Shown piece after piece: positions 1 to 64,000 of a DNA stretch of 64,000 bases. The stretch covers positions 1-64,000 of the forward strand of contig JAKIVS010000010.1 in the NCBI GenBank assembly GCA_022750435.1, written 5' to 3'. This DNA comes from Thermoplasmata archaeon. GTDB taxonomy: Archaea > Thermoplasmatota > Thermoplasmata > Lutacidiplasmatales > UBA184. The notes beneath the pieces were generated by a model. The model had not been told where the DNA came from. It saw nothing but the letters and a program-made list of their open reading frames with translations, and searched no databases. How positions within the stretch are numbered: the first letter of the stretch is position 1; each line of letters starts with the position of its first letter. The translations under genes were made by a program, and so were the position numbers.

Positions 1-1699
1 CGTCGACGACGAGGTCCATCGTCTCGTTGAGGTTCTGGATCCCCTTCGTGACGTCGAACAGGATGTTCGTCCCCTCGACGGCCGTGATCCCCTTCGCCTC
101 ATCCCGGGAGATCCCGAGCTCGACCAGCTTCGCGACGAGGGTCTTCGTGTCCTTGAACGACTTCCCCTGCGGGATCTCGCCTTCCTTGAGGGCGCGGACG
201 ACCCCGACGGGGAGCCCCTCGACCTCGAAGTAGAACTTGTTGTGCTTGTTGGGGGACTTTCCCTCGAAGGGACCGCCGGGGCCCTTGACGGTCTCCCGGT
301 AGACGACGATCGGCTTCGAGGATTGGATTTCGACCTTGTAGTCGTTGATGATCCGGTACTGGGTGATCTCCAGGTGGAGCTCGCCCATGCCCGAGAGCAG
401 GTGCTCGCCGGTCTCCTGGTTGATCTCGACCTTGAGGCTCGCGTCCTCCTTCCCGACCTTCCGCATCGTCTCGATGAGCTTCGGGAGGTCGCCCATGTGC
501 TTCGGCTCGATGGCGACGGTGACGACGGGTTCGGAGACGTGGCGGATCTCCTCGAACGGCACCATGTCCGGGACGTTCGACATCGTGGTCCCGGCGAAGG
601 CGTCGGAGAGGCCGATGACGGCGGCGATGTTGCCAGCCTGGACCTCCTCGACCATCAGCCGCTCGGGGCCCATGTAGAGCGACACGTGCTGGATCCGGTT
701 CTTGATCTTCGTCCCCGCGATCTGGAGCTCCATCCCTTTCTGGAGCCGACCCGAGAACACCCGGCCCGTCGCGATCTCCCCCGCGTTCGGGTCCATCGTA
801 ATGTCGGTGACCATGAACGTGGTGGCGGCCTCGGGGTTCGTGGCGACCATCGCCTGGCCGACCGCGGAGGCCGGGTCGCCCCGCCAGATGTTCGGGATCC
901 GGTACTTCTGGGCGGTCGCCGGGGTCGGCAGGTGCTTGACGACCATGTCGAACACGACGTCGTTGATGCGGGCGCGTTGCGCGATCTCCTTCGACCGGCC
1001 CGTGGAGACGAAGTCGAAGATGTCGGGGAACTTCACGCCCGTCTTCTGCATGTACGGGACGCTGATCGCCCAATTCTCGTAGCCGGACCCGAAGGCGACC
1101 GACCCGTTCCGCGGGTCGACCAACCAGTGCTCGACGAACTCCTCCGGTGCCATGCGCCGGATCAGTTCGTTCACCTCACTGATGATCGTGGTGAACCGCT
1201 TCTGCATCGATTCGGCGGTGAGCTTGAGTTCCTTGATCGCCCGGTCGACCTTGTTGATGAAGAGGACCGGCTTGACCTTCTCGCGGAGCGCCTGCCGGAG
1301 CACGGTCTCGGTCTGGGCCATGACGCCCTCCACCGCGCAGACGACGACGACGGCCCCGTCGACGGCCCGCATCGCCCGGGTGACGTCGCCGCCGAAGTCG
1401 ACGTGGCCCGGGGTGTCGATGAGGTTGATCAGGAACTGCTGGCCCTCGTACTCGTGGACGATCGTCACGTCGGCGTTGTTGATGGTGAGGAGCCGGGCCT
1501 GCTCCTGCTCGTCGAAGTTGAGGTAGAGCTGCTTCCCCGCGAGGTCGTTCGAGATCATTCCGGCGGCGGCGAGGAGGTTGTCGGAGAGGGTGGTCTTCCC
1601 GTGGTGGATGTGGGCGACGATCCCGATGTTCCGAACCTTGTCGAGGTTCTTCATCATGCCCGGGATGGCGGCCGCCAGTTCTGCGCGGACGTGGGTCAT
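1..1699 (-). CDS. fusA: Translation elongation factor 2 (aEF-2), 5' part
   Basis: Ribosomal translocase GTPase. The gene is open through the left window edge, so the C-terminal domains and the diphthamide histidine region are not visible; it is missing from the ORF track for that reason. About 566 residues are readable. The G domain shows DTPGHVDF (G3) and INKVD (G4), and later blocks GEIATGRVFSGRL, SGMGELHLEIT and EGKSPNKHNKF are typical of archaeal EF-2. Two normally invariant GTPase elements differ. The P-loop reads AHIHHGKTT instead of AHIDHGKTT, and switch I reads EQARLLTI instead of EQARGITI. The ATG at 1699 gives a short N-terminus (about 24 residues before RNIGIVAH). It lies 22 bp after the S7 gene in the classic S12–S7–EF-2 order, so it is probably cotranscribed. 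Confidence 0.95.
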   Translation of the reverse strand, partial: MTHVRAELAAAIPGMMKNLDKVRNIGIVAHIHHGKTTLSDNLLAAAGMISNDLAGKQLYLNFDEQEQARLLTINNADVTIVHEYEGQQFLINLIDTPGHVDFGGDVTRAMRAVDGAVVVVCAVEGVMAQTETVLRQALREKVKPVLFINKVDRAIKELKLTAESMQKRFTTIISEVNELIRRMAPEEFVEHWLVDPRNGSVAFGSGYENWAISVPYMQKTGVKFPDIFDFVSTGRSKEIAQRARINDVVFDMVVKHLPTPATAQKYRIPNIWRGDPASAVGQAMVATNPEAATTFMVTDITMDPNAGEIATGRVFSGRLQKGMELQIAGTKIKNRIQHVSLYMGPERLMVEEVQAGNIAAVIGLSDAFAGTTMSNVPDMVPFEEIRHVSEPVVTVAIEPKHMGDLPKLIETMRKVGKEDASLKVEINQETGEHLLSGMGELHLEITQYRIINDYKVEIQSSKPIVVYRETVKGPGGPFEGKSPNKHNKFYFEVEGLPVGVVRALKEGEIPQGKSFKDTKTLVAKLVELGISRDEAKGITAVEGTNILFDVTKGIQNLNETMDLVVD

Positions 1700-1721
1700 G
1701 GAATCCTCTCAGGCGGGGGGC

Positions 1722-2384
1722 CTACCGGGCCGACTGCGCGACCCGCTCGACCTCTTCCTTCCGACCGACGGCGTAGCTCGTCAGGTCGCCCTTCGCCGCG
1801 AGACCGATCTCGGTGGCGAGACAGGAGTGGATCGACTTCGTCGACTTGTGCGACGCCGTGATGGCTCCCTGGGCGAGGTTCCGGATCGCCACGCCGGCCC
1901 GGCGGGCCGGGGAGGCGTCCACGGCCCGCGGGACCGAAATCCCTCCGAACTGGAGTCGGGTGACCTCCTCGCGCGGGGCCGCATTTTCGATGGCGTTGAC
2001 CAGGAGCTGGAGAGGGTTCTTCTTCTCGCGCTCGGCGAGCTCGTCGAACGCGAGGCGCACGGTCTGGAGCGCCTTCGACTTCTTTCCTGTGAACTTGCCA
2101 CCCTTCATCAAGTGGTTCGCGAGGCGCTCGACCACGTGCATGTGGCTCTTCATGAACGGCCGCCCGGAGAGTTTCCCCTCGGAGTGCGGCGCGTAGATCG
2201 GGTGCAGGTAGAGGTACGGGAGGAGGCCGGGGTCGTGGACCTCGATCCCCTCGAACGAGTATTTGCCGAACAGAGGGGGCAACGGGAACGGAGGCGGCGG
2301 CGGGGCCGCTGGGCGCTGCACGATCGGACCCGCGTCCATCGGCGATTCGGCGGGCGGCAGCATGGATTCCCGGTTCCCGCTCAT
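1722..2384 (-). CDS. rps7: 30S ribosomal protein S7 (uS7)
   Basis: Small-subunit head protein that nucleates 16S rRNA 3' domain assembly. The 220-residue product has the archaeal S7 core ([20 protein letters not shown], then [20 protein letters not shown], and a [14 protein letters not shown] tail near the C-terminus). About the first 40 residues are a proline-rich extension ([17 protein letters not shown]) that is probably disordered. Its ATG overlaps the S12 stop as ATGA, which indicates translational coupling. EF-2 follows 22 bp downstream. Confidence 0.97.
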
Positions 2385-2815
2385 CGCTGCGGCTTCTCCT
2401 TGCGTCCGCGCACGAGCTCGTCAAGCGACGTGCCGTTGACCTGGATCACCTTGTACCGGACACCGGGAATGTCGCCGTACGACCGACCCATGCGCCCCCC
2501 GATCCCCTCGACGAGGACCTCGTCGTGCTCATCGATGAAGTTGATGGCGCCGTCGCCGACGGCGAAGGCGGTGATCTGGCGGCCATTCTTGATCAATTGG
2601 ACCTTGATGCACTTGCGAATGGCGGAGTTTGGCTGCTTCGCCTCGACCCCGACCTTCTCGAGGACGATGCCGCGGCCCTGGGGAGCTCCTTCGAGGGGAT
2701 CCGAGCGTTCCTTGAGGTGGAGCGTCCGCCGCTTGTAGTAGCGATCCGACCAGCGCCGGCGCTGGCGGAGGGCAGAGAGTCTACCCGCTGTGTAGAGGCC
2801 GGACGGAGGCGCCAT
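2381..2815 (-). CDS. rps12: 30S ribosomal protein S12 (uS12)
   Basis: Decoding-centre ribosomal protein. The ORF track runs the frame far upstream (419 aa), but only the last 144 residues are S12; the start chosen is the ATG giving [13 protein letters not shown]. Hallmarks are [20 protein letters not shown] and [20 protein letters not shown], including the conserved KQPNSA loop. A TATA-like CTTAAATA lies about 35 bp upstream. First gene of the S12–S7–EF-2 unit; it overlaps S7 by 4 bp. Confidence 0.97.
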
Positions 2816-2846
2816 CGGTCGGAGGTTCGGTGCCACCGGGCCTCGG

Positions 2847-2854
2847 TATTTAAG
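2847..2854 (-). promoter_or_regulatory. TATA-like box for S12–S7–EF-2
   Basis: On the minus strand this reads CTTAAATA, 32–39 bp before the S12 ATG, in otherwise GC-rich sequence. The spacing implies a leader of only a few nucleotides. Confidence 0.6.
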
Positions 2855-2953
2855 AATCGCCCCGTCGTGGCCGCCGACGGCCGGCGCCGCTCGTTTCGGC
2901 CCCCTCCGGGGCCCGATCAGGGCAGCGCGGGGCGCGATTCGGAGGAGCTCGGG

Positions 2954-3541
2954 ATGGGGGCAGCGGCGCGTCCGACTTCGGTCGGGACCTCGACACCGGA
3001 ATGGGCCCGACTCTCCGCGGAGATCCGTGGTTGCACGCTGTGCGAACTCCACCGGACCCGGACGCAGGCCGTGGTGTACCGGGGCGGGGCGCATCCTCGG
3101 GTCGTCTTTGTGGGGGAGGCGCCGGGGGCGGAGGAGGACCGGCGGGGGGAACCGTTCGTCGGCCGATCCGGGCACCGACTCGACGAAGGGATCGCGACCC
3201 TCGGCTTGTCCCCCGAGGAATTTGGCATCGTGAACCTGCTGAAGTGCCGGCCGCCGAAGAACGTCTTCTCCCGAACTTCGTCCGTCACCTGCCGGCCGTA
3301 CCTCGACCGCCAATTGGCCCTCCTCGCCCCGCCGTTCATCGTCGCGCTCGGAGCCCACGCGCTTCGCCAGCTCGACCCGGGGGCCCCCCGGATCACCGAC
3401 GCGGCGGGGGTCCCCCGCTCCGGGGGCGGGTGGACACTCGTGCCTCTCCTGCACCCTGCCGCGACGTTCCGGTCGCGTCGGAACCTCGAACGGTGGACGC
3501 ACGACCTCGCCGCGCTCGGTTCGATTCTCGCCGGCGGATGA
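2954..3541 (+). CDS. udg: Uracil-DNA glycosylase, family 4 (Fe-S type)
   Basis: Removes uracil from DNA as the first step of base-excision repair. The 195-residue product has the family-4 motif [20 protein letters not shown] (about residues 54–73) and the HP motif near the C-terminus (LLHPAA, H167). Four cysteines suit the [4Fe-4S] cluster: C27 and C30 (CTLC), C98 (LKCRP) and C113 (TCRP). The track ORF (338 aa from 2525) is extended over the S12 region. The ATG at 2954 directly precedes the conserved part, with a possible Shine-Dalgarno GGAGGA just upstream. PolB starts 34 bp downstream. Archaeal PolB stalls at template uracil, so the two may cooperate (inference). Confidence 0.93.
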
Positions 3542-3544
3542 AAC

Positions 3545-3554
3545 GGCTAATACC
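3545..3554 (+). promoter_or_regulatory. TATA-like box for polB
   Basis: GGCTAATACC lies 22–31 bp before the GTG start of polB, inside the short gap after the glycosylase gene. It suggests that polB has its own promoter. Confidence 0.5.
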
Positions 3555-3575
3555 CGCGTCCCGGTCCGGGACGCC

Positions 3576-6035
3576 GTGACCCAGTACGAGCTGTTCCTCC
3601 TCGGGGGTTCGTACCAGCGGGTCGGCGACGACCCCGTCATCGAGTTGTTCGGACGGAGTCGTACCGGCGAGCCGGTCGTTGCCCGGTACGAGGGATTCCT
3701 CCCCTACTTCGTGCTCACAGACCCCACGGCCGAGACGCTCGAGCGGCTCCGCGCAGACCGGCACGTCGTCTCCCTGACAGAGGAGACGAGCTGGGTCGCC
3801 GGCGCCGACCGTCGGGCGGTCCGAGTCACGATCCACTCGCCCTGGACGGTCCCGGAATACCGCGAGCGGTACCGGAAGCCGAACGACGAGTCGAGTGTCC
3901 TCGCCTGCGACATCCCGTTCGTCCACCGGTTCCTCTACGACAAGGGGCTCGGACTGACCATCGGGTTCGAGGCCGAACCCGTCGCGGAGGACGTCCGCCG
4001 CGGCTACACGGTGCCAACCGTCGTCCGCGTCGTCCCCGACCCGGAGGGTCGGCCGGACATCCGGCCCGTCGACCCGTTCCGACCGCCGATGACGACCCTC
4101 TCCTTCGACATCGAGAACTCGATCCGGACCCGGACGATCTTCACGATCTGCGGCGTCGTCCAGCGCGCGGACGGGACCCGAGGGACGTTCCGGCTCGCCG
4201 ACCCGGACGAACGGAAGATCCTCGAGGGATTCGTCCGCGTCGTTCGCGAAGAGGACCCGGATGTCATTACCGGCTACAACATCGGCGGCTACGACCTGCC
4301 GCTGATGCTGGAACGGGCCGGGGTGCTCGGCCACCTTCCGCTGGCGTTCGGCCGGGACGGCTCCGTCCCGCGCGAGGCCGGCGAGCGGCTCTGGAGAATC
4401 CCAGGCCGGGTCGTGGCGGACGCGTGGTGGTCGGCCCGTCGTGAGCTGCGACCGAAGCAGGAGTCCCTGGAATTCGTCAGCAAGCTCCTCCTCGGCGACA
4501 AGAAGCTCGACGTCGACCGCCGCAACATCGACGCGGCGTGGGCGGCAGACCGGGAGAAGGTCATCGAGTACTGCGAACACGACGCGGACCTCGCCCTCCG
4601 GATCGTGCAGAAGCTCCGCTCCGTCGACAAGGCGGCGGACATGGCCACGGTGGCCCACCTGCCCCTCGAGGAGGGCCTCAACGGCCGAACCTCCCAGTTC
4701 ATCGACGCGATGCTGATCCCGCGCGCCGACCGCCGTCACGTCGGCGTGCCGCCCACGCAACGGATGCGCCGCGACAACCCGATCGAGGGGGGCTACGTGC
4801 ATGCGATCCGGCCCGGGATCTACGCCTGGGTCGTCGTGCTCGATTTCAAGTCGATGTACCCGTCGATCATCATCGACCGGAACATCTGCTTCACGACCCT
4901 CAATCCGCAGGGGACCTCCATCAGCCCCTCGGGGGCCCGGTTCGTCTCCGCGGACGTCCGTGTCGGCCTTGTTCCGGAGATCCTTCGCGAGCTGCTCGCC
5001 GACCGGGACCGATTCCGCCGCCAGTTGGCGGAGGCGACCACCCCGGACGGGAAGCTCTACTTCGACGGTCTCCAGAACGCGGTCAAGATCCTGATGAACT
5101 CGTTCTACGGCGTCCTCGCCTCGAGCTTCTACCGGTTCACGGACAAGGAGATCGGCGCGGCGATTACGTCGTTCGCCCGCGAGGAGATTACCTCGATCAT
5201 CCGCGCGCTCGAGGCGGACGGCAGCGAGGTCGTCTACTCCGACACCGACTCGGTGTTCGTCCGGTCCCCGACGCCGGGGTTGGAGGCGTCCCGGGCCTTC
5301 GGCGAGTCGATCTCGAAGCGGTTCACCCGCTCGGGGGTCACCTTCGAGTTCCAGTCGGTGTTCGAGGCGTTCTTCTCGCACGGGGCGAAGAAGCGGTACG
5401 TCGGACGGACCGCCTGGCCGAAGGAGGAGATGGTCATCCGCGGCTACGAGACCCGGCGGACCGATGCGTTCGACTTCCAGTCCGAGGCGCTCCTCGAGGT
5501 GTTCGACCTCGTCCTCGCGGGGAACACCGAGAAGGCCGTGCAGCGCTCGCGGGAGCTCGTCCAGCAGTGCGCCCGGGGTGAAGTCCCTCCGGAGCGGCTC
5601 GTTATCGCGCGCTCGGTGCGCGCGGAGTCCGAATACAACGAGGGGACGAAGGACGCCCTCCCGTTCCTCCGGGTGTTCAAGCAGCTGAAGCAAGAGGGGT
5701 ACGACGTGATCCCGGGGATGAAGGTGGCGTGGATCGTCACCGACGCCCGGCGCAGCCCCCAGGAGATCGAGCCCTGGCGCGCTGGTCGGCCCTCCCTCAA
5801 GCCTCCGGACTACGCCTACTACGCCGAACGAGTCGCGCAGACTCTTGCCCGGGTGACGGAGGTCTTCGACTGGGACGCCGCCGCCTTGCTCCGGGGGAGC
5901 CATCAGCGCCGGCTCGTGGAGGAGACTCCGGCCGCCCCGGCGAGTCCGGAGGCGGCGACCCTCGACACGCCGGTCGGGGATGCGGCGAAGGCGCCGAAGC
6001 GCCGCCGCCCCACGTCGCTCGCCGACTTCGGCTAA
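3576..6035 (+). CDS. polB: Family-B DNA polymerase
   Basis: Replicative/repair DNA polymerase with 3'-5' proofreading. The 819-residue length is usual for archaeal PolB. Exonuclease motifs: Exo I SFDIEN (D178, E180), Exo II NIGGYD (about 235–240), Exo III YCEHD (332–336). Polymerase motifs: A DFKSMYPS (423–430), [10 protein letters not shown] (504–512), C YSDTDS (554–559), then KKRYVG. The last eight residues, PTSLADFG, resemble a minimal PCNA-interacting box (inference). The start codon is GTG at 3576. The gene converges on the EamA transporter gene with a 4-bp overlap. Confidence 0.97.
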
Positions 6036-6997
6036 GCCGGCCCGGCGGGCGGCTCCACCGCCGTTGCCGTCCCGTAGGTCCGGGTCCAGGCAGGATGGGC
6101 GCCTTGCAGGGCGAGGATCGCCCCCACCACGGCCAGCGGGATCCCGACCAGGGCGAGCAGCGGCGGCACCTCCCGGAACAACGCCGCCGACAGGAGGAGC
6201 GTAAAGACCGGGATCGTCGCCATCAGGACCGCCGGGAGAACGATCCCGGCTTCCTCGATCGCCCGGAAGTAGAGAGCCGGCGCCACGAAGAAACTTGTCA
6301 ACCCGAGGGCAGCCAGGAGGAGACCGGCCGTGACCGACGGGATTCCCAGACCGGGCAGGCCCCCGGGAACGAAGGGCAGGACGAGGAGCGCGGCCAACGC
6401 CGCGAACACGGTGGCGTGCGCGACCACGGCGGAGGTCGGGAGCCGGCGATTCTCCTGCGCCGCCGAGAGGAAGTACACGGCGACAACGAACGGCACGAGG
6501 ACCGCCACGGCGGCGGCCGCGTCCGTGAGGGGCCGTACGGTCCCGCTTGCGACAATCGTCAAGGTCGCACCCAGGGTCGCCGCGACCACGCCGCCGAGGA
6601 ACCACGGGTCCCGGGCGCGGTGCCGCCCCTCGTTCAGGGCGACCATCACCAGGAACGGGGTGATCACGACGTCGCCGAGGAGCGACAGGAGCGAGGTGTC
6701 GACCGGCCCGGCGAGAAACGTCTCGGCGAGGACGGCGAGCTGCATGGTGAGGAGCAGAGCGACACGCGCCCAGGCCGAGGGCGAACGGAACAGCTGCCGA
6801 AACGCCGCGCCATGCTTCCCGGCGATGACCCACGTGAGGTAGCCGAGGCCCCCGAAGGCGAACGGCCAGAACAGCAGGCCGGATGGGGGGATCCCGGGGG
6901 AAAGGCCGAGGACGAAGGCGTAGTAGGCGGCCCAAAGGAACGCGGAGATCAGGGACAGCCCGACCGCCAGCAACCGGCGTCGGAGGTCGGCGTCCAC
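6032..6997 (-). CDS. EamA/DMT-family membrane transporter
   Basis: A 321-residue polytopic membrane protein with about ten hydrophobic segments in two repeated halves, the usual architecture of drug/metabolite transporters of the EamA type. Recognisable features are SLISAFLWAAYYAFVLGLSP at the N-terminus and GIPLAVVGAILALQGAHP at the C-terminus. The substrate cannot be predicted from sequence or neighbours. It ends against polB and lies about 50 bp downstream of purM on the same strand, so it could be cotranscribed with purM. Confidence 0.8.
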   Translation of the reverse strand: MDADLRRRLLAVGLSLISAFLWAAYYAFVLGLSPGIPPSGLLFWPFAFGGLGYLTWVIAGKHGAAFRQLFRSPSAWARVALLLTMQLAVLAETFLAGPVDTSLLSLLGDVVITPFLVMVALNEGRHRARDPWFLGGVVAATLGATLTIVASGTVRPLTDAAAAVAVLVPFVVAVYFLSAAQENRRLPTSAVVAHATVFAALAALLVLPFVPGGLPGLGIPSVTAGLLLAALGLTSFFVAPALYFRAIEEAGIVLPAVLMATIPVFTLLLSAALFREVPPLLALVGIPLAVVGAILALQGAHPAWTRTYGTATAVEPPAGPA

Positions 6998-7047
6998 GCG
7001 CCGCCGACGAAGGTCGGTGCGATAACGGTTCGCGGGGAGGGGCGGAC

Positions 7048-8097
7048 TCAGCTGTAGCCCGCGTACTCGAGGCCGAGGTGGGGGAGGGAGACACCGCTCC
7101 CCCGCACGACCCGACCGAGCACCTGGGCACGTCCCGCACGGGCACGGAGGAGAACCCGGCGGGTGGCGTCCACCGCGCCGGGAGCGACGACGATGACGAA
7201 GCCGATGCCCATGTTGAACGTCTGGTACATCTCCTCAGGCGCGATCGCGCCCAGCTCCTGCACCCACCGGTAGATTCCGGAGGGGGCGGGCCACCGGTCG
7301 AGCTCGAAGCGGACGTCCGGGCGAAGCCGGACGAGATTGCGCACGCCGCCGCCCGAGATGTGGGCGAGGCCGTGGGTCGAGGCCGCCGAGGCGACCGCTT
7401 CCGAGGCCGAGACGTAGATTCGACCGGGACGGAGCAGCTCACGGCCGACCGGGAGGCGCGCCCCAGGACGGGGGCGCTGGAGGTCGATCGAGCGTTCTCT
7501 CAGGAGACGACGGACCAAGGTGAAGCCGTTCGCGTGGAACCCGGCGGCCGGGAGACCGAGAACGACATCGCCCGGTCGGACCCGCCGACCCGTCACCGGT
7601 CGGCGGCCTCGAGGGAAGAACCCCACGGCGGTGCCGCCGAGGTCGATTCCCTTCACGATCTCCGGAACCACGGCCGTTTCGCCTCCGGCGAGCGCGATTC
7701 GGCCGGCCCGGAGTCCGCGGCCGAGGCCGCGGCCGATGGCCGCGAACGCCGTGGGGTTGGGCGTTTCGCAGAGGACGCAGTCGACGAGCACCGAGGGGCG
7801 GGCGCCAACGGCCGCGAGGTCGTTGACGTTCACCTGGACGATGTCCTCGCCCACCCCCTCCCAGTCCCCGAGCTCCTCGGCGAGTCGGACTTTCGTCCCG
7901 ACCGTGTCCGTGGTGATGGCGAGCGTCTCGCGTCCGATCCGAACGAGGCCGGCGTAGTGACCGGGGAGGTCGAGAAGGCGGCCGGACGTCGCCGGCGGCC
8001 GGTACTTCGTCCCGGCGAGAAGCGCCCGCAGGGATTCGGAGACCGAACCCCGGTCGACGCCGGAACGTGCGTAGGTCCAGCGGCGTCCGCGGGCCAT
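7048..8097 (-). CDS. purM: Phosphoribosylformylglycinamidine cyclo-ligase (AIR synthetase)
   Basis: Converts FGAM to AIR with ATP in purine biosynthesis. The 349-residue protein begins MARGRRWTYARSGVDRG, matching the YxxxGVD N-terminus of PurM. It continues with TDTVGTKV, DIVQVNVNDLAAVGA, ALAGGETAVVPEIV, HISGGGVRNLVRL and EMYQTFNMGIGF, all PurM hallmarks. The track ORF extends 131 residues upstream across the divergent promoter; the ATG at 8097 is chosen because it precedes the conserved start. It is divergent from dihydroorotase, pairing purine and pyrimidine synthesis genes around one intergenic region. Confidence 0.95.
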   Translation of the reverse strand: MARGRRWTYARSGVDRGSVSESLRALLAGTKYRPPATSGRLLDLPGHYAGLVRIGRETLAITTDTVGTKVRLAEELGDWEGVGEDIVQVNVNDLAAVGARPSVLVDCVLCETPNPTAFAAIGRGLGRGLRAGRIALAGGETAVVPEIVKGIDLGGTAVGFFPRGRRPVTGRRVRPGDVVLGLPAAGFHANGFTLVRRLLRERSIDLQRPRPGARLPVGRELLRPGRIYVSASEAVASAASTHGLAHISGGGVRNLVRLRPDVRFELDRWPAPSGIYRWVQELGAIAPEEMYQTFNMGIGFVIVVAPGAVDATRRVLLRARAGRAQVLGRVVRGSGVSLPHLGLEYAGYS

Positions 8098-8123
8098 CGT
8101 ACTCGACGGTCGAGCGGTGGGTC

Positions 8124-8131
8124 GCCTAAGA
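8124..8131 (-). promoter_or_regulatory. TATA-like box for purM
   Basis: Minus-strand TCTTAGGC, 27–34 bp upstream of the purM ATG. Confidence 0.45.
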
Positions 8132-8156
8132 GCCTTGGCGTCGCGGGCGGCGCGAG

Positions 8157-8164
8157 GCTTAATC
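8157..8164 (+). promoter_or_regulatory. TATA-like box for dihydroorotase gene
   Basis: GCTTAATC lies 22–29 bp upstream of the ATG at 8186. It forms a divergent promoter pair with the purM box and favours the shorter start over the track start at 8117. Confidence 0.55.
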
Positions 8165-8185
8165 TCCCGCGTCCTCCGGCCGTCG

Positions 8186-9508
8186 ATGCCGGGCGACTTC
8201 GAGCGGGTCGTCGTTGGACGAAGCTGGATGCGGGGAACGCTCCAGAACGTCGAGATCGGGATTGACCAGGACGGCCGGATCCGGCGCATCGCGAAGGACC
8301 TCCGGTCGAGTGGCGACCGGGTGGACTTGGGCGAAATGGTCGTGCTTCCTGCCGCGACCGACCTCCATGCCCACTTCCGCGACCCCGGAGGACCGGAGGC
8401 CGCCGAATCGTTCGCCACCGGGACGGAGGGCGCCGCGCTTGGAGGAGTCGGGACCGTCGTCGACATGCCCAACACGGTGCCCCCCGTCACGGACCGGGAG
8501 CGCTGCGAAGCGAAGGCGTCCCTCGCCCACGGACGGCTCGCCGTCGACGTCGTCCTGTTCGGTTCCGCCCGGAGCGCGCGGTCGATCCGCTCCCTCGCGC
8601 CGGTCGCGGGCGGGTTGAAGCTCTACCTCAGTCCCACGACCGAGGTCGACGACGGATTCGACCCGGCCCACCTCCCCGAAGTGCTGGAGGCCGCGGCCGC
8701 CTCGGGCCTTTCCCTGTCGGTCCACGCCGAGTGGCCCGCCGCGTTCTCGCACGACCCGACCCCTCCGACCTCGTCCGAGGACTGGAACCGGGCGCGTCCG
8801 CCCGCCGCGGAGACGGTGGCGGTCGAGCGGGTGTGTCAGGCATCCTCCGCCCTCCGACTTCACATCGCCCACGTGACGCTCGGGAAGAGCGCGATCCGGA
8901 TCGCCGAGGCGAACTTCTCCTGCGAGGCGACGCCGCATCACCTCCTCCTGGCGACCCGTTCCGACGACTCCGCCCTCCGGAAGACGAACCCGCCCCTCCG
9001 GTCCGAGACCGACCGCGCTCTCCTTTGGGCGGAGTTCGTCGCCGGCCGCATTCCGATCCTCGCCAGCGACCACGCCCCGCACCATGCGAACGCGAAATCG
9101 CTCCCGTTCGACAAGGCTCCGAGCGGAGTCCCGGCCGTGGAGACGATGCTGCCCCTCTTCCTCGACCTCGCCCGCTCGGGCGCCGTCCCGCTTCCCGTCG
9201 TGATCGCCGCCGCGATGGAGCGCCCGGCCCGGTGGCTCGGCCTCCCCGTCGGCCGGATCGCCCCCGGACACCGCGCGAACCTGATCGCGGTCGACTTCCG
9301 TTCGCGACGGAAGATCCAGGGAGCCCGCCTGCGGTCCCCGGCCGGCTGGTCCCCGTTCGAGGGACGGTACGCGGTGTTTCCGCACTGGCACGCCCGCGAC
9401 GGTGTCACGATCGTCGACGGCGGCGAGTGGGTCGGTCGGCCGACGGGTCGGGTGGTCCGGCCGGAGTACGCTCCCGTCGCCCCGCCGACCCGAATCCGGA
9501 CGGCGTAG
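8186..9508 (+). CDS. pyrC: Dihydroorotase
   Basis: Cyclises carbamoyl-aspartate to dihydroorotate in pyrimidine synthesis. The 440-residue amidohydrolase has the metal motif DLHAHFRDPG (H61, H63), the DMPNT motif (about 93–97), a lysine candidate for carboxylation (LKLYLSPT, K145), metal histidines in SVHAEW and LHIAHVT, and the catalytic SDHAPH (D294). The ATG at 8186 gives MPGDFERVVVG and sits correctly behind a TATA-like box; the longer track start would lie upstream of that box. Divergent from purM. Confidence 0.94.
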   Translation: MPGDFERVVVGRSWMRGTLQNVEIGIDQDGRIRRIAKDLRSSGDRVDLGEMVVLPAATDLHAHFRDPGGPEAAESFATGTEGAALGGVGTVVDMPNTVPPVTDRERCEAKASLAHGRLAVDVVLFGSARSARSIRSLAPVAGGLKLYLSPTTEVDDGFDPAHLPEVLEAAAASGLSLSVHAEWPAAFSHDPTPPTSSEDWNRARPPAAETVAVERVCQASSALRLHIAHVTLGKSAIRIAEANFSCEATPHHLLLATRSDDSALRKTNPPLRSETDRALLWAEFVAGRIPILASDHAPHHANAKSLPFDKAPSGVPAVETMLPLFLDLARSGAVPLPVVIAAAMERPARWLGLPVGRIAPGHRANLIAVDFRSRRKIQGARLRSPAGWSPFEGRYAVFPHWHARDGVTIVDGGEWVGRPTGRVVRPEYAPVAPPTRIRTA

Positions 9509-9524
9509 GAGCCGCCGAAACTCC

Positions 9525-9530
9525 CTTAAG
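9525..9530 (+). promoter_or_regulatory. TATA-like box for ABC exporter operon
   Basis: CTTAAG at 33–38 bp upstream of the ATP-binding protein ATG. Confidence 0.45.
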
Positions 9531-9562
9531 CCCGGGGAGAACCGGCGACGTGGAACGGACCG

Positions 9563-10243
9563 ATGACCGACGACGTGGTGGTCGAGGGACGCGACGTGTG
9601 GAAGACTTACGGGACCGGCGAGACGGCCGTCACGGCGCTCCACGGCGTCGACGTCCAGATCCGGCGCGGGGAGATGGTCGCCATCATGGGGCCTTCCGGA
9701 TGCGGCAAGACGACGCTCCTGAACTGTTTCTCCGGGCTCGACGACATCACGAAGGGCACGGTCACGCTCGAAGGCGTCAACATCCATGCGATGAAAGACC
9801 GCGAGCGGAGCGGCTACCGGGCGAAACGCTCCGGCTTCGTGTTCCAATCGTACAACCTCCTCCCCATCCTCTCCGCCGTGGAGAACGTCGAGATGCCCCT
9901 CCTGATCGCCGGCGTCCCCTCCAAGGAGGCCCGGGCGCGGGCGACCAAGATTCTGGAGGAGCTCGGGCTGGGCGACCGCCTCGAACACCGCCCCACGGAG
10001 CTTTCCGGGGGCCAGCAGCAACGCGTCTCGCTCGCGCGGGCCCTCGTCGGCCGTCCCGCGATCGTCTGGGCGGATGAGCCGACCGGAAACCTCGACGCCG
10101 AGGGGTCCCAGCAGGTCACGAACCTCCTGCGGCAGCTGAACCGGGAGTACGGTCAGACCATCGTCGTCGTCACCCACGATGCGGAGGTCGCGGCCGGTTG
10201 CGACCGCACGCTCCGGATGAGCGACGGGCATTTCGTCGACTGA
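9563..10243 (+). CDS. ABC transporter ATP-binding protein, MacB/LolD type
   Basis: A 226-residue ATPase driving the adjacent membrane permease. It has Walker [10 protein letters not shown] (43–51), Q-loop VFQSYNLLP, signature LSGGQQQR (147–154), Walker B with the catalytic Glu ([14 protein letters not shown]) and the H-loop VVVTHD. The sequence class is that of MacB/LolD/FtsE ATPases, which pair with FtsX-type permeases rather than with importers. The permease starts 15 bp downstream, so the two form an operon. The substrate is unknown. Confidence 0.95.
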
Positions 10244-10258
10244 CGTCGGTTCCCGGCC

Positions 10259-13186
10259 ATGGCCATCTCCGTCCTCCTCGTCGTTCCGCTGGGGCTCCTC
10301 GGCATCGTCCTGGGGATCTCCGGGCTCCTCGCCGCGACGCACCGCCTCACTTTCCGCATCGCGATGCGGAACGTCCGACGGGGTGGCAGTCGCACGGTGC
10401 TCGTGCTGCTCGGGCTCCTCGTCGGAACCACGATCATCTCGGGCAGCCTCGTCGTCGGCGACACCGTCAACGCGGTCAACGTTCACGGCACCTACCTCGC
10501 CTACCAGGGCGTCGACGAGGCGATCTACAACCAGTCGCTGGTGACGGGCGACTACCAGTTCCTCCCGTACTCGACGTACCTCTCGGTCGCCCACGCCGTC
10601 TCCCAGGATCCCGGGGTCTCGGCGGTCACACCGATGATCCTCGGGACCGCCACGGTGTTCGACCGGACCACCGGCTTACCGCAGCCCGGGCTCAATCTCG
10701 TCGGGGCCGACCCGAACTCGAGCGGAGCCCTCGGCGACTTCCACGCCGACGACGGCGCCGTGGTGACCGGGCCGAACCCGGGCTCGGTGATCCTCGACGA
10801 CGTCGCCGCCTCGGACCTGAACGCGTCCGTGGGCGACCACGTGCGGGTCGTGGGCCGGGTCGGCGTGGAGCTGACGGTCCAGGCGATCGTCTCGGACAAC
10901 TCCCGGGGCCTCTTCCTGTTCGGCAGTGACGCGTTCGTGGACCTCGCGGCGGCCCAGGCCATCGAGAACGTCTCGAGCGAGGTGAACGTCGTCGCGGTCA
11001 CCAACTCCGGCGGCGCTATCGACGGCGCCGCGAACTCTCCGAACGTCAGCGCGGCGGTCAACACGACCCTCGCCGGCCTCGGGCTCGGCTCCACCCTGAG
11101 CGTCCACGACTGGCTGTCGAACAACCTCAGCCAGGCAGTGCAGTCCGGTTCCTCGCTCGTCACCCTGTTCCTCGTCCTGGGCCTCTTCTCGATCGTCGCC
11201 GGGGCGATGCTGATCGTGGGCATCTTCGTCATGATCGCCGAGGAGCGGAAGGGCGAGATGGGGATGCTCCGGGCGATCGGGCTCGACCGTCGTCAGCTCG
11301 TCTACACCTACTACTTCGAGGGGCTCGCCTACTCGCTCGGCAGCGCCCTCGCGGGGACGATCCTCGGACTCGGGGTCGGCTTCGGGATCGTCTACGCCTT
11401 CGCGACGATCTTCAGCGGCGGCTCGGTGAGCGCGCTGACGATCCTCGATTCGTTCACGGTCCAGCCCTCCAGCCTCGTGATCGCCTACGTTTCGGGGTTC
11501 CTCCTCACTCTCGTGACGGTCACCGTGGCCTCGAGCCGGGTGAGCCGCCTCAACATCGTCCGCGCGATCCGGTCCATCCCCGAGCCGCCGCCGACGCTCC
11601 GGATCTACACCTACCTCGCCTACCTCGGCGTCCTCGTCACGGCCGTGGGCGGCGTACTGTTCGCCACCACCTTCCAGGGAACCAGCGACGTCACCGACCC
11701 GACGATCGGCGGGGGCCTCCTGATCCTCGGGGGGGCGCTCGTGGCGTCCCGGTTCGTCCCGAACCGCGCCGCGTTCACCGGGATGGCCGTCGCGCTGCTC
11801 CTCTGGGGCGGCCTCGAGCCGCTCCGCCGCGCGATCCTCGGCAGCCACCACTCGGGGACGATCTTCGTCTTCTTCGTCGAGGGGATCCTGATGGTGCTCG
11901 GCGCCGTCCTCCTCTACAGCTTCAACTCCGACGTCGTCGTCGAGGGCGTCGCCCTCCTGTTCCGGGGACGGCCGCGCAGCGTCCCCGTCGCCCGGATCGG
12001 CCTCTCCTACCCGAGTCGCCGGCCGTTCCGGACCGCGATCAACCTGACGATCTTCGGACTCGTGCTCTTCACGATCGTCGGCGTGGCGACGATCGGCTCG
12101 TCGATCCAATCCGGTCTCGACGCGACGATCCAATCGGAGTCGGGAGGGTACACCTTCTTCGCCTACTCCCAGAACCCGATCCCCGACCTCCCCGGGGCGA
12201 TCGCGAACAATTCCACCCTCGCCCACGAGTTCTCCACCGTGGTGCCGCTGGACGGCGGCGCGCTCTCCGCGACCATCCCGGGGTTCGCGGGACCGTTCGT
12301 TGACGATGCGTTCGCCGCGCCGCCCGGCTTGCCGGTGAGCGAGACGATCGCGGGCACCGCGAAATTCAACTTCACCGCCTCGGCCAACGGGAGCTCGTCG
12401 GCCGCCGTGTGGGCCGACCTCGCGGACCAGCCCGGCAGCGTGGTGGTCTCCAACCAGTACAACCCCGGCGGATTCAGCTTCAGCGGCGGGGGCCCGCACC
12501 CGTCCACCGCCCTCGGGTCCCAGTTCGTGCTCGCGAACCCGGACACGGGCGTCCAGACGACCCTCACGGTCATCGGGATCCTCTCCGAGAGTTTCGTCAG
12601 CGGATTCTTCCTCAACCCGGCCACCGCGGCGAAGCTCGGCGTGAACCAGACGAACGCGTTCTTCCTGACGACCTCGGCCGGGGTCTCGGCCGTGACCGCC
12701 GCGCAGCACGCCAAGGCGGCGTTCTTTGCGTTCGGGCTCGTGATCCTCGACTTCGTCCAGGTCCTGCAGTCGAGCATCGCCTCCACGGAGGCGATCATCG
12801 GCCTCCTCGAGGTGTTCGTCGCCCTCGGCCTCGGGGTCGGCATCGCGGCGATGGGGATCCTCGCGCTCCGGGCCGTCGTCGAGCGGCGCGCCGAGATCGG
12901 GATGCTGCGGGCGACGGGGTTCACGCAGGGGATGATCCTGCGCGCGTTCCTGCTCGAATACTCGTTCGTCGCCCTGCTCGGCATCCTCATCGGCACCGCC
13001 CTCGGCATCGTACTCGACTGGGATGCGAGCCAGGGGGCGATCGGCTTCCTCACCTTCGCCGTCCCGTGGGCGAACCTCGCCACGGTCGTCCTGGCCGCCT
13101 ACGCCCTGACGCTGCTCGCGATCCTGGGTCCGTCCCTCAGGGCGGCGCGTCTTCCGCCGGCCGAGGCGATCCGCTACTCCGAGTGA
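10259..13186 (+). CDS. ABC transporter permease with two FtsX-like domains
   Basis: A 975-residue membrane protein, long for the MacB/FtsX class. The N-terminus has a transmembrane stretch followed by a large extracellular domain (about residues 60–290). Then comes a first FtsX-type helix bundle containing EMGMLRAIGLDRRQL, a central block of four or more helices, a second extracellular domain (about 610–830), and a second bundle with EIGMLRATGFTQG. The paired MLRAxG motifs mark two FtsX domains in one chain. With the upstream ATPase it is probably a mechanotransmission-type exporter or lipid/protein release system; the substrate is unknown. Its last 50 bp overlap the converging DedA gene. Confidence 0.9.
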   Translation: MAISVLLVVPLGLLGIVLGISGLLAATHRLTFRIAMRNVRRGGSRTVLVLLGLLVGTTIISGSLVVGDTVNAVNVHGTYLAYQGVDEAIYNQSLVTGDYQFLPYSTYLSVAHAVSQDPGVSAVTPMILGTATVFDRTTGLPQPGLNLVGADPNSSGALGDFHADDGAVVTGPNPGSVILDDVAASDLNASVGDHVRVVGRVGVELTVQAIVSDNSRGLFLFGSDAFVDLAAAQAIENVSSEVNVVAVTNSGGAIDGAANSPNVSAAVNTTLAGLGLGSTLSVHDWLSNNLSQAVQSGSSLVTLFLVLGLFSIVAGAMLIVGIFVMIAEERKGEMGMLRAIGLDRRQLVYTYYFEGLAYSLGSALAGTILGLGVGFGIVYAFATIFSGGSVSALTILDSFTVQPSSLVIAYVSGFLLTLVTVTVASSRVSRLNIVRAIRSIPEPPPTLRIYTYLAYLGVLVTAVGGVLFATTFQGTSDVTDPTIGGGLLILGGALVASRFVPNRAAFTGMAVALLLWGGLEPLRRAILGSHHSGTIFVFFVEGILMVLGAVLLYSFNSDVVVEGVALLFRGRPRSVPVARIGLSYPSRRPFRTAINLTIFGLVLFTIVGVATIGSSIQSGLDATIQSESGGYTFFAYSQNPIPDLPGAIANNSTLAHEFSTVVPLDGGALSATIPGFAGPFVDDAFAAPPGLPVSETIAGTAKFNFTASANGSSSAAVWADLADQPGSVVVSNQYNPGGFSFSGGGPHPSTALGSQFVLANPDTGVQTTLTVIGILSESFVSGFFLNPATAAKLGVNQTNAFFLTTSAGVSAVTAAQHAKAAFFAFGLVILDFVQVLQSSIASTEAIIGLLEVFVALGLGVGIAAMGILALRAVVERRAEIGMLRATGFTQGMILRAFLLEYSFVALLGILIGTALGIVLDWDASQGAIGFLTFAVPWANLATVVLAAYALTLLAILGPSLRAARLPPAEAIRYSE

Positions 13187-13832
13187 ACTTCGGGGGAAAT
13201 CCCGGCGTCACGACGTGGCGCCAGAGGAGTGCGACGTACAGGACGAGACCGACGAGAACGGCCACGGCAACGTAGTCGAGGACACGGAAGGACGCCTCGA
13301 GCTCCGACCAGTGGTGCCCGAGGACGTACCCCGCGTAGATCAGGGCGCCCGTGAAGGGAACCGCCCCGAGGGTCGTGTAGGCCCCGAACTTGGCGGGCGA
13401 CATGCGGGCCGTCCCCGCGGGGTAGGAGATGTACGCGCGGACGATCGGAAGGAGTCGCGCGACCCCCACGGTCGGTTCGCCGTGCCGGGCGAACCAGCGG
13501 TCCATGGCGGCGAGATGCTTCGGGTCGAGCCGGAAGCCTCCGGTGCCCGAGCGCTCCAACCACGAGCGCCCGAAGCGACCGAGAGCGTAGGCGCAGAACG
13601 CTCCCGTCACCCCTCCGGCCAGTGCGGCGAGGAACGCCCCCTCGAACGAGTAGACGCCGGAGGCCACGAGAAACCCGGCAAACGGGAGGATCACCTCGCT
13701 CGGCAAGGGAGGGATCCCAAGGCTCTCCACGACCATCAGGGCGAACAGGGCCGGGAGGCCCCCGGCGCGGAGGATGGCCGTCAGAACCCCGACGAGCGTC
13801 TCCAGGATTGGGATCGAGAGCACGCCGGGCAC
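13137..13832 (-). CDS. DedA/SNARE-associated family membrane protein
   Basis: A 231-residue membrane protein of the DedA family (lipid-scramblase or transport-like; exact role not established). Hallmarks are the N-terminal VESLGIPPLPSEVILPFAGF, the loop FARHGEPTVGVARLLPIVRAYISYPAG with its conserved Arg/Pro, and SPAKFGAYTTLGAVPFTG. The start is a GTG. Its 3' end overlaps the ABC permease gene by 50 bp in convergent orientation. It lies 18 bp downstream of the small CxxC protein gene and probably shares its promoter. Confidence 0.88.
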   Translation of the reverse strand: MPGVLSIPILETLVGVLTAILRAGGLPALFALMVVESLGIPPLPSEVILPFAGFLVASGVYSFEGAFLAALAGGVTGAFCAYALGRFGRSWLERSGTGGFRLDPKHLAAMDRWFARHGEPTVGVARLLPIVRAYISYPAGTARMSPAKFGAYTTLGAVPFTGALIYAGYVLGHHWSELEASFRVLDYVAVAVLVGLVLYVALLWRHVVTPGFPPKFTRSSGSPRPAEDAPP

Positions 13833-13850
13833 CGCCTCGTGGGTCCGGGG

Positions 13851-14108
13851 TCAACCCGGGGCGGAAGCGTCGAGCACGAGCCGGTACGGGACGCGGAGGG
13901 CGGCATTGGTCCTTGCCGGGACCCCCTCGAACTCGAGCGGGGTCTGGCACCCGCCGCACGCGACGGCGGGGCGCCGTCGACCGAGCGCGATCGAGAGCGA
14001 AATTCCCGCCTCGATCTCCTTCACGCGGCCCGGCGCTTCGGAGAGGTCCCGATGGAGCTTCGCGAGGAGGGCCTCCTCGGCGGTCTCCGGGACGGACGGG
14101 CTGGTCAT
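13851..14108 (-). CDS. Small hypothetical protein with CGGC motif
   Basis: An 85-residue protein I do not recognise. It has a helical N-terminal half (EEALLAKLHRDLSEAPGRVKEI) and one pair of cysteines in ACGGCQTPLEFEGVPARTN. This resembles half of a zinc ribbon, but no second cysteine pair is present. A TATA-like TGTTATACGC is 23–32 bp upstream. It precedes dedA on the same strand. The compact spacing and promoter support a real gene. Confidence 0.6.
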   Translation of the reverse strand: MTSPSVPETAEEALLAKLHRDLSEAPGRVKEIEAGISLSIALGRRRPAVACGGCQTPLEFEGVPARTNAALRVPYRLVLDASAPG

Positions 14109-14130
14109 CGTTCCGTTTCACTCCGTCGGG

Positions 14131-14140
14131 GCGTATAACA
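14131..14140 (-). promoter_or_regulatory. TATA-like box for small CGGC protein and dedA
   Basis: Minus-strand TGTTATACGC, 23–32 bp before the ATG at 14108. Confidence 0.5.
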
Positions 14141-14161
14141 CCGAGCGCCGCCCGGGGCCAC

Positions 14162-14698
14162 CTAGTTGTCGGCCGCCGCTTCCCCGGCGTCGGAGCCGCC
14201 GCTCGGGGGGCCCTTCTTCCCGGGGCCGCGCTTGAGGATCTCGCCGCTGATGCGGTCGAGCTCGCCCATCAACGAATCGATATCGCCGGGCTCAGCCGCC
14301 GCGCCGGCCGCCGCACCGCCCGCCACGGCCGCCCCCGTCGCCGCCCCGACGTCGTCGGGGGTCTCCAAGTACGGGGGGGCCTCGGCGGGGGCCGGGGACT
14401 CGGGCGATGTGCCCGACCACGCCGCGACGCCGGCGCCGCCTCCGGCCGATGGCGGGCCGCCACGGCGTCGTTGGAGGATGATGGCGATGGCGACAATGAG
14501 GATGACCGCCGCGAGGAGGGCTCCCAGGCCCCACGTGAGCGCGCTCGGCCCGCTGCTGGGGCAGGTTCCATACTGGCACGAGGCCGACGCCGACACCACA
14601 CCCGTCGCCGGTCCGAGGGCCGCCGCAAGGACGACCGCGAGCATGGCGAGGGCCAGAACGAGGGGGACGGCGGATGGTCGTCCCCGGAGAACGGTCAT
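14162..14698 (-). CDS. Secreted/membrane-anchored hypothetical protein
   Basis: A 178-residue protein with no recognised domain. An N-terminal signal-like segment (VPLVLALAMLAVVLAAALGP) is followed by a short loop with two cysteines (ASCQYGTCPSSG), a second membrane helix (LGALLAAVILIVAIAIILQ) and RRR. An Ala/Pro/Gly-rich cytoplasmic tail ends in an acidic helix (GDIDSLMGELDRISGEILK). The topology suggests a small loop outside and a long tail inside. The ATG at 14698 is preferred to the track start at 14791 because a TATA-like box lies about 35 bp upstream of it. Confidence 0.6.
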   Translation of the reverse strand: MTVLRGRPSAVPLVLALAMLAVVLAAALGPATGVVSASASCQYGTCPSSGPSALTWGLGALLAAVILIVAIAIILQRRRGGPPSAGGGAGVAAWSGTSPESPAPAEAPPYLETPDDVGAATGAAVAGGAAAGAAAEPGDIDSLMGELDRISGEILKRGPGKKGPPSGGSDAGEAAADN

Positions 14699-14728
14699 GT
14701 CAGCGTGTGGGCCCACGTCGAGGCCCAG

Positions 14729-14736
14729 ATTTACAG
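14729..14736 (-). promoter_or_regulatory. TATA-like box upstream of 14162–14698 gene
   Basis: Minus-strand TGTAAATC, 31–38 bp before the ATG. A second AT-rich patch (TTTACATAC on the minus strand, 14749–14757) lies further upstream and might serve the divergent plus-strand gene. Confidence 0.4.
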
Positions 14737-14823
14737 GGCCGGGTGGTGTATGTAAACCCTTCGCGGCTCTCGACGGTGTCGCGCGACGCACGCCGACCGG
14801 CCGAGCGGCGACGGAGCCGAACG

Positions 14824-15120
14824 ATGACCTCGATCCCGTACCAAGCGGTGTTCCTCGCCCTGCTCGCCGTCTACATGCTCTATTCGGGGGCGGCGGGGCT
14901 GAATCCCCGCTGGCCGGTCTACGGCGCTCTGCTCCTGCTGCTGGCCGCCGCCGTGGCCGACGGGCTCGGGGCGACCAATGCGGCCAACCAGCTCGCGCTC
15001 GACGTGGTGTTCCTGCTCGCCGCGGGGGTCGGCCTCATCGCCTTCGACCAGCGGCGCCGGGGACCCCGGTCAGCCGGCACGGTTCCGGCGACGGACCCGC
15101 CAGGAACCGACGCGACGTAA
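14824..15120 (+). CDS. Small hypothetical membrane protein
   Basis: A 98-residue protein with about three hydrophobic segments (YQAVFLALLAVYMLYSG, VYGALLLLLAAAVADGLG, LDVVFLLAAGVGLIAFD) and a hydrophilic C-terminal tail. I do not recognise the family. The ATG at 14824 is chosen within a longer track ORF because upstream codons overlap the divergent promoter region. Its 3' end overlaps the converging flippase gene by about 50 bp. Confidence 0.55.
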   Translation: MTSIPYQAVFLALLAVYMLYSGAAGLNPRWPVYGALLLLLAAAVADGLGATNAANQLALDVVFLLAAGVGLIAFDQRRRGPRSAGTVPATDPPGTDAT

Positions 15121-16635
15121 CAGGGTGAGCCGACGGCCGAGCATCCGCTCGACCACCTCGAGGGCGAGGGCGTCCCCGTGGTCGACGCTGCCGGTGAGCA
15201 GCACGACGAGAACGAAGAACCCGGCGATCGCAAGGCCGATCAGCGGTAGGTACAGCCCGGTCGGGGCGACCGGGACGAGGAAGAACAGGGCGGCGACCGG
15301 GACTCCCGTCAGCGCGACCGGCAGCAGATAGTGGCGCCGGAACGGGTGGACGCCCTCGAAGTACGCCAGTTCGATGATCGAGAGGAGTGGGTTCAACGCG
15401 TTCGCCGAGGCCCACGCGATCGCCGCTCCCACCGCCCCGTAGGTCGGGACGAGGGCAAAGGCGAGGACGACGTCGACCGACGCCGAGATGACCGCGTTGT
15501 AGACGAGGAGGCGGGTCTGCCCAAACGACACCTGCGTCGCCGCGGCGGGTCCGACCAGGGTCGAGACCATGGACCCGGCGACGAGGATCTGGAGGTCGAG
15601 GGGCGCGCCGCTGTACTGCGAAGAGTAGACGAATCCGAGCGATCCGACCGGGAAGAAGAAGAACAGGAAGAACAGCGGTAGGGCGGTCAGGGCGACCCAT
15701 TTCGTGGCCGTGGCATAGGTCAGCTGGACTCCCTCGACGTCGTGCTCCCGGACGAATCGGGTCGCCACCGGGAGGAAGATGTACGAGAGCGACCCCATCC
15801 CGATCTGGAGCAGCCGGGCGAGCGTCAGCGTCGCCGAGTAGCTGCCGACCGCCGAGTAGTGGAAGGCGCTGAGGATCAGCAGGTCGGCATTGCCCGTGAC
15901 GAATCCCGCGACGCCGACGACGAACAGCGGGATCGCGAACAGGTAGAGCTTGCGCGCGGCCGCCGGAGCGCGCGGGCCGGGGGGGAGATGGGCCGCCAGG
16001 TGGCGCCGGACGTAGAGGGCGAGTCCGGCGATCATCAGGGAGTTGGCCGCGACATAGCCTCCCAGAACCTCCGTGAACGCGGCGGACCCTTTCGAGACGT
16101 GGAGGACGAGGAAGACGAAGAGGAAGAACGCGGCCGGGTTCAGGATCTGAACGTAGACGACGTTCGGCCGGACGTCCTCGAACCCCTGGAAAACGGAAAT
16201 GACGAGGGTGCTGACGATCGAGCAGGCGACGGCGACGCTGAACGCCTCCAGCGTCCCGGCGAGCGCCGGGTCGTGGTAGTAGCCGCCGAGCACGTCGCCG
16301 GTCACGAACATGCCGACCCCGAAGCCGACCGCCGAGCCGACGAGGAGGCGCGAGGCGCTCCGGACGATCGTGCGGCGCTCGTCGTTCCCGGGCGCGAACG
16401 GCAGGCTCCGCGCCACGGCCTGGGGGAGCCCGAGCGTTCCGAACGAGGCGAGGAGCCCCGCCAGCGCGACGGCGAAGGCGAAGTCGCTCCACTCGGTGAG
16501 AGAGAGGGTCCGAACCAGGTACACCCGGGTGAGGAACGTCGCGCCGACGTAGACGAGGGTCCCGAGCAGCATCAGAACGGTGCCGCGGGTGACCGTGTGC
16601 AACCCGTCCCGGGCCGTTCGCGCGCCGTCGTCCAA
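15070..16635 (-). CDS. Wzx-like polysaccharide flippase (MOP superfamily)
   Basis: Probably moves lipid-linked glycan precursors across the membrane. About 12–14 hydrophobic helices; characteristic stretches are LGLPQAVARSLPFA, SLSYIFLPVATRF and SASVDVVLAFALVPTYGAVGAAIAWASANALN, the last typical of polysaccharide-biosynthesis (Wzx/RfbX) proteins. The 626-aa track ORF runs into the divergent gene. I chose a TTG at 16635 (521 aa), which keeps the first membrane helix complete and lies about 34 bp from an AT-rich CTTTT. An internal ATG at 16572 would cut that helix. Divergent from a large membrane protein, possibly in the same surface-glycan process. Confidence 0.85.
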   Translation of the reverse strand: MDDGARTARDGLHTVTRGTVLMLLGTLVYVGATFLTRVYLVRTLSLTEWSDFAFAVALAGLLASFGTLGLPQAVARSLPFAPGNDERRTIVRSASRLLVGSAVGFGVGMFVTGDVLGGYYHDPALAGTLEAFSVAVACSIVSTLVISVFQGFEDVRPNVVYVQILNPAAFFLFVFLVLHVSKGSAAFTEVLGGYVAANSLMIAGLALYVRRHLAAHLPPGPRAPAAARKLYLFAIPLFVVGVAGFVTGNADLLILSAFHYSAVGSYSATLTLARLLQIGMGSLSYIFLPVATRFVREHDVEGVQLTYATATKWVALTALPLFFLFFFFPVGSLGFVYSSQYSGAPLDLQILVAGSMVSTLVGPAAATQVSFGQTRLLVYNAVISASVDVVLAFALVPTYGAVGAAIAWASANALNPLLSIIELAYFEGVHPFRRHYLLPVALTGVPVAALFFLVPVAPTGLYLPLIGLAIAGFFVLVVLLTGSVDHGDALALEVVERMLGRRLTLLRRVGSWRVRRRNRAG

Positions 16636-16696
16636 GGGTGCCCAAGGCTCGACGGGTGACCCCGGCAGAAAAGCGTACCGTCCGACGGGAAGGCGG

Positions 16697-16703
16697 TCTA
16701 AAG
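16697..16703 (+). promoter_or_regulatory. TATA-like box for 16727 gene
   Basis: TCTAAAG lies 24–30 bp upstream of the GTG start at 16727. Confidence 0.45.
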
Positions 16704-16726
16704 ACCCCCCAGCCCCATCGGCGGCT

Positions 16727-18784
16727 GTGACCGTTCCGGGCCCCGGGTTCGGGCCGTGGGCGGTCGGGCTCCTCCTCTTCGCCGCGGCGTCGGCGCTCGC
16801 CGGGGGCGCGGTCCGAACCGCGCTCGTCCGGTTCCTTCCCTCCTGGCGGACGCTCGGTCCGGTCGAACGGCTCCTGCTCGACCTGTACCTCGGAGGTGGG
16901 GCGGTGTACGCCCTCGCCATCCTTCCCCTCGGACTGTTCACCGCCGCCACGTTCCCCCTCGTGGTGACGCTCGGGGCGGCGTACCTGCTCTACCGGGCGG
17001 CGCGCGCCGGACGGGCGACGACCCGGGCGGCGATCGAGCACGCCGTTGGCGAGTACCTGGCCTGGGGGCCTGGGGTCGCCCTCGCGACGGCGGGCGCGCT
17101 CGGGCTCCTCGAGCTCGCGCTCGCCATTGGCGTGCCGACAGGGAACACCTACGACGCGAGCCAGCTCGCGACCTACACGAGCCTCCTGATCCAGCACCGC
17201 TCGGTGCCCACGAGCCTCGCCGGTGTCGGGCTCTCGGTTCCGGTCGTCTACCCGCAGGGAACGGCCGTCTGGATGGGGAGCGCCCAGCTCCTGTTCGGGC
17301 TGCCGGCAGCCCGCACTTCGGTGCTCGTCACACCGATGTTCTTCGGGCTCGCCCCCCTCGGCGCCTACGCGCTCGGTGACCGCTGGCTCGGCGGGGCGAG
17401 AGCTGGCGCCACCCTCGCGGTCACCTTCCTCCTGCTGGCCACGTGGACCCGCCTCCAGGTCTCCGGGAGCTACGATTTCGTGGCGGCGTTCCCCCTCGTC
17501 CTCCTCCTCATCGCCCTCTCGAAGGGCTGGCTGGGGCCGACCCCGCTCCTGTGGCGGGAGGCCGTCGCCTTCGGCCTGCTCGCCGGGTATGCGGCGGCGC
17601 TGAACCCGGTCGGTGTCGGCTGGTGGCTCCTCGCCCTCCCGGTGGCGGCGGGCCTGACCGCCGGGGTTCGGTGGGCCGGGAGCGCCCGCCGATGGTTCGC
17701 CCGGTTCGGCGCGGCGCTCGCGGCCTCGGCGGTCCCGATCCTACCGTCGCTGGTCGCCATCCTCGGGGGACTCGGGCACCTCGGGTTCGCCCGGGGCGAA
17801 CCGGGCGTGGGCACGATCGCTCCGGTCGGTCTGACCGGACCGGAGGTGGTCGGGTACGTCGACCCGTTCCTGTTCCGTCCGAACGACATCTGGCTCTCCC
17901 CGTTCCCGTCGCTCCGACTCGAGCTCGCCGTCCTGTTGGTGGTCGGGGCGATGCTTCTGCTGCTAAGACCGTCGTTCGCCGGCGACCGCTCCCTCCTGGC
18001 CCGGTTCGCGGTGGCCGGCGGTCTCTCGACCACTGCGTGGTTCGCCCTCGAGTGGCTCGCCTCGACCGGCCTACGTCCCCTCGATGCCCTCGCCCCTCTC
18101 ACGAGCGGGGGAGAGCTCGCGGAGATGCTGTTCACCCTGTTCGTCGTCGTGGCCGCCCTGCCCATCGTGCTTCTCGTCGACCGACGATGGACGCCCGCCT
18201 CGGACGGCCGCCCACCCGAGGGAGCCCCGGCGCGACGCTGGCACCGGGATCCGCTCCCCGCGCCTTCCGTCGCGCTCCTCCTCGCCCTCCTGCTGTTCGT
18301 TCCCGCCGTCGCCGTCACGGCGACCGAGCTCCCGCCGACCGTCCAGGGAGCCTACGCGTCGTTCGGCAACGTCAGCGCGGCCGACTTTGCGCTCCTCGCC
18401 TGGGCCCCCGGCCACCTGCCGGCGGGAGCCCGCGTGGTCGTCTCGCCGGGGAGCGCGGCGGAGTTCCTGCCCTCGTACGCCCCCGCCGTCCGAGTCCTCT
18501 ACCCGATGGTCGTCGGCTTCGCCTACCCGAACGCGACGTACCGGGACTTCGTGGAGGAGCTGACGAACGGGACGACGATGCCGAATGCGACGCGGGACCT
18601 TCAGATCCTCAACGCGAACTTCCTCGCCGTCACGGGCACCAACTCGGTGCTGGGCGACCCGTTCGACCCGGCCCCGTTCCTCGCGGACCCCGCCGACTTC
18701 CCCCTCGTCTTTCACGACGGGGACGCCTACGTGTTCGCGGTCGACCTGCCGTCGCCGTTCGAGCCGTCGGGCGGGCTCAGATGA
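16727..18784 (+). CDS. Large polytopic membrane protein, GT-C-like
   Basis: A 685-residue protein with about 12–14 hydrophobic helices over residues 1–540 and a C-terminal soluble domain of about 140 residues (AYASFGNVSAADFALLAWAP onward). The shape, with many helices plus an extracytoplasmic C-terminal domain that mentions a pathway-like YPMVVGFAYPNATYRDF, resembles GT-C glycosyltransferase or dolichyl-mannosyltransferase-type membrane proteins. I see no diagnostic catalytic motif, so function is inferred from topology and the divergent flippase. Start GTG at 16727, placed by the TATA-like box. The 3' end overlaps the converging oxidoreductase gene by 8 bp. Confidence 0.75.
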   Translation: MTVPGPGFGPWAVGLLLFAAASALAGGAVRTALVRFLPSWRTLGPVERLLLDLYLGGGAVYALAILPLGLFTAATFPLVVTLGAAYLLYRAARAGRATTRAAIEHAVGEYLAWGPGVALATAGALGLLELALAIGVPTGNTYDASQLATYTSLLIQHRSVPTSLAGVGLSVPVVYPQGTAVWMGSAQLLFGLPAARTSVLVTPMFFGLAPLGAYALGDRWLGGARAGATLAVTFLLLATWTRLQVSGSYDFVAAFPLVLLLIALSKGWLGPTPLLWREAVAFGLLAGYAAALNPVGVGWWLLALPVAAGLTAGVRWAGSARRWFARFGAALAASAVPILPSLVAILGGLGHLGFARGEPGVGTIAPVGLTGPEVVGYVDPFLFRPNDIWLSPFPSLRLELAVLLVVGAMLLLLRPSFAGDRSLLARFAVAGGLSTTAWFALEWLASTGLRPLDALAPLTSGGELAEMLFTLFVVVAALPIVLLVDRRWTPASDGRPPEGAPARRWHRDPLPAPSVALLLALLLFVPAVAVTATELPPTVQGAYASFGNVSAADFALLAWAPGHLPAGARVVVSPGSAAEFLPSYAPAVRVLYPMVVGFAYPNATYRDFVEELTNGTTMPNATRDLQILNANFLAVTGTNSVLGDPFDPAPFLADPADFPLVFHDGDAYVFAVDLPSPFEPSGGLR

Positions 18785-19676
18785 ACTCGTCGAGGAGCGA
18801 TTCGCGGCCCTTCAGGCCGGCCGACTGCAGGGCGAGCGGGCCAGCGGAGAGGACCTCCTCGAGGTCCTCGTACGTCGGCTTGTCGACCTTGTAGATGAGG
18901 CCCGTCGGAATCTTCTCCCCCCACTCGATCGCCCGCAGCCACGCCTGGCCGATGTCGCTCGGGTCATGGCCCGAGTTCTCGAGCTTGTAGACCCGCTGGC
19001 GGAACCAGTCGAACGTGTTGATCTTGTTGTACGTCACGCACGGGCTGAGGGCGTCGATGAAGGCGAACCCCTTGTGCTGGATGCCGCCCGCGATCAGGTC
19101 GGCCATCTGCTTCACGTCGCCCGAGAACGCCCGGGCGATGTAGGTCGCGCCGCTCGCGAGAGCGAGAGCGAGCGGGTGGATCGGGTTCTCGATGACCCCC
19201 TCGGGGGTCGACTTCGTCTTGTGGCCCATCATCGAGGTGGGCGACGCCTGGCCCGTCGTGAGGCCGTAGATCTGGTTGTCCATCGTGACGTACGTCAGGT
19301 CGACGTTCCGCCGCATGGTATGGACGAAATGGCCCGCGCCGATCCCGAACCCGTCGCCGTCGCCACCGGTCGCGATGATGGTCAGGCCGTGGTTCGCCCA
19401 CCGGATCCCTTCCGCGATCGGAAGCGCCCGGCCGTGGATCCCATGGAAGCCGTAGGAGGAGAGGAAGTGTGGGAGGTTCGAGGAGCATCCGATCCCCGAG
19501 ACGATCACCGTCTGGTGGCTCGGGATCTTGAGGCGCTTGAGCGCCATCTCCACCGCGGCGACGACGCTGAAGTCCCCGCATCCGGGGCACCACGTCGGCT
19601 TCGTGTCCGACTTTCCGATCAGCGGCAGCAGCGTCCCGACCGCCGGAGTGACCGGCGGAGCACTAATTCCGGCCAT
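18777..19676 (-). CDS. korB: 2-oxoacid:ferredoxin oxidoreductase, beta subunit
   Basis: TPP-binding subunit of the enzyme that oxidatively decarboxylates 2-oxoacids to acyl-CoA and reduces ferredoxin. The 299-residue protein has cluster-ligand cysteines C30 and C33 (CPGCGD), C64 (GIGCSS) and C213 (SPCVTYN), and the TPP/Mg motif GDGDG (105–109) followed by TMDNQIYGLTTGQ. This matches archaeal 2-oxoglutarate- or broad 2-oxoacid-type beta subunits. The start overlaps the end of the alpha/gamma gene by 14 bp, so the two are cotranscribed and coupled. There is no separate ferredoxin-like delta gene here. Confidence 0.95.
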   Translation of the reverse strand: MAGISAPPVTPAVGTLLPLIGKSDTKPTWCPGCGDFSVVAAVEMALKRLKIPSHQTVIVSGIGCSSNLPHFLSSYGFHGIHGRALPIAEGIRWANHGLTIIATGGDGDGFGIGAGHFVHTMRRNVDLTYVTMDNQIYGLTTGQASPTSMMGHKTKSTPEGVIENPIHPLALALASGATYIARAFSGDVKQMADLIAGGIQHKGFAFIDALSPCVTYNKINTFDWFRQRVYKLENSGHDPSDIGQAWLRAIEWGEKIPTGLIYKVDKPTYEDLEEVLSAGPLALQSAGLKGRESLLDEFI

Positions 19677-21417
19677 GACCGAGGACCTCCACGGCTTTCG
19701 CGACGATCTCGTGCGGGTAGAACGGCTCGCCGTCGTACTTCAGCAGCTTGTGCGGGAATGCCCGGCCCGTCTCGGCGCGGATGAGCCGCCCAAGCTGGCC
19801 CGAGTAGTTCGCCTCGACGAGCAGCGTCGACTTGGCGTGTCCGAGCGCCGCGTCCACGACCTCGGCGTGCAGCGGGTACACCGTGCGAACGTGGAGCAGG
19901 TTCGTGGCGACGCCCTTCGCCGCGAGGAGCAGCATCGCATCGCGGACCGCACCGGCCGTCGATCCCCAGGCCACGAAGGTCAACGGCGCCTCGGCGGGTC
20001 CCTCCAGGACCGGAGGCTCGGTCGCCCCGGCAAGGCCCTCGAGCTTCCCCATCCGCTTCTGCATCATCCGAGCCCGCTCGGCGACCCAGACCGGGATTCC
20101 CGACTTGACGTCCGAGATCAGGTGGCCCTTCTCGTCGTGCTCGTCGGAGCCGGCGATCCACTGCAGGCCGGCCTGGCCCGGCAACGAACGCGGCGACACG
20201 CCGGATTGGGTGTATTGGTAGCGCTTGTACTCGTGGCCGTTCGGCTGCAGTGTGTACAGCGACGGGATGTCCACCGCCAGGTCGATGTCCGACCGGTCGA
20301 CCGTCATGTAGTTCTCCGACAGGTGCAGGTCGCTCGCGAGCAGGATCGGAGTCTGCCAATCCTCGGCGAGCTGGAAGGCCCGGATCGTCGCCCGGTACGC
20401 TTCCACGCAGTTGGCCGGAGCGAGGATCGCCCGCGGGAATTCGCTCTGGCCCGCGCCGAGCATCAGGTTGAGGTCGCCCTGCTCGGTCTTGGTCGGGAGC
20501 CCCGTGGAGGGGCCCGCGCGTTGCGACTCGACGACGACGAGGGGGATCTCGGCCATTCCGGCCATCCCGAGCGCTTCGACCATCAGGCAGAATCCGCCGC
20601 CGCTGGTGGAGGTCATCGACCGGACCCCGCCGAAGGAGGCTCCGATCGCCATGTTGATGGCGGCCAGCTCGTCCTCCGCCTGCTTCACGACGATCCCGAG
20701 GTCACGGGAGTGCGCGGCGAGCCAGTGCATGATCGTCGAGGCCGGGGTCATGGGGTACGCGGCGATGAACTTGCAGCCGGCGGCGGCCGCGCCGAGGGCG
20801 ATGGCGGCGTTGCCGGTCATCAGAAGCTTCGGGGCTCCCGCCTTCGAGATCGCGTGGTCGTTCACCGAGGCGTTCGCCTGGGCATGGGCGTATCCATCGG
20901 CGGCCGCGCCGAGGTTCCAGTCGACGACGTCGCCCTTCTTCTTGCCGAAGGAATCCGTGAGCGTCGCCTGGAGCACGTCGAGCGGAATACCGGAGAGGAA
21001 CGCCGTGGCCCCGAGGCCCCCCGCGTTCTGCAAGATCGACTGGGAAGTGTACTTCCGGGCAATGGCGAGCGTCGGGACCGGCAGCGCCTTCGTCCCGGCG
21101 GGGAGCGAGCTGGTCGGGATGTCGAACTTCTCCGGGTCGAACACCACCGTACCACCCCGGGAGAGGCTCGGCAGGTGTACGTCCGCCGTCTCCTTGTTCA
21201 TCGCGTAGAGCACGTCGCACGCGTCCCCCTGCGAGTGGACCGGGGAGGGCGAGGCGCGGGCCTGGAACCAGACGTGGCCGCCGCGGATCACCGATTGGTA
21301 GGCGTTGAGCCCGAAGACGTTCAGGCCCATCCGAGAGAGCGACTTGGAGAGCGTCTCGCCGACCGATGCGATGCCGTCCCCCGCGGCTCCTCCCGCGCGG
21401 ACGGAAATCTCTCCCAT
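19663..21417 (-). CDS. korA: 2-oxoacid:ferredoxin oxidoreductase, fused gamma–alpha subunit
   Basis: The 584-residue chain is a gamma-type domain (residues 1 to about 190, starting with VRAGGAAGDGIASVGETLSK) fused to the alpha domain. The alpha part contains GNAAIALGAAAAGCKFIAAYPMTP, the EDELAAINMAIGASFGGVRS block and the SGGGFCLMVEALGMAGMAEIP block. This gamma–alpha fusion is the normal arrangement in aerobic archaeal two-subunit enzymes. The ATG at 21417 follows a TATA-like box. MoaD is encoded divergently. The enzyme is likely a central TCA-cycle step or amino-acid oxidation step; substrate specificity cannot be read from sequence. Confidence 0.94.
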   Translation of the reverse strand: MGEISVRAGGAAGDGIASVGETLSKSLSRMGLNVFGLNAYQSVIRGGHVWFQARASPSPVHSQGDACDVLYAMNKETADVHLPSLSRGGTVVFDPEKFDIPTSSLPAGTKALPVPTLAIARKYTSQSILQNAGGLGATAFLSGIPLDVLQATLTDSFGKKKGDVVDWNLGAAADGYAHAQANASVNDHAISKAGAPKLLMTGNAAIALGAAAAGCKFIAAYPMTPASTIMHWLAAHSRDLGIVVKQAEDELAAINMAIGASFGGVRSMTSTSGGGFCLMVEALGMAGMAEIPLVVVESQRAGPSTGLPTKTEQGDLNLMLGAGQSEFPRAILAPANCVEAYRATIRAFQLAEDWQTPILLASDLHLSENYMTVDRSDIDLAVDIPSLYTLQPNGHEYKRYQYTQSGVSPRSLPGQAGLQWIAGSDEHDEKGHLISDVKSGIPVWVAERARMMQKRMGKLEGLAGATEPPVLEGPAEAPLTFVAWGSTAGAVRDAMLLLAAKGVATNLLHVRTVYPLHAEVVDAALGHAKSTLLVEANYSGQLGRLIRAETGRAFPHKLLKYDGEPFYPHEIVAKAVEVLGHGRN

Positions 21418-21440
21418 CGGGGCAGTTCGAGAGGGGGTGG

Positions 21441-21450
21441 CTATTAATCG
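21441..21450 (-). promoter_or_regulatory. TATA-like box for korAB
   Basis: Minus-strand CGATTAATAG, 24–33 bp upstream of the ATG at 21417. Confidence 0.6.
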
Positions 21451-21511
21451 GTTGTCTCTCGCCGACCGACACCCCCCAGGGATTCTGTCGTCGGTGGGCG
21501 CGGCCGAAACC

Positions 21512-21517
21512 GATTAG
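21512..21517 (+). promoter_or_regulatory. TATA-like box for moaD–moaE
   Basis: GATTAG lies 25–30 bp upstream of the moaD ATG. Confidence 0.4.
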
Positions 21518-21541
21518 CCCGCTCCGGAGGTCCTTGGGCGG

Positions 21542-21799
21542 ATGCGCGGGGTGGTTCAGGTCCGACTGTACGCCACGGCCCGCGAGGCGGCCGGAATAGC
21601 CACGATCCACCGGCCCACGGGCCCGGACGGCGTCGTCCTCCGCACCCTCCTCCGGGAACTCGCGTCCAATCGACCTCAACTTGCCCTCGTATTCCGCCAC
21701 GCCCGGTTCGCCCGGAACGGGACGTACCTCCGCGGACTCGGCGCTCGGCTCCACGCCGGGGACGAGCTCGCGGTCCATCCTCCCTACAGCGGGGGATGA
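21542..21799 (+). CDS. moaD: Molybdopterin synthase small subunit (MoaD/ThiS fold)
   Basis: An 85-residue ubiquitin-fold sulfur carrier ending in the required Gly-Gly (HPPYSGG). The N-terminal strand VQVRLYATAREAAG and the GDELAVHPP C-terminal block are typical of MoaD. The C-terminal glycine would be adenylated and thiocarboxylated to supply sulfur for molybdopterin. MoaE starts 3 bp after its stop, so they form a two-gene operon encoding both synthase subunits. Confidence 0.9.
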   Translation: MRGVVQVRLYATAREAAGIATIHRPTGPDGVVLRTLLRELASNRPQLALVFRHARFARNGTYLRGLGARLHAGDELAVHPPYSGG

Positions 21800-21802
21800 A
21801 CC

Positions 21803-22279
21803 GTGGAGGTCCAGCTCACCCGACGGCGACTCGACGTCGCTCGCGCCTACCGAGAGCTTGCGGACGACCGCTCGGGAGGCGTCGCCCTCTTCGTAGGCCG
21901 GGTTCGGCCGGACCGCGGGGAGGGCGGTGTCATTCGCGCGCTCTGGTACGAGGCCGACGAGCGGATGGCCCTTCCTCAGCTCCGGGCGCTGGTCGTCGAG
22001 GTGAGGCGTCTCCACGAGGCGCGTCGAGTCGTCGTGTGGCACCGCCTGGGCGAGATTCCTGTCGGTGAGGTCTCGGTAATCGTCGGCGCCGCGACCGGGC
22101 ACCGGGCCGAGGCGTTCCGGGCGGCGCGGTTCCTCATCGAGGGGGTGAAGCGCGGCGTGCCGATCTGGAAGACAGATCGAGCGCGACCCGCGCGTCGACC
22201 GCCACGACGCCCTCGCCCATCGGTCGGACGATCAGCGGGTTCAGGTCGAGCTCCGCGACCTCGGGGCACTCGACGATGA
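21803..22279 (+). CDS. moaE: Molybdopterin synthase large subunit
   Basis: Catalytic subunit of molybdopterin synthase; adds two sulfurs to precursor Z. Motifs: LFVGRVRPDRGEGGV, ALWYEADERMA, VVWHRLGEIPVGEVSV, GHRAEAFRAARFLIEGVKRGVPIWK with the catalytic lysine. Start is GTG. In the family the protein normally ends at the PIWK segment (about residue 124 here). This ORF carries about 35 further Arg/Pro-rich residues that read antisense to the end of the acyl-CoA synthetase gene, giving an unusual 146-bp convergent overlap. Confidence 0.88.
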   Translation: MEVQLTRRRLDVARAYRELADDRSGGVALFVGRVRPDRGEGGVIRALWYEADERMALPQLRALVVEVRRLHEARRVVVWHRLGEIPVGEVSVIVGAATGHRAEAFRAARFLIEGVKRGVPIWKTDRARPARRPPRRPRPSVGRSAGSGRAPRPRGTRR

Positions 22280-24320
22280 GCTGGCTCACCCGCTCGATCG
22301 CCTCGTAGAGCGCGGGAAGGTCGCCGGGCGGCTCGCCCCGGACCCCGCGCAGCATCGCCGCCGACCGGACGGAATCGACCATGTGAACGGCGGAGAGGGG
22401 ACGGATCGGCGCCAGCCGGAAGGTGACGTCCTGCAGGACCTCGACGTAGATCCCGCCCATGCCGAAGACGACGACCGGGCCGAACGTCGCGTCCCGTTGG
22501 GCCCCCACCAGCACCTCGTGGCCCCCGCGGACCATCGCCTCGACCTCGAAACCTTGGATGTGCGCCTTCGGTGCCCGGCGGGCGAGCCCGGAGCGCATCG
22601 TGGTCCAGGCGGCGCGGAGGGTCGCGGCGTCGCCGAGGTTGGTCGCGACCCCGCCGACGTCGGTCTTGTGGGAGATGTCCGGGGAGGCGACTTTCAGCAC
22701 GACCGGATACCCAATCTCGTCGGCCGCCGCGATCGCGCCCTCGAGCGTGGTCGTTCCGCGGGACGGAGCGAACTCGATGCCGTACGCCTCCACAAGGGAG
22801 CGCGCGGAGTACTCGGGCAGGACGGTCGTCCCGCTCCGCCGCGCCGCCGCGATCGAACGACGGACCGCCGCCCGGTCCACCGGGAACGCCTTGGTGCGGG
22901 TCCTGGGGCGCGTCCTCCACGCCCGGTAGCGGGAGAGGGTGGCCAAGCCGGAGACGGCCTCCTCGGGGAACGTGAACGTGGGCACCCCGGCGTCCTCGAG
23001 CTGGCCGACCTCTCGGCTCAGGTCGGTCAGCCCAAACAGGCAGGCGGCGACCGGTTTCCGGCTCCGGCCGCGACCGGCGAGGATCGCGGCCGCGGCGGCG
23101 TCGCCGGAGAGCGTCCCCGTCGGGGTCGCGATGACGAGGGCGCCGTCCACGTCGGAGGAGGCCAGGAGTCGGGCGAGGGCGGACGAATACTGCGGGCCCC
23201 CGGCGTCCGCGGTCATATCGACCGGGTTCCCGACCGACGCGGAGGGGGAGAGCAACCTCCGCAGGCCGTCGGCGACGCGCGCATTTGGGCGGGGGAGTTC
23301 GAGGCCGAGACGGGCACACGCGTCCGCGGCGACGATTCCCGGACCCCCGGAGTTCGTCAGGATCGCGAGACGGGGTCCCGCGAGGGTTAGTCCCGCCCCG
23401 TGGACCTTTGCGGCCCGGAAGAGTTCGCCGATCGAATCGACGCGGATCACGCCCGACTGCTCGAACAGGGCGTCGTACAGCTTGTCCTGGGCGGAGTGGG
23501 CGAGCGAGCCGGTGTGGCTGCGTGCGGCCCTCTCTCCGGCGGGCGACCGACCGCTCTTGATCACGAGCACCGGCTTCCGCTCCGTGACCTCGCGCGCGGT
23601 CTCGAGGAAGCGATGCCCGTCGGCGAGGTTCTCGACGTACAGCAGCACCACCCCGGTCGCCGGGTCGTCGGCGAGGCAGCGAAGTAGGTCGTTCTCATCG
23701 ACCCCCGCCCGGTTTCCGATCGAGACGAATCGGGAGAACCCGATCCGCTCCGCGATCCCGTAGCGCAGGATGCCCGCGCAGAGCGCTCCGCTCTGGCTGA
23801 CGAAGGCGATGTGTCCCCGGGGGGGCAGCGTGTCCGAGAAGGTGGCGTTCAGCCCGACCGTCGGGTCGGTGTTGAGAAGGCCGAAGCAGTTCGGACCGAC
23901 GAGCGACATCCCATAGTGGCGGGCGCGATCGACCAGCGCCGCTTCGAGGGCGACCCCGGCGCCACCGACCTCGCGGAATCCCGCGGAGATCACGACGACC
24001 CCCCGGGTGCCCTTGCGGCCGAGCTCGTCCACGACGCCCGCTACCTGAGGGGCCGGGACAATGACGACAGCCAACTCCGGAGTCTCCGGAAGTTGGTCCA
24101 CCGACGGGTAGCACCGCACCCCGCTCACGCTCGGCCATCGCGGATTGACCGGATACACGACCCCTTGGAAGCCGGCGCCGAGAATGTTACGGAACAGGCT
24201 CGCCCCGACCGCGCCCGGGCGATTGGAGGCGCCGACCACCGCCACCGAGTGGGGCCGGAACAGTTCGTCGTGCCCCGGCAGCGATCGGTCGCGCACGCGT
24301 CGGACTCTCCGATTCGCCAC
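22134..24320 (-). CDS. acdA: Acyl-CoA (acetate) synthetase, ADP-forming, fused alpha–beta
   Basis: Converts acyl-CoA, ADP and phosphate to acid, ATP and CoA; this substrate-level phosphorylation step is typical of archaea. The 728-residue chain has the CoA-binding alpha domain (VAVVGASNRPGAVGASLFRN), the succinyl-CoA-ligase-like GPNCFGLLN segment, and the phospho-histidine loop SGRSPAGERAARSHTGSLA. An ATP-grasp beta domain follows from about residue 500 (GYPVVLKVASPDISHKTDVGGV, EVEAMVRGGHEVLVGAQRD, ELDLNPLIV). The 3' end overlaps moaE. Divergent from the Mrp gene with only 38 bp between starts. Confidence 0.93.
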   Translation of the reverse strand: MANRRVRRVRDRSLPGHDELFRPHSVAVVGASNRPGAVGASLFRNILGAGFQGVVYPVNPRWPSVSGVRCYPSVDQLPETPELAVVIVPAPQVAGVVDELGRKGTRGVVVISAGFREVGGAGVALEAALVDRARHYGMSLVGPNCFGLLNTDPTVGLNATFSDTLPPRGHIAFVSQSGALCAGILRYGIAERIGFSRFVSIGNRAGVDENDLLRCLADDPATGVVLLYVENLADGHRFLETAREVTERKPVLVIKSGRSPAGERAARSHTGSLAHSAQDKLYDALFEQSGVIRVDSIGELFRAAKVHGAGLTLAGPRLAILTNSGGPGIVAADACARLGLELPRPNARVADGLRRLLSPSASVGNPVDMTADAGGPQYSSALARLLASSDVDGALVIATPTGTLSGDAAAAAILAGRGRSRKPVAACLFGLTDLSREVGQLEDAGVPTFTFPEEAVSGLATLSRYRAWRTRPRTRTKAFPVDRAAVRRSIAAARRSGTTVLPEYSARSLVEAYGIEFAPSRGTTTLEGAIAAADEIGYPVVLKVASPDISHKTDVGGVATNLGDAATLRAAWTTMRSGLARRAPKAHIQGFEVEAMVRGGHEVLVGAQRDATFGPVVVFGMGGIYVEVLQDVTFRLAPIRPLSAVHMVDSVRSAAMLRGVRGEPPGDLPALYEAIERVSQLIVECPEVAELDLNPLIVRPMGEGVVAVDARVALDLSSRSARRASPPR

Positions 24321-24329
24321 CGCGCCCCC

Positions 24330-24339
24330 GTTAAATACG
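24330..24339 (+). promoter_or_regulatory. TATA-like box for Mrp/NBP35 gene
   Basis: GTTAAATACG lies 20–29 bp before the ATG at 24359. It is nearly identical to the ribosomal-protein boxes. Confidence 0.6.
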
Positions 24340-24358
24340 ATGGCCCGGCTTCGAGCCG

Positions 24359-25231
24359 ATGGCCGAACCGACGGGGGCCGCGGTGCCGCACGGCCCGTCC
24401 TCTCCGCCCGGCGCCGCGCCCGCGCGCGGACGTCCCGGTGGCGTCCTCCAGAAGATGGGGAAGGGTCAGATTACCCACGTGGTGGCCGTCGGTTCGGGCA
24501 AGGGCGGCGTCGGCAAGTCGTCGACCACGGCCCTGCTCGCCGCCGAACTTCGCCGGCGGGGCCTCGCGGTCGGGCTCCTGGACGCCGACGTCACTGGACC
24601 CTCCATCCCGAAACTGTTCGGCCTCTCCGGCCCGCTCGTCGACAAGGGCGAGGGGATCGAGGCGACCCGCAGCGCGGGCGGCATTCCGGTCGTCTCCTCG
24701 CAGTTCCTCGTCGAGGACGAGCAGGCACCGGTGATCTGGCGCGGACCCCTGGTCACCCGGCTCATCATGCAGTTTTTTGGCGGGGTGAACTGGGGGAAGC
24801 TCGACTACCTCCTGATCGACATGCCGCCTGGGACGAGCGACGTCCCGCTGACCGTGTTCCAAACCATCCCGATCGACGGGATGGTGTTCGTGTTCACCCC
24901 GCAGGACCTCGCCGCGATGATTGTGAAGAAGGCGATGAACATGGCCCGGGACCTCCACGTGCCGCTCCTCGGCGCCGTGGAGAACATGAGCTACCTCGCC
25001 TGCCCCCACTGCCACGAGCGGATTCGCCTGTTCGGCGCCGGCGGGATCGACAAGATCGCCGAGGAGTACGGCATCGCGGTCCTGGCGAAGTTGCCCGTCG
25101 ACCCGGCGCTTTCGGACGCCGCCGACCATGGCGGGATCGAAGGGTACGCCTCGCCCGAGGTCGCCGCCCTCGGGGACGCGTTCCTCGCCGCCGTCGCCCG
25201 TCAGACGAGCGACACCGTCACGACGTTGTGA
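24359..25231 (+). CDS. Mrp/NBP35-family Fe-S cluster carrier ATPase
   Basis: A 290-residue P-loop ATPase that assembles or transfers [4Fe-4S] clusters. It has the deviant Walker A GSGKGGVGKSS (45–55), the Mrp blocks LLDADVTGPSIPKLFGL and LDYLLIDMPPGTSDVPLTV, and the cluster-binding CxxC (SYLACPHCHERI, C215 and C218). The first 40 residues are a low-complexity Ala/Pro/Gly extension. Many Fe-S proteins in this window are plausible clients. The 3' end overlaps the converging TraB gene by 14 bp. Confidence 0.94.
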   Translation: MAEPTGAAVPHGPSSPPGAAPARGRPGGVLQKMGKGQITHVVAVGSGKGGVGKSSTTALLAAELRRRGLAVGLLDADVTGPSIPKLFGLSGPLVDKGEGIEATRSAGGIPVVSSQFLVEDEQAPVIWRGPLVTRLIMQFFGGVNWGKLDYLLIDMPPGTSDVPLTVFQTIPIDGMVFVFTPQDLAAMIVKKAMNMARDLHVPLLGAVENMSYLACPHCHERIRLFGAGGIDKIAEEYGIAVLAKLPVDPALSDAADHGGIEGYASPEVAALGDAFLAAVARQTSDTVTTL

Positions 25232-25919
25232 CCGTTCGCAGCTGCGCGAAGGCGACTGTTTCCGTCGGCACGCCGCGCCGGTGGAGCGCGTCGGCGAGCC
25301 CCCGGACGTGGGCGTCCCCAACCACCGCGGCGACCCGCCCGTAGCCGTTGCGTCGCGCCTCGGTGAGGCGGGCGGCCATGTGCTCGTTCCGCTCGTCGAG
25401 CAGGACCCGGGCCACGCCCGGGTACGCCTGGCGCAGCTGCCCGACATAGTCGTCGGGCGCCTCGGCGTACCGGTCGATCTCCGTCCGGACGAGGCGGGAG
25501 GGGATCACGAGCCCGACGATGCTTCCCACCACGAGCAGGATCCGCTCGCGGAACGACAGCGACCCGATCAGGTGGGCGACGGTCTCCCGGATCGGGTCGT
25601 CGATGAGGAGCAGCGGGATCCCCCGCTCCTTCGCGAGGGTGGCCGCGCTGCGCATCTCCGCGCCGGCGATGCCGGCGCCCAACTCGCCGCCGAGACGGCG
25701 CTGGACGACCGCCCACAGGCGCAGGAAGAACGGCCCGCCACCCGCGGGGGCGGCGGGGGTGCCCTCCGTGAGGAGGGCGCGGGCCCGCTCGTCGTCCAGC
25801 TCGACGGCGATCGCATCGAGCGTGCGGCCCTGGAGCGTCGCGCGGATCGGCCCCTCGAGGTCGACCACGTGCGCGGCGCCGAGGAGGAGGACCGGCGCCT
25901 CGAGGGTGCTGGAGTACAC
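25218..25919 (-). CDS. TraB/PrgY-type domain protein
   Basis: A 233-residue protein with the TraB-family signature at the N-terminus (VLLLGAAHVVDLEGPI, then DAIAVELDDERARAL). It has a middle helical segment (RERILLVVGSIVGLVIP) and a C-terminal RVLLDERNEHMAARL plus AAVVGDAHVRGLADAL motif, as in the archaeal TraB family. The biochemical function is not established; a haem-binding/protease-like fold has been proposed for relatives. The GTG at 25919 is chosen because the track extension upstream is antisense to the SIS gene. Confidence 0.8.
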   Translation of the reverse strand: MYSSTLEAPVLLLGAAHVVDLEGPIRATLQGRTLDAIAVELDDERARALLTEGTPAAPAGGGPFFLRLWAVVQRRLGGELGAGIAGAEMRSAATLAKERGIPLLLIDDPIRETVAHLIGSLSFRERILLVVGSIVGLVIPSRLVRTEIDRYAEAPDDYVGQLRQAYPGVARVLLDERNEHMAARLTEARRNGYGRVAAVVGDAHVRGLADALHRRGVPTETVAFAQLRTVTTS

Positions 25920-25998
25920 GGGGGCTCGACCCCCTGCTCGCAGATGGGGGTTGCGGCCTCGCGGCAGGGTTTTCGGCCCCCTTGGCCTCCGGCGGTCG

Positions 25999-27081
25999 AT
26001 GGCGAGCCCGTTTCCGCCGCCGCAGGACCCGAAACCGCCGACGGGCCGCACCCGGCACCCGTTCTTCATGCACGCCATGGTTCGACGCCAGCAGGTGGCG
26101 GTCCAGGCGACGCTCGCCGAGGCGTCGACGTTCGCGGGAGCCCCCTTGCTCCGCGACCCGGGGGCTCGGCTCCTCACCACGGGCATCGGCACGTCGTTCC
26201 ATGCCGCTCTCGCCGTCGCCGCCGCGGCGCGGGCGGCCGCTCCCGGTCGGTTCGTCGAGGCGCGTCCCGCCTTCGACCTCTTGGATTCCCCGGAGAGCGT
26301 CACGGCCGACTACGCAGTCGCCTTCTCGGAGTCCGCGGAGACGTTCGTCACCGTCCGCGCCCTCGAGCTGCTCCGGGAGCGCAAGGTCCCGACCCTGCTG
26401 ATCACCGCCGCCCCCAAGGGAGAGGGGCGGGAGGTCGCGAGCAGCACGTTCGAGACCAAGTACTCCCGCGAGGACTCCTGGACCCACACGGTCAGCTACG
26501 CCGCGGGCGTGGCGGCGGGATGGGCCCTCGTGCGGGCCGCGCCGGACCCGGTCGCGGATGCGACCGTCGTCGGGGCCATCGGCGACACGCTCGACCTGGA
26601 ACCAAAGGTGATGGAGGCGGTGGAGGCAATCGGCGACCGGGACCGGTTCGTCGTCGTCGGCTCGGGAAGCGCCGAGGCGACGGCGCGCGAGGCGGCCCTC
26701 AAGATCCGCGAGGCGACGGGTCGGTTCGCGACCGCGGTCGGGGTCGAGGAGCTGCTCCACGGGATCCTCCCCTCGGTGAACGGGAAGACGGCGGTGCTGG
26801 CGGTCTCGGGCACCGCGTTCGAGCGACGCCGGGCCCTCGAGGGCCTCACCGCGTCCCGGCATCTCGAGGCGTTCCCCTGGCTGATCGACACCTCGGGGGC
26901 GCCCACCGTCGAGCAGGGACTCGCCCTTCCGCCCGTACCACCGTCGATCGCCCCGGTCGTTCAGGGCATCCCCTTCCAATGGCTCGCCTACTGGATCGCC
27001 GTCTCCGACGGACGCAACCCGGACATCATGGGCCTCGACGACCCCAAGGTGCTCGCCGCCCGCCGGAGTTTCGGGATCTGA
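25999..27081 (+). CDS. SIS-domain sugar-phosphate isomerase/deaminase-like protein
   Basis: A 360-residue protein with two SIS domains, as in the isomerase half of glucosamine-6-phosphate synthase. Features: N-terminal HPFFMHAMVRRQQVAVQATL (as in GlmS-like MxKEIxEQP regions), the first phosphate-binding loop GIGTSFHAALAV, VAFSESAETFVTV, the second SIS loop VVVGSGSAEATAREAALKIREATG, and VEELLHGILPSV. There is no glutaminase domain, so it is more likely an amino-sugar isomerase/deaminase than a synthase. The ATG at 25999 gives MASPFPPPQ; the longer track ORF overlaps TraB. Substrate unknown. Confidence 0.82.
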   Translation: MASPFPPPQDPKPPTGRTRHPFFMHAMVRRQQVAVQATLAEASTFAGAPLLRDPGARLLTTGIGTSFHAALAVAAAARAAAPGRFVEARPAFDLLDSPESVTADYAVAFSESAETFVTVRALELLRERKVPTLLITAAPKGEGREVASSTFETKYSREDSWTHTVSYAAGVAAGWALVRAAPDPVADATVVGAIGDTLDLEPKVMEAVEAIGDRDRFVVVGSGSAEATAREAALKIREATGRFATAVGVEELLHGILPSVNGKTAVLAVSGTAFERRRALEGLTASRHLEAFPWLIDTSGAPTVEQGLALPPVPPSIAPVVQGIPFQWLAYWIAVSDGRNPDIMGLDDPKVLAARRSFGI

Positions 27082-27121
27082 CGGGTTGCCGGACCACCGA
27101 CGGTCCCCGTCCGCCAAACCC

Positions 27122-27129
27122 CAAATAGG
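27122..27129 (+). promoter_or_regulatory. TATA-like box for 27150 gene
   Basis: CAAATAGG lies 21–28 bp upstream of the ATG. Confidence 0.45.
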
Positions 27130-27149
27130 GTCTCTCGGTCGCGCCGCCG

Positions 27150-27449
27150 ATGGCGTGGACGATCTTCGAGGTGCCGAGCGCGCGCCGCACCGAACTCGAC
27201 GCCGCCCTCAACGACGACGTTGTCTCCCGGCAGAGCCAGAAGATCCGGGACGCCGCGACCCAGGGCGGGGCGGCCGGCCAGCTGTTCGTGGTCATCTCCG
27301 GGTCGGACGACGGCGTGGCTCGCGCGAACGAATTGATGGCCCCGCTCGGACGCAAGCTGCCCCCCGCGGACGCCGAGGCGCTCCACAAGAAGCTCCAGGA
27401 CGAGGACGACTCGGCCTCGGCCGGAATGGGGCTGTTCTTCACCGAGTGA
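27150..27449 (+). CDS. Hypothetical protein (99 aa)
   Basis: A small acidic protein of unknown family. It looks like an alpha/beta fold: MAWTIFEVPSARRTELDAAL, a central strand QLFVVISGSDDGVARANELM, and a helix PPADAEALHKKLQDEDD. No metal or catalytic motif is evident. A well-placed TATA-like box, in-frame ATG and tight fit before the converging GPN GTPase gene support it as real. Confidence 0.6.
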   Translation: MAWTIFEVPSARRTELDAALNDDVVSRQSQKIRDAATQGGAAGQLFVVISGSDDGVARANELMAPLGRKLPPADAEALHKKLQDEDDSASAGMGLFFTE

Positions 27450-27455
27450 GCGGAC

Positions 27456-28247
27456 CTACGGCTCGCTCGGACCCTGCGACGGCTCGAGGTCTTCGCCGCC
27501 GGCGAAGTTCTGCTGGAGCGACCGGTACAGCGGTTCGAGGCCCACGCCGGACCGCGCCGACGTCGGGATCAGCGTCGCGAGCGGGGCCATCGCCTCCATC
27601 GCACGGAACAGCTCCGTCGAGAGCTGCAGGTCCGGCGTGGCCGTCTCGCGCGTGACCGCGTCGTAGAGCCGACCGGGCTCCTCGCCCCATCCGAGGATCT
27701 CCTCGAGGCGCGCCGGGTCGAGCAGGTCGGTCTTCGTGAGAATGTTCAGCGTCGGGAGGCGGAAGCGGAACTCGACCGTCGCCGAGAGCAGGAGGAGGGA
27801 GACGAACCCGTTCGGCGTCCGCGCGAGGGCCGGGTCGAACAGGAATGCGATGGTGGACCGCTCCCCGCTGAGCGCGTCGACGATCGCCCGCGACGCCTCG
27901 CGGAAGGCGAACAGCTCGATCTGGCCGGGCGTGTCGACCAGGACGTAGTCGGACTTGAACTCCGAGAGCGCCTGCTTGACGTCGAACACCTTGAGCGCGA
28001 TCATGTCGGCCGCCGCCACCTGCGCGCCGTTCGGACCGAGGTTGTGCTCGGCCATCACCTCCGGGAGCTGGACCCACTCCCGGATGTCGACGTCCGGCTC
28101 CAGGTCGACGCTCTCGTTGCCCGGGTCGAGGTTGAGAATCGTCGCGTCGTAGCCGGCGCCCTTCAGGTAGGCCCGGAAGGCGTGGACGAGGTTCGTCTTC
28201 CCGGCGCCGGCGGTGCCCGTGAAGTAGACGGTCCCCGGCTCCTCCAT
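27456..28247 (-). CDS. GPN-loop GTPase
   Basis: A 263-residue archaeal/eukaryotic-type GTPase (XAB1/Npa3-like), in eukaryotes linked to RNA polymerase assembly. Walker A FTGTAGAGKTNLVH (10–22), LNLDPGNESVD, the diagnostic GPN insertion EHNLGPNGAQ (71–73), the VDTPGQIELFAF G3 region, and NILTKTDLLDPARL as G4 are all visible. It starts immediately after the SRP19 stop (adjacent bases), so SRP19–GPN are coupled. S8e lies upstream in the same direction. Confidence 0.95.
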   Translation of the reverse strand: MEEPGTVYFTGTAGAGKTNLVHAFRAYLKGAGYDATILNLDPGNESVDLEPDVDIREWVQLPEVMAEHNLGPNGAQVAAADMIALKVFDVKQALSEFKSDYVLVDTPGQIELFAFREASRAIVDALSGERSTIAFLFDPALARTPNGFVSLLLLSATVEFRFRLPTLNILTKTDLLDPARLEEILGWGEEPGRLYDAVTRETATPDLQLSTELFRAMEAMAPLATLIPTSARSGVGLEPLYRSLQQNFAGGEDLEPSQGPSEP

Positions 28248-28547
28248 CTACCGCTTCCCCCCCTCGGCGTGCCGTTGGGACAGCGCCGTGGCGAGCTGGC
28301 GGAGGAAGGCGGTCTTGGTGACCCCGGCCTTCTTCGCGATCCGAACCCGGCCGGCGTACGCGTGGACCGCGCGGGGATACTGCTTGTCCGGCTCGCTCGT
28401 CGCCGTGAAGCCGAGGGATTGAGCAACCTCGACGATCTCCTCGAGCGTCGTCTCCGCGACCGCCACCGGTTGGGCGACGCGACGACCGAGGGCGCGGGTG
28501 GTGCCGCGGCTCACGTAGGCCGGGTAGACGAAGAAATGGTCCGGCAT
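28248..28547 (-). CDS. srp19: Signal recognition particle protein SRP19
   Basis: A 99-residue SRP RNA-binding protein. The N-terminal YPAYVSRGTTRALGRRVAQP matches the SRP19 pattern YPxYxDxxxSRxxGRRV, and EEIVEVAQSLGF matches the following helix. It organises SRP RNA for SRP54 loading. Located between S8e (19 bp upstream) and the GPN GTPase. Confidence 0.9.
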   Translation of the reverse strand: MPDHFFVYPAYVSRGTTRALGRRVAQPVAVAETTLEEIVEVAQSLGFTATSEPDKQYPRAVHAYAGRVRIAKKAGVTKTAFLRQLATALSQRHAEGGKR

Positions 28548-28566
28548 CCGCGCCCCCGTTCCGGGG

Positions 28567-28965
28567 TCACTTCGATGCCGTGCGTTCGCCGATGCGCACC
28601 GCGTTGACGACGCCGTCCTGCCCCGGGCGCGACCGGACCCGGACGAGTCCGAGCTCCGTCTCGAGGATGGCGCCCTTCGTGATGATGTTGCGTTGAACGA
28701 AGTTCGGGTTCGCGGGGTTCTCGCGGACGGTAACGATCTTCGTGACCTTCGAGGCCTTCGTCGCGGGGTCGTAGACGTTGGCCATCTCGACGGTCAGGAT
28801 CCGGATCCGCTGGGAGCCCCCGCGGGTGCGGTACGGCTTGACCGTCCCCGGTCCGAGGGTCGCCTGCTGGAGCTCGCGGCCGATCTCGAACCGACGCTTC
28901 TTGCGGATGGGCCGAAGCCGACCTCCCGTCCGCTTGCGCCGTGAGCGACCTTGCCAGACCCCCAT
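28567..28965 (-). CDS. rps8e: 30S ribosomal protein S8e
   Basis: A 132-residue archaeal/eukaryotic ribosomal protein. The start MGVWQGRSRRKRTGGRLRP is the family's signature N-terminus, followed by KKRRFEIGRELQQATLG, NVYDPATKASKVTKIVTV and the C-terminal ILETELGLVRVRSRPGQDG block. The track ORF is extended upstream; the ATG at 28965 is chosen on homology. TATA-like ACGTCAAATA lies about 40 bp upstream. First gene of S8e–SRP19–GPN. Confidence 0.96.
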   Translation of the reverse strand: MGVWQGRSRRKRTGGRLRPIRKKRRFEIGRELQQATLGPGTVKPYRTRGGSQRIRILTVEMANVYDPATKASKVTKIVTVRENPANPNFVQRNIITKGAILETELGLVRVRSRPGQDGVVNAVRIGERTASK

Positions 28966-29000
28966 AGTTCCTCGTCGAGGGCGCAGCGAGCGGGGTTCGG

Positions 29001-29010
29001 TATTTGACGT
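29001..29010 (-). promoter_or_regulatory. TATA-like box for S8e–SRP19–GPN
   Basis: Minus-strand ACGTCAAATA, 36–45 bp upstream of the S8e ATG. The CAAATACCGAA context closely resembles the S12 promoter (TTAAATACCGAG). Confidence 0.55.
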
Positions 29011-29056
29011 TTCGCGGCCTCGGCGACGGCCCCCGGGCGGACGCGGGCCGTCGACG

Positions 29057-29947
29057 CTACAGGTAGGCGTGGAGGAGGCCACGGAGCGGGTCGAACTCCG
29101 CCATCACCGCGCGTTCCTCCGCGGCCGTGAGCGCTTCGTACGGCGCCCGGAATCCGGACGACGCCCCGCGGACCTGGGAGACGAGGAACTTCGTGGCGGA
29201 GGGGAACGGGCCGGCCCGCATCGCCCCCGCGACCCGGTCGACCAGACCCTGGAGCTCGGAGGCCCGGGCCGTCTCGTGGGCGAGCGCGGCGCGGACGAGA
29301 GCGACGGCGAGCCTCGGAACGACGTTCGCCGTCTCGAGCAGGGCCCCGCCCGCTCCCCTCCCGATCGCATCGGCGGCGAGGCCGTCGACTCCGGAGAAGA
29401 CGGCGAACCCCTCTGGCGCGCCGCCGAGGAATCCCTCCACGCTCGTGAGGAATCCCGCCGCGTCGACGACCCCGTCGAGGACCCGCTCGCGGGCCAGCCG
29501 GTGCACGAGCTCCGGGGCAAGGGAGTACCCCGCAAACGCGGGGAGGTTGGCCGCCAGCAGCGGGATCTTGCTCCCGTCTCGGAGGGCCCGGTAGTAGTGC
29601 GCGACCGCCTCCGACGTCGGATGGAGGAAGTACGGCGGAACGGCGACGAGCGCCCCCGCGCCTCGCTCCTCCGCCGATTGGGCAAACCGGACGGCGAGTC
29701 GCGTGCTGGGAGCACCGACGCCCACCCAAGCGTCCGATTTCCCCGTCAGGCTCTCGATCGTGGACTCCAGGAGGAGGCGTCGCTCGGCTTCCTCGACGGA
29801 CGCAATCTCGCCGACCGCGCTGAGCACGAAGACGTGGTCGACGCCGGCCGCGGAGATCCCGCGGACGAACGGCCCGTTGCGTCCTGCGTCGAACTCTCCC
29901 TCCTCCCCGAACAGCGTCGGGACGGGGACGACGAGCCCGCGGAGCAT
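29057..29947 (-). CDS. Dihydrodipicolinate-synthase/aldolase-fold protein lacking Schiff-base lysine
   Basis: A 296-residue TIM-barrel protein of the DHDPS/NAL superfamily, of normal length and clearly alignable: LVVPVPTLFGEEGEFD, VFVLSAVGEIASVEEAERR, VAVPPYFLHPTSEAVAHYYRAL. The catalytic residues are missing. The motif that holds Tyr133 in E. coli DapA reads AANLPAFAG (Ala133), the Schiff-base Lys161 position is Val (DGVVDAAGF), and GTTGE is SAVGE. It cannot use the normal aldolase mechanism, so it may have another role. Start ATG at 29947. Divergent from RNase HII. Confidence 0.85.
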   Translation of the reverse strand: MLRGLVVPVPTLFGEEGEFDAGRNGPFVRGISAAGVDHVFVLSAVGEIASVEEAERRLLLESTIESLTGKSDAWVGVGAPSTRLAVRFAQSAEERGAGALVAVPPYFLHPTSEAVAHYYRALRDGSKIPLLAANLPAFAGYSLAPELVHRLARERVLDGVVDAAGFLTSVEGFLGGAPEGFAVFSGVDGLAADAIGRGAGGALLETANVVPRLAVALVRAALAHETARASELQGLVDRVAGAMRAGPFPSATKFLVSQVRGASSGFRAPYEALTAAEERAVMAEFDPLRGLLHAYL

Positions 29948-29967
29948 CGACGGGGAAGGCGACTCGC

Positions 29968-29975
29968 GCTTATGG
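29968..29975 (+). promoter_or_regulatory. TATA-like box for rnhB
   Basis: GCTTATGG lies 27–34 bp before the ATG at 30002. It supports that start over the nearby upstream in-frame ATG. Confidence 0.45.
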
Positions 29976-30001
29976 GGTGCGCGCCGTACCCGCTCCCACC
30001 G

Positions 30002-30700
30002 ATGGGGCGCGCCACCCTCGCCTCTCCACCACCCCCGCCGGTGGGCGCGGTCCTCGGCATCGACGAGGCGGGGCGGGGCAGTCTGGTCGGCCCCCTCGTG
30101 GTCGGCGGGTTCCTCGTCGACGCCGAACGGATCTCGGAGTTGACCGAACTCGGGGTCCGGGACTCCAAGCGGCTTACCCCCGCGCGGCGCGAGGAGATCT
30201 TCGCCGCGCTCCCGTCCGTGGGCCGGTGCTGGGCGGTCCCACTCCCTCCGCGCACCGTCGACCGGGCCGTCCACAAGGGACAGCTCAACGGTCTCGAGCT
30301 CGACGCCTTCGCGTCGATTGTCCGCAGCGCCCGGCCGGACATGGCCTACGCGGACGCCTGCGACCCGGTCGCCGAACGGTTCGGCCGTCGGCTCGGCGAG
30401 GCTTCCGGGAACATCTGCCTCGTCCATGCCCGTCACAAGGCCGACCGGGACCTGCCGGTGGTCGGCGCGGCGTCGATCGTGGCGAAGGTCCACCGCGACC
30501 GCGCCCTCGGCCGCTTGCGCGCGAAGCTCGGCGACGACCTGGGGAGCGGCTACCCGTCCGACCGAGGGACCGTCGAGTTCGTGCGCCAGGCGATCTCGGG
30601 AGGCGGCCCGCTCCCCTCGTGGCTGCGGGCGTCGTGGGCGACGACGGAGAGACTTATTCAACGGCGGACGGCTCGACCGCTCGAGGGCTTCGGGCCATGA
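30002..30700 (+). CDS. rnhB: Ribonuclease HII
   Basis: Cleaves RNA in RNA–DNA hybrids and at embedded ribonucleotides. The 232-residue chain has the catalytic start GIDEAGRGSLVGPLVVGG (D21, E22), GVRDSKRLTPARRE, AYADACDP (third acidic site), HKADRDLPVVGAASIVAKVHRD and GSGYPSDRGTVEF. The track ORF (640 aa) is antisense to upstream genes before this point. Its TGA overlaps the ATG of the SCP2-like gene (ATGA). Confidence 0.94.
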   Translation: MGRATLASPPPPPVGAVLGIDEAGRGSLVGPLVVGGFLVDAERISELTELGVRDSKRLTPARREEIFAALPSVGRCWAVPLPPRTVDRAVHKGQLNGLELDAFASIVRSARPDMAYADACDPVAERFGRRLGEASGNICLVHARHKADRDLPVVGAASIVAKVHRDRALGRLRAKLGDDLGSGYPSDRGTVEFVRQAISGGGPLPSWLRASWATTERLIQRRTARPLEGFGP

Positions 30701-31029
30701 TCGAGGAGACGCTCGCCGGCGTCGTCGAGCGGTTCAACCGCCACGGGGACCGCAACCCGGCGGTCCGAGCCGAGCTCGAAGGGTTCGAGCGTACCATCCG
30801 GATCCACCTGACCGATGAGGGGACCTACGCGGTCGACCTGCACGGAGGTCGTCTCACGAACCTCCGCAGCGACGGCACCGGGAAGGCCGACATGACGATC
30901 ACGACCGACCGCGCGACGCTCCTCGGCCTCGTCGCAAAGGAGATTGGACCCATGAAGGCCCTGGTGACGCGGAAGCTCGCCATCGACGGCAGCCTCGAGG
31001 ACAAGCTGCTGTTCCGCAAGCTGCTCTAG
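30697..31029 (+). CDS. SCP2 sterol-carrier-domain-like protein
   Basis: A 110-residue protein resembling a stand-alone SCP2 lipid-binding domain: RTIRIHLTDEGTYAVDLHGGRLT, then KADMTITTDRATLLGLVAKEI, GPMKALVTRKLAIDGSLEDKLLFRKLL. The pattern of strand, ADxxixxd and a C-terminal KLxIxGdl segment is that of SCP2 proteins. The ligand is unknown. Translation is coupled to rnhB by the 4-bp ATGA overlap, although the functional link is unclear. It converges on the arginine decarboxylase gene. Confidence 0.75.
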   Translation: MIEETLAGVVERFNRHGDRNPAVRAELEGFERTIRIHLTDEGTYAVDLHGGRLTNLRSDGTGKADMTITTDRATLLGLVAKEIGPMKALVTRKLAIDGSLEDKLLFRKLL

Positions 31030-31042
31030 GCAGCGACCGTCG

Positions 31043-31543
31043 CTACGGCAGGAAGACGCAGGCGGCGATGCAGACGCCGTAGTGGTCCATCGGGATCACG
31101 AGCTCTTCCGTCCGGTAGTGGATCCGCCGCAGCTCCACGCCGCGGAAGTGGGCGATCTCCTCCATCCGCCAGCGGAGGAACTCCTTCAGCGACTTCTGCG
31201 TCCCGTGCACGTGGCCCTCGGCGACGTAGCCGCCCTGGCCGTCCGTCCGGAACCCGTAGGCGATGCCGGAGCTGATGACCTCGCCCTCGCCTCCGCCCAT
31301 CCGCGCGAGGACGCAATGCGTGATGGCGCCGCGCGAGATCGCGAGGCGGTCGACCTGCCGGATCCCGATCGGCAGCACCGAGGAGACGCTGACCAGGTTC
31401 TGCTCGCCGATGCCGGCCTGGAGGAGCGCGAGGTCGAACGCGTTCAACTCGCTGGTCTTGTTGATCCCCTTCCCGCTGGTGGCGAAGAATCGGGTCGGGA
31501 TTGGGACGAGGGTCCCTTCGCGAGCCTCGGCGCGACGTGGCAC
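31043..31543 (-). CDS. pdaD: Pyruvoyl-dependent arginine decarboxylase
   Basis: Produces agmatine for polyamine and agmatidine synthesis. The 166-residue proenzyme has the self-cleavage site in NLVSVSSVLPIG (predicted between Ser54 and Ser55, with Ser55 becoming the pyruvoyl group), and PIPTRFFATSGKGIN and ELNAFDLALLQAGI, typical of the archaeal enzyme. The start is GTG at 31543, behind a TATA-like GGTTAAGC. Monocistronic by layout. Confidence 0.93.
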   Translation of the reverse strand: MPRRAEAREGTLVPIPTRFFATSGKGINKTSELNAFDLALLQAGIGEQNLVSVSSVLPIGIRQVDRLAISRGAITHCVLARMGGGEGEVISSGIAYGFRTDGQGGYVAEGHVHGTQKSLKEFLRWRMEEIAHFRGVELRRIHYRTEELVIPMDHYGVCIAACVFLP

Positions 31544-31566
31544 GAGGGGCGGGGAGCGGTTTCGCG

Positions 31567-31574
31567 GCTTAACC
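31567..31574 (-). promoter_or_regulatory. TATA-like box for pdaD
   Basis: Minus-strand GGTTAAGC, 24–31 bp upstream of the GTG start. Confidence 0.5.
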
Positions 31575-31638
31575 TTTCGGTCGAGAACGGCCCGTCGGGA
31601 CCGATTCGGAGCGCCCGCGCGGGCCGGCGACCCGCCGA

Positions 31639-32211
31639 CTAGACCATGATGGCGTGGCGGCGGCGCATGGACTCTTCGCTCTCGTGGCGCACGCGCATCA
31701 GCTCCGCCACCAAGGCGTCCGTGAGTCGGAGGGCCGCCGACTCGAACAGGGTCCCGAGGGGAGCGATCCGGATCCGGTCGGCATCTTCCGGAAAGTCGAG
31801 GGTGAGGAGGAGCGTCGCCGCGTGGGCGAGCTTGGAGGTCGAGCGGGCGGTCAGGACGATCAGCTCGGACCCCTCGCGTCGGACGATATTCGCCGTCGCG
31901 ATCGACGACTGGCTCTCGCCGGCCCCGGAGAGGATGAACACCGCGTCGCCGCGCCGAACGATCGGGGTGACGCTCTCGCCGATCACGTAGGCGGTGAGAC
32001 CGATCTGCACGAGCCGCATCGCGAAGGCGCGGCCGATGATGCCGGAGCGGCCGGCGCCGTAGACGAACGTGGCGGGCGCCTTCGCGAGGATCGCCACCGC
32101 GCGGTCGATGGTCGCCGGGTCGAGCTGGTCGAGCGCCTCGCTGACGCGTCGACCGATGTAGGCCTGGGCCCGGGAGAACACCGGGCCGTCAGTGCTGCCG
32201 GCGTCGGTCAC
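31639..32211 (-). CDS. hxlB: 6-phospho-3-hexuloisomerase-like SIS protein
   Basis: A 190-residue single-SIS protein of the PHI type, which interconverts hexulose-6-phosphate and fructose-6-phosphate in the ribulose-monophosphate route that many archaea use to make pentoses. Motifs: TFVYGAGRSGIIGRAFAMRL, VIGESVTPIVRRGDAVFILSGAGESQS and APLGTLFESAALRLTDAL. The partner hexulose-phosphate synthase is not in the window. The GTG at 32211 overlaps the upstream TIM-barrel gene by 23 bp, so they are probably one transcript. Confidence 0.85.
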   Translation of the reverse strand: MTDAGSTDGPVFSRAQAYIGRRVSEALDQLDPATIDRAVAILAKAPATFVYGAGRSGIIGRAFAMRLVQIGLTAYVIGESVTPIVRRGDAVFILSGAGESQSSIATANIVRREGSELIVLTARSTSKLAHAATLLLTLDFPEDADRIRIAPLGTLFESAALRLTDALVAELMRVRHESEESMRRRHAIMV

Positions 32212-33379
32212 GTCCGGACCTCTTGGGGGTCGGCGCGCGGGAGGGGAGGCGGGCCGCGAGCGCCTGCCGCGGTCGCGCCGTCGCGAGGGACGGCGTGCGG
32301 ACGACGGTCTTCGCCGGAGTCCGCGGGACCACGGTCGGCGCGACACGCTTCACGGCGGCGTTCGCGGGTGCGTGCTTCTTCGCGTAGCGCTTGGAGAGCG
32401 AGCGCTCGTAGAGGAGCTTCATGTACATCGCGTCGTGCTCGAGGAGCGGAGAACTCGAGATCACGGTCACGTCGTACTCCCGCTCGCTGAACAGTTCGGC
32501 GACCGGGTCGAACCGGGCCTGGCCGCGTTTGATCGGCGTCAGCCGGAACTCGCCGGGGCCGTAGAACTCGACGCCGGCGAAGTTCATGTACAGTTCGCCG
32601 CCGCTCGCCTTCACGAACTCCTCGACGACCGGGCGCAGATCGTCCGGGGTGTCGAAGGTCCTCCGCTCGCGGGCAGAGATGTGCGGCAGGTTGAGGACCG
32701 GGACCACGCCCTTCACCTGGTGAGCGATCTCGAGGATCTCTTCGCGGGAACCGAACACGTCGGGGTGACCGGACGGCTCGATCGCGAGACGGACGGTGCC
32801 GTGGGAGTATTCCTTCAGCCAGTCGGAGAGCTCGTGGGCGACGCGCGTCAGTTCCTGGACGCTGTCGGACCGCGTTCCGGGTCCGTAGAATCCGAGATGC
32901 GTGACCGCCATGCGCGCCCCGAGCCCCTCGGCGAGCACCGAGGCCCACTGGATCTGTCGGAGGGAGCGTTCCCGGGCCTCCTGGCTCCCGAAGAAATCCA
33001 CGTAGTACGGGGCGTGGAGCGTGAGGTCCACGTCGAGGGCGCGCGCGAGCGCGCGGGTCTGCGCGAGGTCCGCGTAGTCCTTCGCGAGGCTCCACGTGAG
33101 CGCGGTGATCGAGTCCTTCCGGCCGACGGGCGTCACCATCCGGGCCGCCGTTGGGATCGCGGAACCGGTCCCCGGGCCGACGCCGACGATGAGCTGGAGG
33201 GCGATGTCGCGCGCGGTCTTGCCGATCTCCTCGTCGAGGACGACGCGCGTGAGCGGATTGACCTTGATGAACTGCACTTCCATCGCGGTCAGGCCGAGAT
33301 GGTGGACGTCGGAGATCCCGTCGCGCAGGGTGCGTCCCTTACACGAAAGAGGGATCCCTGCAGGACCGAACCGAATCAC
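32189..33379 (-). CDS. Endonuclease-IV-like TIM-barrel protein
   Basis: A 396-residue protein of the AP-endonuclease-2/xylose-isomerase-like TIM-barrel superfamily. IRFGPAGIPLSCKGRTLRDG leads the barrel, followed by LTLHAPYYVDFFGSQEARER, MAVTHLGFYGP, VRLAIEPSGHPDVFG, VLNLPHISARE and LYMNFAGVEFYG, with His/Glu/Asp residues at plausible metal positions. Residues about 335–396 are a Lys/Arg/Pro-rich basic tail. The GTG at 33379 gives an N-terminus matching the family; the longer track ORF is wrong upstream. Whether it acts on DNA or a sugar phosphate is not decidable here. Confidence 0.8.
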   Translation of the reverse strand: MIRFGPAGIPLSCKGRTLRDGISDVHHLGLTAMEVQFIKVNPLTRVVLDEEIGKTARDIALQLIVGVGPGTGSAIPTAARMVTPVGRKDSITALTWSLAKDYADLAQTRALARALDVDLTLHAPYYVDFFGSQEARERSLRQIQWASVLAEGLGARMAVTHLGFYGPGTRSDSVQELTRVAHELSDWLKEYSHGTVRLAIEPSGHPDVFGSREEILEIAHQVKGVVPVLNLPHISARERRTFDTPDDLRPVVEEFVKASGGELYMNFAGVEFYGPGEFRLTPIKRGQARFDPVAELFSEREYDVTVISSSPLLEHDAMYMKLLYERSLSKRYAKKHAPANAAVKRVAPTVVPRTPAKTVVRTPSLATARPRQALAARLPSRAPTPKRSGRDRRRQH

Positions 33380-33425
33380 AACTAACCGAACCTCAAAATA
33401 GGCGGGAGGGGGGGATTCGACGGCC

Positions 33426-34070
33426 CTATATATGGGGTGGGGCGGCGGCTCGAAGCGGCACGAAACGCACCGCCGGACCGACCACGGTGGACCCCGCGGT
33501 CCCCTTCCTTCGGAAGACGGTGAGCATCTGCCCCATGGCATGGCCCACCGGCGCCACCACCCGCCCGCCGTCCACGACGGCCGCGGGCCAGGTCGGGGAG
33601 AGCACGCTCGTCGCACAGGAGACGAGGACCGCGTCGAAGACGGGCCCCTCGGGGACCGCCTCGCGGCCGTCCCGGATGCGGATCGTCGCGTCGACTCCCA
33701 ATTGGGCGAGGGTCGCCCGGCTCCGATTGGCGAGGCCCGGGTCGATCTCGACTCCGACGAGGTGGCCGGACGGGCCGACGATCGCCGACGCGACCGCAAG
33801 GAGGTAGCCGCTCCCGCTCCCAATCTCGAGCAGGTTCGCGCCGCGATGGAGCTTCGCCAACTCGAGTTGGAGGGCGACCATGTGCGGCGCCGAGATCGAC
33901 GTAAAGTCGTCGCCGAGGGGGATCGGCTCGTCGTCGTACGCCCGGGCGAGGTACGCTCGGGGCACGAACAGGTGGCGCGGCACCGACCGCAGCGCCTTCG
34001 CGACGGCGGGCGGCATCGGCCCGAGGGCGCCGACCATGCGCGCCGCCGACTCGGCCCACGTCTCGGTCAT
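33426..34070 (-). CDS. pcm: Protein-L-isoaspartate O-methyltransferase
   Basis: Methylates isoaspartyl residues to start repair of damaged proteins. The 214-residue enzyme has SVPRHLFVPRAYLARAYDDEPIPLGDDFTSISAPHM, the SAM motif LLEIGSGSGYLLAV, VEIDPGLANRS, and VVAPVGHAMGQ at the post-motif region. The ATG at 34070 overlaps the rlmE stop as ATGA, so it is coupled to it. Its stop codon coincides with a TATATA stretch that may serve the next gene. Confidence 0.92.
   Translation of the reverse strand: MTETWAESAARMVGALGPMPPAVAKALRSVPRHLFVPRAYLARAYDDEPIPLGDDFTSISAPHMVALQLELAKLHRGANLLEIGSGSGYLLAVASAIVGPSGHLVGVEIDPGLANRSRATLAQLGVDATIRIRDGREAVPEGPVFDAVLVSCATSVLSPTWPAAVVDGGRVVAPVGHAMGQMLTVFRRKGTAGSTVVGPAVRFVPLRAAAPPHI
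33427..33433 (-). promoter_or_regulatory. Possible TATA box for TIM-barrel–PHI genes
   Basis: ATATATA on the minus strand overlaps the pcm stop codon and lies 48–54 bp upstream of the GTG at 33379. It would give a leader of about 20 nt. A nearer AT-rich patch (33394–33402) is too close to the start to act as the box. Confidence 0.35.
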
Positions 34071-34675
34071 GGGGACGGAACGACCGGATGGAACCGGAGC
34101 CCGACGAGGTACAGCTCGCTCGAGCGCTCGCGCGACGCCGGGGGCTTCGTCCGCTGCCACCGGCGGAACGAGGGCCCGATGTCCCGGTCGAGCTCGTCGA
34201 GCATCTCGCCGGCGAACACCTTCGCCACGAACGAGCCGTCCTTCGCGAGGACCTCTCGGGCGAGGTCGAACGCGGACCGGACGAGCGCCACCGAGCGGGC
34301 GTGGTCGGTCGAGTAGGCGCCGCTGATCCTCGGCGACATGTCGGAGAGGACGACGTCGAAGCGCTCCGGACCGAGACGGCCAACAAGCCCCGGGGAGCCG
34401 ACCATTCCCCGGACGACCGTGACCCCGCGCGCCGGTTCGATGTCGCGCGGGTCCACGGCGACGACCGAGCCCTTCCGCCCCACGCGCTCGGCGGCGACCA
34501 AGGACCAGCCTCCCGGCGCGGCACCGAGGTCGAGGACCCGGTCGCCAATGCGGAAGATCGGGAAACGCTCGGCGAGGTGCTCCAGCTTGAACGCCGCCCG
34601 CGAGCGCAGACCCTCGGACTGCGCCGCCCGGTAGTACGGGTCGCGCCGCCGCTCCGCGACGAACCGCCGTCCCAT
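34067..34675 (-). CDS. rlmE: rRNA 2'-O-methyltransferase RlmE/FtsJ family
   Basis: A 202-residue SAM methyltransferase modifying a uridine ribose in large-subunit rRNA. The KDKE catalytic set is visible: RSRAAFKLEHL (K), LSDMSPRISG (D), FVAKVFAGEM (K) and SELYLVGLRF (E). The SAM motif is VLDLGAAPGGWSLVAA. The ATG at 34675 follows a TATA-like GGTTAAGGC by about 23–31 bp and excludes the upstream tRNA region included in the track ORF. First gene of rlmE–pcm. Confidence 0.93.
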   Translation of the reverse strand: MGRRFVAERRRDPYYRAAQSEGLRSRAAFKLEHLAERFPIFRIGDRVLDLGAAPGGWSLVAAERVGRKGSVVAVDPRDIEPARGVTVVRGMVGSPGLVGRLGPERFDVVLSDMSPRISGAYSTDHARSVALVRSAFDLAREVLAKDGSFVAKVFAGEMLDELDRDIGPSFRRWQRTKPPASRERSSELYLVGLRFHPVVPSP

Positions 34676-34697
34676 CCGGTTCCCTACGCGAGGCCGG

Positions 34698-34706
34698 GCC
34701 TTAACC
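34698..34706 (-). promoter_or_regulatory. TATA-like box for rlmE–pcm
   Basis: Minus-strand GGGTTAAGG region, 23–31 bp upstream of the rlmE ATG and just downstream of the tRNA 3' end. Confidence 0.5.
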
Positions 34707-34732
34707 CGCTCGCGCACGACGCGGCGCCGGAG

Positions 34733-34807
34733 TGGGGCCGTCCGAATTTGAATCGGAGTCTCTTGCACCCCAAGCAAGAAGGATGGACCAAGCTACCCCA
34801 CGGCCCC
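34733..34807 (-). tRNA. tRNA-Pro (anticodon GGG)
   Basis: A complete 75-nt cloverleaf without intron or encoded CCA. The acceptor stem GGGGCCG pairs perfectly with CGGCCCC, with discriminator A. D-arm GGGTAGCTTGGTCCATCC. The anticodon stem CTTGC/GCAAG carries the loop TTGGGGT, anticodon GGG. T-arm TCCGA–TTCAAAT–TCGGA. It is not in the ORF track; the small ORFs drawn over it are artefacts. A TATA-like GGTTATCTT lies about 35 bp upstream. Confidence 0.95.
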
Positions 34808-34839
34808 GTCGGTCGCCGGGGCATCGGACCGAGGTGGGG

Positions 34840-34848
34840 AAGATAACC
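34840..34848 (-). promoter_or_regulatory. TATA-like box for tRNA-Pro
   Basis: Minus-strand GGTTATCTT, 33–41 bp upstream of the mature 5' end, leaving room for a short 5' leader. Confidence 0.5.
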
Positions 34849-34867
34849 GTTTCCGGACCGACCCGAA

Positions 34868-35053
34868 CTACCGGTGGACAATCAGCCAACCGGCGGCCGC
34901 CACGACGATGAGGATCGCCGTCGAGACCGCCGAGAGCCAGAAGAAGGTCCAGAGGTCGGCCGACCCCTCCTCGGGGGAAACACCGACGCCCGGCGTGGAG
35001 CTTCCCGGGGTCGTGGTGTACGGATTGACGACGGTCGTCTCGGCAGGCGCCAT
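34868..35053 (-). CDS. Small single-span membrane protein (61 aa)
   Basis: A 61-residue protein with a Thr/Pro/Gly-rich N-terminal part (TTTPGSSTPGVGVSPEEGSA) and one C-terminal membrane helix (FFWLSAVSTAILIVVAAAGWLIV) ending HR. The layout suggests an extracellular N-terminus with a C-terminal anchor. A TATA-like GTTAAGAAT 30–38 bp upstream and lack of overlap with other genes support it. No function can be assigned. Confidence 0.6.
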   Translation of the reverse strand: MAPAETTVVNPYTTTPGSSTPGVGVSPEEGSADLWTFFWLSAVSTAILIVVAAAGWLIVHR

Positions 35054-35082
35054 GGGGACAATCGGGTGTACGTCCCGGCCCG

Positions 35083-35091
35083 ATTCTTAAC
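35083..35091 (-). promoter_or_regulatory. TATA-like box for 34868–35053 gene
   Basis: Minus-strand GTTAAGAAT, 30–38 bp before the ATG. Confidence 0.5.
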
Positions 35092-35103
35092 GACTCGGTT
35101 CGT

Positions 35104-35817
35104 TCAGGCGGCGAACCAGGGGAGTCTCGCCGCCGGTCCGGTGGGCCGGAGGACGAGGGCATGGAGGTTCGATGCGGCGTCGCCGGGGGCGTAGGAGTCG
35201 CGCTGGGCGAGCTGGTAGAGCAGGAACAGCGCATCTTCGTCGGTGGTCACGCCGAGGGAGCGCTTCACGTCGATGTGGAACCGCTCGCCAAGGACCTCGA
35301 GGAGTTCGGAGAAGTCGACCGGGTTCTGGCCGCCCGAGGCGAACGCTCGGCGGAACATCCCGACCACGACGCCCGTGGAGAGTCGCAGGAGCGTCCGCCG
35401 GTCCACCACGATGGCGTGCCAGTGAGGCGTCTCGCGGCCGAGCCCACCCAACACCAGGATTCGGACCTCGCTGTCGATCTCCGCGCCGCCCACCGTCGCG
35501 ATGTGGTTCCACGCCGCTTCGGCCGCCATGTCGGTGCCGACGACGACGATGGCCCTTCCCCCGGCACCCTTCGCGGCGCTGCGCGCGAGGATGGGCGCCC
35601 ACGGGCCCTTCGCAGGACCCTCGGGGCTGTCGGGAACGAAGACCGGATACGTCCGCCGGGGAACGCCGGCTTCCTGCACCCAGAAGGCGGGGGGAGCCGT
35701 GACCTCGCGGCGTTGGGGCTCGACGCGGGAGTATCCGAGCCGACGAAGGGTCGACTCGGCCTCGCGCACGCGGTCCCGGTCGTCGTTCGAGGGCGCCCCC
35801 GGAGGCGTGCTCGTCAT
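35104..35817 (-). CDS. Conserved-looking hypothetical protein (237 aa)
   Basis: Soluble protein I do not recognise. It has an acidic/basic N-terminal helix (DRDRVREAESTLRRLGYSRVEP), alternating strands (GGRAIVVVGTDMAAEAAWNHI, SEVRILVLGGLGRETPHWHAIVV) and a C-terminal helical part (FSELLEVLGERFHIDVKRSL, DEDALFLLYQLAQRDSYAPGD). The central region could be a Rossmann-like or nuclease-like alpha/beta core, but no catalytic signature is clear. A promoter-like CCTTATC is 24–30 bp upstream. It follows ctaB on the same strand without obvious functional connection. Confidence 0.65.
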   Translation of the reverse strand: MTSTPPGAPSNDDRDRVREAESTLRRLGYSRVEPQRREVTAPPAFWVQEAGVPRRTYPVFVPDSPEGPAKGPWAPILARSAAKGAGGRAIVVVGTDMAAEAAWNHIATVGGAEIDSEVRILVLGGLGRETPHWHAIVVDRRTLLRLSTGVVVGMFRRAFASGGQNPVDFSELLEVLGERFHIDVKRSLGVTTDEDALFLLYQLAQRDSYAPGDAASNLHALVLRPTGPAARLPWFAA

Positions 35818-35840
35818 CGCCCTCCTAGCGGGACGACGTG

Positions 35841-35847
35841 GATAAGG
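35841..35847 (-). promoter_or_regulatory. TATA-like box for 35104–35817 gene
   Basis: Minus-strand CCTTATC, 24–30 bp before the ATG at 35817. Confidence 0.45.
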
Positions 35848-35877
35848 GTGCGCCCACCGGTGGTCCGTGCGCGTTCG

Positions 35878-36804
35878 TCAGAACGGTCGCACTCCGAGGG
35901 CGGAGAGCCAGAAGTTCACGATCAGCACGACGATCACCGCGAGCAGGTACGGTCCCGAGCCGATGAACGCGCGCAGCGCGACCGGCTTATCGAACCGTTT
36001 CCAAAGCGGGATCGCGAGGAGGAGGTAGACCACGGACGCGGCGACGACGGCCACGGCGACCGGCCAGGCGAACGGGGCGACCCAGTCGAGGAGGAGCGAG
36101 GCCGGAAGGAGGAGGGCCGTCGAGACGACCACGACCCGGCCGGAGTAGCCCGGGTCGTCCATCTTCGGGAGCATCGGAAGGCCGACGCGGCGGTAGTCGT
36201 CCCGCAGCATGAGGGCCAGGCTCCAGAAGTGGGGGGGCGTCCAGAGGAACACGAGGAGGGCAAACGCGAGGACCGGAACGGTCCAGCTCCCGACCGCGGC
36301 CGCGCTCCCGGCCAAGGCGGGGGCGCTCCCGGCAAACCCGCCGACGACGATGTTCCAGTTGGTGCGGCGCTTCATCACGATCGTGTAGACGACGACGTAG
36401 GTCAGGCCGCCCAGGGCGATCGACAGGGCCGTCAGCGGGTTGAGCCACACATATGCGCCCCCGACCCCGAAGGCGAGGAGCCCCGTGCCCCCGAGGAGGA
36501 CGCCGCTGCTGTGCGCAATGCGAGCCCCGGGGAGCGGGCGGCTCTGGGTTCGCTTCATTCCGCCGTCGACGTCGCGGTCGAAGTAGTGGTTCAGCATCGC
36601 CGACCCCGCCGAAGCGAGGCCGCCGGTGAGCACGAGGAGTCCAAGGCGGGTGTAGTCGATGTGGCTCGGCAGCGCGAGGAAGTAGCCGGCGATCGCCACC
36701 ATCACGATCAGCGCGGTGATGCCGGGTTTCGTCAGCGTCAGAACGTCGCGCCAGAGCGCCCGCGCGGGAGCAGAGGCGGTCGGGGCCCCCGGTGCTTCGC
36801 TCAC
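35878..36804 (-). CDS. ctaB: Protoheme IX farnesyltransferase (heme O synthase)
   Basis: A 308-residue UbiA-family prenyltransferase that adds a farnesyl-type chain to heme B for the oxidase. It has about eight or nine membrane helices, the first Asp-rich motif NHYFDRDVDGGMKRTQSRPLPG, YTIVMKRRTNWNIVVGGFAGSAP, and the second loop RDDYRRVGLPMLP. It is the last gene of the respiratory series, 28 bp after ctaA. Export of the heme to subunit I in the same operon is the obvious role. Confidence 0.94.
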   Translation of the reverse strand: MSEAPGAPTASAPARALWRDVLTLTKPGITALIVMVAIAGYFLALPSHIDYTRLGLLVLTGGLASAGSAMLNHYFDRDVDGGMKRTQSRPLPGARIAHSSGVLLGGTGLLAFGVGGAYVWLNPLTALSIALGGLTYVVVYTIVMKRRTNWNIVVGGFAGSAPALAGSAAAVGSWTVPVLAFALLVFLWTPPHFWSLALMLRDDYRRVGLPMLPKMDDPGYSGRVVVVSTALLLPASLLLDWVAPFAWPVAVAVVAASVVYLLLAIPLWKRFDKPVALRAFIGSGPYLLAVIVVLIVNFWLSALGVRPF

Positions 36805-36832
36805 GATTGGTTCCTCGTCCCTCGGACGGCGT

Positions 36833-37408
36833 TCAGGGCTCGGCGGCGCGGGCGGGGGCTCCCGGGTCCCGTTGGCCCGACGGCGCGTCGCCCCGTTGCA
36901 TCCGGGCGAGCGTGACGCTCGCCGCCTCTTCGTCGGCCGCGGCTTCCGCCCAATCGGTCCAGAGTTTCGGAATCGACCTCAGGTTGGCCAGGAACGCGAT
37001 GACGAGCAGGATTCCAAGGAGGACCGTGGCGAAGACGAAGTGGAGGAGGACGACCATCGCCTGGAGGTCCGTCACCACTACGAGGCCGCCCAGGAACGCC
37101 TGGGCCAGCACCAACACCGCCGCCGAAACGGCGAGGCCGCGGAGCACCGGTCGTCGGCGCTCCGAGACGAGCCCGATCAGCGCCATCCCGGCGACGAGGA
37201 GACCCGTGACGAACGCGCTGACACGGTGGCTCCACTCGATGGCCGTCGCGCCGGAGAAGGGAGGCGCGAACGTCCCGTGGCAGCTCGGCCAATCCGGACA
37301 GGCGAGTCCGGCGTTGCTCGCGATGACATTCCCGCCGAGGACGATCGTCACGTAGGTGGCGAAGAACGCGGCGATGGCGAGGAGCCGGAAGATCGTGTGC
37401 TTCTCCAC
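36833..37408 (-). CDS. ctaA: Heme A synthase, short archaeal CtaA/COX15 type
   Basis: A 191-residue protein, about half the length of bacterial CtaA, with four membrane helices. This matches the half-size archaeal heme A synthases. It keeps the cysteine pair in the first loop (GLACPDWPSCHG, C37 and C43) and heme-ligand histidine candidates H61 (EWSHRVSAFVTG) and H123 (LLHFVFA). The C-terminal 45 residues are hydrophilic and Ala/Glu-rich. It oxidises heme O to heme A. Located 9 bp after the subunit I gene and before ctaB. Confidence 0.88.
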   Translation of the reverse strand: MEKHTIFRLLAIAAFFATYVTIVLGGNVIASNAGLACPDWPSCHGTFAPPFSGATAIEWSHRVSAFVTGLLVAGMALIGLVSERRRPVLRGLAVSAAVLVLAQAFLGGLVVVTDLQAMVVLLHFVFATVLLGILLVIAFLANLRSIPKLWTDWAEAAADEEAASVTLARMQRGDAPSGQRDPGAPARAAEP

Positions 37409-37417
37409 GGACCTCTC

Positions 37418-39112
37418 CTAGGCGGTGACCGGGGACGACTCCGACGTCGCCGCCGCGACCGGCAGGCCGCGGGAGGACGGGAGCGGGGCGGGCTTGGGGC
37501 CGGTCATCTGCGTGGGTGCGGGCTCGCCCCACGGGTCGTCGCTCGTCACGCGGCGGCCGGCGAAGTAGCTGTAGATCATGTTGAAGGCGAACACCAGTTG
37601 GCCGAGCCCGAGGATGAGCGCGCCGACGCTCGAGACGAAGTTCCAGAACTGGAAATTCTCCGTCGGGAGGTAGGTATAGACCCGGCGGGGCAGCCCCTCC
37701 GCTCCGAGGATGAACATCGGGAACAGCAGCATGTTCACGCCGATGTAGGTCAGGAGGAAGTGGACGTGGCCGAGGGATTGGGAGTACCAGCGCTTGGTCC
37801 AGATCGGGTAGTAGAAGTAGATCCCGGCGAAGATCCCCATCAACGTCCCGCCCAGGAGGATGTAGTGGAAGTGGGCCACGACGAAGTACGTCCCGTGGTA
37901 CAGGTAGTCGATCGGGATCGAGGCGAGCAGGAGGCCCGAGAGGCCGCCGATGACGAAGCCGGTGATGAACGCCACGCAGAACCACATCGGGACCGCCATC
38001 CAGATCTGGCCGCCCCAGAGCGTCGCGACCCAGTTGAACGTCTTCACCGCCGACGGGACGGCGATCGCCATCGTCGAGAGCATGAACACGAACCGGAGGT
38101 CCGTGGAAATGCCGGTGACGAACATGTGGTGTTCCCAGACGGCAAACGAGAGGACCGCGAAGACGCCGAGCGAGACGGCCATCGCCCCGTAACCGAAGAT
38201 GTCCTTTCTCGCCAGTTTCGGGAGGACGGTCGAGATGATCCCGAACGCCGGTAACACCATCACGTAGACTTCGGGGTGCGCGAAGAACCAGAACATGTTC
38301 TGGTAGAGCAGCGCTCCACCGAGGGGAGTCCCGTTCGCGGCCGCCAGGATGTGCGTGCCGAAGTTCCGGTCCGACAGGACCATCGTGAGCGCGATCGAGA
38401 GGGACGGCAGCGCGAAGATCAGCAGGACCGAGTTGACCAGCGTCGCCCAGACGAAGAGGGGCAGGTTCCAGTAGTGGACCCCGGGCGCGCGGTGCTTGAC
38501 GATCGTGACGAGGAAGTTGATCGCGCCGAGCATGGAGGAGGCGGAGAGGATGTGGAGCCCGAGGATCCACAGGTCGACGCCGTGCGGGTTCGGTCCGTAC
38601 GCCTGGAGGGAGAGCGGGACGTAGCCGGTCCACCCGGCGTACGCGTTCGAGAGGATCAGGATGACGCCGGCGGGGGGAATCATCCAGAACGCGATTGCGT
38701 TGATCCGGGGGAGGGCCATCTCCTTCGCCCCGATCATCGACGGGACGAGGTAGTTGCCGAACCCCGCGAGGACGGGCATGATGAACATGAAGATCATCAG
38801 CACGCCGTGCATCGTGAACAGCGTCGAGTAGACGTCCGGCGTGATGCCGAGCGTCGTCTGGGGGTCGAGCCCTAGGCCCTGGACGAACCCGAGGTCCGTG
38901 CGGATCAGGACGGCGTAGATCCCCCCGATGAAGAAGAAGATCAGGCCCGTCGTGATGTACATCAGACCAATGCGCTTGTGGTCGGTGGTGAACAGGTAGA
39001 GCTTCGCCTTCCGGACGAACCAGTCGCCGTGGTAGCGGAGGACGAAGAGACCGAACCCGGCGAGCGCGAGAATGATCGCGAGTTCGGCGATGGGTCCTGC
39101 GAGGTCGTACAT
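37418..39112 (-). CDS. coxA: Heme-copper oxidase subunit I
   Basis: Catalytic subunit of the terminal oxidase (564 aa, about 12 helices). Heme ligands are H102 (TMHGVLM) and H416; CuB ligands are H279 (AHPEVY with cross-linked Tyr283), H328 and H329 (EHHMFVTG). H414/H416 lie in VVAHFHY. The HPEVY glutamate and Lys356 (SAVKTFN) suggest an A-type enzyme with a K-channel. The usual D-channel Asp in the GA(R/P)D motif is Glu131 here ([10 protein letters not shown]). No subunit III domain is fused, and none is found nearby. Subunit II lies 7 kb away on the other strand. Confidence 0.96.
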
Positions 39113-39127
39113 CGGTTCTCTCCCCTC

Positions 39128-39526
39128 CTACATCAGCAACTGGGCCACGACGTAGGCGGCGCCTCCGAGGGCGGCCGCGACCACGAGCCAGCTCAGCAGG
39201 GTCGCCGTCCCCGACGGGGTGACCGGGCCCGGCGTGGCGGGCCGGAACCGGCGCCCGAGCGGCCAGGACCGGTAGGTCCGGTCCACGAGGTGGACGAGCA
39301 TCGCCCCCATCGTGAACATCGCCGCGACGGCGAGCCCGAAGGAGGTCTCGACCCCGGTCCCGACGAGGGCCCCGAGTCGGACGACGTAGACGAACAAGCC
39401 GACGATGCCCGCGATCATCAGCACGATGATCGCGTAGTAGAGCCGGAGCACCCGGGCCGCGGTCTCCGCGCGGTGCGCCTCGACGAAATCGACGCCGGGG
39501 TCGGAGGGAGCGGGGGTCTCACTCAA
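39128..39526 (-). CDS. Small membrane protein of the respiratory operon (132 aa)
   Basis: Three hydrophobic segments: YYAIIVLMIAGIVGLFVYVV, SFGLAVAAMFTMGAMLVHLV and LLSWLVVAAALGGAAYVVAQ. A histidine in the second (VHLVDRTY) could bind heme, but this is speculative. The TTG start at 39526 overlaps the stop of the preceding gene (TTGAGTGA), so the track start at 39685 is wrong. Unrecognised family; position between cytochrome b and subunit I suggests an accessory subunit. Confidence 0.65.
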   Translation of the reverse strand: MSETPAPSDPGVDFVEAHRAETAARVLRLYYAIIVLMIAGIVGLFVYVVRLGALVGTGVETSFGLAVAAMFTMGAMLVHLVDRTYRSWPLGRRFRPATPGPVTPSGTATLLSWLVVAAALGGAAYVVAQLLM

Positions 39527-39785
39527 AGAGCCGCACCTCCCGGTGAGGGACGCCGCGGAGCCGGTCGACCCGGTAGAGGATCCCGGTGAGGAGGAGCATG
39601 GCGATGGAGGCGACGAACGCGCCGCCCACGAACGCCGGCACGTCGAGGAGCCAGTTGCCGGTCGCGAACAGTTGGGTGAGCCCATAGACGACGAACGCGG
39701 CGGCGACGGTGCCGATCAGCAGGAGGATGGCCAGGACCCCCCAGAGCCAGCCGGTCCGGTACTCCGTCTTGGTCGGGTCAGTCAT
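39519..39785 (-). CDS. Small membrane protein of the respiratory operon (88 aa)
   Basis: Two hydrophobic helices (WLWGVLAILLLIGTVAAAFVVYG and VGGAFVASIAMLLLTGILYRV) separated by a short loop, with a basic C-terminal tail. The ATG at 39785 (MTDPTKTEYR) overlaps the end of cytochrome b by 8 bp. No family recognised. Probably a small structural subunit of the cytochrome b/oxidase assembly. Confidence 0.65.
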   Translation of the reverse strand: MTDPTKTEYRTGWLWGVLAILLLIGTVAAAFVVYGLTQLFATGNWLLDVPAFVGGAFVASIAMLLLTGILYRVDRLRGVPHREVRLFE

Positions 39786-41124
39786 GCGCTCGCGCCTCCG
39801 CAACGGCGGGCATCGAGGTGCCCGTAGGGTAGGCGCCCGGCCGCTGGGCCCCCATTCCGCTCTGCGCGGCGAGGCGGGCGCGGTAGCTCTTCTGATAGCG
39901 CCAGTAGAACAGACCGACGAACAGCGCGTTGAACGCGAACAGCGGGCCGAGCCGCTCCGCGACGAGCATCGGGGAGATCGACACGCCCGGCGTCAGGCCG
40001 CCCCAGACCGTCATCAGGACGAACATCTCGAGCAGCGAGCTCCCGATGAACAGGAACACGGGCCGGTCCCGCGGGTGAGTGCGCTTCGAGCGGTCGAGGA
40101 ACGGCAGGAACAGCACGTACAGGATGATCACCGTCGTCACGCCGACCGCGATCACCGGCGTGACCCCCTCGAAATCGACGAGCTTGAACACCCAGAGGAA
40201 GTACCAATCCGGTTCGGTGACCACCCCCGCGGCGCTCAGGTCCCCCGCGTAGGTCGGAAGGGTCCATGGCCAGAGGGCGGCGAGGCCGAGCAGGAGCCCG
40301 ATGTAGAGCAGGGCCCACTTGGTGATGTAGAAGAGAATGTGGGGCATGAACGGAACGTGCTTCTTGTCCTCCTCCTCAGTGAACCGCCGGCGCTGGAGCG
40401 GGTCGGAGGTCGCCGGCGGAGCGATACCGTGCGACTCGAACAGCGCGATGTGGGCGTAGAGCAGCGCGCCGAGCGCGAGCGGCAGCAGAAGGACGTGCGC
40501 CGCAAACATCCGCGATAACAGACCTTGTCCGGTTCCGTCGGAGAGGATCAGGGGACCGAGGAGCGGCCCGGCGTAGGGGAGTCGGATCGCCAGGACGAGG
40601 CCGACGTTGGTCGCGTTGAGGGAGATCTGCGTGTACGGGAGGAGGTAGCCCGTGAACCCCATGCCGAGGGTCACAAGCATGAGGAGCGAGCCGACCATCC
40701 AGGAGAATTCCCGGGGGGCTTTGTAGACGCCGAGGTAGTAGCCCCGGTAGAAGTGGACGAACGCGAGGAAGATCATCGCGTACGCGCCGTAGAGATGGGT
40801 GGACAGCAGCAGCTGACCCATCGGTACGGAATGGATGATGTAGTACGTGCTGCACCACGCGGCCGGCGACGAGGACAGCGTCCCGGCGGCCTGGCCGCAC
40901 GCCGTGTAGGTCGGGTTGACGCTCGGCTGGTAGTACAGCAGCAGCAGCAGGCCGGAGATCACCTGGTAGAGGAACGCGTTGACGACGAACGCGCCGGTCC
41001 AGTACGACGGCTTGAACGTGAACTCCGGTTGCGGTCGGAGCGCCCACTTGGGCATCCCGGTCCGGTCTTCGACGAACCCCCAGACCTGGTTCAAGGTCCG
41101 GTTGAACCAACGCTCGAACCCCAC
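39778..41124 (-). CDS. Cytochrome b (bc/b6f-type), fused two-domain
   Basis: Quinol-oxidising cytochrome b, 448 residues. Two bis-His heme pairs are visible: H110 and H124 in the second helix region (LLLSTHLYGAYAM, AFVHFYRGYY) and H210 and H225 in the fourth (RMFAAHVLLLP, YAHIALFESHG). The 14 residues between H210 and H225 match the b6-type spacing. The Qo motif is PDWY (EPDWYFLW, P304), a variant of PEWY. The C-terminal domain (subunit IV equivalent) is in the same chain. Follows the Rieske gene by 13 bp. Confidence 0.94.
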   Translation of the reverse strand: MGFERWFNRTLNQVWGFVEDRTGMPKWALRPQPEFTFKPSYWTGAFVVNAFLYQVISGLLLLLYYQPSVNPTYTACGQAAGTLSSSPAAWCSTYYIIHSVPMGQLLLSTHLYGAYAMIFLAFVHFYRGYYLGVYKAPREFSWMVGSLLMLVTLGMGFTGYLLPYTQISLNATNVGLVLAIRLPYAGPLLGPLILSDGTGQGLLSRMFAAHVLLLPLALGALLYAHIALFESHGIAPPATSDPLQRRRFTEEEDKKHVPFMPHILFYITKWALLYIGLLLGLAALWPWTLPTYAGDLSAAGVVTEPDWYFLWVFKLVDFEGVTPVIAVGVTTVIILYVLFLPFLDRSKRTHPRDRPVFLFIGSSLLEMFVLMTVWGGLTPGVSISPMLVAERLGPLFAFNALFVGLFYWRYQKSYRARLAAQSGMGAQRPGAYPTGTSMPAVAEARAHD

Positions 41125-41137
41125 CTCGTCCCCTCCC

Positions 41138-41950
41138 TTACACGATGTTGCAGAGGCGGATCGGCGTCTGTTGCGAGAGCTGGCTCGAGTTCCCGACCGG
41201 GTAGTCGCCGCTTAGCGTGTCGAGGTGGCCGTTGACCGGCGGCCCGACTTCGTTGACCGCGTAGATCGTGTCGTCGGTCTGGTCCCACTCCAGGATCACC
41301 TGGGGAAGCGGCAGGACGGCGGGGCCCGTCAGGTTCGAGGCCCCATTCGTGACGTCGTAGGTCGACCCGTGGCAGGAGCAGTGGATGTAGAACGCCTTCC
41401 CGCCGGGAGTCTGCGGGCAGGTTCCCGCCGGGTAGTACGAGATTGCGGGCGCGGGGCAGCCGAGGTGCTGGCAGATCGCGCTGAACGCGACGATCGACTT
41501 CTGGGTCCCGATCCCGTTCAGGACGTTGGTCGCCCCGCTCCCGGACGAGGCACCCGAAGCGGGGGCGACGTTGATCAGGAAGTTGGGTTCGTTACGGAGG
41601 GGGTAGTTGAACGTCAGCACCGCGTTCGTGTCGGCGTTGTACTCCTTCTCGACCTTGGTGACGGTCAGCGGGGTGCCGTCAAGATCGAGGAGCTGGACGC
41701 GGGCGTAGCCGGTCGCCCCGATCATGGGAGGCTGGGCGTACTGCAGCGAACCTCCGACGAGGCCGCCCCCGGCCGCGCCAACCACACCGGCGGCGACGAG
41801 CAGCTTCAGCACGTTGCGTTTCGTCTCGTCGACCTCGCCCGTGGCGACCGGGTTCGCCGGGGCAAGCCGTCGGAGCTGGCCGACCGGAAAGTCGAGCGCC
41901 GCGGCGGGGGCTGCGACGAACGGACACGTGGAGGGGCAGTCGAGCTCCAT
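41138..41950 (-). CDS. Rieske iron-sulfur protein
   Basis: High-potential [2Fe-2S] protein that takes electrons from quinol at cytochrome b. Cluster motifs CQHLGC (C160, H162, disulfide C165) and CSCHG (C191, disulfide C193, H194) are 25 residues apart with a long insertion and an extra Cys178, as in archaeal SoxL/SoxF-like proteins. Export signal: DETKRNVLKLLVAAGVVGAA (about 41–60), a Tat-like signal with Lys-Arg instead of Arg-Arg, preceded by an odd 40-residue N-terminus with CPSTC. Lies directly below the Tat genes; its start overlaps the upstream stop (TGATG). Confidence 0.94.
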   Translation of the reverse strand: MELDCPSTCPFVAAPAAALDFPVGQLRRLAPANPVATGEVDETKRNVLKLLVAAGVVGAAGGGLVGGSLQYAQPPMIGATGYARVQLLDLDGTPLTVTKVEKEYNADTNAVLTFNYPLRNEPNFLINVAPASGASSGSGATNVLNGIGTQKSIVAFSAICQHLGCPAPAISYYPAGTCPQTPGGKAFYIHCSCHGSTYDVTNGASNLTGPAVLPLPQVILEWDQTDDTIYAVNEVGPPVNGHLDTLSGDYPVGNSSQLSQQTPIRLCNIV

Positions 41951-42135
41951 CAGAGCGTCCTCCCGCGGGTGTCGATCTCCATGTCGTCCGCCGATCCCGC
42001 CGCGGGGATGGCCGCCTCGCCAGGGAGCTCCGCGCGGTCGCTCCCGTAGAACGCCGCCCAGGTGATCCCGAGGCCGGCGAAGATGAGGAGGATCTCGACG
42101 AGGGTGATCTGGTCGTCGATGGAGAGCGCGCTCAT
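41950..42135 (-). CDS. Small single-span membrane protein (61 aa)
   Basis: One membrane helix (ITLVEILLIFAGLGITWAAFYG) and an acidic C-terminal tail. The ATG at 42135 overlaps the previous gene's stop (ATGA), and its own stop overlaps the Rieske ATG, so it is translationally locked into the operon. Probably a small subunit of the bc complex; no family recognised. Confidence 0.6.
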   Translation of the reverse strand: MSALSIDDQITLVEILLIFAGLGITWAAFYGSDRAELPGEAAIPAAGSADDMEIDTRGRTL

Positions 42136-42509
42136 CGGAGTCCCGGACCCTCCAGTCCCGCGCCGGGAGTCGCCACCGACCATCGGTCGGGGCCGATCCC
42201 GAAGGAGCTCGCGGAGACCGAGGCGAACGCCGCGACCGGCGGCGTCGTCACGGCCACGGGGATCCCCGGCGTCTGCGAGCCGTCGTCGTACCCGAGGAGC
42301 GCCCCGCGGAAGGAGAGGACGTTCCCGTTCCGTGGGGACGGCAGGTCGGCGGCCCGGGTCAGCTCCCCGAGCAGCTCCTGCTTCAGCCGGACGAACCGAC
42401 CGTAGTAGCGGCCGAACTGGCGGAGGAGGGCCCCGCTTTCGCGGCCGAACAAGAGGAACGCCGCCACGACGACGATGATCATCCAGTCGATGTCGGAGAA
42501 CAGGGCCAT
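42132..42509 (-). CDS. TatA/TatB-like protein with long tail
   Basis: A 125-residue protein. The N-terminal membrane helix WMIIVVVAAFLLFGRESGALL and following amphipathic RQFGRYYGRFVRLKQELLGEL match the TatA/B layout (hydrophobic helix, FG hinge, amphipathic helix). About 60 residues of Gly/Pro/Ala-rich sequence follow. It sits 6 bp after tatC. It may act as TatB or as a specialised TatA for the Rieske substrate (inference). Confidence 0.7.
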   Translation of the reverse strand: MALFSDIDWMIIVVVAAFLLFGRESGALLRQFGRYYGRFVRLKQELLGELTRAADLPSPRNGNVLSFRGALLGYDDGSQTPGIPVAVTTPPVAAFASVSASSFGIGPDRWSVATPGAGLEGPGLR

Positions 42510-42515
42510 GCTAGC

Positions 42516-43346
42516 TCACCCCGCCACCGCGCTCGGACCGATCCGACGGGCGGTGGACCGGCGTTCCCAACGGCTCGCGAACCACGCCCCGCCGAAGTAG
42601 AGGGCGATCATCGGCGCCGCGATCAGCAGCATGGTGATGCCCGAGTTGTCCGGAGTGACCAGCATCCCGAAGACGAGCGAGCCGATCACGGCCCCGCGCC
42701 AGTGCTTGCGCCAGGTGGCGGCGCGAACCACGCCGAGTCGGGTGAGGCTGTAGACAAACACCGGCAGCTCGAACACGAGGCCGAAGGCGAGGGAGTAGAG
42801 CAAGGCGAACTGGACAAACTGCTGCACCCCGAGGACGGGGGCGAGGCCCATCGCCGCGACGTACAGGAACAGGAGGCGGAACGTGAGCGGGGTGATGAAG
42901 AACACACCGAGCGCGGTTCCCACGGCGAACAGCGCCGTCGCCGGGAGCCCGATGTGGCGGATCATCTCCCGCTCGTTGCGGCGAAGCGCCGGGACGAGGA
43001 ACGCGCCGACCTCGTGGATGATCCACGGCATCCCGAGGATCACGGTCAGCAGGACCCCGATCTCGATCTGGACCATGATCGAGTCGCCGACGCCCACGTT
43101 GAGCAGGACCACGTTCGAGGGGAGCTCCAGTTGGACGAGCGCCCGGAACGCCTGCGCGGTGACGTTGTAGAAGAGGTTCGGCCAAGGGTACGCGAACGGG
43201 ATCGTCCGCCCCAGCAGACGCAGCGGGAACGGCTTCAGCTCGAAGGTGATCAAAAACCCGAAGATCGGCGCCAGCACCATGGCGATGCGGACGAGGCGCC
43301 GACGGACCTCTCCCAGGATGGAGAGGACCTTCCCAATCTCCTGCAT
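42516..43346 (-). CDS. tatC: Sec-independent protein translocase TatC
   Basis: A 276-residue six-helix translocase core of the twin-arginine pathway. The N-terminal ILGEVRRRLVRIAMVLAP corresponds to the ELRxRL signal-recognition motif. VFELPVFVYSLTRLGVV and LVTPDNSGITMLLIAAPMI (the family's TPD region) confirm TatC. It lies between a classical TatA gene and the TatA/B-like gene. Confidence 0.93.
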   Translation of the reverse strand: MQEIGKVLSILGEVRRRLVRIAMVLAPIFGFLITFELKPFPLRLLGRTIPFAYPWPNLFYNVTAQAFRALVQLELPSNVVLLNVGVGDSIMVQIEIGVLLTVILGMPWIIHEVGAFLVPALRRNEREMIRHIGLPATALFAVGTALGVFFITPLTFRLLFLYVAAMGLAPVLGVQQFVQFALLYSLAFGLVFELPVFVYSLTRLGVVRAATWRKHWRGAVIGSLVFGMLVTPDNSGITMLLIAAPMIALYFGGAWFASRWERRSTARRIGPSAVAG

Positions 43347-43384
43347 GGCTCACGTCCACCAACCTCGCCCGAACGGTCGTTGAC

Positions 43385-43401
43385 GGCTCCGGGACGGAGC
43401 C
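43385..43401. other. Short hairpin between tatA and tatC
   Basis: GGCTCC-GGGAC-GGAGCC forms a 6-bp stem with a 5-nt loop in the 106-bp tatA–tatC gap. No T-run follows on either strand, so it is not a typical archaeal terminator. It might be an RNA processing site or chance. Confidence 0.3.
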
Positions 43402-43452
43402 GGCGGGGCTTCGACCGGTCCGACGTTGCCCATCTCGCCTCGAGACCGCACT

Positions 43453-43653
43453 CTAGCGGGGGTCCGTCGACGGTACGGCCGTGGCCTTCGCCTGCTCGGC
43501 CTTCAGCTCCCGCTCGACCTCGAGCCGGCCGCGCTTGAACTCTCCAATCGAGCGACCCAGGCTGTGAGCGAGGGCGGGGATCTTGCTGGACCCGTAGAAC
43601 AGGACCAGTACCACGATGCCGATGATCAGCCAGTCGTCCAACGAATCGAACAT
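43453..43653 (-). CDS. tatA: Twin-arginine translocase subunit TatA
   Basis: A 66-residue protein with N-terminal membrane helix DDWLIIGIVVLVLFYGSSKIPALAHSLG and amphipathic SIGEFKRGRLEVERELKAE, the standard TatA pattern with FYGSSKIP at the hinge. A TATA-like GCCACATACC lies about 28–37 bp upstream of the ATG, so the tat/respiratory series may start here. Confidence 0.9.
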   Translation of the reverse strand: MFDSLDDWLIIGIVVLVLFYGSSKIPALAHSLGRSIGEFKRGRLEVERELKAEQAKATAVPSTDPR

Positions 43654-43680
43654 AGATTCTCGTCGACCACCGTCGGCGGG

Positions 43681-43690
43681 GGTATGTGGC
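43681..43690 (-). promoter_or_regulatory. Possible promoter of tatA and respiratory genes
   Basis: Minus-strand GCCACATACC, 28–37 bp before the tatA ATG. A second AT-rich GTTTAAGTA lies about 90 bp upstream next to the end of the AbrB/PhoU gene. Confidence 0.35.
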
Positions 43691-43747
43691 GTTCGTACCG
43701 GGAAGTGCGACCCGTACGAACGGTCCGGACCGTCGGTACTTAAACCC

Positions 43748-44788
43748 CTACGCGGGGGATGCGACGATCGACTCGTTTCCGACCGAGACGGCGCGGTCGA
43801 CCGCGACCTCCGCCAACGTCGAGAGGCAGGCGGCGCTCCGCTGCGCGGCGACCGTGGCGGCGTGCAGGCCCGTGCGGCGGGCGGTGACCCCCATCTTGTC
43901 CGCGGACTCTCCGGCGGCGACTCCGAGGGCGTTGAGCAGGGAGTACGCCTCGCAGGCGTCGGCGAGGGACGGCCGGATCAGCGTGTCGACCACCGCTTTC
44001 AATCCCACCTTCAGTTCGCCCAGGTGGAGCCGAAGGGCGGCGGTGTCGGCGGCCGGGCGCTCCCGGCCAGAGTCGAGCAGCTCCGCAATCTCCGAGAGGA
44101 GTCCGCCCAATTCCTGGAGCGCATGGACCACGACCCGCCACTCGAGGAGCTGCCGGGGGTCCGGGCTCCCAATCCGTCGGGCAAGCGACCAGTCTCGGCT
44201 GGCGAGGAACAGCTGCCGGACCAGCAGGGAGAGAACGCGCTGCGTCTCCTCATCGAGGGATGGAAGCCGCTTCGAGTGGCCCTTGCGGTCGAGGAGCGTC
44301 TCCGACTCCTCGAGGAAGGCGATCAGAATCATCTTCATCCGCTGGACCAGCTGCGGCAGCCCGTACTTCGACGGGTCGATGAAATTCTGGAGGACGATCC
44401 GGTTCGGCTCCTGTGCGACGACCGAGACGCCGATCAGCTTGCGCGCCGCGCTCAGCAGCTCCTCGACCCGCTCCGGCGGGAGGGGCGACTCGCTTCGGAT
44501 CTCGATGGCGTCGTGGCCAACGCGGTAGGCGCCGACGATCAGCCGCTCGAGGACGCCGGGCGTGTCGAACGACTGCGCCTGGACCAGGTAGGGGGTTCCG
44601 ACGACGGCGGTGCCCGCGACGGGGGCGGGCCGGAGGTAGAGCGTTCCGTCGTCGTTCTGGTCAAAGACGATGAGGTCCCCCGGACGCAGGTTCATCGCCT
44701 CCGCCCACGGTTTCGGCAGCGTGACCGCGATGGAGGAATGTCCGGCTTTCAGGACGCGGCGCTCACGACTCGGGACTCCCCATGCCAT
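43748..44788 (-). CDS. AbrB–PhoU domain regulator
   Basis: A 346-residue protein with an N-terminal AbrB-type swapped-hairpin DNA-binding domain (SSIAVTLPKPWAEAMNLRPGDLIVF, about residues 18–42) and a C-terminal helical PhoU-like region of two three-helix repeats (RMKMILIAFLEESETLLDR; VVHALQELGGLLSEIAELL; LGELKVGLKAVVDTLI). AbrB–PhoU fusions are common in archaea and are usually annotated as phosphate uptake regulators, but no phosphate transporter is nearby. Located upstream of tatA; it could regulate the respiratory cluster (inference). Inverted repeats flank its promoter. Confidence 0.88.
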   Translation of the reverse strand: MAWGVPSRERRVLKAGHSSIAVTLPKPWAEAMNLRPGDLIVFDQNDDGTLYLRPAPVAGTAVVGTPYLVQAQSFDTPGVLERLIVGAYRVGHDAIEIRSESPLPPERVEELLSAARKLIGVSVVAQEPNRIVLQNFIDPSKYGLPQLVQRMKMILIAFLEESETLLDRKGHSKRLPSLDEETQRVLSLLVRQLFLASRDWSLARRIGSPDPRQLLEWRVVVHALQELGGLLSEIAELLDSGRERPAADTAALRLHLGELKVGLKAVVDTLIRPSLADACEAYSLLNALGVAAGESADKMGVTARRTGLHAATVAAQRSAACLSTLAEVAVDRAVSVGNESIVASPA

Positions 44789-44801
44789 TGGAACGCCTTC
44801 G

Positions 44802-44825
44802 AACCTCCTACGAGGTCCGTAGGTT
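44802..44825. promoter_or_regulatory. Possible autoregulatory operator
   Basis: AACCT…AGGTT imperfect palindrome (24 bp) between the AbrB/PhoU ATG and its TATA-like box. Its right half CCGTAGGTT (44817–44825) recurs inverted as AACCTACGG at 44878–44886, over the stop codon of the next gene. Position suits a repressor site, but binding is inferred. Confidence 0.35.
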
Positions 44826-44840
44826 GGAACCTGACCGCCT

Positions 44841-44848
44841 TCTTAGAC
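44841..44848 (-). promoter_or_regulatory. TATA-like box for AbrB–PhoU gene
   Basis: Minus-strand GTCTAAGA, about 53–60 bp upstream of the ATG; it implies a leader of roughly 25 nt that contains the palindrome. Confidence 0.4.
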
Positions 44849-44880
44849 GTTGCGGCTCCGGTTCCTCGCCGGTGGGGAAC

Positions 44881-45567
44881 CTACGGCGCCTTCGGAGGTT
44901 GGGTCGGCGCGGGGGTCGGCTCGGGGTATCCGAGACGCTCCGGGGGCATCTCCTCGGCGGCCCCGCGACGCTTTCCCACGACGAATCCCAGGACGAGCGC
45001 GAGGATGACGAGCCCGACGATCGTCCCGGAGATGATGTAGACCGGGGCGCCCGGACCGTTCGCGGTCGAGAGGCTTCCCGGCGCCTCACCCGAGCCGAGG
45101 AGTCCCGACATCGAGGGGAAGTGGCCCGGCTCGGTGCAGACGTACTCGTAGACCCCGACGGCCGGGGCCGTGAAGTTCGCGTAGAACTTCGCGCCCGTCG
45201 TCGCGCCGACCTGGATGTTGACGATCGGCGCGTGGGAGGAGAAGTACGCGGTGAGGTCGCTCGCCGTGTCCGTGGTCGGGAAGGTGTAGCCCGCGGTCGG
45301 CGAGAGGGTGAAGGTGTGCGGGATCGTCCCGAGCTGAGTGACCGTGACGTGCACGGAGTCGCCGGGCTGGACCTCGCCGATGTTCGTCGTGAAGGCGAGC
45401 TGGTCGGAGACGCTCACGTTCAGGAAATCGACGCCGCTCGCCGCCGTGCGAACGCCGGAAGCCGGGAGGGCCGAGTGGGTCGGCGCGACGCTCGGCACGA
45501 GGGCGATCCCGAGGACGGCGGCAACGATCAGTAGCGCGGCGGCGGCACGTGCGTACGGCCTAGGCAT
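44881..45567 (-). CDS. Membrane-anchored blue copper protein (cupredoxin)
   Basis: A 228-residue secreted electron carrier. Signal peptide ALLIVAAVLGIALVPSVAPT, then a cupredoxin domain with type-1 copper ligands His84 (GTIPHTFTL), Cys144, His149 and Met153 (YVCTEPGHFPSMSG), a membrane helix (about 177–199, VYIISGTIVGLVILALVLGFV), and a Pro-rich cytoplasmic tail. The track ORF continues upstream over the divergent region; the ATG at 45567 places the signal peptide correctly. Divergent from oxidase subunit II, so a role in passing electrons from the bc complex to CuA is likely (inference). Confidence 0.9.
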   Translation of the reverse strand: MPRPYARAAAALLIVAAVLGIALVPSVAPTHSALPASGVRTAASGVDFLNVSVSDQLAFTTNIGEVQPGDSVHVTVTQLGTIPHTFTLSPTAGYTFPTTDTASDLTAYFSSHAPIVNIQVGATTGAKFYANFTAPAVGVYEYVCTEPGHFPSMSGLLGSGEAPGSLSTANGPGAPVYIISGTIVGLVILALVLGFVVGKRRGAAEEMPPERLGYPEPTPAPTQPPKAP

Positions 45568-45711
45568 CGTGGAAACCCGGCGCGCGGAACGCGCGCTCGG
45601 GCGGCGGGACGGAGAGGCCGCTTCAAAGGGGTTTGGTACGAACCTCGGTGGAACCAGGGCCTGGGGATCCGCCCCCCGAAGCCCGGACGATCGGGGTTCC
45701 GGTACGTACGC

Positions 45712-45975
45712 GTGAAATATCAAGCGACGGACCTCCTTGCCGTCGTGCGCCCGAGGGCCCTCGCTCGCGCGCTCCTCGGGTGGGGCGCCGTCGCTGCATT
45801 CGCCGGCTCGACGGGGTTCGCCGCGGCGAACCCCACGAACCTCCAGGAGACAACCCCGTTGCTCTGGGTGATGATGGCGATCTCGGTCGCCGGGGCGATC
45901 GTCACCTACGCCTTCCTCGCCTACGCGATCTGGCGCTACCGCGACCCGCATACGAAGGGGCGGCGCTATGGATAG
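45712..45975 (+). CDS. Oxidase subunit II, N-terminal part (first helix)
   Basis: An 87-residue protein with a possible signal or helix (LLGWGAVAAFAGSTGFAAAN) and a strong helix LLWVMMAISVAGAIVTYAFLAYAIWRYRDPHTKGRR. In ordinary subunit II the first helix ends in a similar Y-x-x-x-R-x-R segment, which then leads into the second helix. Here the ORF stops and the second helix plus CuA domain are encoded by the next, overlapping ORF. Start GTG at 45712. The pair looks like a subunit II split by an 8-bp overlap. Confidence 0.7.
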   Translation: MKYQATDLLAVVRPRALARALLGWGAVAAFAGSTGFAAANPTNLQETTPLLWVMMAISVAGAIVTYAFLAYAIWRYRDPHTKGRRYG

Positions 45976-46435
45976 CACGCGTCGGATGGAATACGCCTGG
46001 ACGCTCGCCGTCGTGGCGCTCCTCGCCGGCGTGCTGTTCTACTCGACGATCCTGCTCTACGACGACACCGACGCCACGCCCTCCCACGTCGACGAATACA
46101 TCGACGTGATCGGCCACCAATGGTTCTGGGAGTTCTGCTACACCAACGACACGTGTGCCAACGCCACCTACAATCCCAGCAACAACACCGCAACGGGCGG
46201 GGCGATGTGGGTGCGTCCGGGCACCGAGGTCCAGATCAACGTCACCAGCGACGACGTGATCCATTCCTTCAACGTCCCGAGCCTCGGCGTCCGGCTCGAT
46301 GCGATCCCCGGCCGCGTCAACACGATCGCGTTCGCGGTCCCGGCGGCCCCGGTCGGGACGAGCTATCTGATCCAGTGCACCGAATTCTGCGGGACCTACC
46401 ACGGCATCATGCGGGCCTTCGTGGTCGTCACGTAG
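45968..46435 (+). CDS. coxB: Oxidase subunit II, CuA domain part
   Basis: A 155-residue protein: MEYAWTLAVVALLAGVLFYSTILLY is the second helix of a normal subunit II, followed by GHQWFWEF (aromatic electron-entry region) and a cupredoxin fold with CuA ligands His99 (DDVIHSFNVP), Cys137, Glu139, Cys141, His145 and Met148 (QCTEFCGTYHGIM). It receives electrons for subunit I. It lacks the first helix, which is encoded by the preceding ORF (+1 frame relation, overlapping ATGGATAG). Its 3' end overlaps the giant protein gene by 8 bp. Confidence 0.93.
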   Translation: MDSTRRMEYAWTLAVVALLAGVLFYSTILLYDDTDATPSHVDEYIDVIGHQWFWEFCYTNDTCANATYNPSNNTATGGAMWVRPGTEVQINVTSDDVIHSFNVPSLGVRLDAIPGRVNTIAFAVPAAPVGTSYLIQCTEFCGTYHGIMRAFVVVT

Positions 46436-49400
46436 GTTCTTCTTCGTACACCGGCAGCATCTCGGCGGGCTCCGGATCCTCAGGGGGGGCTCTCCCCCGA
46501 CCCGACCGCACCGCGATCACCGCCGCCACTCCCACGGCCACGGCTCCGCCGACGACGACGGCGAGCTCGACGAGGGGGATTCCCCTGGTTCCGCTCCCGC
46601 CCGGCACCGGCTGGAGCGAGACGGTCGTGTAGTTGCCCGCCACTCCCGTCGACACCGTCACGTTCGCCGCCTCGAACCCGGGGGCGGTCACGGAGACGTT
46701 GTAGGTTCCCGGGCCCGTCCCGAACGTGAACTCCCCATTGGCGTCCGTCGACCGGGTGCCCTCCCCACGGCCCGTCGTCGTCCACAGCGTCACCGACGCC
46801 GCGGTCAGCGGGCGTCCGGTGGCCGCGTCCACCACCACACCCCGGAGGGGGACCTCGGTCCGTGGGAGGGCGATGTTGTGCAGAACCGAGGCGCCGCTCA
46901 CCTGGATGGGGACCCGGACGGTCCCATACTGGATTGTCCCGTTGGTCGGATCGCTCGCCGTCAGCGTCGTCGTTCCGTTGGGGAGCTGCAGGCTGTAGGC
47001 GCCGTTTGCATCCGAGCGCGCCACCACCGTCCCGTTGTTCGCGATCGTCACCCCGGCCAGAATGCTTCCGGTGTCCCCGTCGGAGGTCACGCCCTCCACG
47101 AGGTAGCTCATCGCCAGGAGCGCGAAGTTGACGCCCGTGACGTTCCCGTGGACGAGGAGCGTCGTGTTCTCGGACCGATAGTTCGGCTCCCCGACGATCA
47201 CTTCCACGGTCCCCCAGCGCACCTCGAACCGGTAGTCCCCTCCGCCGCCGCTCACGGCCTGGGCGACGCGGCCGCCGCCCTCCTCCGCGACCACGAGGGC
47301 GTTGACGAGGCCGGTGCCGGTCGCCGCGGCCGTGACGACACCGCTCACGTTCTCGAAGACGTCCGGCGGAATCGGGGTCAGGACGAGGAGGCCCGCATGC
47401 ACGGTGCCTCCCGAGATCACGACGACCGTCTCGGACGCATCCGGATAGCCGGCGGCGGAGGCCGTGAGGGTGTTCGGACCCGGGGAGGCGGAGAGCACGT
47501 ACGAGCCGTTCGCGAGCGTCCGTCCGGCTCCGCTGCACGGCCCGGCGTACGTCGGGCACGGGAGCACGGTGGCGTTCCCGATGGGCGCCCCGGTGGAGTT
47601 GACCACCTCCCCCCAGACGTTCCCGTACGACTGGAGGAACAAGGTGCCGACGTCGAGATCCGCGCCCGGCGCGATCGCGATCGGGAACCGCGTGGCGTTG
47701 TATCCCGGAGCGTCGGCGTACAGGTAGTACGTCCCAGGGGGCGACTGCACCGAGAAGGTTCCGTTCGCGTCGGTGGTGACCGTCTCGTCCGGAAGGCACC
47801 CGCCCGGACCGCTGTACTTCGAGCAGATGCTCACGTTCGCCCCGACGAGGAGATCGCCGTGGGGAAGGCTCCGCACCACCCCGTGCACGGTGCCGAAGGT
47901 GAACACCGGCACGTTCCCGAGCTCGACGAACGAGTCGGGAGTGACGTTGACCAGCTTCGAGATGTTCGTGAGGTAGAGCGGGGAATCGACCGTCACCTGG
48001 TCGACGCCGGCGGCGGCGCCGATCCAGAACACCCCGGAGACGTTGGACTCCACATGGTTGAGGCACACCATCGTGCCGACCGGGCACAGCGAGACCGTCG
48101 CGTACGGGACCGAGACATTCCCCGGCTCGGCGACCACCGTCCCTTCGACCACGCCGTTCGCGGTCATGTTCAGCTGCGGGTCGACGACGTCGGTTCCGTA
48201 GGTCAGGTTCTCGTGGAGGGTGAAGGTGGAGTAGCCGAGCGCGGTGAACGTGATGTTCGCGGCCGACGACGGGAGCGCGGAGAGGTAGTACTGGCCGAGG
48301 TCGCTCCCGAAGATCGTTTGCGTGTGGATCCCGAGGGCGTTCTCCGCGACCTGCAGCCCGAGCACCGGGAGGTCGGTGGTGTTGTCGAACACGCCGGGGA
48401 CGACGGGGACCCCCACGGTGTTCACCTGCCGGCTCCGTACGTCGGCGTAGCCGTCTCCGGCCAGCGCCGCGACCGTGATGGGTCCGTACGCATCGGTCGT
48501 CCGATTCACCACGGTTGTGGTCCCGGTGAAGTTCGCGTAGGCGGGCGAGCCGGTGGTCAGGGTATCGTTGCCCGGGGGGGCCGACGTGTTGACGAAGCCG
48601 GTCCCGTTGGAGGGCGCAGAGCCGCTCAGGGGCCGGGACAACGGGCCCCCGAAGCCGCTCGCCTCGAGCTCGATGCCGGAGAGGGGGAGCAACGTCCCGA
48701 CTTCCCGGATCGTCGCCGTCACGAAGCCGAATTCCGACATGGCCACCGTCGGACCCGCGACCACCACACCGCCGTGCAGGGGACCCACGGAGGCGTTCGA
48801 GCGGGCGGGAACGAGACCCCCCGCCCCCGCGGAGACTCGGATCGACGACGCGCCGTTGGGGAGGAATCCGACGTAATACCCGCCGGGGCCGGTGACGAAC
48901 GAGGCGAGTCCGAGGACGGGTCCGCTCGACTCCACTCCGAATGTGGCGAAGAACGCGGGAGGTGAGGTGGCTCCCACGACCTCGGTGAGATCGCCGGCTT
49001 CGCCACCGAGGATCTCGAGGCCGGCCGCTCCGCCGGCCTCGGTGCCGTTGTAGCGGGTGTCGGGGATCGTGGCGGAGAAGACGAGGCGGCTCGTGTTGTA
49101 TCCCGGGAGGGAATTCCCGTAGCCGCTCGGCCCTCCGCCCGTCAGGAGGAGCGTGTCCGGCGCGCCATAGGGTGCGCTCACGTTGAAGAACCCGCCACTG
49201 TCGGTGGCCCCGGGCGGACTGCAGGCCCCCGACCCGTCGCAGGCGATGACCACGAGTTGGTCGGCCCCTTCCCCGTACTCGGCCCCCAACGAATCCCACG
49301 GGTCGATGAGGACGCGTCCCGCGACCCAGACGAGGGGGGTCAGGAGCACCGTGCCGACGTTGACGGTGCCGGCCACCGAGGCGTTGAGGAACACCCGCCC

Positions 49401-52151
49401 GGTCTCGTAGTGCGTCGCGTTGATCCAGATCTCATAGGCGCCGTGGACGGTGCTCAGGTTGAACTCCCCCCCCGGGAGGGTGAACGACGACGTGAACGAG
49501 CAGCTCCCGGTGGCGATCACGAGACAGACGCTCAACTGGGCGTTGCCGACCCCCAGCCCGGAGAGCGCGTCGACCGTCCGGCCGACGACCCAGGAGCCGG
49601 TCGTCGGGGCGGAGGAGTTCGCTCCGCGAGGGGCGAAGGGCGACGGCGCCCCGGAGGCGACCCCGACCGGGGGCAGCCGCATCGTCGGCGCGACCGCGGG
49701 GCTACCGGGGGTCAGGTTCAGGAAGGTGCTCTCGGGGTCGAATCCCGAGGCGGTGGCGGTGATCTCGACCGCGTTCGCGGGGAATCGGGTGACCGGTGCG
49801 GTCCCTTCGTACGTCCCGTTCGTTCCGCTCGTTTCCGTGCCCGGATAGCACGGTTGCAGCGGCGCGACGTTGCAGACCGTGACCACGGCCTGGAGGATCG
49901 GCAGGCCGGTCGTGGCGGAGACGAGGCGACCGGAGTACGAGGCGACCGGGCCGAGCTCGATCTCCCCCGTCGAGTTGTTCGCGGTGACGTCGATCCACGT
50001 GTAGTTGGTCCGGAATCCGATCTCGGAGGTCGTGACGACGTCCCACCCGAGCGGGGCCGGTGCGGAGAACGAGCCATTGGTCGAGGTGGCGGCGGTGAAA
50101 CACGTCGATTGGCTCGTCACCGGGCAGACTTGAATCGAGCCGGCCCAACCGCCGGGGGGCGCGTAGGTCGAGGGCGCCCCTTCGAGTCCGATCGACCCGT
50201 AGATCGCCCCGACGCTGAGGTCGAGCGGGAAGGTCCCGAGGTCGGTCGGGTGGTCTTCCTGCGCACAGCATCGGAACGGGACGGTCAGCCAGGTCCCGGT
50301 GTGCAGCGTCCCCCAGGTGATGTCGACCTCGTCCGGCCCGGGCGGGGCCGGGGCGCAGAAGGTGTACGGCCCGGTGGGGCACCCGGCCGGAATCGCCTGG
50401 TCCTGACCGCCCGAGCTTGTGGTTACGCCCGGGAGGCACTCCCCGGTCCGGACGCTCGAGCAGACCCCGATGGAGACCGGGACGTTCGTGTCGTTGGCGA
50501 GCGAGCCGGAGAGCACCACCGTCCCCGAGACGTAGGTTCCCGGGTCCGCGTCGAAGGCTCCCACCATCGTCACGTGGTCGGGGGTCACGTTGACCCAACT
50601 GATGTTGATGTACTGGAACGGCCACGGCGGCCACGGCTGGCCGCCGGGGAACGACAGCTCGGCGAGGGGGAAGCCATCCGGTTCGACGTAGGCGCGGTAG
50701 AGGAACAGGATGTTGCGCAGCGGCGCGACCGGGAACAGCTCCGTCTGTCCGAGCACCACGCCCGTACCGGTGCAGCTGGGGGGCAGGGTTTCGGCCCCGT
50801 TCGCGGGGAGACCGGTGTTGCTCCCGGAGAGGGAGCAGGCGATCACCGCGAGGCCCCCTCCGAGGGGGGGCAGCGAGCTCGGCCAGGAACCGTTCGGCGA
50901 GCCTCCCGTAAAATTGACGGTCACCTCGACCGTTCCGAACGGGACGAGCTCGACCGTGCCGAAGTCCACGACGCCCGAGGGCCCGGACGGAACGTCGGCC
51001 GTTTGGGTCACGTTGCTCACGTACCCGGCAGCGTCCACCCCGAGGAACCCGGGGCCGGCGATGGCGGAGAAGTTGACCACCCCGCCCGTCCCACCGCCCG
51101 AGGAGACGTTCGCAAAGAACGGTCCCAGGCACGTCAGGTCAATGCGGTCGGAACAGAACTTCAGGGTGGCGTTCACCGGCGCGCCCGTCACGCTGTCGAC
51201 CACGGTCACGGTCGAGTTGATCCCTCCCTCGAGCTCCACCGTGCCGACGTTGACGACGGCCCAGGGGGCGGGGGAGGCGTAGGTGGCGTTGCCCACGAAC
51301 TGGGGACCCGACCCGGGCGGTCCGACCTGCACCTCGATCGCGATCGGGTCGACCTCGAAGGAGAAGGTGCCGTTGGACAGCGACAGCGTCTGGTCCGGCC
51401 CCCCGAGCGCCCCGTCCCGGGATTCGCTGCTGAGGTTGGCGCCCGCCACCGGAGGGAGCCCCGGCAGGTCGGCGACGACCTTCCCGACGACGGTGGCGAG
51501 GTGGACCATCCGAATGTTGCCGACGGGGGTCACCACGCCGGAGGTGACGTTCGCGAAGCTCCGGTTCCCGAGGTAGTCCAGGACGGAGAACGTCAGGACG
51601 ACCGGTCCCGGATCTCCCTCGACCCGGAAGTATCCCGTCCCGTTCGTCGGGGTCGCATTCACCGTACAGTTCCCGCACACGCCGCTCGGGGTGGAGATGG
51701 ACACGAGAGCGCCGGCGATCGGCGTACCGTACACACTGTCGATGACGTTCCCCGAGACCCAGCCTCCGGCGACGCCCGGACGGCGTGTCGCCGGTGCCGG
51801 AGCCGCGGGTGGAGGATGCGCGCCCGCGGGGCTGGACGATCCGGCGAGCTGCGCGAGTACGGACGGGAGCGAGCCGCTCCACGAATGGTCCTGTCGATAG
51901 ATCGACGGCCCGTTGACAAATCGCCCTCCCCCGGACGCGCCCGCCAGGCCGACGACGGGCGAGTGCGTCGCCCCGCTCCGGGGGGAGACCGCAGCATGGG
52001 GACCGAGCGCCGGTGGGAGCGTCGCCGGCGTCGCGGAGACCATCGGTACCGCCGAGAGCACCAGCAGGGCGAGGATCAGGAGAACGGGGTGGCGCGCGGC
52101 CCTCGCCCCACGGAGCGGATGCCGGCGGACCGACCCGGACGCAGCAGCCAT
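46428..52151 (-). CDS. Giant secreted protein with carboxypeptidase-regulatory-like repeats, copy 1
   Basis: 1,907 residues. Signal peptide HPVLLILALLVLSAVPMVSA, then successive beta-sandwich modules of the carboxypeptidase-regulatory/Ig-like type (patterns such as GNVIDSVYGTPIAGALVSIS, GTGYFRVEG, and near the end DAATGRPLTAASVTLW, ANGEFTFGTGPGTYNVSV). A C-terminal membrane helix (LVELAVVVGGAVAVGVAAVIAV) and acidic tail follow. Rich in N-x-S/T sequons and in closely spaced cysteine pairs (for example GVCSSVRTGECLPG). The track ORF (2,985 aa) runs into the next gene; the true start is the ATG at 52151, behind a conserved upstream block. Probable cell-surface adhesin or wall component. Confidence 0.88.
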   Translation of the reverse strand: MAAASGSVRRHPLRGARAARHPVLLILALLVLSAVPMVSATPATLPPALGPHAAVSPRSGATHSPVVGLAGASGGGRFVNGPSIYRQDHSWSGSLPSVLAQLAGSSSPAGAHPPPAAPAPATRRPGVAGGWVSGNVIDSVYGTPIAGALVSISTPSGVCGNCTVNATPTNGTGYFRVEGDPGPVVLTFSVLDYLGNRSFANVTSGVVTPVGNIRMVHLATVVGKVVADLPGLPPVAGANLSSESRDGALGGPDQTLSLSNGTFSFEVDPIAIEVQVGPPGSGPQFVGNATYASPAPWAVVNVGTVELEGGINSTVTVVDSVTGAPVNATLKFCSDRIDLTCLGPFFANVSSGGGTGGVVNFSAIAGPGFLGVDAAGYVSNVTQTADVPSGPSGVVDFGTVELVPFGTVEVTVNFTGGSPNGSWPSSLPPLGGGLAVIACSLSGSNTGLPANGAETLPPSCTGTGVVLGQTELFPVAPLRNILFLYRAYVEPDGFPLAELSFPGGQPWPPWPFQYINISWVNVTPDHVTMVGAFDADPGTYVSGTVVLSGSLANDTNVPVSIGVCSSVRTGECLPGVTTSSGGQDQAIPAGCPTGPYTFCAPAPPGPDEVDITWGTLHTGTWLTVPFRCCAQEDHPTDLGTFPLDLSVGAIYGSIGLEGAPSTYAPPGGWAGSIQVCPVTSQSTCFTAATSTNGSFSAPAPLGWDVVTTSEIGFRTNYTWIDVTANNSTGEIELGPVASYSGRLVSATTGLPILQAVVTVCNVAPLQPCYPGTETSGTNGTYEGTAPVTRFPANAVEITATASGFDPESTFLNLTPGSPAVAPTMRLPPVGVASGAPSPFAPRGANSSAPTTGSWVVGRTVDALSGLGVGNAQLSVCLVIATGSCSFTSSFTLPGGEFNLSTVHGAYEIWINATHYETGRVFLNASVAGTVNVGTVLLTPLVWVAGRVLIDPWDSLGAEYGEGADQLVVIACDGSGACSPPGATDSGGFFNVSAPYGAPDTLLLTGGGPSGYGNSLPGYNTSRLVFSATIPDTRYNGTEAGGAAGLEILGGEAGDLTEVVGATSPPAFFATFGVESSGPVLGLASFVTGPGGYYVGFLPNGASSIRVSAGAGGLVPARSNASVGPLHGGVVVAGPTVAMSEFGFVTATIREVGTLLPLSGIELEASGFGGPLSRPLSGSAPSNGTGFVNTSAPPGNDTLTTGSPAYANFTGTTTVVNRTTDAYGPITVAALAGDGYADVRSRQVNTVGVPVVPGVFDNTTDLPVLGLQVAENALGIHTQTIFGSDLGQYYLSALPSSAANITFTALGYSTFTLHENLTYGTDVVDPQLNMTANGVVEGTVVAEPGNVSVPYATVSLCPVGTMVCLNHVESNVSGVFWIGAAAGVDQVTVDSPLYLTNISKLVNVTPDSFVELGNVPVFTFGTVHGVVRSLPHGDLLVGANVSICSKYSGPGGCLPDETVTTDANGTFSVQSPPGTYYLYADAPGYNATRFPIAIAPGADLDVGTLFLQSYGNVWGEVVNSTGAPIGNATVLPCPTYAGPCSGAGRTLANGSYVLSASPGPNTLTASAAGYPDASETVVVISGGTVHAGLLVLTPIPPDVFENVSGVVTAAATGTGLVNALVVAEEGGGRVAQAVSGGGGDYRFEVRWGTVEVIVGEPNYRSENTTLLVHGNVTGVNFALLAMSYLVEGVTSDGDTGSILAGVTIANNGTVVARSDANGAYSLQLPNGTTTLTASDPTNGTIQYGTVRVPIQVSGASVLHNIALPRTEVPLRGVVVDAATGRPLTAASVTLWTTTGRGEGTRSTDANGEFTFGTGPGTYNVSVTAPGFEAANVTVSTGVAGNYTTVSLQPVPGGSGTRGIPLVELAVVVGGAVAVGVAAVIAVRSGRGRAPPEDPEPAEMLPVYEEEPT
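46768..46817. repeat. 50-bp exact match, copy-1 side
   Basis: CGGCCCGTCG…GGGCGTCC is identical to 52557–52606 in copy 2. It includes third codon positions, while flanking codons differ silently. Confidence 0.8.
47179..47235. repeat. 57-bp exact match, copy-1 side
   Basis: TAGTTCGGCT…AACCGGTAG identical to 52968–53024 in copy 2; encodes the shared FEVRWGTVEVIVGEPNY segment. Confidence 0.8.
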
Positions 52152-52181
52152 CGTGGGGCCGAGCCGCGCGACACCCGGCGG

Positions 52182-52199
52182 CCGTAAGGCGCCTTCGAC
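52182..52199 (-). promoter_or_regulatory. Conserved promoter block of giant protein copy 1
   Basis: GTCGAAGGCGCCTTACGG on the minus strand, 31–48 bp before the ATG. The same block with three changes precedes copy 2, although other intergenic sequence differs, which suggests a shared promoter or regulator site. Confidence 0.5.
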
Positions 52200-52204
52200 C
52201 GTCG

Positions 52205-55200
52205 TCAGGGCTCTTCGGCGGGCTCCGGCGTCTCGTACACGGGCAGCAGTTGCTCCGCCTCCGGGTCCTCCGGAGGCGCTCGACCGCGACCCGACCGCAC
52301 GGCGATCACGGCCGCCACTCCCACCGCGACCACGCCGCCCACGATCACGGCGAGCTCCTCGAGGGGGATCCCCCCGGCTCCTTTCCCGCTCGGTACGGGC
52401 ACGAGCGACACCGTCGTGTAATTCCCCGCCACTCCCGTCGACACTGTCACGTTCGCGGACTCGAACCCGGGCGCCGACACCGAGACGTTGTACGTTCCCG
52501 GGCCCGTCCCGAATGTGAACTCCCCGTTGGCGTCCGTCGAGCGAGTCCCTTCTCCCCGGCCCGTCGTCGTCCACAGCGTCACCGACGCCGCGGTCAGCGG
52601 GCGTCCCGTGGCGGCATCCACGACCACGCCGCGGAGCGGGACCTCGGTGCGCGGGAGGGCGATGTTGTGCTGGACGGAGGCCCCCGCGACTTGGATGGGG
52701 ACTCGGAGCGTTCCGTACTGGATCGTCCCGTTGGTTGGGTAGCTCGCCGTTAGCGTCGTCGTTCCGTTGGGGAGTTGCAGGCGGAAGGCTCCGTTCGCAT
52801 CGGAGCGGGCCACCACCGTGCCGTTGTTGGCCAGCGCGACGCCGGCCAGAATGCTCCCGGAGTCTCCGTCCGACGTAACGCCCGTCACGAGGTAGGTCAT
52901 CGTCGCCAAGGCGAAGTTCACCCCGGTCACGTTGGAGTGGACCATCAGCGTCGTGTTCTCGGACCGGTAGTTCGGCTCCCCGACGATCACTTCCACGGTC
53001 CCCCAGCGCACCTCGAACCGGTAGGCACCTCCGCCGCCGCTCACCGCCTGAGCGACGCGGCCGCCGCCCTCCTCGGCGACGACGAGCGCGTTGGGGAGGC
53101 CGGTTCCCGTGGCGGCCGCCGTCACGACCCCGCTGACGTTCTCGAACACGTCGGGCGGGATCGGGGTGAGCACGATCGGGCCCACGTCGACCGTCCCTCC
53201 GGAGACGACGTCCACCACGACCGACGTGTCCAGGTAGCCCGCGGCCGACACGGTCAGGTCGCTCGGTCCCGGGGAAGTGGAAAGCGCGAACGAACCGTTC
53301 GGCGGCGTCAGGGCCGCCGCGGTGCACGGGCCCGCGTAGGTCGGGCAGGGGAGTACGGTCGCGTTGCTGAGGGGGACCGACGAGGTGTTCACGACCTCGC
53401 CGAGCAGGATGCCGAACGATTCCAGGAACAGGGTGCCCACGTACAAGTTCGCCCCCGGCCCGACGACCAGGAGGAACCGAGATGCGTTGTACCCCGGCGC
53501 CTCCGCGTAGAGGTAGTACGTCCCGGGAGGGGTTTGGATCGAGAAGGTACCGTTCGCGTCGGTGACCACCGTTTCGTCGGCGAGGCACCCCCCCGGCGCG
53601 CTGAACTTCGAGCAGAGGCTGACGTTCACCCCCACCATCAGTTGGCCGTGCGGCAGCGCCCGCACGAGCCCGTGGACCGTCCCGAAGGTGAACACCGGGA
53701 CGTTCCCGAGCTCGGTGAACGAATCCGGCGTGACGTTCACCAGCTTCGAGATGTTCGAGAGGTAGAGGTCCGACTGCACCGACACCTGGTCGAGGCCCGC
53801 GGGAGCGGCGATCCAGAACACGCCGGTGGCGTTCGTTTCCACGGCGTTCGTGCAGGAGAGGTCGGTCACGGCGCAGACCACCACGTTCGCGTACGGGACC
53901 GACACGTTCCCGGGCTCGGCCGTGACGGTGCCCGCGAGGAGTCCGTTCGCGGTGAGATTGAGCTGAGGCTCGACGACGTCGCGGCCCGCGGTAAAGTTGA
54001 AATTTTGGTTGACCGGGGTGAACCCGAGGGCGGAGAAGGTGACCGTCGCGTCGGGCGAGGGCACCGCCTCCACGAAGTACTGCCCGAGGTCGTTGCCGAA
54101 GGCGGGGAGCGAGTTGACGCCGCCGGGGGCGTTCTCGACAACCTCCATCGCGTCGACCGGTCGTCCGGTGAGGTTGTCGAACCCGCCCGGGACCGGGGGA
54201 ACTCCGTCGGTGTTCACCTCCCGACTTCGGAGCGTCGCGAAGCCGCCGTTCGGGAGCGCCGTGAGGTTGATGGTGCCGATCGCGTCGGTGACGCCGCTCA
54301 CCACGTCGGTCAATCCGGTGTACGTCGCGTAGGCGACCGCGCCCGTCGAGAGGGCGTCGGCGCCGGGCGGGGCGGTGACGTTGACGAAGCCGAGACCGTT
54401 CGAGTCGGCAGAGCCGCTCAAGGTCACGTTGCCCGGCCCCCCGCCGAGGACATTCAGGGCGATCCCGAGAAGGGGGGCGTGAGTCACGGCGTCCTGCAAC
54501 GTCGCCGTGACGAAGCCGAACCGGGCGACCGTCAGGTTCGGGCCCGGCACGACGAGGCCCGGTTGGATGATTCCGGAGTAGGGGGTCGAGGTTCCCGGGA
54601 CAAGTCCGGACGCCGTGCCCGTCGCTCGGACCCCGGTCCAGCCGTCGGGGAGGAACCCGGCGTAGAACCCCGCGCCACCGATCCAGTAGCCCGTCGCGCC
54701 CCCGACGATCCCCGGAGCATTCAGGGCGTAGACGGCGAACGCCGCGGGTGGGATCGCGCTGCCGACCGACTCGTGGATGTTCCCCGTGAGGCCCCCGAGG
54801 ATCTTCAACGCGACCGAGTTTCCGGGTCCCGAGCCGTTGAGGGTGGTGAGCGGCGTGGAGACGTCCACGGCGAGGGCCGTTCCGTTGTAGCCGTTCATCG
54901 TGTTCCCGTACTGTCCGGCGGGACCGCCTCCCACGATGCGAAGGGTGTCCGGGCTCCCCGCGGGGGCGCTCAGGTTGAACGAGCCGTCGGAGGAGGTGCT
55001 GGCCAGCGGGCCGCAGAGCAGGGAGGGAGTGCAGGCCGTCAGGGCGACGCCGTTCGCCCCTTCTCCGTCCAGCCCGAACAGGGATTCCCACGGGTCGATG
55101 AGCACGCGGCCGGTAATGCGGTCGAGCGGAGCGATCGCAATCGCACCGAGGTCGACCGTTCCAGCGCTGGAGGCGTTCAGGTAGACGGAGTGGGCCACGT

Positions 55201-57913
55201 AGTGCGACCCGTTGATCCAGATCTCGTACGCCCCGTGCACGGTGGAGAGGTTGAACTCCCCCCCCGTCAGGGTCTGGAACGAGCTCAGGGCGCATCCCGC
55301 GGAGGCGACGACCTGGCACACGGTGACCTCGGCGTTCCCGACGCCGAGCCCGGAGACCGAGTCGACCGCGCGACCGATGACCCACGAGCCCGTCGTGGGC
55401 GACGAAGAGTTCGCGGCTCTCGGCGAGAGAGGTCCGAGCTGCGCGCCGCCGACCGTGCCGACCGGCGGCATCCGGATCGTCGGGATCTGGACGAACCCGC
55501 CCGGCGTGACGTTCACGAAGGTGGCCTCGGGGTCAAAGCCCGAGGCGGTGGCCAGGAACTCGAACGTCCCGGCGGGGAAGGGGAGGGCCGGTACGGTCCC
55601 GTTGTAGGTCCCGTTGGAGCCGGAGGTAGATGGACCCTGGTAACACGGATGCGGGTACGCCACGTTGCAAAGGCTGAGCGTCGCCTCGAGGACCGGGTCG
55701 CCGGTCACCGACGAGACCACCTGGCCGCCGAACGACGCCACCGCGGCGACTTCGATGAGGCCGGTACTGTTGTTCCCCGTCACGTCGACCCAGCTCGTGT
55801 TCGCCCGGTATCCCTCGCCGGCCACCGTGACGACGTCCCAGCCGAGCGGCGCGACCGAGGAGAACGCATCGCTCGTGGAGTTGGTGATCGCGTAGTCGCA
55901 GGACCCCTCGTCCCCGGCCGGACAGACGCTGACTCCCAGGTCCCACCCGTACGGAGGGGCGTAGGAGGCAGGCGCCCCCTCGAGGCCGAAGGTGCCCGTC
56001 ACCTCGCCGCCGCCGCTCGTGAACCGGAACACGCCGTCGAGGGGACCGAGGTTGGTCGGTCGATCCTCCTGGGAGCAACAGCCGAACGGGACGGAGATCC
56101 AGGTCGAGTTCCGGGTCCCGCCCCAGGTGACGGTCACTCGGTCCGGCCCCGGCGGGGCCGGGACGCAGAACGTCCAGGCGGCGGTCGGGCAGCCGTCGAC
56201 CGGCGTGCCGCCCGGACCGTTCGCGCTCGTCGAGACGGTCGCAAGGCATTCCGAGGCCCGGACGGTGGAGCAGACCTGGACCGTGATGCTCGCCGAGGCG
56301 TCGTTGCTTGGAACCCCGACGGTCCCGTACAAGTAAGTCCCCGCGCTGACGTTCATCGTCCCGACGAACGTGGACCGATCCGGGGTCACGTTCACCCACG
56401 TGTCGTTCGTCAGATTCGCGGACGGGAAGCCCATCACTCCCCCGCTGAACAGGACGGTCGCGACGGGGAATCCGTTCGGCACGTCGTACTGACGTTGGAC
56501 GACGATGAGGTCCCGGAGCGGTGGCGCGGGAACGAGTTCGGTGGTGCCGAGGGTGACGGCCGTGCCAACGCAGGAGGGAGGGACGACGCGGCCGTTGACG
56601 GACGCGCCCACGTTCATGCCGGAGAGCGAGCAGGCCCAGACGAAGAACCCCGGCCCGTCGACGGGGAGCGCGCTCGGCCAGGTGTCGTTCGGGGTTCCCC
56701 CGGAGAAGTTGAGACTGATCTCCACCGAGCCGAGCGGCAGCAGGCGGACGAGGCCGAGGCTCGGCACGCCGGTTGGGTCCGCCGGGACGTTGGCGACCTG
56801 GGTGACGTTGGTCACGTAGCCGCCCGCCGTCACGAGCACGACGCCGGGACCCGCGACGGTCGGGATCGTGAACGTCCCGTTCCCGGCCCCCGAGGGGAGG
56901 CACCCGAGGTCGATCCGGTCCGAGCAGAAATTCGCCTCGGCGGCCACGGGGAGCCCCGTGACGGAGTCGACCACGGTGAGCGAGGCGTTCTGGCCTCCCT
57001 CGAGATAGATCGTCCCGAGATCGACGACCTGCCAGGGGGTCGGGTCGGCGTACGAGGCATTCGGGAGGAACGCCTGGGTCGTCGTGAAGTCGACCTCGAT
57101 CGGGTACGGGTCGACGAGCAACGCGAACGATCCGTTCGGAAGCGTGTAGGTGAAATTCGGCCCTGCGATCTGGCCGTCGCGGGAATCGCTGCTGACGGAG
57201 ACGTTCCCGAGCGGCGGGCTCCCGGCGAGGTCGGCGAGGACGCGCCCCGTCACGGTCGCCAGGTGGACGAGCAGGACGACGCCGAGGCGCGTGGTCACAC
57301 CAGGGAGGATCGTCGGGAAGGTCTTGTTCACCAGGTAGTACGGGTCGTCGCGGAACGTCACCGAGGTGGAGCCGGCCGCGCCCTCGACCACGAACTGGCC
57401 CGTCGCGTTGGTGAATACCGCGGACGTACAGTTCGGACAGCTGGCCCCGCTGGTGTAGACCGACACGTTGGCGATGGGCGTGGCGTGGACGCTGTCCTCG
57501 ACCGTGCCGGACAGCCATCCGAAGCCGCTCGCGGGTCTTGCGGAGAGCGACGGGTGCGGTAGCCCCATCGGTGGCGTGAGGCGGACAGGAGGCGCCCCGG
57601 GAGGGGTCGTATGGTTCGAGACTCCGGTGGGTGAAAGGAACGAACGGTCGGTGCGGAAGAGCGCGGGAGCGTTGACGACCCGCCCGCCGCCCGCCGACCC
57701 GGGGAGACCCTCAGGAGAATGGGCCATCGGTGCGGCCTCCGCCACCGGGGCGCCCCGGTCGTGCGGCGGAGCCACGGGGACGGGGACGGACCCGGCAAGA
57801 TTTCCGGGCAGCGTGAGGACCAGAACGATGAGAACGGCGACAGCGACGAGCCCGCCGGAGGCGACCCGACGCCGCGGCGACCCGGCGCTCGGGCGACAGC
57901 AGGAGGCGTCCAT
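52205..57913 (-). CDS. Giant secreted protein with carboxypeptidase-regulatory-like repeats, copy 2
   Basis: 1,902 residues and collinear with copy 1: signal segment LVAVAVLIVLVLTLPGNLAG, regulatory-like modules (GTVEDSVHATPIANVSVYTS onwards), matching cysteine pairs (NFCSDRIDLGCLP, SVCPAGDEGSCDYA) and the near-identical C-terminal 300 residues, membrane helix and Pro/Glu tail. The ATG at 57913 (MDASCC) is preferred to a GTG at 57937 because its distance to the upstream conserved block equals that of copy 1. Only 53 bp separate the two genes. A 1,595-aa antisense ORF here is a shadow. Confidence 0.88.
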   Translation of the reverse strand: MDASCCRPSAGSPRRRVASGGLVAVAVLIVLVLTLPGNLAGSVPVPVAPPHDRGAPVAEAAPMAHSPEGLPGSAGGGRVVNAPALFRTDRSFLSPTGVSNHTTPPGAPPVRLTPPMGLPHPSLSARPASGFGWLSGTVEDSVHATPIANVSVYTSGASCPNCTSAVFTNATGQFVVEGAAGSTSVTFRDDPYYLVNKTFPTILPGVTTRLGVVLLVHLATVTGRVLADLAGSPPLGNVSVSSDSRDGQIAGPNFTYTLPNGSFALLVDPYPIEVDFTTTQAFLPNASYADPTPWQVVDLGTIYLEGGQNASLTVVDSVTGLPVAAEANFCSDRIDLGCLPSGAGNGTFTIPTVAGPGVVLVTAGGYVTNVTQVANVPADPTGVPSLGLVRLLPLGSVEISLNFSGGTPNDTWPSALPVDGPGFFVWACSLSGMNVGASVNGRVVPPSCVGTAVTLGTTELVPAPPLRDLIVVQRQYDVPNGFPVATVLFSGGVMGFPSANLTNDTWVNVTPDRSTFVGTMNVSAGTYLYGTVGVPSNDASASITVQVCSTVRASECLATVSTSANGPGGTPVDGCPTAAWTFCVPAPPGPDRVTVTWGGTRNSTWISVPFGCCSQEDRPTNLGPLDGVFRFTSGGGEVTGTFGLEGAPASYAPPYGWDLGVSVCPAGDEGSCDYAITNSTSDAFSSVAPLGWDVVTVAGEGYRANTSWVDVTGNNSTGLIEVAAVASFGGQVVSSVTGDPVLEATLSLCNVAYPHPCYQGPSTSGSNGTYNGTVPALPFPAGTFEFLATASGFDPEATFVNVTPGGFVQIPTIRMPPVGTVGGAQLGPLSPRAANSSSPTTGSWVIGRAVDSVSGLGVGNAEVTVCQVVASAGCALSSFQTLTGGEFNLSTVHGAYEIWINGSHYVAHSVYLNASSAGTVDLGAIAIAPLDRITGRVLIDPWESLFGLDGEGANGVALTACTPSLLCGPLASTSSDGSFNLSAPAGSPDTLRIVGGGPAGQYGNTMNGYNGTALAVDVSTPLTTLNGSGPGNSVALKILGGLTGNIHESVGSAIPPAAFAVYALNAPGIVGGATGYWIGGAGFYAGFLPDGWTGVRATGTASGLVPGTSTPYSGIIQPGLVVPGPNLTVARFGFVTATLQDAVTHAPLLGIALNVLGGGPGNVTLSGSADSNGLGFVNVTAPPGADALSTGAVAYATYTGLTDVVSGVTDAIGTINLTALPNGGFATLRSREVNTDGVPPVPGGFDNLTGRPVDAMEVVENAPGGVNSLPAFGNDLGQYFVEAVPSPDATVTFSALGFTPVNQNFNFTAGRDVVEPQLNLTANGLLAGTVTAEPGNVSVPYANVVVCAVTDLSCTNAVETNATGVFWIAAPAGLDQVSVQSDLYLSNISKLVNVTPDSFTELGNVPVFTFGTVHGLVRALPHGQLMVGVNVSLCSKFSAPGGCLADETVVTDANGTFSIQTPPGTYYLYAEAPGYNASRFLLVVGPGANLYVGTLFLESFGILLGEVVNTSSVPLSNATVLPCPTYAGPCTAAALTPPNGSFALSTSPGPSDLTVSAAGYLDTSVVVDVVSGGTVDVGPIVLTPIPPDVFENVSGVVTAAATGTGLPNALVVAEEGGGRVAQAVSGGGGAYRFEVRWGTVEVIVGEPNYRSENTTLMVHSNVTGVNFALATMTYLVTGVTSDGDSGSILAGVALANNGTVVARSDANGAFRLQLPNGTTTLTASYPTNGTIQYGTLRVPIQVAGASVQHNIALPRTEVPLRGVVVDAATGRPLTAASVTLWTTTGRGEGTRSTDANGEFTFGTGPGTYNVSVSAPGFESANVTVSTGVAGNYTTVSLVPVPSGKGAGGIPLEELAVIVGGVVAVGVAAVIAVRSGRGRAPPEDPEAEQLLPVYETPEPAEEP
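52557..52606. repeat. 50-bp exact match, copy-2 side
   Basis: Identical to 46768–46817; direct repeat about 5.8 kb apart in corresponding positions of the two paralogs. Confidence 0.8.
52968..53024. repeat. 57-bp exact match, copy-2 side
   Basis: Identical to 47179–47235. Such matches could mediate recombination or reflect gene conversion. Confidence 0.8.
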
Positions 57914-57946
57914 CGGTGCGTGGGGGCGAACCCGCACGTCACCCAG

Positions 57947-57964
57947 CCGTAAGGAGACTTCGAC
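57947..57964 (-). promoter_or_regulatory. Conserved promoter block of giant protein copy 2
   Basis: GTCGAAGTCTCCTTACGG on the minus strand, 34–51 bp before the ATG at 57913; counterpart of 52182–52199. Confidence 0.5.
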
Positions 57965-57979
57965 AGGCGCGCGCCCCGC

Positions 57980-59041
57980 TCAGTGGTGGGGCTTCGGTGC
58001 GGGTGGGGGAATCCGACCGACCAGCGAGGCGACGAGGGCGAGGAGAATGCCGACCCCGAGCAGGGCGCCGGCCCCGGCGAGCAGCAGCGGTTCGACGATC
58101 GCGGTGCTCGGCGGCGCCACGGACGCGGGCACCGGCACGCCGACATACAGGTAGCCAAACATCCCGGCGGCGAAGTGACCCGGGATCTCGCACAGGTACT
58201 GGTAGACTCCGGCTTGCGGGATGGTGAAGTTCGCCCAGACGACCTGGCCAGGGGTCGTCGGGACGTCGACGCTCGCTGGGGACGGGTGCGCCTGGAAGAA
58301 CGTCGTGAAGTTGCCCGGGGTCAGATTCACGTTCGGCAGGCCGACCAGCGACCAGGTGTGGCCGGTCGAGCCGAGGTTCGACACCGCGATGTCGATCGTG
58401 ACCGGGAAGGTCGTGGCGTTCGCGCCCAGCGCCGCCGGGACGAACGCGAGTCCGGCGCCCGAGGTCTGTTCGGTGAGCTGGACGCCGGCCCCGGACGCCC
58501 CGCCGGTGACGTTCAAGAAGCCGAACATCCCGGCCTGGAACTGGTAGGCGACGAGGCTGACGAACTCGAAGCTGCTCCCGCTGGCGTTGGCCGGGATCGT
58601 GAAGTTGGCCCACGCGGAGGTTCCCGGCGCGACCGAGATGTTGGTCCAGGAACCGTTGGCATGGAAGAACGCCGCGAGGGACGTGGGAGACCAGCTCCGG
58701 TTCAGAGGGTGGTTGGCGACCGAGGAGACCGTGAAGGTGTGGGTGAAGTTCCCGGAGTTCGTCAGGTCGACGGCCATCAGGTCGCCGGCCGTCCCGGTCA
58801 GGGACGACGGGTCGAACGCGGGGGCGTCGGTGAGCGTGACGTTCGCCCGGATCGTCGCCGTGCCTCCGCCGGTGGGTCCGCCTCCGGAGGAGAAGGTCCG
58901 CGGCGCCGCCGAAGGCCGTTCGCTCGCGGTACCGACGAGCGCCGCCGCGAGCAGGACCACAAGGCCGAGCGCGGTCAGCGCTTTGGAGAGACGTCTCCAA
59001 CGCCCGGCGCGCCCGCTCCGGGGGTATGGAGGGACCGGCAT
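57980..59041 (-). CDS. Secreted protein with two cupredoxin domains, C-terminally anchored
   Basis: 353 residues. Signal peptide KALTALGLVVLLAAALVGTA; first cupredoxin-like domain (about 60–180) with His101 and Met172, but with Ser162 and Gln167 where copper Cys and His are expected (FVSLVAYQFQAGM). The second domain (about 185–300) is intact: His228, Cys284, His289, Met294 (YLCEIPGHFAAGM). A C-terminal membrane helix (LLLAGAGALLGVGILLALVASLVG) anchors it. The ATG at 59041 follows a TATA-like GATATC. Likely an electron carrier on the cell surface side; upstream of the giant genes. Confidence 0.88.
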   Translation of the reverse strand: MPVPPYPRSGRAGRWRRLSKALTALGLVVLLAAALVGTASERPSAAPRTFSSGGGPTGGGTATIRANVTLTDAPAFDPSSLTGTAGDLMAVDLTNSGNFTHTFTVSSVANHPLNRSWSPTSLAAFFHANGSWTNISVAPGTSAWANFTIPANASGSSFEFVSLVAYQFQAGMFGFLNVTGGASGAGVQLTEQTSGAGLAFVPAALGANATTFPVTIDIAVSNLGSTGHTWSLVGLPNVNLTPGNFTTFFQAHPSPASVDVPTTPGQVVWANFTIPQAGVYQYLCEIPGHFAAGMFGYLYVGVPVPASVAPPSTAIVEPLLLAGAGALLGVGILLALVASLVGRIPPPAPKPHH

Positions 59042-59070
59042 CGATCGAGCCGGTCGTCCGACCGAGGGTC

Positions 59071-59080
59071 GCTTGATATC
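59071..59080 (-). promoter_or_regulatory. TATA-like box for two-domain cupredoxin
   Basis: Minus-strand GATATCAAGC, 30–39 bp before the ATG. Confidence 0.5.
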
Positions 59081-59109
59081 CCTAGTGTACGAATCTGGCG
59101 GCTCGAGAT

Positions 59110-59955
59110 TCACGAGGAGGCGGGCGGAGAGCCGGGGGGTTCGTCGAGTCCGAACCGGCGGATCAGTTGCGTGGTCACTTCGAGGAGCGGATGGTGCGCG
59201 GCCCGGTCGATCTCGATATCGGCGAGTCCGTTCAGATGGTGCTCGCGGGCGACCCGCTCGAAGCCAGTCTCCTTCGCCGCGAACTCCTGCGGCTGGTCGC
59301 AGGTGAGGATGTACGCCTGGAGCTGGGCGAGCCCCATCTCCTGCGCGGCGAGGGCGCGGTGGTGGCCGTCGACGAGGATCCATTGGTCCCCCTTCTGGAC
59401 GACGAGGACCGGCTCGGCGAACCCCCGCTCGAGCTCGTAGCGCCGACCCTCGAGTTCGTCCTCGAACACCTTCCACTGAGTTGGTTTGAGGCGCGCGATC
59501 GGGACGAGTCCCCGTCGCGAGGAGAACGGGAGCTGGTAGCGCTCCGCGAGGAGGCTCTTCAACGTCTCCGCCTTCGCCGGGGACGCCCGCTCGAAATGGG
59601 AGCGGACGATGTCGAGATTGGAGATCACCCCGACGAGGCGTCCCGCCTCGTCCGTGATCGGCAGATCGCGGAGCCCGAACCGAAACATGATGCGGGCGAC
59701 GTCGTCGAGGGCCATGTCCGGCGTCGCCGTGTACGTCCCTTCCCGGATGATCTCCTTGAGCGGCGTGCCGCGGTGCTGGGAGTTGCGCAGGAGCTCCTTC
59801 GAGCTCACGAATCCCACGAGCTTACCGGAGCCGTCGGTCACGGGAAGGCCGTGGTGACGGCTGCGGGTGAGCCGGTCGATTGCCACGCCGACGCTGGTGG
59901 TCCCGTCGAGGTGCTCGACCTCGAGCACCATGTAGTCGCGGACGCGGACCGTCAT
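59110..59955 (-). CDS. CBS-pair protein with ParB/SerK-like domain
   Basis: 281 residues. Two CBS repeats (about 1–125; HGLPVTDGSGKLVGFVSSKELL and DLPITDEAGRLVGVISNLDIV) are joined to a ParB/sulfiredoxin-fold domain with LKPTQWKVFEDELE and the active-site WILVDGHHRALAAQEMG. The same DGHHR signature occurs in archaeal ADP-dependent free-serine kinase (SerK), so kinase activity toward a small molecule is possible; DNA partitioning is unlikely. CBS domains suggest control by an adenine nucleotide. The ATG at 59955 overlaps the gmhA stop (ATGA). Last gene of the heptose set. Confidence 0.85.
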   Translation of the reverse strand: MTVRVRDYMVLEVEHLDGTTSVGVAIDRLTRSRHHGLPVTDGSGKLVGFVSSKELLRNSQHRGTPLKEIIREGTYTATPDMALDDVARIMFRFGLRDLPITDEAGRLVGVISNLDIVRSHFERASPAKAETLKSLLAERYQLPFSSRRGLVPIARLKPTQWKVFEDELEGRRYELERGFAEPVLVVQKGDQWILVDGHHRALAAQEMGLAQLQAYILTCDQPQEFAAKETGFERVAREHHLNGLADIEIDRAAHHPLLEVTTQLIRRFGLDEPPGSPPASS

Positions 59956-60542
59956 CGCTCCGGCGGCGCCGGCGCTTCGTCGCGCAGGTACGCGGTGAGG
60001 ACGTGGCAGACGAGCAGGTGGACGTCCTCGACGTGTTGCATGGAATTCGACGGGACGACCACGGGAATCTCCACGGCGCCCTTCAGCTTCCCGCCGCCGA
60101 TCCCGGTGAGGCCGACGGTGCGGAGCCCCATCCGCTGCGCGACGTGCATCGCCTCGAGCACGTTCGGCGAGTTGCCGCTTCCCGAGATGCCGAACGCCAC
60201 GTCGCCGGCGCGCGCGAGCGTCGCGAGTTGCTCGCTGAACACCTTTGCGTACTCGGCGTCGTTCGCCCACGCGGTGAGCGTCTCGACGTTATCGACCAGG
60301 GCGGCGCACTTGAACCGACGGCTGTCGCCGCGGATCGTCGCCTTGCCGATGTCCGCGACGAAGTGCGAAGCCGTGGACGCGCTCCCGCCGTTGCCGAAGA
60401 AGTAGATGGTCCGGTCCGCTTCGCGGGCCGTCAAGAGGACCGGGACGATCTGTTCGATTGCCTTCGCGAGATACGGGTCGGACAACGCGGCGTGGGTCTC
60501 CTCCACGTAGCGGCGCACGTACGGGCCGATTTCCATCGTCAT
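59952..60542 (-). CDS. gmhA: Sedoheptulose-7-phosphate isomerase
   Basis: 196-residue SIS-domain enzyme converting sedoheptulose 7-phosphate to D-glycero-D-manno-heptose 7-phosphate. Motifs: IYFFGNGGSASTASHFVADIGK, VETLTAWANDAEYAKVFSEQL, GDVAFGISGSGNSPNVLEAM and VPSNSMQHVEDVHL with the catalytic Glu/His region. Immediately downstream of the heptose kinase gene (4 bp gap) and overlapping the CBS gene by 4 bp. Confidence 0.92.
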   Translation of the reverse strand: MTMEIGPYVRRYVEETHAALSDPYLAKAIEQIVPVLLTAREADRTIYFFGNGGSASTASHFVADIGKATIRGDSRRFKCAALVDNVETLTAWANDAEYAKVFSEQLATLARAGDVAFGISGSGNSPNVLEAMHVAQRMGLRTVGLTGIGGGKLKGAVEIPVVVPSNSMQHVEDVHLLVCHVLTAYLRDEAPAPPER

Positions 60543-60546
60543 CGTG

Positions 60547-61524
60547 TCACCGGCCGACGAACAGGATGCGCGAACCCTCGGGGGTGATCCGTACCGGGAG
60601 CCGCCGCATCGGCGACAAAGCGCTCGCTATTTGAGACTGGCGTTCCGGCGGGTGCACGACGAGGAGAAACCCCCCTCCGCCGGCGCCGGTGATCTTCCCG
60701 CCCCACGCCCCGGCCGCCTTCGCCCGGTCGTAGGCCCCGTCGATTTGCTCGTTCGAGATCCCGGTCGCGAGAGTGCGTTTCCGCTGCCATCCTTCGTCGA
60801 GCAGAGCGCCTACGGCGGCCCAATCCCGGCGGAGGAACGCGTCGCGCGTCTGGTCGGCGAGTCCGACCATCGCCCGCAGCGCCTCGACGTTCTGGCTGGT
60901 GCGGGCGTCTTGCCCCTTCAGGACACCCTCGGCCCGACGCGTGAGCCCGGTGTAGAACAGCGAGAGGTGCTCGGAGAACCGGTCGCGCTCGGTTGTGGTG
61001 AGCGGGATGGGCGTCGTGCGGACTGTGTCATCGGTGTGGAACTGGAAGTGGCGCAATCCCCCAAACGCGGCGATGTACTGGTCCTGCTTCCCGAGCGTGC
61101 CGCCGAGATCTTCGATTTCGATCTGGCACGCCTCCTCGGCGAGCTCCGCGGGATCCTTCAGCACGCCCCGGTGGGCGTAGAGGGCGTTGAGGAGGCCCAC
61201 GGTGAGCGAGGAGGACGAACCGAGGCCGGTCCCCTCACCCGGGATGTCGGCAATCGTGTGGACTTCGAGGGAGTCGGTGACGCCGGTGCGACGCATCGCC
61301 TCGCGCACGAGGCCGTGCTGGAGCTCCTCGAGCCGGTCGACGTTCTCCGTCCGGGAGTACGCGATCCGGATCGACTGGTCGAACTTGTCGTTCACCAGGA
61401 CGTGCACGTACCGGTCGATGGCGGCGCTCGTCACCGCGCCGCCGCCGTGATGGCGGTAGAACGACGGGAGGTCCGTGCCCCCGCCGGCGAAGGAGATGCG
61501 AAGCGGGGTGCGGGTGATGATCAT
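60547..61524 (-). CDS. hddA: GHMP-family heptose 7-phosphate kinase (HddA-like)
   Basis: 325-residue GHMP kinase. N-terminal MIITRTPLRISFAGGGTDLPSF, ATP loop IPGEGTGLGSSSSLTVGLLNAL, and C-terminal GGKITGAGGGGFLLVV are typical of D-glycero-D-manno-heptose 7-phosphate kinases and the related fucokinase-like group. The adjacent gmhA makes the heptose assignment more probable than fucose. The nucleotidyltransferase and phosphatase of the pathway are not in the window. Confidence 0.88.
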   Translation of the reverse strand: MIITRTPLRISFAGGGTDLPSFYRHHGGGAVTSAAIDRYVHVLVNDKFDQSIRIAYSRTENVDRLEELQHGLVREAMRRTGVTDSLEVHTIADIPGEGTGLGSSSSLTVGLLNALYAHRGVLKDPAELAEEACQIEIEDLGGTLGKQDQYIAAFGGLRHFQFHTDDTVRTTPIPLTTTERDRFSEHLSLFYTGLTRRAEGVLKGQDARTSQNVEALRAMVGLADQTRDAFLRRDWAAVGALLDEGWQRKRTLATGISNEQIDGAYDRAKAAGAWGGKITGAGGGGFLLVVHPPERQSQIASALSPMRRLPVRITPEGSRILFVGR

Positions 61525-61555
61525 CGCTCGGTGTCCCGGGGGAGCGACGGAGCCT

Positions 61556-63565
61556 TTACGCCTTTCCCGACGCCGCCGGGGCGACCCGGTTCCAGCGCGC
61601 CCGCCGGCCGTAGAACGCCCGCGCGGTCGCGCCGAGGTCCCCGACCGGGGCCAATCCGGGCAACGCGGCGGCGAACGAGGCAGCGCGGCGGTCGAGGATC
61701 ACGCCGATCCCCCGGTCGTTCTCCGAGCGGATCATCCGGCCGAGCGCCTGGAGGATCGCTCGCTGGGCCGGCGCCTCGACGGCGTACTCCCACCCGTGGC
61801 CGACGGTCGAATCCAGGTAGGCGCGGAGCGCCTCGCGCTTCGCGCTCGGGCGCGGATACGGGATCCCGACGACGACCACGGCCTCGAGCTCATCGTCCGG
61901 GAAGTCCACCCCCTCCGCGATCCGGCCCCCGGTGACGCCCAGCAGGACGCCCCCGCCGGGCTCCTTCTTGAATCCCTCGATCGAGCGCCACAAGTCGCCC
62001 ATCGGGAGACGGCGGCTCTCGATGACGGCGGTCGGGGGCAGGGCCCCCGCGAGGCCGGCCGCGAGGACGCGTTCCATCAGGTCGAAGCTCGGGAAGAACA
62101 CCGCCGTCTTGACGGGCAGATTCAGCAGGACCTCCGCGAGCCGGTCCGCGATGTCGCCGATCGCGCCGGGGTCGGCGCGGAGTTCCTCGTAGCGGGTGGA
62201 GACGTTCGGGTCGAAGAAGACCAGCCGGTTCTCCGGAGGGAAGAACGACGGGACCGTCAGGAGCTTCGTCTCCTCGCCGAGGCCGAGGGAGTCCCGGTAC
62301 TCCTCCAGGGGCGCGAGGGTGCCGGACAGATGGACCGAGAGGTGGCAGGACCGGATCGGCTCGGCGGGGCCCCGCGCATCGAGCGCATAGGCCTCGAGGG
62401 CCCGGCGGGGCTGGCGCGCCGCGACTTTCACGTATTCCGGAGCCGAGAGCTGGGGCCAGGAGAGCAGAGAGAGGCCGACGGCGTGGACCCACGACCGCGG
62501 GAGGCGGCGTTGCCGGCGGCGTTCGTCCCGGAGCGTCTCGCCCCAGGAGACCAGGGCCCCCAGCCATGTGTCGAGCCGGTGGGACGTCCCGCCAATCTCG
62601 GAGAGGAGCGCGTCCTCGAGCGCGTTCGGTGGGAGGATGGTGTCGTCGTCGGGTCCGCACCGTTCGACCAGGAGCTCGATCGACTGGCTGACGATCTCGA
62701 GAAATCGACTCGCGCTCGGTCCGTCGGGGAGGGCAAAGTCCCCCCGCTCGGCGACCTCCGCGCGGGCGCGCCGGACCGACTCTTGCGGAAGGGAGACGGT
62801 GGAGAGGTCGCGGAGGTGGTCCGTGAGGTGGTGGGCCTCGTCCACGACGAGGTCGACCCGGTCGGGGCCGCCGCCCATCCAATCGAGCAGGGAGCGACGG
62901 ATGTGCGGGTGGAAGAAGAACGGGTACGGCGCCGTGACGAGACGCGCCCGCCCGGAGAGTTTCTTCGCGAGCTCGTACGGGCAGAGGTTCTCCTCCCGGC
63001 TGTACGACTCGAACTCGCCCGGCGACGGAAGTTTCTGCCCGAACTTGTCGGCGAGCTCCTCGATGTCCGTCTGGAGGACCCGAGCATAGTACGCGCACCC
63101 GTCGAGGTCGGTGAGGTCGACCGGCCCCTCCTCGGGAAGCTCGGTCGACGGCTCGATCGCCCCGCCCTCGGCGAACGACCGTTCCGTCGCCCGCTTTCGG
63201 TCGGCGCACAGCTTCCCGTGCTCCTCGGCGGTCGCCCCCTTCATCTCGGGGACCCCTTCCAACAGGAAACACCGGCGCTGGCGGCCCTGGAGGCCCATCG
63301 CGAGGATGGGATGGTCGAGGCGGTGGGAGATCGCCCGGACCTCGGCGAGGACCTGGACCTCCTGGGCATGGGTTCGGACGAGGTAGAGGATCCGATGGTC
63401 GGCTGCTTCGGCGTGCTCGATCAGCGGCGCGAGCGCCGCGACCGTCTTTCCGCTCCCCGTCGGGGCGTCGACAAGCAGCGCGCCGCCCCGTCGGGTCAAC
63501 TCCTGGACGGCGCCGACGATCCGTTCCTGGCCCGGACGGGGTCGGTACGGGAAGAGGGAGGCCAG
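61556..63565 (-). CDS. XPD/Rad3-type Fe-S DNA helicase
   Basis: Superfamily-2 5'-3' helicase for DNA repair. Walker A DAPTGSGKT, DEAH box VVDEAHHLTDH, motif with GRIAEGVDFPDDELE, and motif VI QALGRMIRSENDRG. Four cysteines for the [4Fe-4S] cluster: RRCFLL, KLCADR, DGCAYY, NLCPYE. The track start (TTG at 63499) would remove the conserved LFPYRPRPGQERIVGAVQE that precedes Walker A. In this frame the only start-like codon ahead of it is a CTG at 63565, behind AGGAA, giving a 669-residue protein; I use this start with caution. The frame is open up to the FixX stop codon. Confidence 0.85.
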   Translation of the reverse strand: MASLFPYRPRPGQERIVGAVQELTRRGGALLVDAPTGSGKTVAALAPLIEHAEAADHRILYLVRTHAQEVQVLAEVRAISHRLDHPILAMGLQGRQRRCFLLEGVPEMKGATAEEHGKLCADRKRATERSFAEGGAIEPSTELPEEGPVDLTDLDGCAYYARVLQTDIEELADKFGQKLPSPGEFESYSREENLCPYELAKKLSGRARLVTAPYPFFFHPHIRRSLLDWMGGGPDRVDLVVDEAHHLTDHLRDLSTVSLPQESVRRARAEVAERGDFALPDGPSASRFLEIVSQSIELLVERCGPDDDTILPPNALEDALLSEIGGTSHRLDTWLGALVSWGETLRDERRRQRRLPRSWVHAVGLSLLSWPQLSAPEYVKVAARQPRRALEAYALDARGPAEPIRSCHLSVHLSGTLAPLEEYRDSLGLGEETKLLTVPSFFPPENRLVFFDPNVSTRYEELRADPGAIGDIADRLAEVLLNLPVKTAVFFPSFDLMERVLAAGLAGALPPTAVIESRRLPMGDLWRSIEGFKKEPGGGVLLGVTGGRIAEGVDFPDDELEAVVVVGIPYPRPSAKREALRAYLDSTVGHGWEYAVEAPAQRAILQALGRMIRSENDRGIGVILDRRAASFAAALPGLAPVGDLGATARAFYGRRARWNRVAPAASGKA

Positions 63566-63682
63566 TTCCTGCGCGGTCCCCGACGTCGGCGTACGGTACC
63601 CTCGGACGCTCGGAGCGGGAAATCGTGGCTTGAAGCTGCGCCTCGACCCGAACGGCGGTTCCGCCGAGGGTCGTCCGACGGC

Positions 63683-63973
63683 TCAGCCGTAGGCGTAGCG
63701 GACGCCGTACGGGCCCCTCGGCATCGTCCACGTCACGGAGCCCTGGTCGCAGGCGATGTCGCACGCGCCGCATTCCACGCAGTCTTCGTACCGGAAGACG
63801 AGGCGTCCCTCGATCCGTTCGTAGCACTGCGCGGGGCAGACGTTGGTGCAGAACGAGTGGGGGCACTTCGCGCAGATGGGGGGCTTTACCGTGATGTGCG
63901 CATGGTCGGCCGAGTCGGTCTGGTACCGAAGGGTGGCGAGCCGCCGCTTGATCTCGACGTAGGCGACCGGCAC
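63683..63973 (-). CDS. fixX: FixX-like ferredoxin
   Basis: 96-residue ferredoxin-like partner of electron-transfer-flavoprotein:quinone oxidoreductase. Cysteine pattern CAKCPHSFCTNVCPAQCYE and DCVECGACDIACDQG, with a VTWTMPRGPYGVRYAYG C-terminus typical of FixX. N-terminal EIKRRLATLRYQTDSADHAHI matches the family. The start GTG is close to the window edge, and upstream sequence is open, so a FixC gene (outside the window) may precede it. No other ETF gene is visible. Confidence 0.85.
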   Translation of the reverse strand: MPVAYVEIKRRLATLRYQTDSADHAHITVKPPICAKCPHSFCTNVCPAQCYERIEGRLVFRYEDCVECGACDIACDQGSVTWTMPRGPYGVRYAYG

Positions 63974-64000
63974 GCCGTGGTCGGCGGGGGCGTCGTCGGC

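What the first reader, a model, noticed from the sequence alone, without database searches (positions are those of the whole stretch)
45712..46435. Oxidase subunit II split into two overlapping genes
Subunit II normally has two helices and a CuA domain in one chain. Here helix 1 is in an 87-aa ORF that ends in the loop after the first helix. Helix 2 and the CuA domain are in a separate ORF whose ATG overlaps the first stop (ATGGATAG, different frame). The overlap looks like translational coupling, so it may be a genuine split. Subunit II is also on the opposite strand from subunit I.
Basis: partly seen in the sequence, partly recalled or inferred. Interest (0 to 1): 0.6.

Follow-up and report, generated by a model that had tools for sequence, protein, structure and literature searches.

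The report
Oxidase subunit II made in two pieces
In a large group of soil archaea the copper-carrying subunit of the oxygen-consuming respiratory enzyme is encoded as two overlapping genes, one for its first membrane helix and one for the rest; this is a real, long-conserved split and not a sequencing error.

Summary
ORF2 (45968-46435, +) encodes transmembrane helix 2 plus an intact CuA domain. The ORF directly upstream encodes a signal-like segment plus helix 1. The overlap is 8 nt (ATGGATAG).

The window comes from a Lutacidiplasmatales MAG (Thermoplasmata). The same split, with the same 8-nt overlap, occurs in all 68 distinct loci compared. Three of these have ACG in place of ATG. Sister genera are split at the same loop with 4-nt overlaps or short gaps, in all three frame relations. 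That rules out an assembly indel and argues strongly against programmed frameshifting.

The likely start is GTG 45745, giving a 76-aa protein from a probably leaderless mRNA.

Joining ORF1 to ORF2 raises the CoxB score from 115.6 to 142.1 bits; shuffled ORF1s reach 119-127. Subunit I is A-type. Lying on the strand opposite to the rest of the cluster is the conserved arrangement, not an anomaly.

The closest known case is subunit IIa of B-type (ba3) oxidases, whose helix is inverted and reported as unrelated in sequence. Here the helix is homologous, predicted to keep the canonical orientation, and belongs to an A-type enzyme. I found no published description of it.

The parts
45700..45724 (+). 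Conserved promoter: CGGTACGTACGCGTGAAATATCAAG, with TATA-like AATATCAA at 45716-45723
   Evidence: Consensus GGTTCGTACGCGGGGAATATGTAGC aligned in 68 loci, usually 28-32 nt before the GTG start
   Evidence: Start inferred from promoter spacing; purifying selection; TIGR02866 CoxB hit in 40 of 46 relatives, positions 7-41 in the window protein; AF2 model with helices 4-25 and 32-64
45954..45963 (+). SD-like tract (GAAGGGGCGG) inside ORF1, ahead of the ORF2 ATG
   Evidence: Mean pairing energy to a generic archaeal anti-SD is -7.6 kcal/mol before the ATG against -4.0 elsewhere in ORF1, over 68 loci
45968..45975 (+). 8-nt stop/start overlap ATGGATAG (phase 1)
   Evidence: 8 nt in all 68 distinct loci; three have ACG in place of ATG
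45968..46435 (+). coxB2 (ORF2): transmembrane helix 2 plus CuA domain, 155 aa, all six CuA ligand residues present
   Evidence: Pfam COX2 1.8e-20; AF2 pLDDT 91; Foldseek best hit Paracoccus CoxB, 1.5e-12; invariant H99, C137, E139, C141, H145, M148
44881..45570 (-). Divergently transcribed cupredoxin, candidate electron donor
   Evidence: Weak plastocyanin/azurin hit, 9.7e-4; conserved neighbour
37418..39112 (-). coxA, subunit I, A-type
   Evidence: TIGR02891 592 bits; best PDB hits aa3 oxidases, 4.5e-126, against ba3 at about 1e-14
39778..41124 (-). Cytochrome b of complex III
   Evidence: Pfam; conserved synteny
41138..41950 (-). Rieske protein
   Evidence: Pfam; conserved synteny

Best explanation
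This is a genuine, ancient fission of the subunit II gene (coxB) of an A-type haem-copper oxidase, cut in the cytoplasmic loop between transmembrane helices 1 and 2. One transcript from its own promoter is probably leaderless and starts translation at GTG 45745. The first protein carries helix 1, periplasm to cytoplasm. Ribosomes ending at TAG 45975 re-initiate at the overlapping ATG 45968, helped by an internal SD-like tract, and make helix 2 plus the CuA domain, giving roughly equal amounts of both chains. The two chains then assemble side by side on subunit I and together do the job of an ordinary two-helix subunit II: CuA takes electrons, probably from the neighbouring cupredoxin, and passes them to haem a. 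Shown here: the split, its conservation, the selection on ORF1, homology to CoxB, the CuA ligands, and the synteny. Inferred: two separate polypeptides, coupling, co-assembly, and the electron donor.
For: Same split in 68 distinct loci, always 8 nt and phase 1. Sister genera are split at the same loop with ATGA or GTGA overlaps or short gaps, so all three frame relations occur. ORF1 is under purifying selection. Joined ORF1+ORF2 gives one continuous CoxB match (model 7-191) at 142.1 bits against 115.6 for ORF2 alone; six shuffled ORF1s give 119-127. CuA ligands invariant in 46 relatives. CuA fold and a single helix in a high-confidence model. Positive-inside tail (FRDPxxRGRRYG) and a cut on the cytoplasmic side fit the topology. 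Whole neighbourhood conserved. Short overlaps in archaea are enriched for subunits of one complex, 45% against 6% in Haloferax (PMC10666635).
Against: No proteomics or transcript data. Three relatives, from at least two lineages, have ACG instead of ATG for ORF2, although each has a strong SD and an otherwise intact gene. Helix 1 alone gives only weak profile hits (17.6 bits) and no significant PDB match, and Pfam's COX2 transmembrane model was not among its listed matches.
Confidence: 0.88

Rival explanations
1. Programmed +1 frameshifting at the stop codon (TAT GGN TRA) joins the two ORFs into one ordinary two-helix subunit II.
For: The frame relation is always +1 and the overlap always 8 nt in the main clade. 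Three genomes lack the ATG (ACG) yet keep both ORFs.
Against: Close genera with the same split have other frame relations, including same-frame ORFs separated by a stop and phase-2 overlaps. The stop codon and the following base vary (TAA, TAG or TGA). Shifting a Gly tRNA by +1 on GGT gives poor re-pairing. The SD-like tract sits at initiation spacing. A fixed 8-nt overlap is expected anyway, because phase-1 overlaps cannot shrink below 8 nt (PMC10666635).
Confidence: 0.05
2. Assembly or sequencing error: a one-base indel breaks an ordinary coxB.
For: A frame change inside one gene is the usual signature of an indel, and the window is a MAG.
Against: The same junction is found in 68 distinct loci from many independent projects.
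Confidence: 0.01
3. ORF1 is only a leader ORF that sets up translation of a self-sufficient single-helix subunit II; its peptide has no role in the enzyme.
For: Single-helix subunit II proteins exist in B-type oxidases. Expression of subunits I and II alone gave an active Geobacillus ba3 oxidase, so IIa may be dispensable there (discussed in PMC3128077).
Against: Selection acts on ORF1's amino acids, with invariant G, D, P and G and near-invariant W, Y and R residues in and after the helix. In two relatives ORF1 shrinks to 48 aa, losing only the signal-like part and keeping the helix. It matches helix 1 of CoxB.
Confidence: 0.06

Closest known systems
Subunit IIa of B-type (ba3) oxidases, e.g. 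Thermus and Aquifex IIa
   Same: A separate small one-helix protein, encoded next to a one-helix CuA subunit II, fills the place of helix 1 (PMC3128077, PMC3141039).
   Different: IIa belongs to B-type enzymes, its helix is inverted relative to aa3 oxidases (PMC3141039), and preliminary analysis found no sequence similarity to the transmembrane segments of A- and B-type oxidases (PMC3128077). Here the enzyme is A-type, the helix matches CoxB helix 1, and the predicted orientation is canonical.
Split mitochondrial COX2 (chlorophycean algae, apicomplexans and dinoflagellates, scoliid wasps)
   Same: Fission of cox2 into two complementary genes.
   Different: In wasps cox2a keeps both helices and cox2b carries the CuA half (PMC5374615). 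There the cut is in the intermembrane-space domain, not between helices 1 and 2, and involves an insertion.
Canonical A-type CoxB/CtaC
   Same: Same helices, same loop length, same CuA ligands; the joined chain matches TIGR02866 continuously.
   Different: One gene there, two overlapping genes here.
Split cytochrome b (b6 plus subunit IV)
   Same: A multi-helix respiratory subunit encoded in two pieces that work together (analogy drawn in PMC3128077).
   Different: Different protein and complex.

Membership tests
A-type haem-copper oxidase subunit II (CoxB) | CuA domain with six ligand residues | tested here: met
   H99, C137, E139, C141, H145, M148 invariant in 46 relatives; COX2 1.8e-20
A-type haem-copper oxidase subunit II (CoxB) | Two transmembrane helices before the CuA domain in one chain | tested here: not met
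   The helices are on two ORFs in different frames
A-type haem-copper oxidase subunit II (CoxB) | Helix 1 homologous to CoxB helix 1 | tested here: met
   Joined chain 142.1 bits against 115.6; shuffles 119-127; 40 of 46 relatives hit CoxB with ORF1 alone; individual hits are weak
A-type haem-copper oxidase subunit II (CoxB) | Partner subunit I of A-type | tested here: met
   TIGR02891 592 bits; aa3 chains 4.5e-126 against ba3 about 1e-14; published as A1 for the order (PMC9287336)
Subunit IIa of B-type oxidases | Partner subunit I of B-type | tested here: not met
   CoxA is far closer to A-type
Subunit IIa of B-type oxidases | Helix inverted relative to aa3 helix 1 | tested here: inconclusive
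   Basic C-terminal tail FRDPxxRGRRYG and the signal-like N-terminus predict canonical, not inverted, orientation; no experiment
Subunit IIa of B-type oxidases | Separate one-helix protein beside a one-helix subunit II | tested here: met
Translationally coupled (termination-reinitiation) gene pair | Stop/start overlap or very short distance (-8 to +10 nt) | tested here: met
   -8 nt in 68 loci; 4-nt overlaps or short gaps in sister genera
Translationally coupled (termination-reinitiation) gene pair | Downstream translation depends on upstream translation | not testable with these tools
   Needs reporter experiments

The most novel reading that the evidence does not exclude
A-type oxidases in Thermoplasmata have split subunit II between helices 1 and 2 at least twice independently (Lutacidiplasmatales and a second, distant clade of the class), and helix 1 has become a free small subunit. 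This would be a natural model of how B-type oxidases came to have subunit IIa, and perhaps an adaptation of membrane assembly in acidic habitats.
Probability: 0.35. Interest if true: 0.6.

Novelty: new variant of a known kind. Interest (0 to 1): 0.45.

Why it matters
Whether subunit IIa of B-type oxidases arose by gene fission or the two-helix subunit II by fusion has been stated as open (PMC3128077). This is a clear case of fission at exactly that point in an A-type enzyme, with recognisable homology, many relatives and fused outgroups in the same class, so direction and consequences can be tested. [quoted passage not shown]

Tried and rejected
Assembly indel: rejected (68 loci). Programmed frameshift: tested through frame relation, stop codon context and sister genera; unlikely but not excluded for the 8-nt clade. 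Leader-peptide role: argued against by selection on ORF1. Pfam alone did not identify ORF1; its best hits were generic membrane DUFs and LapA_dom, and the COX2 transmembrane model was not among those listed. A PDB profile search with ORF1 found nothing significant. A literature search for ACG start codons in archaea gave nothing useful. The first CoxB tree included out-of-frame prefixes, so it was rebuilt on helix 2 plus the CuA domain; two origins remain the best reading (the label needs 2 changes in the bootstrap trees), but starred branches do not force it. Literature searches found no description of a split between the helices of an A-type subunit II; most subscription papers are not held. 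The wider archaea (Sulfolobales SoxH, Nitrososphaeria) could not be checked here.

Full report
What is there. The window lies in a 1.9 Mb MAG. Its close relatives include 'Candidatus Lutacidiplasma silvani' and many unnamed Thermoplasmata MAGs. At 45968-46435 (+) an ORF of 155 aa has one helix and a CuA domain (Pfam COX2 1.8e-20). Directly upstream, in another frame, an ORF ends at 45975 so that the two share ATGGATAG. The upstream ORF has a signal-like hydrophobic segment, a transmembrane helix and the basic tail WRYRDPHTKGRRYG.

Start of ORF1. Aligning upstream DNA of 68 distinct loci shows a strongly conserved element GGTTCGTACGCGGGGAATATGTAGC, usually followed 28-32 nt later by GTG in the ORF1 frame. 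This is the layout of an archaeal TATA box ahead of a leaderless mRNA (general knowledge). In the window the TATA-like octamer is 45716-45723 and the GTG is 45745. A few relatives have no GTG at that spacing and may use a later ATG or another start. In L062 and L063 ORF1 is only 48 aa: the signal-like part is gone and the helix remains.

The split is real and old. In every relative of this clade where both parts could be read, ORF2 is closed upstream by a stop and helix 1 is in another ORF. In 68 distinct loci the overlap is 8 nt; 65 have ATG and three have ACG. The last 47 codons of ORF1 carry no insertion or deletion, and pN is below pS in 2200 of 2278 pairs; alternative frames of the same DNA do not show this. 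Within the same family, genera g25 and g29 share the 8-nt overlap, g27 has 4-nt overlaps (ATGA, or GTGA in one), g28 has GTGA or short gaps, and g26 has a short gap with both ORFs in one frame. Genus g24 of the same family has a different, fused subunit II that falls with other families in the tree. More distant members of the class (f19 in part, f31) also have a one-helix CuA protein preceded by an ORF ending in a hydrophobic helix and a short charged tail, while f11, f25 and f26 are fused. A tree of helix 2 plus CuA puts the Lutacidiplasmatales-type split proteins in one supported clade (99/97) and the f19/f31 split proteins in another (100/98). The bootstrap trees need two changes of the label, although one origin is not formally excluded.

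What the pieces are. ORF2 has all six CuA ligand residues, invariant in 46 relatives, and a confident model (pLDDT 91) whose best structural matches are subunit II of Paracoccus and Rhodobacter aa3 oxidases. ORF1 alone is a weak match to CoxB model positions 7-41, but 40 of 46 relatives hit that same family, against 7 for the next family. ORF1+ORF2 joined gives one continuous match over model positions 7-191 at 142.1 bits, against 115.6 for ORF2 alone. Six joined controls with shuffled ORF1 reach 119-127 bits. The residues between the two matched parts equal the ten missing model positions, so the loop length of a normal subunit II is intact. Subunit I (37418-39112) is A-type by sequence, and the order's oxidases are published as A1 (PMC9287336).

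How it probably works. The cut lies in the cytoplasmic loop, so each piece keeps its proper topology. The positive tail of ORF1 stays inside, and helix 2 starts inside and leads the CuA domain outside. ORF2's ATG overlaps ORF1's stop and has an SD-like tract before it (mean -7.6 kcal/mol against -4.0 elsewhere in ORF1). Pairs at -8 to +10 nt are held to be predictive of termination-reinitiation, are enriched in subunits of one complex in Haloferax (45% against 6%), and a phase-1 overlap cannot shrink below 8 nt (PMC10666635; coupling shown for 14 pairs in PMC6728339). That explains why the 8-nt overlap stays fixed without invoking recoding. The three ACG genomes keep a strong SD (about -10 kcal/mol) and intact ORFs; initiation at ACG is the likely reading but is unproven.

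Strand. In nearly all relatives with enough sequence, coxB lies on the strand opposite to cupredoxin, the PhoU-like gene, TatA, TatC, Rieske and cytochrome b, in the same order as in the window; in a few (L046, L053, L078, L091) the best cupredoxin match lies on the other side of coxB. The opposite strand is therefore the normal arrangement of this locus.

Compared with what is known. Subunit IIa of B-type oxidases is the closest functional parallel, but it is inverted (PMC3141039), reported as unrelated in sequence to the transmembrane segments of A- and B-type oxidases (PMC3128077), and belongs to another oxidase type. The wasp mitochondrial COX2 split is cut after both helices (PMC5374615). 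I found no report of a split between helices 1 and 2 of an A-type subunit II; the library holds open-licence papers only.

Limits. Everything rests on MAG sequences and computation. Two chains, coupling, assembly and orientation are inferred. The extent of the split outside this class was not tested.

Noticed in passing
L058, L079, L084 (coxB2 start): ATG of the downstream ORF is replaced by ACG (TACGGTTA) in three genomes of at least two lineages, with both ORFs otherwise intact and a strong SD-like tract upstream; possible natural use of an ACG start.
   Followed up: partly
window 36833-37408 (-): CtaA-like protein of only 191 aa, matching just the second half of a haem A synthase model: a half-size (compact) version.
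   Followed up: no
window 37418-39112 (-): CoxA has [11 protein letters not shown] where aligned aa3 enzymes have GAPDVAFPRLN: the D-channel entry Asp appears to be Glu.
   Followed up: no
window 46428-46435: coxB2 and the large repeat-rich gene on the - strand end tail to tail with an 8-nt overlap of their 3' ends.
   Followed up: no
L159, L160, L161, L162, L166: A second, distant clade of Thermoplasmata has a one-helix CuA protein preceded by an overlapping or adjacent ORF with two hydrophobic segments, a probably independent split.
   Followed up: partly
L127-L130 (genus g24, same family): One genus of the family carries a different, fused subunit II with an extra N-terminal helix, grouping with other families; suggests replacement by transfer.
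   Followed up: partly
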